From positions 1 to 40,684 of the forward strand of contig CANNKG010000026.1 of NCBI GenBank assembly GCA_947505105.1: 40,684 bases of DNA, in the 5' to 3' direction. The position numbers and the translations under genes are program-made. This document shows, piece after piece, positions 1 through 40,684 of the stretch. How positions within the stretch are numbered: position 1 is the first letter of the stretch; each line of letters begins with the position of its first letter. The stretch is from Methylococcaceae bacterium. Its GTDB lineage: Bacteria; Pseudomonadota; Gammaproteobacteria; Methylococcales; Methylomonadaceae. The notes under the pieces are model-generated. The model was not told where the DNA came from, did no database searches, and saw nothing but the letters and a program-made list of their open reading frames with translations.

Positions 1-19
1 ACCATCATCAAACATCACA

Positions 20-163
20 ATGTCGTCAATTGAGATCGCTCAGTTGACTGATAAGAATCATCCCACAGTTCTACACGACATCAGAACTCAGATTCATACA
101 GGGTTATATTCAGTAGAATTCGATAAACGAAATTTCGTTTATCCTATGATTCAACAGACTTAA
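20..163 (+). pseudogene. Rha-type phage regulatory protein, N-terminal remnant
   Basis: A 47-codon reading frame opens with MSSIEIAQLTDKNHPTVLHD, which resembles the start of the Rha (pRha) phage regulator family, where the pattern is a short helix with S-x-E-I-A-x-L-T-x-K-x-H-x-x-V-x-x-D-I. The family normally continues for about 100 to 250 residues, but here a stop follows at 161-163, shortly after a degenerate YSVEFDKRNFVYPM stretch. I read it as the decayed start of a prophage regulator rather than a working gene. The reading frame is open to the left edge, so the true start could lie a few codons upstream. Its last third is a perfect palindrome (122-143). Family assignment rests on motif resemblance only. 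Confidence 0.5.
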
Positions 164-222
164 ACCGTTACCGAAATTCAGGTAACGAAACAAAATCAAC
201 CAAGCTTAAAACCTAAGCTTGG
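122..222. repeat. Cluster of three palindromes/hairpins
   Basis: Three inverted repeats lie within 101 bases. Bases 122-143 form a perfect 22-base palindrome with centre at 132/133 (arm GATAAACGAAA). Bases 166-172 and 181-187 pair (CGTTACC with GGTAACG, 8-base loop). Bases 200-208 and 214-222 pair (CCAAGCTTA with TAAGCTTGG, 5-base loop). None is followed by a T run, so ordinary rho-independent termination is not supported. They overlap and follow the Rha-like remnant and could be operator or processing signals of the old prophage. Confidence 0.5.
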
Positions 223-949
223 GCAATTGCTCGTACGATTGGTGGTTTCCGTTGGCGCGTTGATACCCTCATGACCAAGCGGAATGATTCCGGCTTTAAA
301 CTCAGATGTCGCAAATCTCGACACCCTCTATCGAATTAATGTCGGTTTGTCTTTGTTCCATTGAAAGTGAGTTTCTTATTGTCTGGATGATGCACGTCAA
401 CAGCCTGCTTAATGAAAACTGCCAATATCCTCGATTCTGGCGACTTCAATCTAACTCTATACCAACGTATTGCCTCCATCAAAAAAATTCAATCAGGCGC
501 ATCTGGTGAGGCCAATTATTGGCAGATTGTTTAATTCCTTGTATCGAGGAATTTTAAATACGCGAATTCCCGTAATATCTAGCGCAGATTGAGTATCGTG
601 ACGTGGCAATATCGTCGACGAATAACGATTTGTTATAGTTTGATGGTTTCATTGGCTTTGTGTGGTGAGGCTTTAAATTTAGCCTCGATAAATTACTAAC
701 GCAGGTATTGCGACAGCGAACCTTTAAAAATGAGCGTTATGCATTAAACTGTCTACAATAGTTTCCATTAAGGTATTATAACCAGTCGCCATATACCCTG
801 GTTCAGACATTTTGGCATGTTGAATCCCATTTAGGGGGCTTAAAAAGTATTCAGGTCGGTCCAGAATAAGCGGCCAGTCAAGCTAAAAAATTAGAACAAC
901 GAGTCTAAACATTTCGACTATCCCCTATTAACTAATCAGCGAGGCAAAC
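164..949. other. Region without an intact gene
   Basis: About 790 bases with no gene I can defend. It holds the hairpins listed at 166-222, a short 40-codon frame at 412-534 (MKTANILDSGDFNLTLYQRI at its start) without a clear ribosome binding site, and a GAGGCT/AGCCTC hairpin at 667-686. Stops are dense in all frames, which suits decayed mobile-element DNA. Confidence 0.5.
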
Positions 950-1342
950 ATGAGCAACACTCGGGCAGAAGAACTAGCAGCAGAGTTACTTACACTTACC
1001 TATGAAAGTGACGAAGATATTGACGAATTCATTTCTAAATGTGAAGCCGAGGGTTTTCCATTAGATCTTGAGCAAGATGAAGAAACAGATTGGAACGAAG
1101 AAGGGGATTTAGAAGTTGCAACAGTAACGGTCACTTATAAACTTAAATTAGGTGACTACTTACTCTCAGAGTGGACTGCAGATTATATGGGAAGTTATGG
1201 TTGTGGTGGCACCGGTTGGTGGGTGGGGCAAACATACAGTGACATGGACCTAGACCAAAATATCGACCAAGTGGTTGAAGCTGTATTTGGACTCATATCT
1301 TGTCCGGAAGTCCCAGAGCCTAGAAGCTTGTCGGGCATATAA
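950..1342 (+). CDS. Highly acidic 130-residue protein, unknown
   Basis: I do not recognise this protein. It has an ATG start with a GAGG ribosome binding site about 6 bases upstream. The composition is striking: I count 31 Asp/Glu against 5 Lys/Arg, with most acidic residues in the first 55 positions (for example DEDIDEF and EQDEETDWNEEGD). A beta-rich middle (VATVTVTYKLKL) is followed by a Gly/Trp-rich patch, GSYGCGGTGWW, around residues 81-91. There is no signal peptide or membrane segment. It stands alone between a phage-regulator remnant and a type I restriction remnant inside the integrated element. Strong acidity in such a setting recalls DNA-mimic anti-restriction proteins, but no family match supports that. 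Confidence 0.6.
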   Translation: MSNTRAEELAAELLTLTYESDEDIDEFISKCEAEGFPLDLEQDEETDWNEEGDLEVATVTVTYKLKLGDYLLSEWTADYMGSYGCGGTGWWVGQTYSDMDLDQNIDQVVEAVFGLISCPEVPEPRSLSGI

Positions 1343-1530
1343 TTAAGGTATTAATTTTGTAATTATTCAGAGTATAAATTTCAATTTAGCGGATAACTTT
1401 TTGATTGATTATTAATCAATTAAATCGCTGAATAGTTACTAAATTTTTATAATATCTGGCGGAATTATGTGAGAATGTATACGCATTTATAATCCACTGA
1501 TTATATTTAATTCCTGCATACTCCTAGCAG

Positions 1531-1841
1531 ACGATCAACCGGGGGGACGATCTTGCCCTGAATACCGATGAACTGGCTTTTTACGATGATTTATCGATAA
1601 CGAATCTGCCGTGCAAGAATTATCTGACGAAACATTGAAAATAATTGCTCACAAATTAACAGAAAACTTACGCCAAAATATTACCGTGGACTGGTCACAA
1701 AGAGAAAGCGTGCGTGCGAAATTGCGCCTGATGGTGAAGCGGATTCTGCGTAAGTACAAGTATCCACCAGATCAAGAAGAAATCGCTATAAAGCAAGTGT
1801 TGCAGCAAGCGCAAGCTCTGTGTGATGCCTGGATACAGTAA
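1531..1841 (+). pseudogene. hsdR: Type I restriction subunit HsdR, 3' remnant with frameshift
   Basis: Only the C-terminal helical domain (DUF3387-like) of a type I restriction endonuclease R subunit remains. Bases from 1531 encode R-G-D-D-L-A-L-N-T-D-E-L-A-F-Y-D, then a one-base loss near 1590 shifts the frame and the text continues as DNESAVQELSDE and on to VDWSQRESVRAKLRLMVKRI, RKYKYPPD and the stop at 1839-1841. The in-frame part from 1611 looks like a 76-codon gene starting with an internal TTG/GTG-type codon, but the homology clearly extends upstream of it in another frame. Full HsdR is about 800 to 1100 residues, so the motor and nuclease domains are gone. No hsdM or hsdS is visible nearby. 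Confident about the family, and about it being non-functional. Confidence 0.75.
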
Positions 1842-1882
1842 TCAATGTTGGTAAAAATTCGGATATTTTTCGTAGGAATATT

Positions 1883-3079
1883 ATGGCTTTTAAATTGGAA
1901 ATGACTCCACAAATAACATTTGATTGCTTGAATGGATTGATGTCTTATGTCGAGCATGAAAAGAAAAATACTTCCCGTATTGCTATCGGAGGGTTGCTTA
2001 GCGAGGGTGCCTGCTTTCAGAATGACGAAAGCTTTGGAAAAGATGGCTATGCCTTAAAAATAAATTTACTAGGTATGGAAAATTTATGTAGGCTTTTAAA
2101 TCTTTATTACCCCATGCTACAACAATTAGAAAAAACAGGATTGGCGTCTGATGTATTAAATGATCGCCTTAACTCTAAAAATTTAAAAGACAAACTGAAT
2201 AAAACCCAATTTGTTTTCGATGAACCAAGCAAAACCATTTTAGGCGTTGTTAGTGAATCTTACGTTGGCTACAGTAATCAAGATTTTTTGAATGATGTTT
2301 TTTCTTGTTTAGAGGGTAATGAACAAAAGTCAAAATTAACGAACCATTGTGATTTTGAATTCTCAACGTCATACACAATTAATACTCATTTAAATCTACG
2401 ATTTCAAAGGAAAAGTAAGCACGGTGAAATTCGTGGAAGGGGTGGGATAGCAGATGATGTAAGTTACTTGGGTCTGCAAATTTCCAATTCAATGGCAGGT
2501 GGCAAGGCATTAACAATGGCTTATTTTGTTCATCGTATGTTATGCGCTAACGGTTTAATTTTACCAGTTAGCGGCTCTAATGCTAGGCTAATTCATGCCG
2601 GACATAGAGAGAACTTTAATAACAGGTTGATGCAAAAGATGAACGATGTCATTGGCTCATTTAAATCAGTTAAGAACATCATAGAACAACTCGGAGATAT
2701 TGAATTCAACTCCGAAAAAATACATAAAAATATCGAGCTGGACAAGATTTTCAGCATGATTCCAAATAAAGATTTGAAAAAGATTGGCACTGAAAAATTA
2801 TCCGTGCGGTTTACTAATTCGCTCAAGCAATTTGAGAAAGAAGAGAGAGAGCGCCGAAAAAATATTCAATTGATTTCTGATATACCTTACTTAATAGGCG
2901 GCGAGCATTCAGATATCGTATTCAAAAGTAATTATCGAGATAATGCAACAATGTTCGACTTCATTAACATATTTACTGAAGAAGCCAAAAAATACGAACC
3001 TGCAGAGCGCATCCAAATAGAGAAAAATGCTGGAGACTTGGCAGATTTTATTGCAAAAAACAAAAAGGATTTTGCTTGA
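1883..3079 (+). CDS. DUF932-like phage/plasmid protein
   Basis: A 398-residue soluble protein with an ATG start preceded by TAGGA. The part around residues 110-240 resembles the DUF932 family found in phages and plasmids: ILGVVSESYVGYSNQDFL matches the family's G-V-V-S-x-x-Y-x-x-x-x-N block, and LQISNSMAGGKALTMAYF followed by HRMLCANGLI matches its N-S-x-x-G and R-x-x-C-x-N-G block. The C-terminal third (about 260-390) is Lys/Glu-rich and helical. The role of the family is unknown. The gene starts 41 bases after the hsdR remnant, on the same strand, in a piece of mobile DNA with low GC. Family call is by motif; the rest is inference. Confidence 0.55.
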   Translation: MAFKLEMTPQITFDCLNGLMSYVEHEKKNTSRIAIGGLLSEGACFQNDESFGKDGYALKINLLGMENLCRLLNLYYPMLQQLEKTGLASDVLNDRLNSKNLKDKLNKTQFVFDEPSKTILGVVSESYVGYSNQDFLNDVFSCLEGNEQKSKLTNHCDFEFSTSYTINTHLNLRFQRKSKHGEIRGRGGIADDVSYLGLQISNSMAGGKALTMAYFVHRMLCANGLILPVSGSNARLIHAGHRENFNNRLMQKMNDVIGSFKSVKNIIEQLGDIEFNSEKIHKNIELDKIFSMIPNKDLKKIGTEKLSVRFTNSLKQFEKEERERRKNIQLISDIPYLIGGEHSDIVFKSNYRDNATMFDFINIFTEEAKKYEPAERIQIEKNAGDLADFIAKNKKDFA

Positions 3080-3452
3080 TGTCACTTCTTTACTTGCATT
3101 GCAAAAAAAAACTCAATATTGCGCACTTGGTAAGGTCGATTTTTTAGCAAGTTGAAATTTATATTTGAAAATCAAATGATTAAAGATGTCTGGTCAGTGA
3201 AAATAACGATTCGCAATTGTAGCGCCTGGGTAAATCGCTGGCTCAGATTTTAAGCCAGCGAACTCCACCTAAAATTTTAGGAGTCTACACAAATCAACCT
3301 TATCCAGATTTAGGATTACAGGATTGATGCAAAATTGGTATCAGTTTGACTTAAAAAACTTTCCACAGATTTAATTGTTCAAGCTGTAATAATTCCATGA
3401 CAATAATTCATTATTATGGCTAGCATTTTTACAGCAAACAAACATTTTACTA
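3080..3452. other. Gene-free stretch with two inverted repeats
   Basis: No gene seen in 373 bases. Bases 3236-3243 pair with 3253-3260 (CGCTGGCT with AGCCAGCG, 9-base loop), and 3268-3281 is a perfect 14-base palindrome, CCTAAAATTTTAGG. The first could end transcription from the upstream gene, although no T run follows. Confidence 0.5.
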
Positions 3453-3758
3453 ATGAAAACAATAATAGAAGTCAAAAACTACCAATTTAATGATGAAAAG
3501 CTTCTCTCACGATCTCATGCCAAGGCAATGCTAAAACAACTAAAAGGATTTGATTTGTTGGTTTTTGATTTTGATGGGGTAATGTTAGTTGGGCAAGCCT
3601 TTATTGATGAAATATTTAGAGTTTTTGTAACCAAGAATCCTGATGTACATTTGATGCCAATCAATATGAATAATAATTTGAAATTTATGGTGCATCGGGC
3701 GATCAATCTTAAAGAAACTCAAGCTGACGAGGTAATCTTCGGTGGGATTGTTGTATAA
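3453..3758 (+). CDS. STAS-like (DUF4325) protein, orphan
   Basis: A 101-residue protein matching the STAS-like DUF4325 pattern: LLSRSHAKAMLKQLKGFDLL at about residues 17-36, then VFDFDGVMLVGQAFIDEIFR at 37-56, where the family shows S-R-x-x-A-x-x-L, D-F-x-G-V and G-Q-x-F-x-D-E-I-F-R-V-F. In this family the protein commonly follows a histidine-kinase-like ATPase gene in an anti-sigma-like pair. No such partner is visible here: the 370 bases upstream are empty. It may be a leftover of a two-gene module, or act alone. There is no good ribosome binding site directly upstream of the ATG, which also hints at decay. Family call moderately firm; function not assignable. Confidence 0.65.
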   Translation: MKTIIEVKNYQFNDEKLLSRSHAKAMLKQLKGFDLLVFDFDGVMLVGQAFIDEIFRVFVTKNPDVHLMPINMNNNLKFMVHRAINLKETQADEVIFGGIVV

Positions 3759-4467
3759 ATGTACTCTACAGTAACGCAATATTTACGTTTCCTAATGTAG
3801 CAGAGAAGTTCCAATTCAATACGATCTACGGAATTTTAGTAACTCGCCAAAATCAATAAAGCAGATTTGCGTTATCTTATAATTCAAGGTGTTGTAGAGA
3901 TGACTCAGATTTGAGTCATGGCTGAAAAGTCAGCCATCATTTCATAGCTTGGTGAGGCAAGGTGCTAAATATTCCGCACCTTTGAAATTTGGTGGTCCGG
4001 ATTTGTAGCGAAGCTTAATTTCTCAGCTTCGGTTAGTTTATGATAGGCCGGGATCAATGATTCAGAAATCCAGCAATAGCACCTTCTTAGTCGATGTCCT
4101 GGTCTGAAAATTTGAAGCCCCGCGCCAACCCCTAAATTGCTTCAGGAGTTAGTAACATCTCAGTTGTCGCAGGAAACATCTTAAAAAAGCAAGGCCAGAA
4201 TTAGTTGAACGCTCCAGTGATCGGTTCAGTCAGTTTATTACTAAAGGGTTGTCGCCACTCCATTTCTGAACTTTGGCGTTAGTGCTTTAACAACTGATTT
4301 ACCAACAAGATATTACCCCAGCATCACCTTGTTCTACAGTGAACAATGCTTTTCCGAAGATTTTTTGCCATTCATATTAAGTTACGGTGGCAGAGTGCTG
4401 TCATAATGAAACCTCTTGGGTTTAGTTTATCCACGCCAAATTCTGTTCAGCGTGGATTTAAAAGCGA
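3759..4467. other. 709-base region without an intact gene
   Basis: No intact gene. It contains the tandem hairpins at 3901-3936, a short stretch (3986-4003) that partly resembles the tRNA-Lys 3' flank, and an inverted repeat 4429-4436/4450-4456 (ATCCACGC with GCGTGGAT) just beyond the 3' end of the minus-strand replication gene, which could be its weak terminator. On the minus strand short open pieces between about 4180 and 4390 look like a shattered gene, but I cannot name it. Confidence 0.45.
3901..3936. repeat. Two back-to-back 7-4-7 hairpins
   Basis: Bases 3901-3918 read TGACTCA-GATT-TGAGTCA and bases 3919-3936 read TGGCTGA-AAAG-TCAGCCA. Each is a perfect 7-bp stem with a 4-base loop, and the second begins on the base after the first ends. 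No T run follows on either strand. The paired geometry suggests an RNA element or paired protein-binding sites rather than chance. Confidence 0.55.
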
Positions 4468-6981
4468 CTAAACCGATAAAACCGATTCGACTTTCCACTT
4501 GGTAGCATTACTGGTTACAGATTTATCATGTACGAAGCGTAAGCCATCGACGACACGACCAGCATGCCGTTTAATCCACCACCCTAACCGTTTACGATTG
4601 ATGCTGCCATCCCGTTCGCCAGCAATATCCGTAATAGCTTCAAGTAGCGTTTCATTGGTATATTCTTGGCTAAAGCCTCGTGTTTGCGCGGCGGCAATTA
4701 CATCTTTAACTAACGTAGATGTTTTACCGAATCGTTTAAACCAAGATTGTAAAAAGTCACCTAATAATTCTCGGTCAGGATCATCATTCATTGCTTCAAA
4801 GATACAAGCAGCAGAGTCTGACAATCCAAGCCAAAGCAAAGGCTGACGACAGTAATCCGACCAGTCTACATAGCTGGCAATAGTTTTACACTCAGTTTTG
4901 GGGCGTTCCGCACAATGCCAGGCTCTTATTATAATCAGTGCTAGCGACACATAATGGCCTCGATTTGCTCTAACATCCTTCACTGGTTGTTTGCTAAAGT
5001 CACGCGCAGCGGGTGTTTCACAAGCCGGGTCTAAAGTAATCGTCACTGTTCGACGAGTCATATCGCGCACCGGTTCAACATTATTACCACTGGATAAAAA
5101 TAATGCCCGTGTACCCACTTCAGCCGTCTTACTTTGCCCCAGTATGCGACCAGAAATATATTCACTGGTAAGCGCAGTACATAGGGATTTGTGAGGAATC
5201 AAATCAGTCGTTAAATTATCAAATTCGATCACCGCAGGTGCCGTTAATAATTCTGCCAACAAAAGTTTTCGACATTCTTCATCCTCGGCTGGAAAGGCAT
5301 GCGGCGTTCCCTTTTGTGGTGTGGCGAATGCGGTGAGCAATTCACATAAATAGCTTTTGCCGCTTGATATACTGGGGGCTTTGACGTGAATCATCGGCGC
5401 TTGAGCTAAAGACGGCCGAATCACTGCAGTTAAAATACCCGACAGTGCCGCCGCCCGATCGTGATCAGTTTTAAACGCAAACTCGCTGAGCAATCCTGAT
5501 AATTCAGCTAGAGCAGATTCTGCTTGCTGGCGCGTCGGCGATTGAGGAATATTAAAATGCTTTGCATTAAATACCCCAAACATCCCCGTTTCAGTATCGA
5601 AACCTGCTTCCTGCATTAAACTGCCATTCGGTCTTAAATAGGGTTGCCGGGCAATACCATTGAGTACCGGCAAATGAGGATAAACAGTTGCATCATATAA
5701 TACCCGCATATGTTTGTCAGGGGGATCGCAAACCACCCAGTCATCACTACGCTTATCGAAACGTTGCCAAATAACCAAACCTGCTAAAACGCGAGTTAAA
5801 CTGGGTAAAGATAATGATTTAACCGTAGTTTCACGAGTTCCAGGATCAGTCGTGATAGTCACAATAACACCACCACGTTGATAATTCCTGAACGTCTTTG
5901 CCAGCTCACTTTCTGCGGCATCACAAATTCGAGGGAGTTCCCCAGGTTGCACTCGAATCAAGGGTTTATGTTTTGCAGCCATTTTGTTGATTTCAAAAAA
6001 AGCATGCAATGCACCAACGTGTCGGTCTATGCAGTGTCCATGCATACATTTAAAACCACCCAATGGATATGATTCGTTAGGTTCAAAATAAGCGGTCCCC
6101 TTATCAACATGGTCCGTATGCTCATGGACCCAAGGGCAGGTGATATCGTGTATTCCATTCCCTAAAGGTTGTTTGTAGCGACCTGACGCTTTTAACGCTG
6201 CAATTACAGGATTTTCACCCGTGCGGGGTATATGAACGTCATCCTCTTGAGAATGATTGGGAACTGATTGCTGATTAGAAGATTGATGTGATGGTGTTGA
6301 TTTATTTAGCTTCATTTTGAAACCTTTAACTAAATCATCCCCAGAATAGCGGAGCAGAGGATTCCATTCAACCAGTCGACATTGCCAATCAACTCCGTCC
6401 TCATCCTGATACTTGCCATTCACTGCAACCGGTAATCGCCCAATACGAGAACATGGGCCATTAGCGCCTGGATCTGTTAAACCTGCTTTAATACACGCAG
6501 CAAGTAAGTCATCAGCGTCAAAAGCATCATATATTGGTGTCTCTAAAATATAACCAACTTGATAATTATCTTTAGAAGTTTCAATTTTCCAGCTTGGGGT
6601 GAGACCAAGTTTATCCAAAGGCACCTTGCTGCCAATGTCGTCCAGCATCACGGCATATAGGGCAACAAATTGCTTTTTTTGACGTCGATACTTATTTTGA
6701 CTATCCGGCTTAAACGTAGCAAAGCTGATGTAATTATTACGGTCTTTGCGGGTGATCGTTTTAGCAGCAATCCAAGGATGACCAAACCAAGCGGCATTAC
6801 AAATTTTAGAAGGGTTGCCTGCAAAACTTACACATATGGGGAGATCATTTCCTTGCAATTCACCAAACACGCTTGCTATAAAATCAGCGTTAGTAATTAA
6901 TGAAAACTCGCTTTCATCGCTTTTATCGGTTTTATCTTGGTCGCTTTCAACATTTGGCAAGACAGAAAGTACGCTACTCAT
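4468..6981 (-). CDS. Primase/helicase-like replication protein of mobile element
   Basis: A large soluble protein of 837 residues. I choose the ATG at 6979-6981 because GGAGGGG lies 7 bases upstream; the frame is open for 20 more codons. Order of parts: a Ser/Asp/Lys-rich head; a region to about residue 200 containing YAVMLDDIG and YQVGYILETP, resembling the RepB-like primase part of plasmid and island replication proteins; a Cys/His-rich segment at about 281-316 (CPWVHEHTDH then KCMHGHC), like a primase zinc element; and an ATPase half with a P-loop-like SISSGKSYL near 540 and AVIEFDNLTTD as Walker B about 50 residues later. It probably starts replication of the element after excision. The family is inferred from this layout and from the integrase 1.3 kb away. 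Confidence 0.6.
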   Translation of the reverse strand: MSSVLSVLPNVESDQDKTDKSDESEFSLITNADFIASVFGELQGNDLPICVSFAGNPSKICNAAWFGHPWIAAKTITRKDRNNYISFATFKPDSQNKYRRQKKQFVALYAVMLDDIGSKVPLDKLGLTPSWKIETSKDNYQVGYILETPIYDAFDADDLLAACIKAGLTDPGANGPCSRIGRLPVAVNGKYQDEDGVDWQCRLVEWNPLLRYSGDDLVKGFKMKLNKSTPSHQSSNQQSVPNHSQEDDVHIPRTGENPVIAALKASGRYKQPLGNGIHDITCPWVHEHTDHVDKGTAYFEPNESYPLGGFKCMHGHCIDRHVGALHAFFEINKMAAKHKPLIRVQPGELPRICDAAESELAKTFRNYQRGGVIVTITTDPGTRETTVKSLSLPSLTRVLAGLVIWQRFDKRSDDWVVCDPPDKHMRVLYDATVYPHLPVLNGIARQPYLRPNGSLMQEAGFDTETGMFGVFNAKHFNIPQSPTRQQAESALAELSGLLSEFAFKTDHDRAAALSGILTAVIRPSLAQAPMIHVKAPSISSGKSYLCELLTAFATPQKGTPHAFPAEDEECRKLLLAELLTAPAVIEFDNLTTDLIPHKSLCTALTSEYISGRILGQSKTAEVGTRALFLSSGNNVEPVRDMTRRTVTITLDPACETPAARDFSKQPVKDVRANRGHYVSLALIIIRAWHCAERPKTECKTIASYVDWSDYCRQPLLWLGLSDSAACIFEAMNDDPDRELLGDFLQSWFKRFGKTSTLVKDVIAAAQTRGFSQEYTNETLLEAITDIAGERDGSINRKRLGWWIKRHAGRVVDGLRFVHDKSVTSNATKWKVESVLSV

Positions 6982-7340
6982 AATATCGCCCCTCCAACTA
7001 TACTGCACCAAGCAGCCATTTGAATACAACGAGCTTTCCAAGACTCGATAATTTGTTTACAATTTGAAATGTAATGGTGTATCCGAGCCGATGGGATGTG
7101 GCAACATCCGTCGGCGTTATCTTTTTTAAACATCATCCCTCTTTGCACTAAACGCAGTATTGAGTTGATAAAAATTCAGCATCATTTAGAAAAAATGACG
7201 CTATTTTTCATAAATTCACGGTAGTTTTGACTGCAAGCGGTACTAAATCTATATTTCATACGCATACCATGCGATATCGGCTATCTGTGTCCAATTTTCC
7301 GAATTGGTAGTCGATTGCGTGAGTGCGAATCAAAATAGAT
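6982..7340. other. Intergenic region upstream of replication gene
   Basis: About 360 bases without a gene between the 73-residue protein and the replication protein, both on the minus strand. It contains an inverted repeat at 7291-7307 (CCAATT-TTCCG-AATTGG). The position upstream of a replication protein makes it a candidate origin or operator region, but I see no iterons. Confidence 0.35.
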
Positions 7341-7562
7341 TTACGCCCCCCTACGGTCAGCTAAACATTGTGTGAACGTCGGAATATGGACCAGAAAATT
7401 TCTGGCGGTGACTTTTACAAACGCCTCTTTAAAGCCGTTAACGTCACGATTCTTAAACAACCAGTTAAATTCTGATTCTTTTAACGGATTGTCGGGATGA
7501 GTTGCAAAAGAGTGCTTAGGACAGAAGTCGCCTAAGGTTGTAATGATGGGTGTATCGATCAT
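7341..7562 (-). CDS. AlpA-like small protein of integrative element
   Basis: A 73-residue protein. The segment FNWLFKNRDVNGFKEAFVKV followed by FLVHIPTFTQCLADRRG has the layout of small proteins common next to integrases, in which a W-L-x-x-N-R-x-x-N-G-x-x-x-A turn is followed by a short beta pair and a helix; these are related to the AlpA/excisionase-like winged-helix group. It may therefore be a regulator of integrase or excision, but this is inference from shape and neighbourhood. Its ATG is preceded by GTGAGGC, which is also the right arm of a terminator-like hairpin (7563-7599), so expression could be attenuated. The integrase lies two genes upstream on the same strand. Confidence 0.55.
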   Translation of the reverse strand: MIDTPIITTLGDFCPKHSFATHPDNPLKESEFNWLFKNRDVNGFKEAFVKVTARNFLVHIPTFTQCLADRRGA

Positions 7563-7599
7563 AAAAAAGCCTCACGAGTTGTAAAAAACAGTGTGAGGC
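7563..7599 (-). terminator. Terminator-like hairpin overlapping a ribosome binding site
   Basis: Read on the minus strand, GCCTCAC (7599-7593) pairs with GTGAGGC (7575-7569) across a 17-base loop and is followed at once by six T (7568-7563). The next base begins the ATG of the 73-residue protein. The right arm contains GAGG, the only ribosome binding site for that start. The element could terminate transcripts coming from the 170-residue gene, hide the ribosome site, or both. Confidence 0.55.
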
Positions 7600-7679
7600 A
7601 TTCTGGATGATATCTATTTAAATATCATGGAAATAATGAGGGGTGGATTGTTTCCCCTGTTTCTGGAGTAGGACTTTAA

Positions 7680-8192
7680 CTAATTTTTAATCCAGGGAAT
7701 TTTCCCATCCTTTATGTTCTTTTCAATTTCGGCCGATATCTGTAGTAGTTCTTCTGGGGTCATTTTGTATGCTGTATCCTTCATAAAGACGCGTCCAGGA
7801 CTTGATTTCTCTAGGTCGACTGTTTTATCTATTTGCCTATAAATTTTTATAACAGCTTCTTCATCAAGCCCATATTTTTCAGCAACTTTAGCTGCACAAC
7901 CTTCTTTATTTTTATTTGACCTTAGATGCTTAATGAATTGCCTTTGTATATGGACCTCAATTGCGATACTAAAGTCTCTGTCTAAATTAGTTTTTCTCCC
8001 TCGTTTTGGCTTGAATTTCTCTTCTAAAACATCAGCAATCAAATCTCTGATAGGAGGATTAAGTTTATCTGGGCTTCGTAATGCATCTATTAAAATAGAA
8101 ATATCTTTAGTTCGATAGTAGAGTGATTTAGTCTGAAAGTCTTTATTGTCATATTCTGTGTATGCTCTTACTACCAATGGCATAAATTCCAT
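7680..8192 (-). CDS. Unknown 170-residue protein of integrative element
   Basis: I do not recognise this protein. It is soluble, Lys-rich and mostly helical. A basic patch KFKPKRGRKTNLDRDFS around residues 60-75 and a segment around residues 97-120 (EGCAAKVAEKYGLDEEAVIK) look like a helix-turn-helix in which a K-x-x-x-A-A-x-x-x-V-A-x-K-Y-G-x pattern forms the two helices. A DNA-binding or accessory role in the element is therefore plausible. The ATG has AGAGGA about 10 bases upstream. It starts 39 bases after the integrase stop on the same strand, so the two probably share a transcript, and it ends 80 bases before the hairpin at 7563-7599. Confidence 0.55.
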   Translation of the reverse strand: MEFMPLVVRAYTEYDNKDFQTKSLYYRTKDISILIDALRSPDKLNPPIRDLIADVLEEKFKPKRGRKTNLDRDFSIAIEVHIQRQFIKHLRSNKNKEGCAAKVAEKYGLDEEAVIKIYRQIDKTVDLEKSSPGRVFMKDTAYKMTPEELLQISAEIEKNIKDGKIPWIKN

Positions 8193-8231
8193 AATGATTT
8201 TTCCTCTGGGCTTATCCCATTTCGATTTAAA

Positions 8232-9269
8232 TTATAAATTAATTGACTTAGCCATCGTATCATTCAACACTTGCGATTTATGCGCAGTTGATAAATGTGT
8301 ATATCTGTCTGTACTGGCTAGACTTTTATGACCGAGAATTTCAGCAATTTCTTTTAACGTTCGTCCGTCGCGAGCTAAAGTTGATGCAGTATCATGACGG
8401 AGATCATGCCATCTAAAGTCAGTAATATTGGCATTTTTCAGGCATCTTGCCCACTGTTTTCTAAAGTCGAAAGGCTGATTTGGATCAACCGAGGAGGGGA
8501 AGAGTAGGAGGTTACCGAGTTCACGATATTTTTTCAACTCATTGAGAGTAATGCTTGGTATAGGTGTATGGCGAGGGCTGCCATTTTTAGTATCAGTTAA
8601 AATGGCTAATCCCCTCTCAAAGTCAATATCGTTCCAGTGGAGTTGATCAAGTTCCCCTTTACGCATCCCTGTTGTTAACGCAAGAACTACCTTTAAATAA
8701 AATTTGCCGCCAATATCTTTAGCAGCTTTTAATAAGCGAGGTTTTTCTTGATCTGATAAATAACGCACAATTTTATTGTCTACCGTAAGCGAACGTACGT
8801 CTTTGCAGGGATTACTCTTAATATATTCATCAAGCGTACTGTCGGTTTGCTGAACAATAGCAAAATCCAAGATAGAGGATAAAACAGCTAAATGTCTATT
8901 ATAGGTCGCTGGAGCAAGTAATTTCTTGCACTGGAGTATTTGGCGGATCGACTCAGGCGAGATATCCGAGAGTAGCGTATTATTTAAGCGTTGATTCCAC
9001 CATGCAACCAATCTGGTGCGATCATGGTCTTTCCCTGTCCACCATTGCATATATTCATCAGCCAAACGGCTGAATATAATAGAGCAGGGCTTTATGCCTT
9101 TGGCTTCGTTTGCTTGGGATTCAACAACTGCACGATTTCCCCATGTACGAGCATCTTGCTTACGTCGAAAAGTTTTAGTTTTGATTCCCTTACCGGATTT
9201 GGTAAGAATTGTGCGGTAACGAGTTTCCCCGTTTTTTAGATCAATTTTGATGATATGAAAATTTAGCAT
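8232..9269 (-). CDS. int: Tyrosine recombinase/integrase
   Basis: A site-specific integrase of 345 residues. I choose the ATG at 9267-9269, with GAGG 8 bases upstream, over the TTG 33 bases earlier. The N-terminal part has an arm-binding, beta-rich start (NGETRYRTILTKSGKG) and a SAM-like core-binding domain. The catalytic half carries TTGMRKGELDQLHW (first Arg, near residue 203), a Lys in TDTKNGSPRHTP, HDLRH (near 293, H-x-x-R), GHKSLASTDRYTHL with the second His and the nucleophilic Tyr. All catalytic residues are present, so it should be active. It is 125 bases from the 3' end of tRNA-Lys, its probable integration target, and reads away from it. Confidence 0.92.
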   Translation of the reverse strand: MLNFHIIKIDLKNGETRYRTILTKSGKGIKTKTFRRKQDARTWGNRAVVESQANEAKGIKPCSIIFSRLADEYMQWWTGKDHDRTRLVAWWNQRLNNTLLSDISPESIRQILQCKKLLAPATYNRHLAVLSSILDFAIVQQTDSTLDEYIKSNPCKDVRSLTVDNKIVRYLSDQEKPRLLKAAKDIGGKFYLKVVLALTTGMRKGELDQLHWNDIDFERGLAILTDTKNGSPRHTPIPSITLNELKKYRELGNLLLFPSSVDPNQPFDFRKQWARCLKNANITDFRWHDLRHDTASTLARDGRTLKEIAEILGHKSLASTDRYTHLSTAHKSQVLNDTMAKSINL

Positions 9270-9390
9270 CTGTGTAACCTCAAGTCTTGAGGACAAAAAC
9301 AAGACTACCTATAAAATCACTGTAGTCGATGATTTAGTACACAGTTACTAAGGCTTAAAAATCCGTATAAGCCCTTCATTCTAAAAAGAT

Positions 9391-9420
9391 AATTTGGTGG
9401 GTCGTCCGCGATTCGAACGC
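9391..9420. other. Probable attachment site at tRNA-Lys 3' end
   Basis: The 3' half of the tRNA-Lys gene (CCA end at 9395) faces the integrase gene with only about 125 bases between. Integrases of this type usually recombine within the T-arm/acceptor end of a tRNA, so the core should lie here. The exact core cannot be set because no clear second copy is visible to the left within the window. Confidence 0.45.
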
Positions 9421-9470
9421 GGGACCATCGCATTAAAAGTGCGGTGCTCTACCGACTGAGCTAACGACCC
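9395..9470 (-). tRNA. tRNA-Lys (anticodon TTT)
   Basis: A full cloverleaf reads on the minus strand from GGGTCGTTAGCTCAG at 9470 to the encoded CCA at 9397-9395. Acceptor arms GGGTCGT and ACGACCC pair perfectly, the T-loop is TTCGAAT, and the anticodon loop CTTTTAA carries TTT. The top pair of the anticodon stem is a C-A mismatch while the other four pairs are sound; this may be a mild defect or natural variation. It is the likely integration target of the neighbouring element. Confidence 0.95.
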
Positions 9471-9634
9471 AAGTTATTTTACTAATTATATAGAAATATA
9501 AAATTTATGCAACTTCTTTTTCAATAATTCTTATTTTTTGATGCAAAAAGTGGGGACTTATAACTAAATCTGGTGTATGCCCTAGTTGAAAGAGGTGGCG
9601 TATCCTGCCTGTTTTTTTGATTTAGCAGCTGATG

Positions 9635-10664
9635 CTACGCAGTTCGTAACAGTTGCAACTCTCGATAGGCCATTTGGTTTGCCTTAATAAAGGGCTTGGT
9701 TCGTAATGCAAAATGATTGACCTTATGTTTTAGCTTTAAACATTCGAGCTTAAATACTGCAAAGATTGACATAAAAATATGGTTTCCCTGTGAAATCACC
9801 ATGCGGGTTGGTGATTTTGCCAATCCTGCATTAGATTTTAATGACTTATGAAACTCTTCTACTTTCCAGCGTTTTTGGTAGATTGTAGACGCTTGTTCGC
9901 CGGTGGACTCTAAATCACTGCATACCAGATTCAATAAACCAATGCTGCCATCTTTGTTTGTAAAGATCCGGCGGACGAAAAGCACCACTTGAGGAAATCC
10001 TTTCAGCCCGTCGCGCACCGTCTGTTGATCTGTCAATTCCAACTGACTGATTCGCAAAAAGCGCCCTTCGTTTTTGTCTGCTTCGGTTAACGCCACTAAT
10101 CGGTTCTCCTTTAACGTACTGATGAAATGTTTGCCTTTTTTCAGGATGAACTCAAAATTGTCTTTAGCTGCAAACCAACTATCCGTCAACACATAGCGGA
10201 ATTTAAGAGCATTCGCTATGCATGTTGCAATCATTGCTTTTATCAACTCATTTTTGGTGATTTCACTTGCTCTTTTAAGTTTATGGATATTTATGTCGCT
10301 GAATTGAATCGGTTTATGTACCACTTCAAACGCTACAGGTATGGAAATTTCGTCACTATGGTATAAAGCGTTTAATAAATTTAATCCTTTTACTGACCGG
10401 ACTTTACAATGATCGAAGTGCCAACAAATAATTTCATTTTCGTCTGTCCACACTTTTTCCTGAACCATATCACCAAAAATGAGGCAGCCATCTTCTTTAC
10501 CTGTAGCTAAGGTCTTTAGAAGTATAGGGGCGTACCGACAAAAAGAGTGTCATTTGGTCGTGGCTCACATCGCCATCGAGCATCGCAGATACTACCGTTG
10601 CCGTAGCAAAACCACTGTTGCAAATCAGGAAGTCTGTATATAAGTCTAATTTTTCTTTTTCCAT
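9635..10664 (-). pseudogene. IS4-type transposase, frameshifted
   Basis: Two frames together cover most of a DDE transposase. From the ATG at 10664 the first frame reads MEKEKLDLYTDFLIC and then MLDGDVSHDQMTLFLS up to about 10510, where it hits a stop. The homology resumes in another frame as EDGCLIFGDMVQEKVWTDEN and runs to 9635. The catalytic context is visible: WHFDHCK (first Asp), LTDSWFA (second Asp) and YQKRWKVEEFHKSLK, the Y-R-E-K signature typical of IS4-type transposases. About 20 residues are missing at the frame junction, so the enzyme cannot be made from one start. Terminal inverted repeats were not identified. It lies just right of tRNA-Lys, outside the integrated element. Confidence 0.75.
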
Positions 10665-10745
10665 TACAAAATGATACGCTTTTATGTTCTCGCGTGCGTA
10701 ACATCAGTTAGCAGATTGTTTATCACAGTTTATTAGGAGTATGCC

Positions 10746-10833
10746 ATGAAGAAAAATACCACTGAAGGATTTGCCTGTCCAGGTTCGATCAATGATTCAT
10801 TGACTGACTTATTGAGAGCGGGAGCCAAACGCT
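10746..10833 (+). pseudogene. IS256-type transposase, N-terminal stub
   Basis: An ATG preceded by TAGGAG opens MKKNTTEGFACPGSINDSLT then DLLRAGAK, which resembles the start of IS256-type transposases (D-x-L-x-x-x-L-R-x-G-A-R/K). The frame stays open only to 10868, and after about 28 codons the sequence switches to minus-strand IS3-type DNA. It was cut by a deletion or by insertion next to the IS3 remnant. Confidence 0.55.
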
Positions 10834-11346
10834 ATTATACTTTTCATCGAGCAACCGCAATAACATGAGTTCGTATTTATCCACGCTAGCCGGTTTTATA
10901 CTCGCATAAGCCGTTGAGCGGACAACACCTGCTAACTGACATTACCGAACAATAGATATCTCCTCAATAGGCTTTATCCAATTCAGCCGTAGCTTTACAG
11001 GCTGATCCCGGAATTTTTTTTAAGCCACTCTAATTCCATATTAAGTTGCCCTATTTTGGCGCAAAGCCTTTCAGAGTTACGTTCTGGATCGATTGGTTTT
11101 GCGCCATGCTTAGGATCTAAAACTTTCCAGCATTTTCTAATAATGCCTTTTTCCATAGTCCAATTTGCATAGGATGTACTCCGTACTCTTGAGCAATCTC
11201 ATTCAACGTTTTTTGCCCTTTAACTGCTTCTAAAGCAATCTTGGCTTTTTGTGTTCAAGTCAGAATTTTACGTTTCTTTTCGCTCATTAGTGATCTACCT
11301 TGTTTGGTCAGACCATCTTAATACACTGTCCAAAATTTTGGGTCCA
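10834..11346 (-). mobile_element. IS3-type element remnant (orfA and start of orfB)
   Basis: The right end is a recognisable IS tip: on the minus strand TGGACCCAAAATTTTGGACA starts at 11346. OrfA begins with ATG at 11287 (MSEKKRKILT), hits an in-frame TGA at codon 11, then continues QKAKIALEAVKG, QKTLNEIAQEYGVHP and, after a one-base loss, LDPKHGAKPIDPERNSERLC and LNMELEWLKKNSGISL with its stop at 10995. Downstream, pieces of OrfB such as CQLAGVVRSTAYAS and LLRLLDEKY remain up to about 10834, where the IS256-type stub begins. OrfB's DDE domain and the left end are absent, so the element is dead. Confidence 0.7.
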
Positions 11347-11701
11347 CTATAGTGCTTTAAAGTGGTCAATTATTTAGCATTAAAACTGAGGGTTTTAAAA
11401 TAGAAGTTTAGAAAAGAGATATTTATTAAAATAAAGATAATTTTATATTTTATTTATTATTAGCTAGACTAATTTCTGTTGATAACTCTGTTAAAACCTT
11501 ATTTGGTAAGCTTTATAGGGCACCGGAAGAATGCTTGTTTGATTGTGGATAAGTTGTGACGATAAATTTGTCACAATTTTTAATTTTAGTTTTCCAGCAA
11601 TTAATCACAGTTCAGACACAGGTTATTTGGATTTGGGCGAGATGCTAATTCGCCCTTTATTCAGATTAATGTGCAGACTATGGATTCTTGGTTGAAATCA
11701 C
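11347..11701. other. AT-rich intergenic region with two hairpins
   Basis: No gene in 355 bases. Bases 11554-11560 and 11570-11576 pair (TTGTGAC with GTCACAA) and are followed by TTTTTAATTTT, a plus-strand terminator shape although no plus-strand gene precedes it. Bases 11635-11640 and 11650-11655 pair (GGGCGA with TCGCCC) and lie 46 bases beyond the end of the minus-strand channel gene, so this may serve as its weak terminator. Confidence 0.45.
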
Positions 11702-12583
11702 TTAGTTGGATTGCTTTCCTAAATAATGGCCACAGTATTTACAGAAATTGGCGTCGAAATCATGGTCATTTGCCCCGCATGCGGGGCAGGCATGATTGTA
11801 AAGTTTGTCCGCTTTACTGCTTTTAATTAGTTCGGCACTATAAATACCGGTGGGTACGGCGATGATGCCATAGCCCATAATCATGATCGTTGAAGCGATG
11901 ATTTGCCCTAATGGGGTTTTGGGGGCAATATCGCCATAGCCGACGGTAGTAATGGTGACAATGGCCCAATAAACCGACTTAGGGATACTGGTAAATCCCG
12001 AATCACTACCTTCAACGACATACATCAATGAGCCAAAAACGACGACCAGCGTTATAACGGCGTATAGAAACATGCTGATTTTGCGTGAGCTGTTACTCAA
12101 TGCTTCCAATAGAAATTCGGCTTCTTCGAGATATTCGGATAATTTTAAAATTCGAAATATTCGGAGTAGCCGTAAAATCCGTAACGCGACTAGGTAATGA
12201 ACGCCGGGCAACAGCAATGAAATGTAAGTTGGCAGTATCGAAAGCAGATCGATAATACCAAAGAAACTGCGCGCATAGAGCCAAGGTTTACGAACGGATA
12301 TCAAGCGTAAGAGATATTCAAAGCTAAACAAGACGGTAAAAAACCATTCTGCAAAAAACAGACTGTCGGAATAACTTTGCTGCATTTCTTGGACGCTATC
12401 CAACATAATGGCTACTATGCTGAAAAGGATGACGATGATCAAAACGATATCAAATATTTTGCCGGCATAGGTTTCCGACCCAAATATGATTTGGTTTAGT
12501 GATTCGCGCCAGGGGGATAAAGGATCTCCCAGGTTATAGCTGCGTGGGGGAATATTTTTTTTAGGTTTCTTGGTTGTAGGCAT
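11702..12583 (-). CDS. Kv-type ion channel with C-terminal zinc ribbon
   Basis: A six-helix voltage-gated-type potassium channel subunit in the inner membrane. Helices S1-S3 lie between about residues 35 and 130, S4 is the Arg-rich LRILRLLRIFRILKL, S5 follows, and the pore carries the selectivity filter TTVGYGD before S6. The C-terminus ends with CPACGANDHDFDANFCKYCG, a C-x-x-C plus C-x-x-C zinc ribbon not usual for the simplest channels. I prefer the ATG at 12583 (MPTTKKPKK), with GGA 7 bases upstream; the frame is open 12 codons further to an ATG at 12619, which is also possible. It is monocistronic. Function by family: potassium flux and membrane-potential control. The ribbon may regulate gating, but that is a guess. 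Confidence 0.85.
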   Translation of the reverse strand: MPTTKKPKKNIPPRSYNLGDPLSPWRESLNQIIFGSETYAGKIFDIVLIIVILFSIVAIMLDSVQEMQQSYSDSLFFAEWFFTVLFSFEYLLRLISVRKPWLYARSFFGIIDLLSILPTYISLLLPGVHYLVALRILRLLRIFRILKLSEYLEEAEFLLEALSNSSRKISMFLYAVITLVVVFGSLMYVVEGSDSGFTSIPKSVYWAIVTITTVGYGDIAPKTPLGQIIASTIMIMGYGIIAVPTGIYSAELIKSSKADKLYNHACPACGANDHDFDANFCKYCGHYLGKQSN

Positions 12584-12838
12584 GATAAATTCCAAACGAT
12601 GTAATCTAAACTTCGCCATTCTTAGCTTCTGGACTTCGGCAATCCCTGCCGAAATGACGCTTGATCAGTTTCAAATAGTAGAGTATGAGTAATTACAGTT
12701 AAGTTTATTATCGTCCTTATCTTCCAGTTGTTCATCATTGATATGCGTTCAGTAACTCAGATAATTGAACGTTTGGGTTCAGTTCAGTTGATTATGTTAT
12801 GCTTTGGGCTGTGCCAAAACTGAACGGGGGGCTGACTT

Positions 12839-13477
12839 ATGGACACATTCAATCAGATTTCTGCGACACTTGCTTTAACTATGGGATTGGCTTGGGGGAG
12901 TGGCATTAATTTGTACGCGACGTTACTCACCTTGGGAATTCTTGCTAACACCGGTAATATTGATTTACCGCCTGATTTGCAAATAGTGGCGAATCCACTG
13001 GTCATTGGTGCTGCCGGATTGATGTATATGATCGAGTTTTTTGCCGACAAAATACCCGGCGTCGATAGTTTTTGGGATACTTTGCATACCTTTATTCGGA
13101 TTCCGGCAGGCGCGATGCTGGCGGCAGGTGCCGTCGGGGATTTAAATCCGGCGGTTGAATTAGCGGCTGCGATTATGGGGGCAAGTCTTGCTGCTGGCAC
13201 TCATTTTACTAAGGCAAGCGCTCGAATTTTGATTAATACCTCGCCGGAACCTGTGACTAACTGGATCGCGTCGATCACCGAGGATTTGGCGGTGATCTTT
13301 GGCATTTGGAGCTGCATTCAGCACCCCACCTTTTTTTTAGTGTTGTTGCTGGTATTTATCGGTTTGCTGATTGTCTTGATGCCTCGATTGTGGCATGGCG
13401 TAAAAATACTTATTTTACGAATCCGGAACTTTTTGGAAAATGATCGAACTCAGGTAGATAACGATTCGTTATCGTGA
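12839..13477 (+). CDS. DUF4126 family membrane protein
   Basis: A 212-residue inner-membrane protein. It starts with ATG after a GGGGGG ribosome site. The pattern fits DUF4126: an N-terminal ALTMGLAWGSGINLYATLLT, then FFADKIPGVDSFWDTLHTFI with its conserved D-K-x-P-x-x-D-x-x-W-D motif, and G-A-x-L-A-A/G-rich helices, followed by NTSPEPVTNWIASITEDLAV. I count five or six membrane helices. The family's function is unknown. A promoter-like TATGTT/TTATGCT lies in the 100 bases upstream, where the gene diverges from the channel gene. Confidence 0.8.
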   Translation: MDTFNQISATLALTMGLAWGSGINLYATLLTLGILANTGNIDLPPDLQIVANPLVIGAAGLMYMIEFFADKIPGVDSFWDTLHTFIRIPAGAMLAAGAVGDLNPAVELAAAIMGASLAAGTHFTKASARILINTSPEPVTNWIASITEDLAVIFGIWSCIQHPTFFLVLLLVFIGLLIVLMPRLWHGVKILILRIRNFLENDRTQVDNDSLS

Positions 13478-13588
13478 TTACTTGAGGGTTAGGTGCGCGA
13501 GCATTCCAGAAAATTAACCGCATAAAGCGCTTGTGAATCGAGGCTCGATAGTCTACATTAAGCCGAGTTTAGCCACGAGTTACTGAGT

Positions 13589-13975
13589 ATGAAACATCCC
13601 AGACCCCCCCGTAATTTCGGTACCGGAGCAAAACCGATACTTAATTCTCACAAATTAATTTCTATATCGTTACGGCTAACCAGACAACAGCAGGAAAAGC
13701 TTAATCTATTGGGTGGTACGACCTGGATTAGACAGCAAATCGATCAAACTGAGGTGTTTGATCCTTTGGCTCCAAAATCCGATACGGATAAGACCCAGTT
13801 GATCGATACTCTCGGACAATGTCAGTGTAAAGGGAATCGTGGCGATTATTGTTTACGTAAAGCCAGTTTTGTGTTGAAACAGGTCATTGATGGGCAGACT
13901 TATGAGTTCAAGGTGTGTCGAGAACATCATGTTGCATTTCAACAAGGCAGTCTGATGGTGAGTAACACCAAGTAA
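13589..13975 (+). CDS. Cys-containing hypothetical protein, possible zinc binder
   Basis: Not recognised. The 128-residue product is basic at the N-terminus (MKHPRPPRNFGTGAKP) and has a helix, LRLTRQQQEKLNLLGGTTWI, with the T-W-I-R-x-x-I pattern seen in short DNA-binding helices. The C-terminal half holds CQCKGNRGDYCLRKASFVL and VCREHH, giving four Cys and two His spaced like a zinc-binding fold. It ends 9 bases from the oppositely oriented aminotransferase. The spacing from the DUF4126 gene is 111 bases, so a shared transcript is possible but not shown. Confidence 0.6.
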   Translation: MKHPRPPRNFGTGAKPILNSHKLISISLRLTRQQQEKLNLLGGTTWIRQQIDQTEVFDPLAPKSDTDKTQLIDTLGQCQCKGNRGDYCLRKASFVLKQVIDGQTYEFKVCREHHVAFQQGSLMVSNTK

Positions 13976-13983
13976 GCCGCTTT

Positions 13984-15144
13984 TCAACAATTTGCTTTAA
14001 GACCGGTGGTCAGACGAGTTATGGCGTCATGAAAATCTGCTTCGGTTAACATTCCGTAAGAAACTCTTAAATAACATCCGTCGTTTAGACCAAATGCAGA
14101 TCCTGGAATGACTGCGATTTTAAATTGTTCGATCAAGTTTTGAACGACGTTAAGGACTTTCCGATCAGTGTGCAGTTTAATCAGCACATAAAACGCGCCT
14201 TCACAGGATGAAATTTCGCAATAATTTTTTAATTCGTCAAACGCTCCCACTAACCACTGTCTTTTAGTCGCGAATGTTGGTAATTGGGCTAGACAATAAA
14301 CCGAGCCAGTTTTGAGCGCTCCGAGGGCGGCATATTGAGTAATCAGCGGTGGACAAATGAGGTTAGTATCTTGAATTTTCAATAATTCAGGTAATAAGGC
14401 TTCGGGAAATACTATATAGCCGATGCGCCAACTTGCAAAACCGTAAGCTTTCGATAATGAATAAAGTGAAATAGTATGCGTTGAGGCACCTCGAATACTG
14501 CCGGGAGAAAAATGTTTGGCATCGTCGTAGGTAAAGTATTCGTAAGCTTCATCGCTAATATGGTACAGCCCATATTTCAGGCATAGTTGATTCACTGCTC
14601 GCAAACTTGCTTCCGAATACACTGCGCCACTTGGATTGTTCGGTGATACGGTCACAATCGCGCGGGTTTTATCGGTAATTGCGTTTTCGATAGCATCCAA
14701 TTGAAGGTGATATTGGGCATCGGTCGCGACACTAACCGGAATGCAATTGCGCATGCTAATCGCCATTTCTTGATTGAAGTAATACGGTACTGGCAGAATA
14801 ATTTCATCGCCAGGATCGGTAATGGCCAGTAACACATTTAAAAACGCCATGTTTGAACCTGCCGTGACCATGAGTTGGTAGCCTTGGTTGAGGTCCAGAT
14901 GATTTTCCCGATAGAGTTTATGTTTGATCTGTTCGAGTAGAGGGGCGTAGCCTGAGGCTGGACCGTAAAGATGATGCTCAGGCTGAGTACCGAAGTTTTG
15001 AATTGCACTTAGGGCTGAGGTTGGCGGCGGGTAGGAAACCATTCCCTGACCGAGAGAGAGGGCTCCTGGCGAGTTTTTCAACCATTCGCCTACCACCGGA
15101 ATGATAGGGGATTGAACTGACGCTAATGTCTCGCTGCGGCGCAT
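13984..15144 (-). CDS. PLP-dependent aminotransferase, class I/II
   Basis: A 386-residue fold-type I aminotransferase, cytosolic. The Schiff-base lysine is in YSLSKAYGFASWRIGY (near residue 231). Other family marks are SPNNPSGAVYSE (substrate/PLP contacts around residue 165), the ISDEAYEYF Asp that contacts the pyridine ring, and the C-terminal Arg in CYLRVSYG that binds the substrate carboxylate. The length is standard. The substrate cannot be told from sequence; aspartate or aromatic and branched-chain amino acids are typical. It starts 19 bases after tusA on the same strand, suggesting an operon, with no obvious functional link. Confidence 0.9.
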   Translation of the reverse strand: MRRSETLASVQSPIIPVVGEWLKNSPGALSLGQGMVSYPPPTSALSAIQNFGTQPEHHLYGPASGYAPLLEQIKHKLYRENHLDLNQGYQLMVTAGSNMAFLNVLLAITDPGDEIILPVPYYFNQEMAISMRNCIPVSVATDAQYHLQLDAIENAITDKTRAIVTVSPNNPSGAVYSEASLRAVNQLCLKYGLYHISDEAYEYFTYDDAKHFSPGSIRGASTHTISLYSLSKAYGFASWRIGYIVFPEALLPELLKIQDTNLICPPLITQYAALGALKTGSVYCLAQLPTFATKRQWLVGAFDELKNYCEISSCEGAFYVLIKLHTDRKVLNVVQNLIEQFKIAVIPGSAFGLNDGCYLRVSYGMLTEADFHDAITRLTTGLKANC

Positions 15145-15163
15145 TGGCTATCCTTAACAACAG

Positions 15164-15394
15164 TTATTGTTTTTTGATATGAAAAATCTGCTGCGGGTCT
15201 ATTTTTTGATAATTTAGTAAGGTATGTCCGGTTTGTTCGACATACACGCCAATATCCAGATGCGCAGCAGGGTCGGTTGCGATCATTTTGACAATTTGTC
15301 CGGAATTGATTTCATTGAGCGCTTTCTTTAATCTCAGGAGCGGTAACGGACATTGCAGGCCTGAGGCGTCTACTTCCAAATGAAAATCGTTCAT
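15164..15394 (-). CDS. tusA: TusA family sulfur carrier protein
   Basis: A 76-residue cytosolic sulfurtransferase of the TusA family. The diagnostic C-P-x-P motif is present as SGLQCPLPLLRLKKALN near the N-terminus; the Cys accepts a persulfide. The rest, including ATDPAAHLDIGVYVEQTGHT, follows the family fold. TusA donates sulfur for tRNA thiolation, molybdopterin synthesis, or dissimilatory sulfur metabolism; context does not choose among these. It is first of a two-gene unit with the aminotransferase and diverges from cysG 80 bases away, which is also sulfur-related (siroheme for sulfite reductase). Confidence 0.9.
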   Translation of the reverse strand: MNDFHLEVDASGLQCPLPLLRLKKALNEINSGQIVKMIATDPAAHLDIGVYVEQTGHTLLNYQKIDPQQIFHIKKQ

Positions 15395-15474
15395 AATCTT
15401 TATGCGTGAAAAACTTGTGAAAGAGCCTCTATAATACCATTCACTTTAGACATCCCTAGAATTTTGGTAACTCA

Positions 15475-16863
15475 ATGGATTATTTTCCACTCTTTTTTAA
15501 ATTACAGAATCAACCGTGTCTAGTGGTCGGTGCCGGTGAGATTGCCGCCCGGAAGATTTCTCTATTAGGTCGGGCCGGGGCTAAAATTACGGTTATCGCC
15601 AGGGATTTCAGCGATGCAGTCTTGGAAATGAAGCATGAGTTGCACTTGGACTGCCAACAAAAATATTTCGAAGCAAATGATGTGACTGGCTTTAAATTAG
15701 TGATCTCGGCGACCGATAATGTTCAGACCAATCGAAAAGTTTCCGAAGCGGCAACCGAGCAAGGCATTCCGGTCAATGTTGTGGATACCCCGGCCTTATG
15801 TTCATTTATTTTCCCGGCCATTATTGATCGATCGCCGATTGTTATCGCCGTCTCATCGGGGGGGGCTTCTCCAGTTCTGGCCCGTTTGTTGAGAGCGCGC
15901 ATTGAAAGCGCAATTCCTTCTGCCTATGGCAAACTCGCAAAATTAGCGGAGAATTTCCGTTCCGAAGTTAAAAAACGTATTGTTAATCCCGCTCAACGAC
16001 GCATTTTTTGGGAGCAAGTGTTACAAGGTAAGATTGCGGAACTGGTTTTTACCGGTCAGGAACAGCAGGCCGAATTGGAATTACAGCAAGCACTCGTCAA
16101 TGCCGCAACACAAAATCCCGCCGCAGGTGAAGTCTATCTGGTGGGAGCAGGTCCAGGCGATCCTGATTTACTCACCTTCCGCGCACTCAGATTGATGCAG
16201 CAGGCTGATGTGGTCGTTTATGATCGGCTAGTGGCCCCAGCGATTCTGGATTTGGTTAGACGAGACGCCCAAAGGATCTATGTGGGCAAGCAACGCGATA
16301 ATCACAGTATGCCGCAAGAATCGATCAATAATTTGCTCGCTGATTTAGCGAAGCAAGGAAAACGGGTGGTGCGTTTAAAGGGCGGTGATCCTTTCATTTT
16401 TGGACGCGGTGGTGAAGAGATTGCCACGCTAATGGATCAAGGCGTTAATTTTCAAGTGGTGCCGGGTATTACGGCGGGTTCCGGCTGTTCGACTTATGCG
16501 GGTATTCCATTGACGCACCGGGATCATGCGCAATCTTGCACCTTTGTAACCGGGCATTTGAAGGATGGCTCAATTGATTTGAACTGGCAACAGTTGGCTG
16601 CACCTAATCAAACGTTGGTTATTTACATGGGCTTGATCGGCTTGCCGAAAATTTGCGAGTCGTTGATCGCACATGGCGCACCGAGTGATTTACCGATTGC
16701 CTTAATTGAACAGGGAACAACCACTCATCAACGGGTAGTAACGGGTACGCTCTCGACTATGCCCGACATTATTAAAAGCTACACGATTAAACCGCCGACC
16801 TTGATGATTGTGGGCACGGTGGTGAATTTGCGTAAACAATTGCATTGGTTTAATGAGCAATAG
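15475..16863 (+). CDS. cysG: Siroheme synthase CysG
   Basis: The full trifunctional enzyme, 462 residues. Residues about 1-145 are the precorrin-2 dehydrogenase/sirohydrochlorin ferrochelatase half, with an NAD-binding [15 protein letters not shown] and [20 protein letters not shown]. Residues about 218-460 are the uroporphyrinogen-III methyltransferase half, with [38 protein letters not shown] and [20 protein letters not shown]. It converts uroporphyrinogen III into siroheme, the cofactor of sulfite and nitrite reductases. The short intergenic region shared with tusA on the other strand would hold both promoters. No sulfite or nitrite reductase is seen in the window. Confidence 0.95.
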
Positions 16864-17209
16864 TTCGTTGTCTGTAATATCAAAAAGTAGTTACAAAGTC
16901 TGCGTTATCCAGCTACTAACGTAAGGTGGAGCACTCACTCAACAAGGATTAACCTATGTGTCCCGCCTTGGTTGGTAGCCGGTCATCAAGATCAAGAACT
17001 CGAAAACAATCTGTTTTTATTCATGAATTATTCATTGAGCTCATGCATAATAATTCACGTTCAGGTGATGACTTGAAGAATTTAATAAATTTAATTGAAT
17101 TTTTTAGAGTAATTCCCTATCATTTGGAGAATTTAGCTTACGTAGGACTGTCATAATCGTTAATAAGAATTAGAAGCAGTTCTTTTATTAACCAAGAGGA
17201 GAGAAATAG
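16864..17209. other. Intergenic region with one doubtful small frame
   Basis: There are 346 bases between cysG and the cytochrome gene. A 66-codon frame at 16956-17156 (MCPALVGSRSSRSRTRKQSV at its start) has an AAGG about 8 bases upstream but no recognisable family, and its first part is Arg/Ser-rich in the way random frames are. I do not call it a gene. The 5' leader and promoter of the cytochrome gene must lie in the last 150 bases. Confidence 0.4.
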
Positions 17210-17545
17210 ATGAAAAAATTATTAGGTACTTTAGCTACTGTTGCTTTAATGTCGTTCGGCGCCCAAGCATTTGCTGATGAAGCAACTGATACTGGCGAAA
17301 AAATTTATAAACAAGCATTTGGTCGCGGCTGCGGCGCTTGCCACGATATCGGCAGCAATCCACAATTACCAGCTTTAATCAAAGCTGGCACGTTGGATTT
17401 ACATAAATTTTCAACTGTTGTAAAAGAAGGCAAAAATGGTATGCCTAAAGCAGTTGATGCAATCATGGCCGTTGGTGCAGTTAAGAAAGCTAACATGACA
17501 CCTGATGAAGCGATCGAAGCAGTATATAAATTTTTAAGCAAATAA
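17210..17545 (+). CDS. Periplasmic monohaem cytochrome c
   Basis: A 111-residue secreted c-type cytochrome. Residues 1-22 are a clear signal peptide (basic start, hydrophobic core, cleavage after AQA or AFA). One haem site CGACH lies at residues 41-45; the probable axial Met is in KNGMPKAV near residue 83. The mature protein of about 89 residues is the size of a class I electron carrier. It has a strong AGGAGAG ribosome site and its own rho-independent terminator (17591-17626), so it is probably highly expressed and monocistronic. Donor and acceptor are unknown; small soluble cytochromes like this shuttle electrons between periplasmic dehydrogenases and oxidases. Confidence 0.9.
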   Translation: MKKLLGTLATVALMSFGAQAFADEATDTGEKIYKQAFGRGCGACHDIGSNPQLPALIKAGTLDLHKFSTVVKEGKNGMPKAVDAIMAVGAVKKANMTPDEAIEAVYKFLSK

Positions 17546-17590
17546 GATTCAGGCTTAAGTCAGCAGGGTTTCCCCTAACGATTAAACAAA

Positions 17591-17626
17591 AAACCGCCTG
17601 GGATTTACCATCCCGGCGGTTTTTTT
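17591..17626 (+). terminator. Rho-independent terminator of cytochrome gene
   Basis: AAACCGCC-T-GGGA (17591-17603) pairs with TCCCGGCGGTTT (17611-17622) with one bulged base and a 7-base loop, followed by a run of T up to 17626. It stands 46 bases after the cytochrome stop. The A run on its left side means it can also act for the convergent minus-strand gene ending at 17652. Confidence 0.9.
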
Positions 17627-17651
17627 ATGAGCCAATATTTTGGTACTTGGC

Positions 17652-18248
17652 TTATTTACGGTTTGCTAAATAGGCATTTTTCAGATGACTCAAGCGATAA
17701 CGTTTTTTAAACCAGATGCCGGCAACGGCAGCAAACATCAAGCTAGCAGATGCTAAGGTCATATAAATGAGATGTTTCAGGTGAGATACTTCTTTCAGAA
17801 TCGCCTCATTGGCGACTTTATCCGAAGTTTGTTTGGTAGCAGGCTCCGAATAAGATTCGAGCACTTGCAAATCCCGTTTTAAATCCTGAATCGTACCTAA
17901 TGCGCTGTTGGTACTACCTAAGCGAACGCTTTCTTCGAGTATTCTAAGTTTACTCTCAATTGAACCACTGACCAATCCGACCATTTGCCCTTTAAGCGTA
18001 TTTATTTCTGCTGAAAGCGCAGGATTAGCTTGCGCTAATGAATTATGCTTGACTTGCAATTTTTCGAGCGGATCCTGGGAAGGCCATAACAGGTAGCCTA
18101 ATACCAACACTAAAGCCATTAAAGACAATACTAAATAGAATAAATATTGATTAACTTTCATCAAACTTTGATGTTGCATAGCATCCTGTAAAATCAAGAC
18201 GTTATGTTTTTGGTGGTTATCCTCATTATCTGGATGTCTGTCTTGCAT
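17652..18248 (-). CDS. Two-helix membrane protein with coiled coil, unknown
   Basis: Not recognised. The protein of about 198 residues has one membrane helix near residues 35-55 (LFYLVLSLMALVLVLGYLLW), a long middle region with heptad-like Leu/Glu spacing (LQVKHNSLAQ, IESKLRILEESVRLG, IQDLKRDLQVLES) expected to form a coiled coil, and a second helix near 163-183 (LIYMTLASASLMFAAVAGIW) with a basic tail. The coiled coil probably lies in the periplasm, anchored at both ends. I choose the ATG at 18246-18248 (MQDRHPDNE), with GAG upstream; the frame extends 19 codons further. Convergent with the cytochrome gene and not linked to argG. Confidence 0.65.
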   Translation of the reverse strand: MQDRHPDNEDNHQKHNVLILQDAMQHQSLMKVNQYLFYLVLSLMALVLVLGYLLWPSQDPLEKLQVKHNSLAQANPALSAEINTLKGQMVGLVSGSIESKLRILEESVRLGSTNSALGTIQDLKRDLQVLESYSEPATKQTSDKVANEAILKEVSHLKHLIYMTLASASLMFAAVAGIWFKKRYRLSHLKNAYLANRK

Positions 18249-18392
18249 GGTTTTCACTCTTATAATTATTAATGCATAGGATTTGCTATTAACAAAATAG
18301 CGCATTATCTATTCTAATCAACTCAAAATCCATTTGGTTTCGAGCCGATAGAATATCAAAAAAAGCCTGGTTCGCCTAATATTAAGTGGACG

Positions 18393-18439
18393 CATAAACA
18401 TCGCGGAGAAACGCTTACAGGGGCTCCGCAATGTTTATG
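18393..18439 (-). terminator. Long hairpin beyond argG
   Basis: Bases 18393-18408 pair with 18424-18439: 16-base arms with one mismatch (18402/18430) and a 15-base loop. The stem starts 20 bases past the argG stop on the minus strand. No T run follows, so it is either a rho-dependent stabilising 3' end or a bidirectional hairpin shared with the minus-strand gene downstream. Confidence 0.55.
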
Positions 18440-18459
18440 TGTTACTTCAGGAATGGGAT

Positions 18460-19671
18460 TTAACGATTCTTTTTTGCCGCAATACGCATTCTAAGAGCAT
18501 TGAGCTTGATAAAGCCTTCGGCGTCTTTTTGATTGTATGCGCCGCGGTCGTCTTCAAAAGTGGCAATGTTTTCATCAAACAAACTGTCGGTACTGGATTT
18601 TCTTCCGACCACGACCACATTTCCCTTATAAAGTTTCACGCGTACGGTACCGTTGACATGGACCTGGGAAGCATCGATCATTTGTTGTAGCATTTTGCGC
18701 TCAGGACTCCACCAATAGCCGTTATAAACTAATGAAGCGTAGCGGGGCATTAACTCATCTTTTAAATGCGCGACTTCGCGATCGAGCGTTAATGATTCGA
18801 TGGCGCGATGTGCTTTAAGCATGACGGTGCCTGCCGGAGTTTCATAGCAGCCGCGTGATTTCATGCCGACATAGCGATTTTCGACGATATCCAGGCGGCC
18901 TACACCATTAGCGCCGGCGATGATGTTTAATTGCTCCAACACTTGGGCGGGCGTATGGGGAACATCGTTAATCGCGACGATATCACCGTTTTGATAGCTA
19001 AGTTCAACATAGGTGGCTTGATCTGGGGCATCTTCCGGTGATACTGACCAGCGCCACATCGCTTCTTCGGGTTCTGCCCAGGGGTTTTCGAGAATCCCGC
19101 CTTCATAGGAAATATGCAGCAAATTGGCATCCATTGAATAAGGGGAAGCTTTGCCGCGTTTCATTTCGACTGGGATATTGTGTTGCTCGGCGTAACTTAA
19201 CAAAGTTTCACGCGAGGTTAGATCCCATTCTCGCCACGGCGCAATAACTTTAATGTCCGGACGGAGCGCATAAGCACCTAATTCAAAACGGACTTGATCA
19301 TTACCTTTGCCGGTCGCACCATGCGAAATGGCTTCTGCGCCGGTTTCGTTGGCGATTTCGATTAAACGTTTGGCAATGAGTGGCCGCGCAATTGACGTGC
19401 CCAACAAATATTCGCCTTCATAGATAGTATTTGCTCTGAACATCGGGAAGACATAATCACGGGCAAATTCTTCGCGCAAATCTTCGATGTAAATATCTTT
19501 GATCCCCATAGCTAATGCTTTAGCACGAGCCGGTTCGACTTCTTCGCCCTGGCCAATGTCGGCTGTGAACGTGACCACTTCACATTGATAAACATCCTGT
19601 AACCATTTCAAAATAACCGAGGTATCCAAGCCACCGGAATAAGCAAGAACCACTTTTTTAATATCTGACAT
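18460..19671 (-). CDS. argG: Argininosuccinate synthase
   Basis: A full 403-residue ArgG. It joins citrulline and aspartate with ATP to give argininosuccinate, the seventh step of arginine synthesis, in the cytosol. The N-terminal ATP-pyrophosphatase loop [16 protein letters not shown] (residues 10-25) is intact, as are [17 protein letters not shown] (about residues 117-133) and [20 protein letters not shown], which match the citrulline- and aspartate-binding regions. A TATAAT box lies 39 bases upstream of the ATG. It stands alone; no other arg gene is nearby. Confidence 0.97.
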
Positions 19672-19709
19672 AATCGCCTGAGTGCTGTGTGAGTTAAAAA
19701 AATTTGCTG

Positions 19710-19715
19710 ATTATA
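19710..19715 (-). promoter_or_regulatory. Probable -10 box of argG
   Basis: A perfect TATAAT on the minus strand at 19715-19710, in the AT-rich gap between the 156-bp inverted repeat and argG. A convincing -35 box was not found at 16-18 bases, so the site is given as a candidate only. Confidence 0.35.
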
Positions 19716-19756
19716 CCGTAATTGACGTGACTTTTTGTGCCGATATTGCAGCGTAA

Positions 19757-19912
19757 CAGCAATTCTCAATTTGAAGCCAAATAAAGGTGTCGGGAAGGGT
19801 TAAGCGAAGATGTCGGCAGCATGGAGGCTGCCGTCAAGCCCCCATGGAAGGGTTCACGGCGTTCTTCGCTTAACCCTTCCCGACGCTTGACTGCCCAAAT
19901 TGAGAATTGCTG
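19757..19912. repeat. 156-bp nested inverted repeat
   Basis: Outer arms 19757-19773 and 19896-19912 are perfect 17-base complements (CAGCAATTCTCAATTTG). Inner arms 19789-19810 and 19863-19884 are perfect 22-base complements, which include GGGAAGGGTTAAGCGAAG. Between the inner arms sits a further hairpin at 19814-19833 (CGGCAGC-ATGGAG-GCTGCCG). The whole lies between the feoC stop and the argG promoter region and is far longer than a normal terminator. GC content is higher than the flanks. It has the look of a dispersed MITE- or REP-like palindromic element that has landed between operons; it may also end feo transcription. Confidence 0.8.
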
Positions 19913-19951
19913 GCAGCATAAATATCGCCCGATTAGATTATATCCAGGCCG

Positions 19952-20173
19952 TTAATCCAGCCATTCATAAATTTCGGTCAAGGTCGGATCGCATTTACAG
20001 CAACTGGTTCCACATCCCGATTCTTTTCCATACTTGCGGACCTTGCCTTTAATAATCCATTTATCGAGCATTCCTCTGATAGCATTGGCTTCAATATTGA
20101 AATGCGTTACTAGATCATGTAAGACTACCCGCCGTTGAAGGATTAAATAGGTTTTTAAATCAGACAAAATCAT
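19952..20173 (-). CDS. feoC: FeoC-like iron-responsive winged-helix protein
   Basis: A 73-residue protein. I choose the ATG at 20171-20173 because GGAG lies 6 bases upstream, giving MILSDLKTYLILQRRVVLHD; the frame extends 5 codons further. It has the FeoC layout: a winged helix (DLKTYLILQRRVVLHDLVTH) followed by a Cys-rich loop with four Cys (ESGCGTSCCKCDPTLTEIYE), expected to bind iron or an iron-sulfur cluster. FeoC is thought to regulate or stabilise FeoB. It overlaps the feoB 3' end by 14 bases and is last in the feoABC operon. Confidence 0.8.
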   Translation of the reverse strand: MILSDLKTYLILQRRVVLHDLVTHFNIEANAIRGMLDKWIIKGKVRKYGKESGCGTSCCKCDPTLTEIYEWLD

Positions 20174-22499
20174 GAGAAGCTCCTGCATTTTGAGGAAGTC
20201 GATCCTGATAGCGACCGTAAAGTCGCATGACTAATATCAGGACACTGAACGATACTAAGAAACCCGTTATCCAGTTTAATGAATAATCCGGATGTAATCG
20301 GTAAGTTAAACCTTGGTAAAACAACGTGGCAGTCATATAGGCAATTCCGGTGGTCCAGAAGGTGACAAAGATCGTCCAGCCTGAACCGGTTTCCTTATAA
20401 ATTGCTGCCGTTGCGGCAATGCAAGGTGTGTAGAGTAAAATGAACAACAAATAGGCAAAGGCGCCTATTTGCCCGTCAAAACTCAAACGCATCGCCGCAA
20501 ACGTTCCAGTATTGACGGCCTGAGTTTCAGCTGCCAAGTTGGCATCTTCAAGCTGACCGATATCGAGCCCCAACGGGTCGAGCAGATTATCTTTTACCTT
20601 ACCCAGATTTTCCGGCACCGTTAAACACGCAGACCATAACGCCTGTTTAAGATTAAACGGCTCATCCGTTGAATCCGAATTGCTAACGGCCATTTCGCTG
20701 TATAAAGCATCGAGAGTCCCGACCACTGCCTCTTTAGCTAACACGCCGGTAAATATCCCGACGGTGGCTGGCCAATTGTCTTTGGTGATGCCGATCGGTG
20801 CGAATACCGGCGTTAAACTTCGACCGATTTCACTTAACACAGACTGTTTGGAATTTTCTCGGCCAAAACTGCCGTCAATGCCTAAGGCATTCAAGAAATT
20901 TAAGATCAACACCATCGGCACAATGACTTTACCGGCATTTAAAATGAAAGTTTTCAAGCGATCCCAGGTGCGTAACAGGACACTTAGCAAGCGCGGCAGA
21001 TGATAATGTGGCAGCTCCAAGATAAAGGGCGAAGATACTCCTCTAAATAAGGTATGCCGCATCATTAAGCCAGTGCCGACCGCAACCGCTATCCCGATTA
21101 AATACAAGCCAAAAACCAAATTTTGACCGTTAACCGGAAAAAATGCCGCCGCAAAGAGCGCATAGACCGGTAACCGTGCCCCGCAGGACATAAATGGATT
21201 CATTAAGTTGGTGAGAATGCGATCACGCTGGTTATCCAGGGTTCGGGTTGCCATAATCGCGGGGACGTTACAGCCAAAACCGACAATCATCGGCACAAAA
21301 GATTTACCCGGTAACCCGATCATCCGCATGAAACGATCCATGACAAATGCAGCTCTCGCCATGTAACCGGAGTCTTCGAGTGCCGATAAAAACAAAAACA
21401 AAAAACCTACGATCGGAATAAACGTAGCAACGACTTGGATGCCGCCACCAATACCTTTGGTCAATAAAACTACTAACCAATCGGGCCAATGATGATTACT
21501 GAGCAAAGAAGCCAAACCATCCACCAGTAAGGCACCGACGAATTGATCAAAAAAATCGACAAAGGCGCTGCCAATGTTGATTGTGAACATAAACATCGCG
21601 TACATCACCAGCAGAAAAATTGGAATGCCTAAAAAGCGATTCAAGACTATACGGTCAATTTTTTCAGAGGTATGGTGAGTGATTTCAGTCAGTTTAACGA
21701 CACAAGCCTGGGTCAGATCGTTGACAAAACCGTAACGAGCATCTGCCGCCAAGATATCGATTTCTTCGCCGGTCTGGCTTTCAATATCATTTTGAAAAGA
21801 TTTGACGATTAAATTAAATTCACTGCCGATAATTTTGCGCGCTAGAGAATCATCTTCGAGGCTGCGTAATGCTAACCAGCGCAAATCACACGCCGCTTGT
21901 TCGGCTTTGATTTCGATCAGTGATGAAAGTTGCTGAATGGCTTTTTCGAGTTCGGCGCTATAGTAAATGGCGGCGCCAGGAATGGGCTTATGGACGACTT
22001 CCTTGTTAACCATCTGTTTTAAAGAGGTGATACCTTCAGATTTGGCAGCCGATATTGCGATCACCGGACAACCGAGCATTTCCGATAATTTTACGGTGTC
22101 GATGCGCATACCGCGCTTTTTAACCGCATCCATCATATTGAGCACGACCAGCATCGGTACGCGCATTTCGAGCAATTGCGAGCTTAAATATAAATTTCGC
22201 TCAATATTGGAGGCATCAACAATATTAATAATCAGATCGGCGGCTTTAGAGGCGACATAATCTCGCGCCACTTTTTCGTCGAGTGAAACTTGCTCGTCCG
22301 TCGCCTCAAGCGAATAGGTACCTGGTAAATCAACGACTTCAATCAATTTTTCCGCAAAAGTATATTCACCGGTTTTTTTCTCAACGGTCACACCCGGCCA
22401 GTTGCCGACATGTTGTCTTGCGCCGGTCAGCACATTAAAAAGTGTGGTTTTGCCGCAATTGGGGTTTCCGACCACGGCTATCGTGTAATCAACGTTCAT
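20160..22499 (-). CDS. feoB: Ferrous iron transporter FeoB
   Basis: A full 779-residue FeoB, the inner-membrane permease for Fe(II). The N-terminal G domain has G1 GNPNCGKTTLF, G3 DLPGTYSL, G4 NMMD (residues about 121-124) and a G5-like ISAAKSEG. The membrane half starts near residue 285 and includes the two GATE segments with VGFGCNVPAIMATRTLDNQR and LFILLYTPCIAATAAIYKET. The Cys in GCNVP and YTPC are the proposed pore residues. Starts with ATGA overlap on feoA's stop, so translation is coupled. Fur control via the box upstream of feoA. Confidence 0.97.
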   Translation of the reverse strand: MNVDYTIAVVGNPNCGKTTLFNVLTGARQHVGNWPGVTVEKKTGEYTFAEKLIEVVDLPGTYSLEATDEQVSLDEKVARDYVASKAADLIINIVDASNIERNLYLSSQLLEMRVPMLVVLNMMDAVKKRGMRIDTVKLSEMLGCPVIAISAAKSEGITSLKQMVNKEVVHKPIPGAAIYYSAELEKAIQQLSSLIEIKAEQAACDLRWLALRSLEDDSLARKIIGSEFNLIVKSFQNDIESQTGEEIDILAADARYGFVNDLTQACVVKLTEITHHTSEKIDRIVLNRFLGIPIFLLVMYAMFMFTINIGSAFVDFFDQFVGALLVDGLASLLSNHHWPDWLVVLLTKGIGGGIQVVATFIPIVGFLFLFLSALEDSGYMARAAFVMDRFMRMIGLPGKSFVPMIVGFGCNVPAIMATRTLDNQRDRILTNLMNPFMSCGARLPVYALFAAAFFPVNGQNLVFGLYLIGIAVAVGTGLMMRHTLFRGVSSPFILELPHYHLPRLLSVLLRTWDRLKTFILNAGKVIVPMVLILNFLNALGIDGSFGRENSKQSVLSEIGRSLTPVFAPIGITKDNWPATVGIFTGVLAKEAVVGTLDALYSEMAVSNSDSTDEPFNLKQALWSACLTVPENLGKVKDNLLDPLGLDIGQLEDANLAAETQAVNTGTFAAMRLSFDGQIGAFAYLLFILLYTPCIAATAAIYKETGSGWTIFVTFWTTGIAYMTATLFYQGLTYRLHPDYSLNWITGFLVSFSVLILVMRLYGRYQDRLPQNAGASHDFV

Positions 22500-22735
22500 A
22501 CCAGTTTCTCTATCAATAAAATTGCCGCTTCGTCTTTTCGTAACGTTAATGCAAAGCCACGCAGTTTAATTTCGACAGGGTCGCCCATCGGCGCAAAGCG
22601 CGTTACTTTAAATTCGGTACCGGGCGTCAAGCCCATCGCTAACAAGCGTTTGCGATACGCTTTTCCGGTTTTATCAAAACCTACAATTTTGCCACTGTCA
22701 CCGACGCGTAAATCTTTTAAGCTGATTGTTGTCAT
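22496..22735 (-). CDS. feoA: FeoA ferrous iron transport accessory protein
   Basis: A 79-residue cytosolic SH3-like protein: TTISLKDLRVGDSGKIVGFD at the start and RLLAMGLTPGTEFKVTRFAP in the middle, the M-G-L-x-x-G-x-x-x-x-V signature of FeoA. It binds to and helps FeoB. First gene of the feoABC operon, ending in a four-base ATGA overlap with feoB. A sigma-70-like promoter (22808-22837) and a Fur box (22783-22797) precede it. Confidence 0.93.
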   Translation of the reverse strand: MTTISLKDLRVGDSGKIVGFDKTGKAYRKRLLAMGLTPGTEFKVTRFAPMGDPVEIKLRGFALTLRKDEAAILLIEKLV

Positions 22736-22782
22736 AAAAATTAAATCCAGTTAAACAGCGTAAGCCAGCTTTTAAACGTTAT

Positions 22783-22797
22783 CAAGAATAATTCTCA
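22783..22797 (-). promoter_or_regulatory. Fur box of feoABC
   Basis: On the minus strand TGAGAATTATTCTTG (22797-22783) is a 7-1-7 match to the Fur consensus, with only the last positions weak. It lies 48 bases upstream of the feoA start and just after the predicted -10 box, so bound Fur-iron would block the promoter. Confidence 0.7.
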
Positions 22798-22807
22798 TTT
22801 GTACTTT

Positions 22808-22837
22808 AATATAGCACATTACCGTAAAATCGCCCAA
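22808..22837 (-). promoter_or_regulatory. Predicted sigma-70 promoter of feoABC
   Basis: Minus strand TTGGGC (22837-22832), 18-base spacer, TATATT (22813-22808). The Fur box begins 11 bases downstream, in the right place for repression. Confidence 0.5.
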
Positions 22838-22993
22838 AGACAATTATCTTAAAATGTAAATTCTACCCATTATTTAATAAGGTTTCTAAAAATTCCCTGG
22901 AATACTTCCGTTTACAAGGGATTCAGCTATATTTTTAGCAAGTATTCTTAATCGATAACGAGTTATAGAATTTTTTTGCTTAGGCAGGTACAC

Positions 22994-24655
22994 ATGACGA
23001 CAGATAAAACTTTAATTGCCACACTGACCGAAGTTCGCGGTAATGGCATGGATGCGCGTATGATTAATGAACTGGCAACGGATGCACCATTGATTACGGT
23101 GGGGAATGAACAAGTTTTGGCCGGTCATATTGGTGCTTATGTTGTGATCAAACAGGTAAATATCAGCGTACTCGCCTTGGTCTTCAAAATGTGGGAGAAA
23201 GATCGTTTTCATGATAATGAACGCCATTCGGATCGGTTTATTTCATTAATCCCGGTTGGTGAAATTCAGGAAAATGGCTCGTTTGTACGTGGTGTTCGTC
23301 ATTATCCGACGCCTGGTGCTCATGTCTATGCGGTTGGACTTGACGAAATTAATTCGATTTTCTCAAAGTTTCGTGAGTATGAATTTTTTATTGGGCAGTT
23401 ATCAACGCATAAAGATTACCATCTAAGCCTGGATCCACGGGCCTTGTTTGGACGACATTTCGCAATTTTAGGTCAATCAGGTTCGGGTAAATCCTGGACG
23501 GTGACCAGTTTAATTCAGCATACGATTAAAGCCATGCCGAAATGTCATTTGATCATGCTCGATTTACATGGTGAATATTGCTGGAAAGATGCCAGCGGGC
23601 AAGTACAGTCGGCTTTTCCTAAAGAAATTGTCAATTATGTCGATGCGGTTGAAATGGAAATGCCGTATTGGATGATGACTTATGCCGAGTTGGTGGATTT
23701 ATTTATTGATCGGGAAGAACGGGGAGCGTCGATGCAAATGGCATTTATGCGCGAAATTCTCCAGCAGCTTAAGCGCAAGGAAGCCAAGCAGATTGGTTTA
23801 GGTATGGTATCGATAGACACCCCAATTTACTTTTCGCTGGCTGAAATGTATGCTCAATTTAAAAGCGCGAATGAAGAACGTAAAGATTTCGGTAAAACTC
23901 AAGGTGCGTTATTCGGGCAATTTGATGAATTCTTAGTCCGTATGCAAAGCCGGTTTAATGATGTACGTTATGACTTCTTACTTAAACCCAAAAAACGTAA
24001 TTCATCGGCAAGTATGGCGGATTTGCTGCGTCAGTTTATCGGCTTAGGTGAAAAGAAAGCCAATATTACCGTCGTTGATTTAAGCTCAGTCCCTACCGAT
24101 ATTCGTCCCGCGGTCTCTGCCCAGGTTGGTCGGTTCGCTTATGAATTTAACTACTGGAATCCAAGGCGTCGTGAATTTCCAATTACCCTGATCTGCGAAG
24201 AAGCGCACGCTTATATTCCGCGTGAAAAAGGCGGTCAATTTGAAGGCACCAAAAAGGTAATGGAAAGAATCGCTAAGGAAGGGCGAAAATATGGGGTGTC
24301 GATCGGCGTAGTGAGTCAACGACCGACTGAATTATCTGAAACCATGTTGTCGCAATGCAGCTCGTTCATTTGTCTGCGCACAACCAACCCGGACGATCAG
24401 GCCTATATTCGTGGATTGGTGCCTGAAGCGGAAGGTGATTTGACCGATATTCTAACCTCATTAGGCCGGGGTGAGGCGTTAGTCTTAGGCGAGGCTGCGC
24501 CTATCCCAACGCGCGTACAGGTGTATCGCCCGAATCCGGAACCCAAAAGTAATGATGTGGATTATTTTACCGGATGGCGCGAAGGCCCAACGGATCTGGA
24601 AGTCGAGCAAATTGTTAATTATTGGCGAACTCAAACTCGTAAAAATGATGCCTAG
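22994..24655 (+). CDS. HerA-type ATPase (DUF87), stand-alone
   Basis: A cytosolic FtsK/HerA-type P-loop ATPase of 553 residues. I choose the ATG at 22994 over the TTG at 22976; an AGG lies 6 bases upstream. The N-terminal HAS-barrel part (about 1-100) precedes Walker A GQSGSGKSWT near residue 160, Walker B TLICEEAHAYIP near residue 400, and GVVSQRPTELSETMLSQCSS with the Arg/Gln sensor motif. HerA proteins form hexamers that move DNA, usually with the nuclease NurA in end resection or with a nuclease or SIR2 partner in defence systems. No partner is beside it here: the neighbours are feo genes and a DUF2721 protein. The exact role is therefore open. Confidence 0.85.
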   Translation: MTTDKTLIATLTEVRGNGMDARMINELATDAPLITVGNEQVLAGHIGAYVVIKQVNISVLALVFKMWEKDRFHDNERHSDRFISLIPVGEIQENGSFVRGVRHYPTPGAHVYAVGLDEINSIFSKFREYEFFIGQLSTHKDYHLSLDPRALFGRHFAILGQSGSGKSWTVTSLIQHTIKAMPKCHLIMLDLHGEYCWKDASGQVQSAFPKEIVNYVDAVEMEMPYWMMTYAELVDLFIDREERGASMQMAFMREILQQLKRKEAKQIGLGMVSIDTPIYFSLAEMYAQFKSANEERKDFGKTQGALFGQFDEFLVRMQSRFNDVRYDFLLKPKKRNSSASMADLLRQFIGLGEKKANITVVDLSSVPTDIRPAVSAQVGRFAYEFNYWNPRRREFPITLICEEAHAYIPREKGGQFEGTKKVMERIAKEGRKYGVSIGVVSQRPTELSETMLSQCSSFICLRTTNPDDQAYIRGLVPEAEGDLTDILTSLGRGEALVLGEAAPIPTRVQVYRPNPEPKSNDVDYFTGWREGPTDLEVEQIVNYWRTQTRKNDA

Positions 24656-24746
24656 GAGTGTGTTGGCCTTACCGTTATCCAGTACCATTGGGTTAGAGTA
24701 GGTCATCCTCTCTTCCAACAGGCAGACTCTTAATCTGAAGGTGACT

Positions 24747-25187
24747 TTAGGTATTTCGATTCTGGGTTTCAATGATTCCAGTGGATAAGGCAATATCGCG
24801 CAAAAAACATAATAAACCTAAAATTAATCCCAACATCGCTAACACAAAGAGCGCTGAAACAATATTGGATAGATCGATACTTAACGCGACCGCGATAAAC
24901 AGAGTTGCAATTAATAAGCAGATGCATAGCGCCGATAAAGTACAAAGACTGATCGACCAATGTAGCCAGCGAGCTCTACTCGATAGGGTAGGTGTTTCTT
25001 CGTGAAAATTCTGTTGATCCTTATCGCCACCTTCGTGTTCATTAAGCTTTCTGAATCGGTCAATCACTCTTGCTAAGCGCGTAGAAAGTATTGTCAAAAT
25101 AGAACCAATCCCACTTAGCAAAAATACCGGCGCGACTGCTTGTTGGATAACGTGCGCAACTGTCGTGACGTTTGTTAAGTTGTCCAT
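24747..25187 (-). CDS. DUF2721 family membrane protein
   Basis: A 146-residue inner-membrane protein. It opens with AHVIQQAVAPVFLLSGIGSI then LTILSTRLARVIDRFRKL, the highly conserved start of DUF2721 proteins (x-A-V-A-P-V-F-L-L-x-G-I-G and R-L-A-R-x-x-D-R). Three membrane helices are seen (about 13-33, 75-98, 105-130). Function is unknown. It begins 3 bases after the stop of the dihydroorotate-dehydrogenase-like gene, so it is the last gene of the nifJ transcript. A link to membrane redox work is possible only by association. Confidence 0.8.
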   Translation of the reverse strand: MDNLTNVTTVAHVIQQAVAPVFLLSGIGSILTILSTRLARVIDRFRKLNEHEGGDKDQQNFHEETPTLSSRARWLHWSISLCTLSALCICLLIATLFIAVALSIDLSNIVSALFVLAMLGLILGLLCFLRDIALSTGIIETQNRNT

Positions 25188-25190
25188 GGT

Positions 25191-26204
25191 CTACCTTAAT
25201 ACGCCGCTCGGATGCGAATAGCTGTCCAAGACCTGTACATAATTCGCTCGTTCATAAGCACTTGGATCAATTGCATGTTGCTGGCTGACACTGCCTTTAA
25301 GTTGGCTAATCGATTCGTATTCATGGCTAGTCAGCCAAGCTTCAAGTTCATTGCGCATTGTGGTCAGCGTCGCTGCGCCGGATTTAAGTAACACGCTGCA
25401 CAGATGCACAACATCCGCTCCAGCCAGCAGGGCTTTGATCACATCATCGCTGTTGTGGAAGCCACCAGTCACGGCCAAGGAAATATTGACCTTGCCGTAT
25501 AGCAAGGCGGTCCAGCGAATCCGTAGCAAGGCTTCCTGCGAGGAGGATAGCTCCAGTTTGGGAATGACTTCAAGCGTTTCAAGATCGATATCGGGTTGAT
25601 AAAAGCGGTTGAAAATGGCGATACCATCGACACCAGCGGCTTCTAGATGTTTAGCGAAATTTACCGGTGAGCTGAATTGTGGGGACAATTTCATGGTGAT
25701 CGGAATGCTGACCTGACGTTTGAGTTCCTGCAAAATTGTTAGATAGCGGTTTTCGACCATTTCGCTGCTATCTTCGGGATTGGCCGCCAAGTGGTAAACG
25801 TTTAATTCCAGAGCATCGGCACCTGCTTGCTGGAGTTGCTTGCCGTACTCGACCCAGCCGGTCAGCGATGTTCCGTTTAAGCTGGCGATGACCGGGATGC
25901 TTAAAGCACTTTTGATTTTGTGCAGATTTTCCAGGTATTGTTCCTGATAAGTTTGCATATCGTGCGGCACCGGATGAAATGAATCGGCTTCGCCGTGACC
26001 AATGGCTTGATGGAAAAAGAAGCGTTCCATTTGTCGTTCTTCGGCTTCGATTTTTTCCTCGAACAAGGAATGCATAACCAGCGCGGATGCACCTGCATCT
26101 TCGAGCCGTTTAGCGGAAGCGGCATCTTTACTGAACGGTGAGGCTGACGGTACTAGGGGATGCGCCAGTGTTAATCCCAGATAAGTGGTGCTTAAATCAA
26201 CCAT
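25191..26204 (-). CDS. Dihydroorotate dehydrogenase-like flavoprotein
   Basis: A 337-residue FMN-dependent TIM barrel of the dihydroorotate dehydrogenase type. The ATG at 26204 has GGAGA 7 bases upstream and overlaps the nifJ stop by 8 bases (ATGGTTGA). Motifs: LTLAHPLVPSASPFSKDAAS at the start, IPVIASLNGTS, ALELNVYHLA with the Asn that contacts orotate, and ITMKLSPQFS with the conserved Lys. The lengthy SVSQQHAIDPSAYERANYVQ tail is usual for this subgroup, often annotated as dihydroorotate-dehydrogenase-like and found next to pyruvate:ferredoxin oxidoreductase genes rather than with pyr genes. The substrate is therefore uncertain; a role in pyrimidine synthesis is not shown. Confidence 0.85.
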   Translation of the reverse strand: MVDLSTTYLGLTLAHPLVPSASPFSKDAASAKRLEDAGASALVMHSLFEEKIEAEERQMERFFFHQAIGHGEADSFHPVPHDMQTYQEQYLENLHKIKSALSIPVIASLNGTSLTGWVEYGKQLQQAGADALELNVYHLAANPEDSSEMVENRYLTILQELKRQVSIPITMKLSPQFSSPVNFAKHLEAAGVDGIAIFNRFYQPDIDLETLEVIPKLELSSSQEALLRIRWTALLYGKVNISLAVTGGFHNSDDVIKALLAGADVVHLCSVLLKSGAATLTTMRNELEAWLTSHEYESISQLKGSVSQQHAIDPSAYERANYVQVLDSYSHPSGVLR

Positions 26205-29200
26205 GGTCTTTCTCCGTAGCAGGGTCAGTTTTGATTTGGGCTTTGATTGCGGTGACACTGGTGTTTTCGTGCCATTCCAATTCAGAGAGCTGTTTGTAAT
26301 AGTGGTAACGGTTTTTGACTTCTTGCTGAGCCTGTTCTAAGAAGCGTTCGGCATCTTCAGGATGGCTTTGCCAGAGCATGCTGAAACGGGTTTCGGTTTT
26401 GACGAAATCGCGCAGAGGGATTGAGGGTTCCGCTGAGTCAAGATGCATCGGATTCTTGCCCTCTCTGATCTTATTCGGATTGAAACGGAACAATGGCCAG
26501 TGCCCGCTCTTGACCGCAAGATTTTGTTGCCGGTGGTTGTTAGACATATCGACGCCATGCGCGATGCACGGGGCATAAGCGATGATGATGGAGGGCCCGT
26601 CATGCGCTTCGGCTTCCAAAAAGGCATTCAGCGTTTGGATGTCTTTACCTGCATAGGCGACATGGGCAACGTAGACGTTGCTGTAATCCATCGCCAGTAA
26701 CGCTAAATCCTTTTTGACCTGGGCTTTGCCGCCGGCCGCAAATTTGGCGACTGCGCCTAAGGGGGTCGATTTGGAATTTTGACCGCCGGTATTAGAATAG
26801 ACTTCGGTATCGAGCACTAAAATATTGACGTTGCGGCCACTCGCAAGGACGTGGTCTAGGCCGCCATATCCGATATCGTAGGCCCAGCCATCGCCGCCGA
26901 CGATCCAGACGCTTTTTTTGCACAGATAATCAGCTAATTCAAGCAACAGGCGCGCTTTCGGTTCGTCGATTGCGGCTAACAGTTGTTTGAGTTCTTTGAT
27001 GCGTTCGCGTTGTTCATAAATACCGGCTTCATCATGTTGATCGGCATTGACAATCGCGTCGATGCGTTCCTGACCGAGTTGCGCCGAATAGAGGTTCAAT
27101 AATTCGCGCGCCTGCTCGTTGTGTTTGTCGATCGCAATGCGCATCCCTAAACCGAATTCGGCATTATCTTCGAACAACGAATTGCTCCAGGCAGGTCCGC
27201 GTCCGTCGGCGTTTTTAGTCCACGGCGTCGTCGGCAAATTGCCGCCGTAAATCGATGAGCAACCGGTTGCATTGGCGACAATCATGCGGTCGCCGAATAA
27301 TTGCGAGGCCAGTTTCAGATAGGGGGTTTCGCCGCAGCCGACGCAAGCACCTGAGAATTCAAATAAAGGCTGCATGACCATCGAGCCTTTGATGGTGCTG
27401 GTTTTAATCAAGCGGCGATCATATTCGGGCAAACTCAAAAAGAATTCAAAGTTATCGCGTTCGCTGGCGCGTAAGTCAGGCTGCGGTTGCATATTGAGCG
27501 CCTTGCGACTGGCGTTTGATTTATCGCGGATCGGGCAAATATCGACGCATAAGGTACAGCCGGTGCAATCTTCCGGTGCGACTTGATAAGAAATAGCCAG
27601 TCCTGACGGAAAGTCTTTGCCAAGCATCGGCGCGTATTTGAAAGTCGGTGGCGCATTTTGGGCAGCTTCGATCGGGAAGATTTTACTGCGAATCGCCGCA
27701 TGTGGGCAAACCATCGGACATTTGCCGCATTGGGTACATAGCTCGGTCTCCCAGACCGGAATTTCAAGCGCTAGATTGCGTTTTTCATAAGCCGCAGTGC
27801 CGGTTGGGAAAGTGCCGTCGATCGGCATTGCACTGACCGGCAACAAGTCGCCATGTCCCGCAATAATTTCGCCAGTGACCTTTCGGATAAAGTCAGGTGC
27901 AGAAGCTTTGATCAGCGATTGAATATCGAAGCTGCTGGTTGTTGCTTTTGGAATCGGCACTTGATGCAGACTGGCGAGCGTTTCGTCGATTGCCTTGAAA
28001 TTCAGTTCGACAATGCGCTGGCCTTTTTTGCCGTAAGTTTTTTCGACCGCATGTTTAATCGCTTCAATCGCTTGGTCTTGCGGTAAGACCCCCGATATCG
28101 CAAAGAAACAGGTTTGCATAATGGTATTGATGCGTTTGCCCATACCGGTTTTTTCAGCGACCGCGTAACCATCGATCACATAAAAACGAATGTTCTTGGC
28201 GATCATTTGCTGTTGCATTTTAAGCGGCAGAGAATGCCAAATTTGCTCGACCGGTTCTGGCGAGTTCAACAGAAATACCGAATTTTCGGCGGCATTATCG
28301 AGCATGTTGTACCGATCTAAAAAAATCGTCTGATGACAGCCGATGAAATTGGCATCATTTTCGCCGATTAGATAGGTCGAGCGAATCGGTTTGGGGCCGA
28401 AACGCAAATGCGAGACCGTGACTGCGCCGGATTTTTTCGAGTCATAGACGAAATAGCCTTGGGCGAATAAATCGGTCGCTTCGCCGATGATCTTGATACT
28501 ATTTTTATTGGCGCTGACTGTACCATCGCTACCAAGACCATAAAACATCGCTTGCACCATCCCGTCATGGGCGTCGGTACGGTAAGCGTTATCCCAGTCT
28601 AGGCTGGTATGACCGACATCGTCGTGAATGCCGATCGTGAATTGATTTTTCGGTTGGGGTGCTTTAAGTTCATCGAACACCGCCTTGATCATACCGGGTG
28701 TGAATTCTTTCGACGACAAGCCATAGCGACCGCCGACCACTTTCGGCAGCGTTGCAAATCTGCCGGCACCGCTCAAAAAATCTTGAGCAAGTGCGCCTAA
28801 CACATCTTTATACAGCGGTTCGCCGTCGGCGCCGGGTTCTTTGGTACGATCAAGCACCGCAATTTTTTGGCAGGTGGCAGGAATCGCGGCAAGTAAGGCA
28901 CTGGCATTGAAAGGTCTGAATAAGCGAACCAGCACCACACCGACCGCTTCACCTTGGCGGTTCAGATAATCGACGGTTTCGGCAACCGCTTCAGCTCCCG
29001 AACCCATAATAATCACGATGCGTTCGGCCTTATCTGAACCCACATAATCGAACAGCCGATAGTGCCGCCCGGTCAAGGCGGCGAATTTATCCATCGCTGT
29101 TTGAACGATCTGCGGCAGCGCTTGATAATACGGATTGACGGTTTCGCGGCCCTGAAAATAAACATCGGGGTTTTGCGCGGTGCCGCGCATCACCGGATTA

Positions 29201-29835
29201 TCGGGAGTCAAGGCGCGGCGTTTATGTGCCGATACCCATTGCTCTTGAATTAGCGCATGCAATACTTCATCGTCGATTGCCTGAATTTTCGAAACTTCGT
29301 GCGAGGTTCTAAAGCCGTCGAAGAAATGCATAAATGGAATGCGGCCTTCAAGACTTGCGGCTTGGGAGATTAACGCAAAATCCATCGCCTCTTGCGGGGA
29401 ATTGGAGCAGAGCATCGCGTAGCCAGTCATGCGCGCTGACATGACGTCGCTATGGTCGCCGAAAATTGATAAACCCTGACAAGCCAAGGAACGCGCCGCG
29501 ATATGAAACACGGTCGGTGTCAATTCACCGGCAATTTTGTACATATTCGGCAGCATCAAAAGTAAGCCTTGCGAGGCGGTAAACGTCGTCGCCAATGCCC
29601 CTGCCTGCAAGGCACCGTGGATCGCCCCAGCTGCCCCCGCCTCACTTTGCATTTCAGTGACTTGCGGCACTGTACCCCAGAGATTGACCTGCCCGCGTGA
29701 TGACCATTCATCGGCCCATTCGCCCATGTTCGACGAGGGCGTAATTGGATAAATGGCGATCACTTCGTTAAGCATGTGGGCGATGGTTGCGACTGCCTGA
29801 TTACCGTCGATGGTCAGAGTTTCTTGAGTTTGCAT
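26197..29835 (-). CDS. nifJ: Pyruvate:ferredoxin (flavodoxin) oxidoreductase
   Basis: A single-chain NifJ enzyme of 1212 residues. It oxidises pyruvate and CoA to acetyl-CoA and CO2, reducing ferredoxin or flavodoxin. Domain order is standard: the PorA-like region with AIYPITPSSNMGEWADEW, domain II, a gamma domain with FGPKPIRSTYLIGE, two ferredoxin clusters (CTQCGKCPMVCPHAAI near residue 690 and CTGCTLCVDICPIRD near 750), and the thiamine diphosphate domain with CVGCGETPYLK, ANATGCSSIYGGN and GGDGWAYDIGYGGLDH. All cluster Cys are present. It is first of a three-gene operon with a dihydroorotate-dehydrogenase-like protein and DUF2721. Useful in low-oxygen or nitrogen-fixing metabolism. Confidence 0.97.
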   Translation of the reverse strand: MQTQETLTIDGNQAVATIAHMLNEVIAIYPITPSSNMGEWADEWSSRGQVNLWGTVPQVTEMQSEAGAAGAIHGALQAGALATTFTASQGLLLMLPNMYKIAGELTPTVFHIAARSLACQGLSIFGDHSDVMSARMTGYAMLCSNSPQEAMDFALISQAASLEGRIPFMHFFDGFRTSHEVSKIQAIDDEVLHALIQEQWVSAHKRRALTPDNPVMRGTAQNPDVYFQGRETVNPYYQALPQIVQTAMDKFAALTGRHYRLFDYVGSDKAERIVIIMGSGAEAVAETVDYLNRQGEAVGVVLVRLFRPFNASALLAAIPATCQKIAVLDRTKEPGADGEPLYKDVLGALAQDFLSGAGRFATLPKVVGGRYGLSSKEFTPGMIKAVFDELKAPQPKNQFTIGIHDDVGHTSLDWDNAYRTDAHDGMVQAMFYGLGSDGTVSANKNSIKIIGEATDLFAQGYFVYDSKKSGAVTVSHLRFGPKPIRSTYLIGENDANFIGCHQTIFLDRYNMLDNAAENSVFLLNSPEPVEQIWHSLPLKMQQQMIAKNIRFYVIDGYAVAEKTGMGKRINTIMQTCFFAISGVLPQDQAIEAIKHAVEKTYGKKGQRIVELNFKAIDETLASLHQVPIPKATTSSFDIQSLIKASAPDFIRKVTGEIIAGHGDLLPVSAMPIDGTFPTGTAAYEKRNLALEIPVWETELCTQCGKCPMVCPHAAIRSKIFPIEAAQNAPPTFKYAPMLGKDFPSGLAISYQVAPEDCTGCTLCVDICPIRDKSNASRKALNMQPQPDLRASERDNFEFFLSLPEYDRRLIKTSTIKGSMVMQPLFEFSGACVGCGETPYLKLASQLFGDRMIVANATGCSSIYGGNLPTTPWTKNADGRGPAWSNSLFEDNAEFGLGMRIAIDKHNEQARELLNLYSAQLGQERIDAIVNADQHDEAGIYEQRERIKELKQLLAAIDEPKARLLLELADYLCKKSVWIVGGDGWAYDIGYGGLDHVLASGRNVNILVLDTEVYSNTGGQNSKSTPLGAVAKFAAGGKAQVKKDLALLAMDYSNVYVAHVAYAGKDIQTLNAFLEAEAHDGPSIIIAYAPCIAHGVDMSNNHRQQNLAVKSGHWPLFRFNPNKIREGKNPMHLDSAEPSIPLRDFVKTETRFSMLWQSHPEDAERFLEQAQQEVKNRYHYYKQLSELEWHENTSVTAIKAQIKTDPATEKDHG

Positions 29836-30105
29836 TTAACCGCTCCTGATGTGAACAATTACGAGGGATAGTCGATAAGACTGGGGCAATTGATCTTTAG
29901 AGCATAGTCAATTTATGGGATAAACTCAATCAAGGACGATAATTATTTTTAGGGGAAAATGTATTGTTATTAAAGGGTAGTACTGTAATTTAATGATTAA
30001 AAACCAAACTTAAGTTGACCTGTGAAGGGTTAGTATTTATGCGAAGCTTGGTGATACCATAGCCAAAATTGTTTACTAGGTTTTATTGAGTTAAGGAGAC
30101 AGTGT

Positions 30106-31095
30106 TTGTTATCAACTATTCAGAATCAGATGGTCATGAAATGCGTGGCTTATCAAAATGGTGTCAGCATCGGCGAGGTCACGGTTGAAGACATCAGTGA
30201 AGTGATAAATCAGGATAATACCTTTGTTTGGCTTGGTTTGCGCGAAGCGAACAGCGATTTATTAAATCAGATCCAAACTGAATTTTGTTTGCATGAATTG
30301 GCGGTTGAAGACGCCCGTTCCGCGCATCAGCGCCCTAAGTTGGAAGAATATGGCGAATCGTTGTTCATCGTTTTGCATACGGCTTATTTAGTTGATAACC
30401 ATATTGAATTTGGCGAAACGCATTTATTTCTCGGCCCGAAATTTTTGGCAACGATCAGGCATGGCGGTTCGAGCAGTCATCAAAAAGTGCGCGATCGTTG
30501 TGAATCCTTGCCGCATCAGCTCTCAAAGGGACCTGGATTTGCGCTGTATGCGATTATGGATTTCATCGTCGATAATTATGTACCGGTGATCGAAGTTTTG
30601 CAGGCGCGTTTCGATGTGATTGAGGCAGATATTTTTCATCACCATCCGAGCCGAGAGACGATGGAAAATCTTTACGCCTTAAAGCGCGAACTGCTACTGC
30701 TTGAAAGTGCCATCAATCCGGTCATCGATATTTGCAATCAGTTGATGCACGCCCATAATGGCGTGATTCCCAAAGATATCCGCGTGTACTTCCGGGATAT
30801 TGCCGATCATATCAAACGTATCGACCAGACTATTAAAGGCATCCGCGAAATGTTGGTCGCGGCAATGCAGGTGCATTTGACTTTTGAAACCGTGCGCCAG
30901 AATGAAGTGGTCAAGCGTCTGGCCGGATGGGGGGCGATTTTGGCGATACCGACCATGGTCTTTAGTTGGTATGGGATGAATTTCAAACATATGCCCGAGT
31001 TGGAATGGATTTTCAGTTATCCCCTGGTACTCGGGACCGTTGCGTTTTGTAGCTTGTATTTATATTGGCGGTTAAAAAGAGCGCAATGGTTATAG
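30106..31095 (+). CDS. corA: CorA family divalent metal transporter
   Basis: A 329-residue CorA-type channel for magnesium, cobalt or nickel. The large acidic cytosolic domain includes ELAVEDARSAHQRPKLEEYG (typical of the family), followed by the stalk helix and two C-terminal membrane helices; the pore motif is the Y-G-M-N in FSWYGMNFKHMPELEW near residue 290. The start is probably the TTG at 30106, because AAGGAGA lies 7 bases before it; the alternative ATG at 30130 has no good ribosome site. It is a single gene, convergent with the halogenase-like gene 3 bases away, so there is no room for a terminator between them. Confidence 0.9.
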   Translation: MLSTIQNQMVMKCVAYQNGVSIGEVTVEDISEVINQDNTFVWLGLREANSDLLNQIQTEFCLHELAVEDARSAHQRPKLEEYGESLFIVLHTAYLVDNHIEFGETHLFLGPKFLATIRHGGSSSHQKVRDRCESLPHQLSKGPGFALYAIMDFIVDNYVPVIEVLQARFDVIEADIFHHHPSRETMENLYALKRELLLLESAINPVIDICNQLMHAHNGVIPKDIRVYFRDIADHIKRIDQTIKGIREMLVAAMQVHLTFETVRQNEVVKRLAGWGAILAIPTMVFSWYGMNFKHMPELEWIFSYPLVLGTVAFCSLYLYWRLKRAQWL

Positions 31096-31097
31096 GA

Positions 31098-32288
31098 TCA
31101 GGCCATTTTGTTGCGACCTCTCAATAAACTTTGCTGGAATTGATTATTGTCCAACCATAGATCACCCGCCAACATTGCGGTAATCTCCTGCTTGACGCGC
31201 TCGTCCCGATCAGCCTCGAAAAACAAGTTATGGACTAAATTGGAGCTGTAAAAGCGCTCGACCATCAAATGCATGCTTTGAAAACCAATTTGATAGATCT
31301 CATCGGTTTTGGCGTGCAAGTCCGGGTCGGCTTCGGTGCCGGTTTGAAAACCTTCATGGAGCCGATCGGCAATTAATTCGGCGGTTTTGAGGGCAAAGAA
31401 GAATCCTGAAGAAAACACCGGATCCAAAAATCCTGAGGCATCGCCGCAACAGGCCAAGCGTTGACCATAGCGGCGACTATTCACATAGCTGAAATCCGCC
31501 TCAATTCGCAAATCCGCCCACAGTTCAGCGCCCTCCAGCAATTCCAGCATGCGCGGTGATGCGTTGATGTAATGATCAAACAATGCTTCACGTTTTAACT
31601 CTGTCGGATATGCTTTCTGGACAATTAAGCCTACGCTTAGACGCTGCTGGGTGAGTGGAATACACCAAATCCAGCCGATATCGGTGAGCAAAATTTCGAT
31701 GTTGCCAGTGGTGAATAATTGTTCGGTTTTGGGTGTGTTCGCCAAGTGATAATGTTTATAGAGCGCAAATTTGCCGAGATTGTCGAGCTTGTTGATCGAT
31801 TGATGGCTTTTGCCGCTTAACGCATTACGCCCTGTGGCATCGATAAAATAACGCCCTTGATAAACCGACTGATCACTATGGACGGTTACGCCCGACTCGT
31901 CACAGTTAAACGTAGTTACTTTTTCGTTTTGCCGCGCAGTTACTCCTTGTGTTGTTGCATTATTGAACAATTTTTCGTCTAGCACCGAACGTTCAACTTG
32001 AAAGGTGCGGTACTTGCCGCGCAACGGAAAATAAATGTGTTTGCCGGACTTTTCATCGATGAAATCTGCTCCGCTTTTGGGTAGATTATTCTGCGCCCAA
32101 TCGATACCGAGTCTTTGCATGATGGGTTCGGCTTTGGGTAGCATCGATTCGCCAATATGAAAGCGTGGATGCTCGCCCTGTTCCAGCAATAATACTTGAT
32201 AGCCGTATTGGGCAAGTAATGTGGCGGCCGTGCTGCCCGCAGGGCCGCCGCCGGCGACGATGATATCGTAATGATTAGGGGTTGGCAT
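31098..32288 (-). CDS. Halogenase-like FAD-dependent oxidoreductase
   Basis: A 396-residue flavoprotein. The chosen start at 32288 (MPTPNHYD) has GAGG about 10 bases upstream and overlaps the preceding gene by 14 bases. Residues 8-22 form the FAD site IIVAGGGPAGSTAATLL; GESMLPKAEP and FLDPVFSSGFFFALK match the family of flavin-dependent halogenases and geranylgeranyl-reductase-like proteins. The segment GWIWCIPL contains the W-x-W-x-I-P pattern described for flavin halogenases, and a Lys follows GESMLP as in them. It is third in an operon with two ketosynthases, so it may tailor a polyketide or fatty-acid-like product. Halogenation is unproven; a desaturase or hydroxylase role is equally possible. 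Confidence 0.75.
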   Translation of the reverse strand: MPTPNHYDIIVAGGGPAGSTAATLLAQYGYQVLLLEQGEHPRFHIGESMLPKAEPIMQRLGIDWAQNNLPKSGADFIDEKSGKHIYFPLRGKYRTFQVERSVLDEKLFNNATTQGVTARQNEKVTTFNCDESGVTVHSDQSVYQGRYFIDATGRNALSGKSHQSINKLDNLGKFALYKHYHLANTPKTEQLFTTGNIEILLTDIGWIWCIPLTQQRLSVGLIVQKAYPTELKREALFDHYINASPRMLELLEGAELWADLRIEADFSYVNSRRYGQRLACCGDASGFLDPVFSSGFFFALKTAELIADRLHEGFQTGTEADPDLHAKTDEIYQIGFQSMHLMVERFYSSNLVHNLFFEADRDERVKQEITAMLAGDLWLDNNQFQQSLLRGRNKMA

Positions 32289-33066
32289 AGGGGGGAGCCT
32301 CAAAGTGGGTACACCAAATGGCACCCTGATTGTTCAAAGGAATTAAGCTGTTGTTGGCAGACCGTGGAGCCGACAATGCACTTAACAATGGGATTGCAGC
32401 GGTCGCGGGAGCTGAATCAACCAATTTCGACCAGGATGGATCAAGGTTTGGCGCTAAATTTGGGTCGGTTGGACGATAAATTTCAGGCCGCGTGAGCGCG
32501 GCTTGTGCCGCGTCGGGTTCGGAGCTGAGAACAAAGGCACAGGCAAAGGCTTGTTCGCCAATCGGCGGGGCCAAGTATTGCGGCCAGCTTTCATCATAGC
32601 AAACCAGCAGCAAGTCGCCCGGCGTAACTTGGAGCTGGGTCCAGGCTTCGAGCAAACCGAGCGCAAAGGTATCATCGATTCCGGCGATCGCCGTGGTGGG
32701 GGCTTGGCATTCATGCAAAATACTCCAGTAACCCGCAGTGGTATTGTGCACGGAGTTATGAAATTGAGTTGGCGATAATAAGGCGTCTGGATCTGGCAGC
32801 AATCGACACAGTGCATCGGTCACCTGAATTTCGCCGCCCAGTGAGGCGAAAACTGATGGTAGCATTTTGGGGTCGACCTGGGCTTGGATGCAGGCGGCAG
32901 TTCCGGCAGTAATCGCTATGCGCGTGGTTAAGCTGGTGCGTCGCCGCATTGCCCCTGGAATCAGGGTGTTGTCGATCGGATTCACCGAGAGTCCGAACGC
33001 ATCGAGTAAATTGAGCTCAGGGCTGCAGGCGCTCGCACTTTTAATATAAATTCGAGAGTTAATCAT
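32275..33066 (-). CDS. Short beta-ketoacyl synthase/chain-length-factor-like protein
   Basis: A protein of 263 residues, with start ATG at 33066 overlapping the ketosynthase stop by 8 bases (ATGATTAA) and AGGA just upstream. It matches the short ketoacyl-synthase-like group (ketoacyl-synt_2): RRRTSLTTRIAITAG near residue 41, FASLGGEIQVTDALCRLL, then LSPTQFHNSVHNTTAGYWSI and LLLVCYDESWP. No catalytic Cys motif of condensing enzymes is seen, and length is about 60% of a full ketosynthase. Such proteins occur in aryl polyene and resorcinol-type loci, as partners of a full ketosynthase. Here the partner is the gene directly upstream. Confidence 0.75.
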   Translation of the reverse strand: MINSRIYIKSASACSPELNLLDAFGLSVNPIDNTLIPGAMRRRTSLTTRIAITAGTAACIQAQVDPKMLPSVFASLGGEIQVTDALCRLLPDPDALLSPTQFHNSVHNTTAGYWSILHECQAPTTAIAGIDDTFALGLLEAWTQLQVTPGDLLLVCYDESWPQYLAPPIGEQAFACAFVLSSEPDAAQAALTRPEIYRPTDPNLAPNLDPSWSKLVDSAPATAAIPLLSALSAPRSANNSLIPLNNQGAIWCTHFEAPPYANP

Positions 33067-34270
33067 GATGTCCTGCAATGATCAAACTGGCGTTGTTGCC
33101 GCCAAAGCCGAAGGAATTGCTCATCACAATATTTAACTTTTGGTTTTCGATAGGGTTTTTAATAACCTGGCAGTTAAATTCCTTGTCCACGTTTTCAAGA
33201 TTGGCGGTTCCGGGAATAAATTGATGTTGTAACGCCAGCAGGGCAATAACGGCTTCGAGTGCACCAGCCGCTCCCAGGGTATGACCGGTCAAGCTTTTGG
33301 TACCGCTGCAGCGCACTTCGTTGAATACTTGATAAACCGCCAACGCTTCGACCTGATCGTTGATTCGGGTGCCAGTGGCGTGAAGATTTAGATAATCGAT
33401 ATCTCCTGCTTCAAGTCCAGCAAATTGCAAGGCTTTGTTCATGGCCAGCATCGCTCCTCGGCCTTCCGGGTGCGGTGAGCTCATGTGATAGGCGTCGGAA
33501 GATTCACCGACGGCCAATAATTGTGCTTTGGTCGAAGTGGTTTCTGAACTTCTTTCGAGAACCAGTAGTGCGCCAGCCTCCCCTATATTAATGCCGCAAC
33601 GTTGTTGATCCATCGGTTGACATTGAGTGGCCGACAGCAAATCCAGACTTTTAAAACCACGTAAAGTCAGACGGCATAAAGTATCAACACCTCCAACCAA
33701 TACCGCGTCGCACACTCCACTCACGATCAAGCGTTGTCCGGCGGCAATTGCTTTGGCGCTGGATGAGCAAGCCGTCGATATCGCATAGCAGGGTCCCTCT
33801 AAACCGAGTTCTTTTTGCAGAAAGCGCGCGGTTGCCTGATAGGCATGACGAGTGACGAAATTGAAATCATCGGGCATTTTGTGCTGAACCAGAAATTTGG
33901 CATAGGCCGCTTCGCTTTCATAGAGTCCCGAAGTGCTGGTGCCCAGGACTACCCCAATTCGATCGACGCCATAGCGGGATTTTGACTGCTCTATGGCGCT
34001 ACGCACTCCGTCTTCAGGATGATTCAATGCCGCGAGCGCTACTTGAGCATTTCGACTTTCATAAACCTTTAAGTCTTTGGAAATACTTGGTAACGGGGTA
34101 TAAATTTCCCCCACTTGAGTTATAAACGGAATTTCAAATACGGCCAAAGGTGCAAGGCTTGAACGATTACCGCGTAATGCTTGATACAGCGCAGCATTGC
34201 CATAGCCGCAATGACTGATTGCGGAGTAGGCGCTGATCGTGACGGGCTTAAATGCTTGGGAATTTGCCAT
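33059..34270 (-). CDS. Beta-ketoacyl-ACP synthase, FabF type
   Basis: A 403-residue condensing enzyme. The active-site Cys is in AISTACSSSAKAIAAG (near residue 166), the first His in LNLHATGTRINDQVE and the second in LTGHTLGAAGALE, so the Cys-His-His triad is complete. SFGFGGNNASLI closes the fold as in FabF/KASII. It joins a malonyl-ACP unit to a growing acyl chain with loss of CO2. It is first of the minus-strand operon with the short synthase and the flavoprotein. No acyl carrier protein, ketoreductase or dehydratase lies beside it, so those would come from elsewhere. Confidence 0.9.
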   Translation of the reverse strand: MANSQAFKPVTISAYSAISHCGYGNAALYQALRGNRSSLAPLAVFEIPFITQVGEIYTPLPSISKDLKVYESRNAQVALAALNHPEDGVRSAIEQSKSRYGVDRIGVVLGTSTSGLYESEAAYAKFLVQHKMPDDFNFVTRHAYQATARFLQKELGLEGPCYAISTACSSSAKAIAAGQRLIVSGVCDAVLVGGVDTLCRLTLRGFKSLDLLSATQCQPMDQQRCGINIGEAGALLVLERSSETTSTKAQLLAVGESSDAYHMSSPHPEGRGAMLAMNKALQFAGLEAGDIDYLNLHATGTRINDQVEALAVYQVFNEVRCSGTKSLTGHTLGAAGALEAVIALLALQHQFIPGTANLENVDKEFNCQVIKNPIENQKLNIVMSNSFGFGGNNASLIIAGHHD

Positions 34271-34624
34271 TGATAATTTAGGGTAAAGCTTATTTGATTC
34301 GCCGTGATCTGATTGAGTGGATGGTTCGATAAAACTGAATAATTTTAGAGAACGTGTAAATATAAAAATACTTCAATGATCAAAATTTTCGGTAGATTAG
34401 CGTTCAATGTCCACAACACAAGTCGAGGATCAATGCGAATTTTAAGGGTAATGGCTTGTTGTCAATTGGACAATACGCGATACTAGGGAGCATTGTACCG
34501 TTTTTTGAATGATTTAAACCCGGAAGATTCTCAGGTTTTGTCGGTTGCCTTAACAGTTCCAACTTTAGGCAACTGCTCAAATTATCCATCTAGCCACTGT
34601 TATAGCGTTTCATTACCAGTTTAC
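34271..34624. other. Divergent promoter region
   Basis: This is the shared intergenic region between the ketosynthase operon and the exporter operon. The plus frame is open from a TTG at 34493, but the encoded first 44 residues do not look like protein and I treat them as a leader. It holds the promoter candidate at 34459-34486 and a hairpin GTTGCCT/AGGCAAC around 34543-34572 within that leader. Confidence 0.45.
34459..34486 (+). promoter_or_regulatory. Promoter candidate of the exporter operon with operator-like repeat
   Basis: TTGTCA (34459-34464), 16-base spacer, TACTAG (34481-34486). The bases TTGTC-AATTG-GACAA (34459-34473) form an inverted repeat lying over the -35 box, as expected for a regulator site. 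Supported by sequence shape only. Confidence 0.35.
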
Positions 34625-35785
34625 ATGAATCAAATTGCCATCAAGATGTTAATGGGGGATAAGGGAAAATATCTGGGCATCGTCTTGGGCTTGACCTTTG
34701 CTTCTTTTGTAATGACCCAACAACCTGCAATTTTTTTAGGATTGATGGCGCGTTCTTATAGTTTTATTTCCGATACCGGTTTACCGGATGTTTGGGTGAT
34801 GGACCCAAAAGTACAATTTATTGATGATATTAAACCCTTACAGGAAACTCAACTCTACCGAGTGCGGGGCATTTCGGGAGTGGAATGGGCGATGCCTCTC
34901 TATAAGGGTTTGTTAAAAGCAAGACTCAGTAATGGTACCTTTCAGACCTGTAATGTGATTGGACTCGATGATACCACGCTGATTGGCGGGCCACCGATCA
35001 TGTTGGAAGGCAGTCTCGAAGACTTGCGGCGCAGTGACGGTATTATTGTCGATATTGATGGGGCTACCGATAAGCTTGCCAAAATTTCGGATCAACCGGG
35101 TGCCGCAAAAATTCCGCTCAAAGTAGGCGATAATCTTGAGCTTAATGATCGTCGAGCGGTGGTGGTCGGTATATCAAAAGTCACCAGAACTTTTCAGTCG
35201 CAGCCTGTCGTCTATACCACCTATTCGCGTGCCAAAAACTATGCACCGAGAGAGCGTAAACTCTTATCGTTTGTGTTGGTCAAAGCCAAACCCGGCCAGA
35301 ATCTTCAAGAACTGACGCGGCGTATTCGTGACAATACCGGATTGGTTGCTTACACGAATGAGGAATTTAAAACCGTGACCTATGAATATTTTCTACACAA
35401 TACCGGCATCCCGATTAATTTTGGGGTCTCAGTGCTGTTAGGTTTTATTGTCGGGGCCGCGATTGCGGGTCAGACCTTTTATAGTTTTACCCTGGAAAAT
35501 CTGAAACAATTTGGCGTATTAAAAGCGATGGGTACCAGTAACTGGGTTTTATTACGTATGATTTTATTGCAGGCCTTATTGGTGGAAACTTTGGGTTATG
35601 GTCTTGGGGTGGGTCTGACTGCATTATTTGGCTATGCGATGCGTAATACCATTTTGGCTTTTAAGTTTCCTTGGCAACTTTTAATCTTTACCGGAGCGGG
35701 CGTCAGCATCATCTGTGCACTCGCTGCGCTGATCAGTATTTTGAAGGTAATACGTTTGGAACCTGCTATCGTGTTCAAGAGTTAA
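34625..35785 (+). CDS. devC: DevC-type ABC exporter permease (FtsX-like)
   Basis: A protein of 386 residues from the ATG at 34625. The start MNQIAIKMLMGDKGKYLGIV matches the DevC N-terminus, where K-M-L-x-G-D-x-x-K-Y-L-G leads into the first membrane helix. A large periplasmic loop follows (about residues 40-260), then three C-terminal helices of the FtsX type, with FSVLLGFIVG-like and LKAMGTSNWVLLRMILLQAL in the last part; the K-A-M-G-x-S signature is normal for the family. With the next two genes it would form the inner-membrane pump of a DevBCA exporter, first known from export of envelope lipids in heterocystous cyanobacteria. Confidence 0.8.
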   Translation: MNQIAIKMLMGDKGKYLGIVLGLTFASFVMTQQPAIFLGLMARSYSFISDTGLPDVWVMDPKVQFIDDIKPLQETQLYRVRGISGVEWAMPLYKGLLKARLSNGTFQTCNVIGLDDTTLIGGPPIMLEGSLEDLRRSDGIIVDIDGATDKLAKISDQPGAAKIPLKVGDNLELNDRRAVVVGISKVTRTFQSQPVVYTTYSRAKNYAPRERKLLSFVLVKAKPGQNLQELTRRIRDNTGLVAYTNEEFKTVTYEYFLHNTGIPINFGVSVLLGFIVGAAIAGQTFYSFTLENLKQFGVLKAMGTSNWVLLRMILLQALLVETLGYGLGVGLTALFGYAMRNTILAFKFPWQLLIFTGAGVSIICALAALISILKVIRLEPAIVFKS

Positions 35786-35788
35786 GGC

Positions 35789-36508
35789 ATGAATGAGGAT
35801 AAGCCGGCGGTGTGTTGCCGTAATGTCACGAAAATTTATGATACCGGTGGGCAAAAAGTGACTGCGTTGAACGGCATCAATCTGGATATTGCACTCGGCG
35901 AATTAATGATGCTGGTGGGGCCTTCGGGATGCGGTAAAACTACGCTGATTTCGATCATTGCCGGAATTCTCGATCAGGATTCGGGAAGCTGCGAATTATT
36001 TGGTGAAAATCTGTTGACCATGTCCAGTCAGCGTAAATTACAATTTCGGGCGCAAAATATTGGATTCGTGTTTCAGGCGTTTAATTTGTTGCCAGCTTTG
36101 AATGCGGCGGAAAATGTGTCGGTCCCGCTCATTATTAATGGCGTCAAACGAGTGACGGCAGAGAAAAAGGCAATTGAGGTTCTCGAAAAAGTCGGTCTCG
36201 GTGCCCGTTGGCGCTCACTACCGGCGCAGTTATCGGGTGGTCAGCAGCAACGTGTCGCGATTGCGCGGGCCTTGGTGCATAATCCTCGGCTAATTGTCTG
36301 TGACGAGCCAACCAGCGCTTTAGATCACACGAGCGGTATGAATATCATGAATCTCTTTAAAGCAGTGGCGTTGCAACATGACCGGGCTTTGGTGGTTGTT
36401 ACTCACGATGCCCGAATCTTTGAGTTTGCCGATAGGATTGCTGAAATGGATGATGGACATGTTGTTCAGGTTCAAACGAATCAACCGCTGGTCGCGCAGA
36501 GACATTGA
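35789..36508 (+). CDS. devA: DevA-type ABC ATP-binding protein
   Basis: A 239-residue ABC ATPase of the MacB/LolD/DevA subgroup. Walker A GPSGCGKTTLISIIAG (about residues 45-60), Q-loop FVFQAFNLLPAL, signature LSGGQQQRVAIARAL, Walker B LIVCDEPTSALD and the H-loop VVVTHDARIF are all intact. Starts 4 bases after the devC stop. It drives the FtsX-type permease by mechanical coupling rather than by carrying substrate through the membrane. A TolC-type outer-membrane protein is encoded two genes on. Confidence 0.92.
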   Translation: MNEDKPAVCCRNVTKIYDTGGQKVTALNGINLDIALGELMMLVGPSGCGKTTLISIIAGILDQDSGSCELFGENLLTMSSQRKLQFRAQNIGFVFQAFNLLPALNAAENVSVPLIINGVKRVTAEKKAIEVLEKVGLGARWRSLPAQLSGGQQQRVAIARALVHNPRLIVCDEPTSALDHTSGMNIMNLFKAVALQHDRALVVVTHDARIFEFADRIAEMDDGHVVQVQTNQPLVAQRH

Positions 36509-36572
36509 GATGGCTCACGAAGTGTTCACCCGATTGCCTTAGCTGGGATTTCTACATCAAGATTTGGCTACT

Positions 36573-37535
36573 ATGAATTTAAAATACCTCCTTCCCTTAT
36601 TGTCTTTTACCGGTTTTTTATTCGCTTCTTATACAGTAGTGAGTAGCAATCAACCGATGCCGGTGGCACAGGCAGTTGCGCAGCCCGCTTCCGCACCTTT
36701 CAAGGCATTTATCGCCGGGGCCGGCATTATTGAATCGAAAAGTCAGAATATTGCTGTTGGTACGCCTTTATCGCGTATTGTCAAAACTATCGCGATCAAA
36801 GTCGGTGATCAAGTTAAGGCAGGCACTCCGCTGTTTTATCTGGATGATCGGGAAAGTCTTGCCAATTTGGCGGTTAAACAGGCCGATTTGTTCAAAGCCC
36901 AAGCAGATTTGAAAGTTGCCAAAGCGTCATTAAATGATAGTCAAACGCTAAATGACATGGCGCAAGCGATTACGGACCGTCGCGCTATTAGTGAAGAGGA
37001 ATTGTTAAAACGGCGCAATGCTTTGTTGATTGCGCAGGCGAAGCTCGAAAGTGCTCAAGCTTATGTTAAACAGATCGAAGCCGGTATTGCCGATATTCAG
37101 AGCACTATAGATAGATTGGTGGTTCGTGCACCGATTAATGCTGAAGTTCTGCAGCTTAATCTCAGACCAGGCGAGTTTGCACAATCCGGGGTATTGGCGA
37201 CGCCGTTGGTGATGCTTGGAAACATGGATCAATTACATGTTAGAGTGGATATTGATGAAAATGATGCTTGGCGTTTTAATAAACAGAAAAAAGCCGTCGC
37301 TTTTTTACGTGGTAATCGTCAATTTAAGGTCGAATTGACGCTGGCCTATGTCGAGCCATATGTGATTCCAAAAAAATCCTTGACCGGTGATAGCACCGAA
37401 CGCGTCGACACGCGAGTTTTACAGGCTTTGTATCGTTTTGACCCCAATCAAATACCGTTATATGTCGGGCAGCAGATGGATGTGTTTATCGAAGCTGATG
37501 AAACCGAACCTGTGCTTAAAACACCTCAAGGTTGA
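36573..37535 (+). CDS. devB: DevB-type periplasmic adaptor (HlyD family)
   Basis: A 320-residue membrane-fusion protein from the ATG at 36573; the frame also opens from a TTG 9 bases earlier. An N-terminal anchor (MNLKYLLPLLSFTGFLFASY) is followed by a barrel-sandwich start (GAGIIESKSQNIAVGTPLSR), a coiled-coil hairpin with regular Leu/Ala heptads (about 100-180) and IDRLVVRAPINAEVLQLNLR, the typical second half of the lipoyl domain. It links the DevC/DevA pump to an outer-membrane channel. 64 bases separate it from devA. Confidence 0.85.
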   Translation: MNLKYLLPLLSFTGFLFASYTVVSSNQPMPVAQAVAQPASAPFKAFIAGAGIIESKSQNIAVGTPLSRIVKTIAIKVGDQVKAGTPLFYLDDRESLANLAVKQADLFKAQADLKVAKASLNDSQTLNDMAQAITDRRAISEEELLKRRNALLIAQAKLESAQAYVKQIEAGIADIQSTIDRLVVRAPINAEVLQLNLRPGEFAQSGVLATPLVMLGNMDQLHVRVDIDENDAWRFNKQKKAVAFLRGNRQFKVELTLAYVEPYVIPKKSLTGDSTERVDTRVLQALYRFDPNQIPLYVGQQMDVFIEADETEPVLKTPQG

Positions 37536-37537
37536 TT

Positions 37538-39010
37538 ATGAACAGGGTCTTGAAGTGTTTAGTCATGGATTGGCTTTTGACCGGGTGTATTGTCGGTCCC
37601 GATTATCAACAACCTAAAGTTTCGCTCCCGGAGCAATGGCATAATCAACCCGGCCATTCAGATTCAAAAAAAGCAAATATAGATGAGTGGTGGCAAATTT
37701 TTCATGACCCCATGCTCAATCAATTGCTTGCTGATGGTGTTGCCAGTAATCTAAATTTTAGAAACACCTTATTGAGAATTAAGGATGCCAGAAGTCAGTA
37801 TTCTGCGGTTTTGGCTGAAGGCTTGCCAAGCTTAACGGCCAGAAGCAATGTGAGTCGCCGCTTCAATAATACGGCAGGAAGTTCTCAAAGTTCAGAAAGT
37901 ACTGCCGGAGGCGGTTTTGGCTTTGGCAATCAATTAATCAATATTTATCAGATGGGTTTTGATGCTCAATGGGAAATTGATTTTTTTGGTGGTGAGTTAC
38001 GCGCTTTGGAAGCGGCTGGTGCAACCGCTGATGCCGAACTTGAAAATAGTCGAGCGGTATTGGTCAGTTTACTCGGTGAGATTGCAGTTCTCTACGTTGA
38101 CTTACGGCTGAACCAGCAGCTTATGCTGATTGCTCAAAAAGATCTTACTATTCGAAAAGACACATTACAGCTTAGTGAAGTTCGACAACAAGCGGGTCTG
38201 GCAAATATGCTCGAAGTGACCCAGGCAACTGCCCAGGTCCATGAAATTGAGGCAGAATTGCCTAGTTATCAGGCTGTCATTGCTCAAGATATTCACGGGC
38301 TTAGTATTCTAGTGGGTCGGGCACCGGATGCTTTATACTTGCGTCTTGTGCCTAGTAAAGCTTTACCGACTGCCGAGGATGCCAAGATCTCGGAATTACC
38401 ACCTGAATTACTCCAAAGACGCCCTGATATTCGTCAGGCGGAACGTCAAATGGCGATTGCTAATGCGCAGGTGGGTGTAGCAACATCGGAGCTTTATCCT
38501 AAAATAAACTTGGCAGCATTTATCGGGTTACAAAATTTAAACATTTCCGGATTTACACCGATAGGGAAATCTTGGTCGACTGCTGGTTCTTTAAGTATGC
38601 CGATTTTTAATTGGGGGAAGCTGAATGCGAATTTGCGTAGTAAGCGGATCCAATCGGAACAGACCGCATTAAATTATCAGAATGTTATTCTAATAGCGCT
38701 TAAAGAGGTTGAAGATAGCCTTGTTGCACATAACAAGGAAGTAGAACGAAAAAATATTTTAATTCAGACGCTTGATACAAGACGGTTGGCACTGGATTTA
38801 GCAAAAGAACTATACCAAAAAGGTTTGAGCAATTTTATTAATGTGTTGGATAGTCAAGAAGCGCTTACTCAAGCGAAACGTGAGTTAGTTGCTACTCAGG
38901 CCTTACAAGCCAAACATTTAATTAGCTTATATAAAGCGCTAGGTGGAGGATGGCAGAACCAAGCAGCTGCGGCTATTCCAGTAAGGCCAGACTTTAAATT
39001 GGAATTATGA
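37538..39010 (+). CDS. NodT-type outer-membrane efflux lipoprotein
   Basis: A 490-residue TolC/OprM/NodT-type channel protein. The ATG at 37538 lies 2 bases after the devB stop; a lipobox LLTGC precedes IVGPDYQQPKVSLPEQW, which is the usual start of mature NodT lipoproteins (C-x-V-G-P-D-Y-x-x-P). Two TolC repeats are visible, each with an alpha-helical barrel half: about residues 60-250 and 290-480, with LLQRRPDIRQAERQM and the D-I-R-x-A-E motif. It completes a four-gene tripartite export system (devC-devA-devB-tolC). The substrate is unknown; the adjacent ketosynthase genes suggest a lipid or polyketide. Confidence 0.88.
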   Translation: MNRVLKCLVMDWLLTGCIVGPDYQQPKVSLPEQWHNQPGHSDSKKANIDEWWQIFHDPMLNQLLADGVASNLNFRNTLLRIKDARSQYSAVLAEGLPSLTARSNVSRRFNNTAGSSQSSESTAGGGFGFGNQLINIYQMGFDAQWEIDFFGGELRALEAAGATADAELENSRAVLVSLLGEIAVLYVDLRLNQQLMLIAQKDLTIRKDTLQLSEVRQQAGLANMLEVTQATAQVHEIEAELPSYQAVIAQDIHGLSILVGRAPDALYLRLVPSKALPTAEDAKISELPPELLQRRPDIRQAERQMAIANAQVGVATSELYPKINLAAFIGLQNLNISGFTPIGKSWSTAGSLSMPIFNWGKLNANLRSKRIQSEQTALNYQNVILIALKEVEDSLVAHNKEVERKNILIQTLDTRRLALDLAKELYQKGLSNFINVLDSQEALTQAKRELVATQALQAKHLISLYKALGGGWQNQAAAAIPVRPDFKLEL

Positions 39011-39177
39011 GCGGTATTAAATTAATATTATTTGTAATATGCACTAATTTTTGAGCTGAGCTATACTTAAACCTTTAAAGTTTTGCAGTTTTTAGCAATT
39101 TAATCTCGTATATCGTAATGACTTACATTTTCGATCTGCCTAAATAACAAACCTAATCTAATAGATGTCGAACACCT

Positions 39178-40476
39178 ATGAATCAAGAAATTGCTGAAAC
39201 ATTTATTCGTTTTTTCGCTCAGAAGTATTTTTCACATTTGTTCCCGCAAGAAATTCTCGATATTCTTCAGACAGTACCTGATACTTCGAATGAGTCCCTT
39301 GAGGTAAAGGCGTTATTGGATAAATGGGACAGTAAAATTTCGATTCAGTCACATTGGGAAGGAGTCCTTGAAGACTACCGATCCGATAGGGAGTTGGCTT
39401 TATTACAGTTATATAAGCGTGGCTTGTTTAATGACTGCCAATTGCATTTTCAATATGAGGACAATGGTCAGAAGGAATGCATTTTTAATCCATTTGGTTT
39501 AGTGATACGAAATGAAAATTTCTTTTTCGTGGGATGTTTTGACAATAATCGTGAGCCGATGTTGCTGAGCCTTGAAAAAATTATCAACATTAAATTGCTT
39601 GATTCTAAAGCCATAGCCTCAGAGTCGGATTTTCATTTAGCTAATTATGCCGAAACCTATCTCAATCATCCGGTCTCTCCTGAAATCATTGAAACCTTGA
39701 TAGTGGAGTTTCCGAAAAAAGCTTACTTCTATGTAAAATCACATCCTATTAAATGTGAACAACTAACCATTACCGAGCCACAAGATACTCCCGGTCATTT
39801 TCTTCTTGAAGCGAAAAATGTTGCAAATACCATACGTTTACATCAGTGGTTCTCCGGTTTTCATGATGATGCTCAAATATTGTCGCCAGTGTATCTGCGC
39901 CGATTAATCAATCGCTCCTACATTGATCAATTAACCAATTTATATAATCGAAAGGCGTTTGATCGATTAGGGCATCGGGAAATTGAACAGAGTCTTAGAA
40001 ATCAAGAGCATATTTTTTCATTATTAATCATGGATATTGATCATTTCAAAACTATTAATGACCTTCACGGCCATAATTTCGGTGATGATGTGCTGATAAA
40101 AGTATCTGAGTGTTTCCGTGACTACGACGCGATTCGTTACGGCGGTGAAGAATTTGTCGTGCTACTTTCAAATACGGGAGCAGAAAACGCTCAAAAAGCA
40201 GCCGAGCGTATTCGTAACAACATAGCGGAACTTTTATTAAAAAATGAGACTGGACAGAGGGTGCCTATTACCATCAGTATCGGTATTGCGGAATTTCCTC
40301 GGCATTTACCTAAAAAGGATCAGCAGGCGCTGGAAAATCTTGGAAAGACCAAATTAACTGACAAAACTAAAAATGGCTTAATGATGGCAATTACCGAACA
40401 GGCAGACAAAGCGCTTTACTATGCCAAGACCGCTGGTCGCAACCAAAGTGCTATATTCCAAGACAGTATTGCTTAA
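39178..40476 (+). CDS. Diguanylate cyclase with WYL and WCX-like N-terminal domains
   Basis: A soluble 432-residue protein. The C-terminal GGDEF domain (about 255-432) has LIMDIDHFKTINDLHGHNFG, YGGEEFVVLL (GGEEF at 322-326) and the end ADKALYYAKTAGRN, so it should make c-di-GMP. RDYD (314-317) resembles the R-x-x-D inhibitory site but is one residue closer to GGEEF than usual. There is a ~20-residue insert before the last helix. The N-terminal half is not a PAS or GAF: residues about 75-160 (FNPFGLVIRNENFFFVGCFD, LLSLEKIINIKLLD) match the WYL fold and about 165-240 (VEFPKKAYFYVKS to WFSGFHDDAQILSPVYLRRL) match its C-terminal extension. No helix-turn-helix precedes it. It is not seen in an operon. 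Confidence 0.8.
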   Translation: MNQEIAETFIRFFAQKYFSHLFPQEILDILQTVPDTSNESLEVKALLDKWDSKISIQSHWEGVLEDYRSDRELALLQLYKRGLFNDCQLHFQYEDNGQKECIFNPFGLVIRNENFFFVGCFDNNREPMLLSLEKIINIKLLDSKAIASESDFHLANYAETYLNHPVSPEIIETLIVEFPKKAYFYVKSHPIKCEQLTITEPQDTPGHFLLEAKNVANTIRLHQWFSGFHDDAQILSPVYLRRLINRSYIDQLTNLYNRKAFDRLGHREIEQSLRNQEHIFSLLIMDIDHFKTINDLHGHNFGDDVLIKVSECFRDYDAIRYGGEEFVVLLSNTGAENAQKAAERIRNNIAELLLKNETGQRVPITISIGIAEFPRHLPKKDQQALENLGKTKLTDKTKNGLMMAITEQADKALYYAKTAGRNQSAIFQDSIA

Positions 40477-40517
40477 GATCTAATCAAATAGTACAGCAAG
40501 TTGCATAAAAATAAAGC

Positions 40518-40545
40518 TTGATAAACGTCAAATCTGCTATATAAT
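40518..40545 (+). promoter_or_regulatory. Strong sigma-70 promoter
   Basis: TTGATA (40518-40523), 16-base spacer, TATAAT (40540-40545). It lies 42 bases after the GGDEF gene and points right. The transcribed bases 40552-40656 contain no convincing open reading frame. Confidence 0.6.
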
Positions 40546-40656
40546 GCGCAGCTCACTAACGCTTGAGTCCGAAGTTGATCCGGTAAAGTAGATGAGTGGG
40601 GTGGCTGGTGTATTCTGAATGTAATAAGAAGTGCATTAAAATTCAGAAAAAACGAG

Positions 40657-40684
40657 TTGACAGTTTGCCGGATAGAGTTATAAT
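40657..40684 (+). promoter_or_regulatory. Consensus sigma-70 promoter at window edge
   Basis: TTGACA (40657-40662), 16-base spacer, TATAAT (40679-40684), both boxes perfect. The transcription start would be just outside the window. A promoter of this quality is typical of stable-RNA genes, so a tRNA or rRNA gene may follow. Confidence 0.7.

Follow-up and report, generated by a model that had tools for sequence, protein, structure and literature searches.

The window, by which we mean the whole 40,684-nucleotide stretch of Methylococcaceae DNA that was analysed, carries towards its right end a gene for a 432-residue protein in which a WYL domain and a WCX domain are followed by a GGDEF domain. 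The gene starts 167 bp past an efflux operon of MacB-type ABC, HlyD and outer-membrane components, and beyond it the contig runs on for about 200 bases. Nine other proteins of the window, all encoded upstream and including those of the efflux operon, were scanned, and no defence-like set was found among them. At the contig end, the stretch 40518-40684 holds two sigma-70-like sites that are strong (11 and 12 of 12 matches) and possibly represent the promoter of a stable RNA, in a repeat at which the assembly broke off; the scan gave five such sites in total, which is no more than chance (5.6). Elsewhere in the window, on the minus strand at 31098-34270, ketosynthase and tryptophan-halogenase-like genes lie in a row and may form a polyketide or aryl-polyene-like cluster. 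The features of the gene are as follows.

39178-40476, plus strand: WYL-WCX-GGDEF gene, 432 aa (open reading frame with ATG start; Pfam; family of copies)
39184-39330, plus strand: predicted three-helix bundle, residues 3-51, counterpart of the DriD three-helix bundle (predicted helices; VIA alignment to DriD)
39385-39609, plus strand: WYL domain (Sm-like barrel), residues 70-144 (PF13280 at 76-139; five strands; Foldseek and VIA)
39520-39528, plus strand: position of the WYL triad, here FFF, residues 115-117 (alignment with 24 ordinary WYL proteins)
39556-39579, plus strand: barrel loop, residues 127-134 (alignments: first position no longer basic, Lys in place of the second Arg, Pro127 throughout the 13 members)
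39637-39912, plus strand: WCX domain (ferredoxin-like), residues 154-245 (PF25583 at 176-245; 11 of 11 members; strand-helix order in models)
39913-40455, plus strand: GGDEF domain, residues 246-426 (PF00990, E=3.1e-35; Z 21.4 to the DosC GGDEF domain)
40117-40128, plus strand: RxxD motif, residues 314-317, four residues ahead of GGEEF (motif reading; spacing 5 in 30 of 30 controls)
40141-40155, plus strand: GGEEF active-site motif, residues 322-326 (translation of the reading frame; family alignment)
40300-40377, plus strand: extra stretch ahead of the last helix, approximately residues 375-400 (SIG to AD distance; a family trait)

When the protein was compared with Pfam using hmmscan, PF00990 (GGDEF) matched residues 248-376 with an E-value of 3.1e-35 and 121.8 bits against a cut-off of 23.8, and a general GGDEF model was the sole NCBIfam model above its cut-off. 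The domains ahead of it score lower. PF13280 (WYL) falls just below its 21.8-bit cut-off in hmmscan (20.4 bits, E=5e-4, residues 76-139) and above it in the genome search (24.5 bits), while PF25583 (WCX) reaches 19.2 bits (E=1.6e-3, residues 176-245) against a cut-off of 23.9; the PADLOC WYL model covers residues 74-244 with an E-value of 9.8e-16. Eleven members of the family described below were also compared with Pfam, and at E≤0.5 GGDEF and WCX are matched in all 11 and WYL in 10, with best E-values of 2.7e-7 for WYL and 6.7e-7 for WCX; the PF13280 match expected from the sequence-only reading is weak in the window protein and stronger in the best of the other members. Ahead of the WYL domain there is no helix-turn-helix match at E≤1 in Pfam, the first residues instead forming a three-helix bundle, and searching the sequences of the PDB with the N-terminal region returned just two ferritin matches (E-values 0.56 and 0.79). 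Among the matches listed for ordinary WYL loci, at least 85 residues precede the WYL match in 52 of 55, a GGDEF motif occurs in none of the 55, and all stop 12-52 residues past the match.

Predicted structures agree with this domain order. In the full-length model (pLDDT 75.7, pTM 0.46) the GGDEF fold is visible, and a model of residues 1-244 (pLDDT 72.3, pTM 0.60) places N-terminal helices at residues 3-21, 24-32 and 37-53, with ten-residue pLDDT means of 44-62. The Sm-like barrel on which the WYL assignment depended, sought in residues 75-160, is present in the models as five strands at residues 87-144, and a predicted strand-helix-strand-strand-helix-strand series at residues 165-236 corresponds to the ferredoxin-like order that follows WYL. 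Searching the PDB with the 1-244 model using Foldseek gave 32 matches at E≤1e-3, of which 30 are chains of DriD, PafBC, BrxR and CapW and the other two belong to 6oaw, titled 'CRISPR Cas-related protein'. VIA aligned the same model to PafBC with Z 13.2 (rmsd 9.6, 142 residues aligned) and to DriD residues 78-313 with Z 12.5 (rmsd 6.4, 202 aligned), Sm and Hfq proteins ranking next at Z about 6-8. A false WYL call was entertained and rejected in view of the family members at 2.7e-7, the PADLOC match and the fold matches, of which 30 of 32 are to WYL regulators.

The layout of DriD, as given in the accessible part of its description, is a wHTH at residues 1-70, a three-helix bundle at 79-133, WYL at 134-245 and WCX, the dimer domain, at 246-327, with the WYL domain binding ssDNA (PMC12340889). 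The N-terminal 70 or so residues of the window protein align with the DriD three-helix bundle, so that the winged helix alone is missing. The family thus shares with the HTH-3HB-WYL-WCX regulators DriD and PafBC the succession of WYL and WCX and the same fold, and with DriD the helical bundle too, but differs from both in having no winged helix in front and a catalytic GGDEF domain behind. The architecture of helical bundle, WYL barrel and WCX running directly into GGDEF is confirmed, bearing out by Pfam, PADLOC, models and fold matches what had been read from the letters, and the window protein is a DriD-type core minus its wHTH with a GGDEF domain appended C-terminally.

How many WYL-GGDEF proteins exist, and in which lineages, was a question raised by the sequence-only reading. 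Within the order, 18 copies, some of them broken, are present in 12 of 311 genomes, while the search of the other 299 gave no copy. The 15 copies with a whole N-terminal part score at least 307 bits in the order search and ordinary WYL proteins no more than 95; the remaining three, G1026:C78 (at a contig end), G1026:C226 and G967 (with four stops), are pieces of lower score and are included by score only. No further strong match was found in samples of the class (369 genomes) or the phylum (398 genomes), samples which overlap with each other and with that of the order in their members. A scan for close relatives gave as named carriers Methylobacter sp., Candidatus Methylobacter titanis and other Methylococcaceae, which makes a methane oxidiser of that group the most likely source of the window; a scan of named genomes with the window sequence as single query confirmed no relative. 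Across these samples and scans the arrangement is confined to one family, patchily distributed among methane oxidisers. A one-off fusion or an assembly artefact was rejected in view of its presence in 12 genomes of the order. A viral or plasmid origin is not supported; there was no viral-contig or phage match, and the two plasmid matches are weak and annotated only as WYL domain-containing.

The genome from which the window comes has four copies, the window copy C26 and three paralogues that are 48 % (C266), 43 % (C106) and 40 % (C1) identical to it. A tree of the family has two main clades, the window copy sitting with L101, L102 and L103, and both domains are present in 13 aligned sequences, one of which is cut short inside GGDEF. 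Whole-gene NG86 estimates of dN/dS, with dS near saturation, are 0.057 for L101/L103, 0.093 for L104/L107 and 0.124 for L106/L107; the two halves of the gene give 0.092 and 0.095 for L104/L107 and 0.086 and 0.177 for L106/L107. For L100 against the truncated L116, which has a stop at codon 186 and, to judge by its coordinates, is probably one record with G968, the value is 0.229 (185 codons). Purifying selection has thus acted on the fusion, and some copies were lost later. The pair C106/C1, one broken and one dead, also has a dN/dS of 0.096, so a low value alone is no proof of present activity. C1 (L041:3762-5093) retains an intact 443-aa frame with the GGDEF site lost (SEQKF in its place, and ND changed to TT), and is possibly a pure receptor or a decaying copy. 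In C106 the GGEEF motif is intact and a short insertion close to the end of the domain disrupts the reading frame, possibly through an assembly error. With one paralogue dead and another frame-broken in the same genome, the function is dispensable.

The metal, guanine and phosphate residues of the family GGDEF domains were read with PleD as the reference. The window copy has D286, K291, N294, D303, GGEEF, K417 and R421. All 13 members have the metal aspartate, the RxxD motif and the lysine that corresponds to PleD K332; 12 have GGEEF and the asparagine and aspartate equivalent to N335 and D344; and 11 have the late lysine and arginine, one member ending before them; R258 of the GGDEF NR motif is alanine in 4 of 13. 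The claim of a complete domain with GGEEF at residues 322-326 and intact motifs holds, given the PF00990 match and the presence of all the catalytic residues tested. In its fold and catalytic residues the family resembles PleD, WspR, DosC and DgcR; it differs from them in its WYL-WCX input, in an RxxD motif one residue nearer the active site in 10 of 13 members, and in a longer segment ahead of the last helix. Inputs of such sensor-GGDEF cyclases include PAS, GAF, REC, globin and phytochrome domains.

An RxxD motif five residues ahead of GGDEF is the canonical I-site, common though not obligatory. The spacing is five in all 30 GGDEF motifs of the controls (29 loci of relatives) but four in 10 of the 13 family members, including the window copy, with L104, L106 and L107 keeping five; RxxD was thus rightly described as one residue too near GGEEF. 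The further suggestion, that product inhibition may be lost, is not established, since R and D are present in 13 of 13 members, the dead copy included; judged from the motifs, an altered rather than absent inhibitory site and a lost product inhibition are equally possible. The odd insert noticed ahead of the last helix is also real, the distance from SIG to AD being 39 residues in the window copy and 35-39 in the 12 members, out of 13, that allow the measurement, against 16-24 in 17 of 30 controls, the other 13 of which were not measurable.

The WYL barrel of the family was aligned with 24 ordinary WYL proteins chosen from the WYL loci of the own-genome and the order and class searches. The tyrosine position is Y in all 24 of these but F in eight, L in three, Y in one and M in one of the 13 family members. 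At the first loop position 18 of the 24 ordinary proteins, and none of the 13 members, have R or K; at the second, all 24 ordinary proteins have R and all 13 members K; and proline at position 127 is found in 13 of 13 members against 1 of 24. In the window protein the W-Y-L triplet reads FFF, and M128 and K134 stand at the loop-arginine positions. A 12-row alignment shows eight invariant barrel residues, Y93, F103, G107, R111, G119, P127, L130 and K134, of which Y93, G107 and R111 are frequent in ordinary WYL proteins too. The family therefore differs from ordinary WYL regulators in mostly lacking the WYL tyrosine and in the entire loss of the first basic residue of the loop. The published text available on PafBC records that viability falls to the knockout level when, in each of its two WYL domains, either the tyrosine or the pair of arginines is changed to alanine (PMC6789036), and that on the superfamily describes the W-Y-L letters as weakly conserved and predicts four basic residues to line the groove (PMC4012209).

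The ligand suggested at the outset, single-stranded DNA or a nucleotide, does not find support in these alignments. With the tyrosine and the first loop arginine gone, the usual single-stranded nucleic acid is less likely as the ligand; the barrel is kept and its ligand has probably changed, and our guess would be a smaller anion, bound by Lys134 and Arg111. A barrel that senses single-stranded DNA, RNA or another nucleotide, and so couples c-di-GMP to DNA damage or infection, would fit the similarity in fold to the ssDNA-bound structures of DriD and CapW, the partial positive character that R111 and K134 retain, and the nuclease, Sir2 or dynamin-like genes near some copies; the replacement of key ligand residues in nearly all members, and the lack of a defence-like set among the nine scanned proteins upstream of the window gene, make us regard it as quite doubtful. 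The same loss of the usual ligand residues could mean that the WYL-WCX part binds no ligand and is a mere dimer clamp on a cyclase that is constitutively on and controlled by transcription or turnover, a reading in keeping with the matching of WCX, the dimer domain in DriD, in 11 of 11 members. We consider this unlikely if worth keeping in mind, as a barrel so well kept, with its eight invariant residues, seems more than a bare clamp would need. It is also conceivable that the barrel binds c-di-GMP itself, so that feedback by the product would compensate for the displaced RxxD motif of 10 of 13 members; a WYL transcription factor perceiving c-di-GMP has been reported in Lactiplantibacillus plantarum, to judge by the title of the paper, yet the three members with canonical spacing share the same WYL changes, and such feedback seems improbable.

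We favour, at a probability of roughly 0.55, the reading that the window protein is a ligand-gated diguanylate cyclase with a dimeric WYL-WCX sensor. By analogy with DriD, the WYL-WCX cores would pair; binding of an effector in the altered WYL barrel would change this pairing; and the changed pairing would set whether two GGDEF domains meet and join two GTP into c-di-GMP. In favour of this reading are the domains recognised by profile and fold, the catalytic residues, the low dN/dS values, the union of both domains in the 13 aligned sequences against none of 55 ordinary WYL loci with a GGDEF motif, the ssDNA-binding WYL and dimerising WCX of DriD, the invariant R111 and K134, and the altered pocket. 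The sensor core runs into the GGDEF domain with hardly any linker, and the stretch with pLDDT below 50 in the full-length model, residues 245-256, is exactly the junction through which the signal would have to pass, which counts against the proposed mechanism as modelled. The sub-cut-off WYL and WCX scores, the dead and broken copies, the alanine at R258 in 4 of 13 members and the absence of the gene from 299 of 311 genomes also count against a gated cyclase.

The neighbourhoods of the other copies are varied. At L104 (784-9477) four genes for dynamin-like or related GTPases and one for a 317-aa protein lie directly upstream, the last GTPase gene being 12 bp away, and integrase, Prim-Pol and DUF927 genes lie downstream; at L106 there are GTPases upstream of the WYL-GGDEF gene, and C106 has a dynamin-like protein and a PP2C-like phosphatase as neighbours. 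Two Sir2 genes, PD-(D/E)XK nucleases and GmrSD are found at L107 and a NERD gene at C266, while at L102 the WYL-GGDEF gene overlaps a periplasmic-binding-protein gene, and L101 and L103 have a run of neighbours in common. In G1010 an ORF that is Cas1-like by eye (L151:7554-8519) lies 0.9 kb upstream of the WYL-GGDEF gene. Of the 18 copies, 5 have a Dynamin_N match no more than about 10 kb away, with G109 and G1026 near-duplicates, and a rough, post hoc Poisson estimate for dynamin near 3 of 12 loci is p ~0.005, from 45 matches, some of them weak, in 8 genomes (34 Mb). We regard the dynamin link as a lead; papers found on dynamin, c-di-GMP and anti-phage functions looked unrelated by their titles.

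A second recurrent neighbour, first met near three WYL-GGDEF genes, is a protein of 170-223 aa that we call protein X (copies at L040:10079-10747, L104:10827-11393, L107:13909-14418 and L124:4565-5080), which has no Pfam match in the copies scanned. It occurs in 6 of 201 genomes of the order and in one of four further ones, nine copies in all, six of which are within 5 kb of a WYL gene; the other three lie on contigs of 4-7 kb, so that six of nine is an incomplete as well as an uncontrolled count. It lies beside WYL-GGDEF genes at G000:C106, G109:C90, G109:C60 and G1026:C103, and beside ordinary WYL regulators in G126 and G165. At the G126 locus (L124:2092-9392) an ordinary WYL-WCX gene is followed by Fic, Sir2, X, Hen1 and Pnkp genes, possibly an RNA-repair or conflict island; a literature search found no paper uniting RNA repair, WYL, Hen1 and Sir2. 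Since X accompanies both kinds of gene, there are hints that WYL-GGDEF can stand in for a WYL regulator in the same circuits. One could go further and suppose that in some lineages a WYL-gated cyclase together with dynamin-like GTPases, or with X, Sir2 and PP2C, serves a conflict system as the sensor that makes its messenger, raising c-di-GMP upon infection or upon membrane or nucleic-acid damage and replacing the ordinary WYL regulator next to X, but this we offer as speculation with rather little likelihood.

Fusions of WYL domains with enzymes are already known. The part of the defence-system survey available to us lists WYL fused to Cas3, an exoRNase, Mrr, HNH, a helicase and an AbiGII-like nucleotidyltransferase (Makarova 2014, PMC4012209); the present family resembles those fusions in uniting sensor and enzyme in one polypeptide, and differs in that its enzyme makes a second messenger, the term GGDEF being absent from the main text of that article. 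It is likewise absent from the main text of a PafBC survey of 15,079 WYL entries, which shows only classes of at least 100 sequences (PMC6789036). No WYL-GGDEF protein was found described in searchable papers, most subscription papers and supplements lying outside the search, and no family-specific NCBIfam model scores above its cut-off, in line with the initial impression that there was no described example. As far as the literature was searchable, then, WYL-WCX-GGDEF is undescribed as a family.

WYL is known mainly as a transcription switch in DNA-damage and defence regulation, and c-di-GMP signalling gains here a type of input for which no report was found. With the WYL core wired to an enzyme, a simple assay of c-di-GMP could report on the ligand of that core, and the family supplies its own natural controls in the form of an intact active site, a dead paralogue and two I-site spacings.
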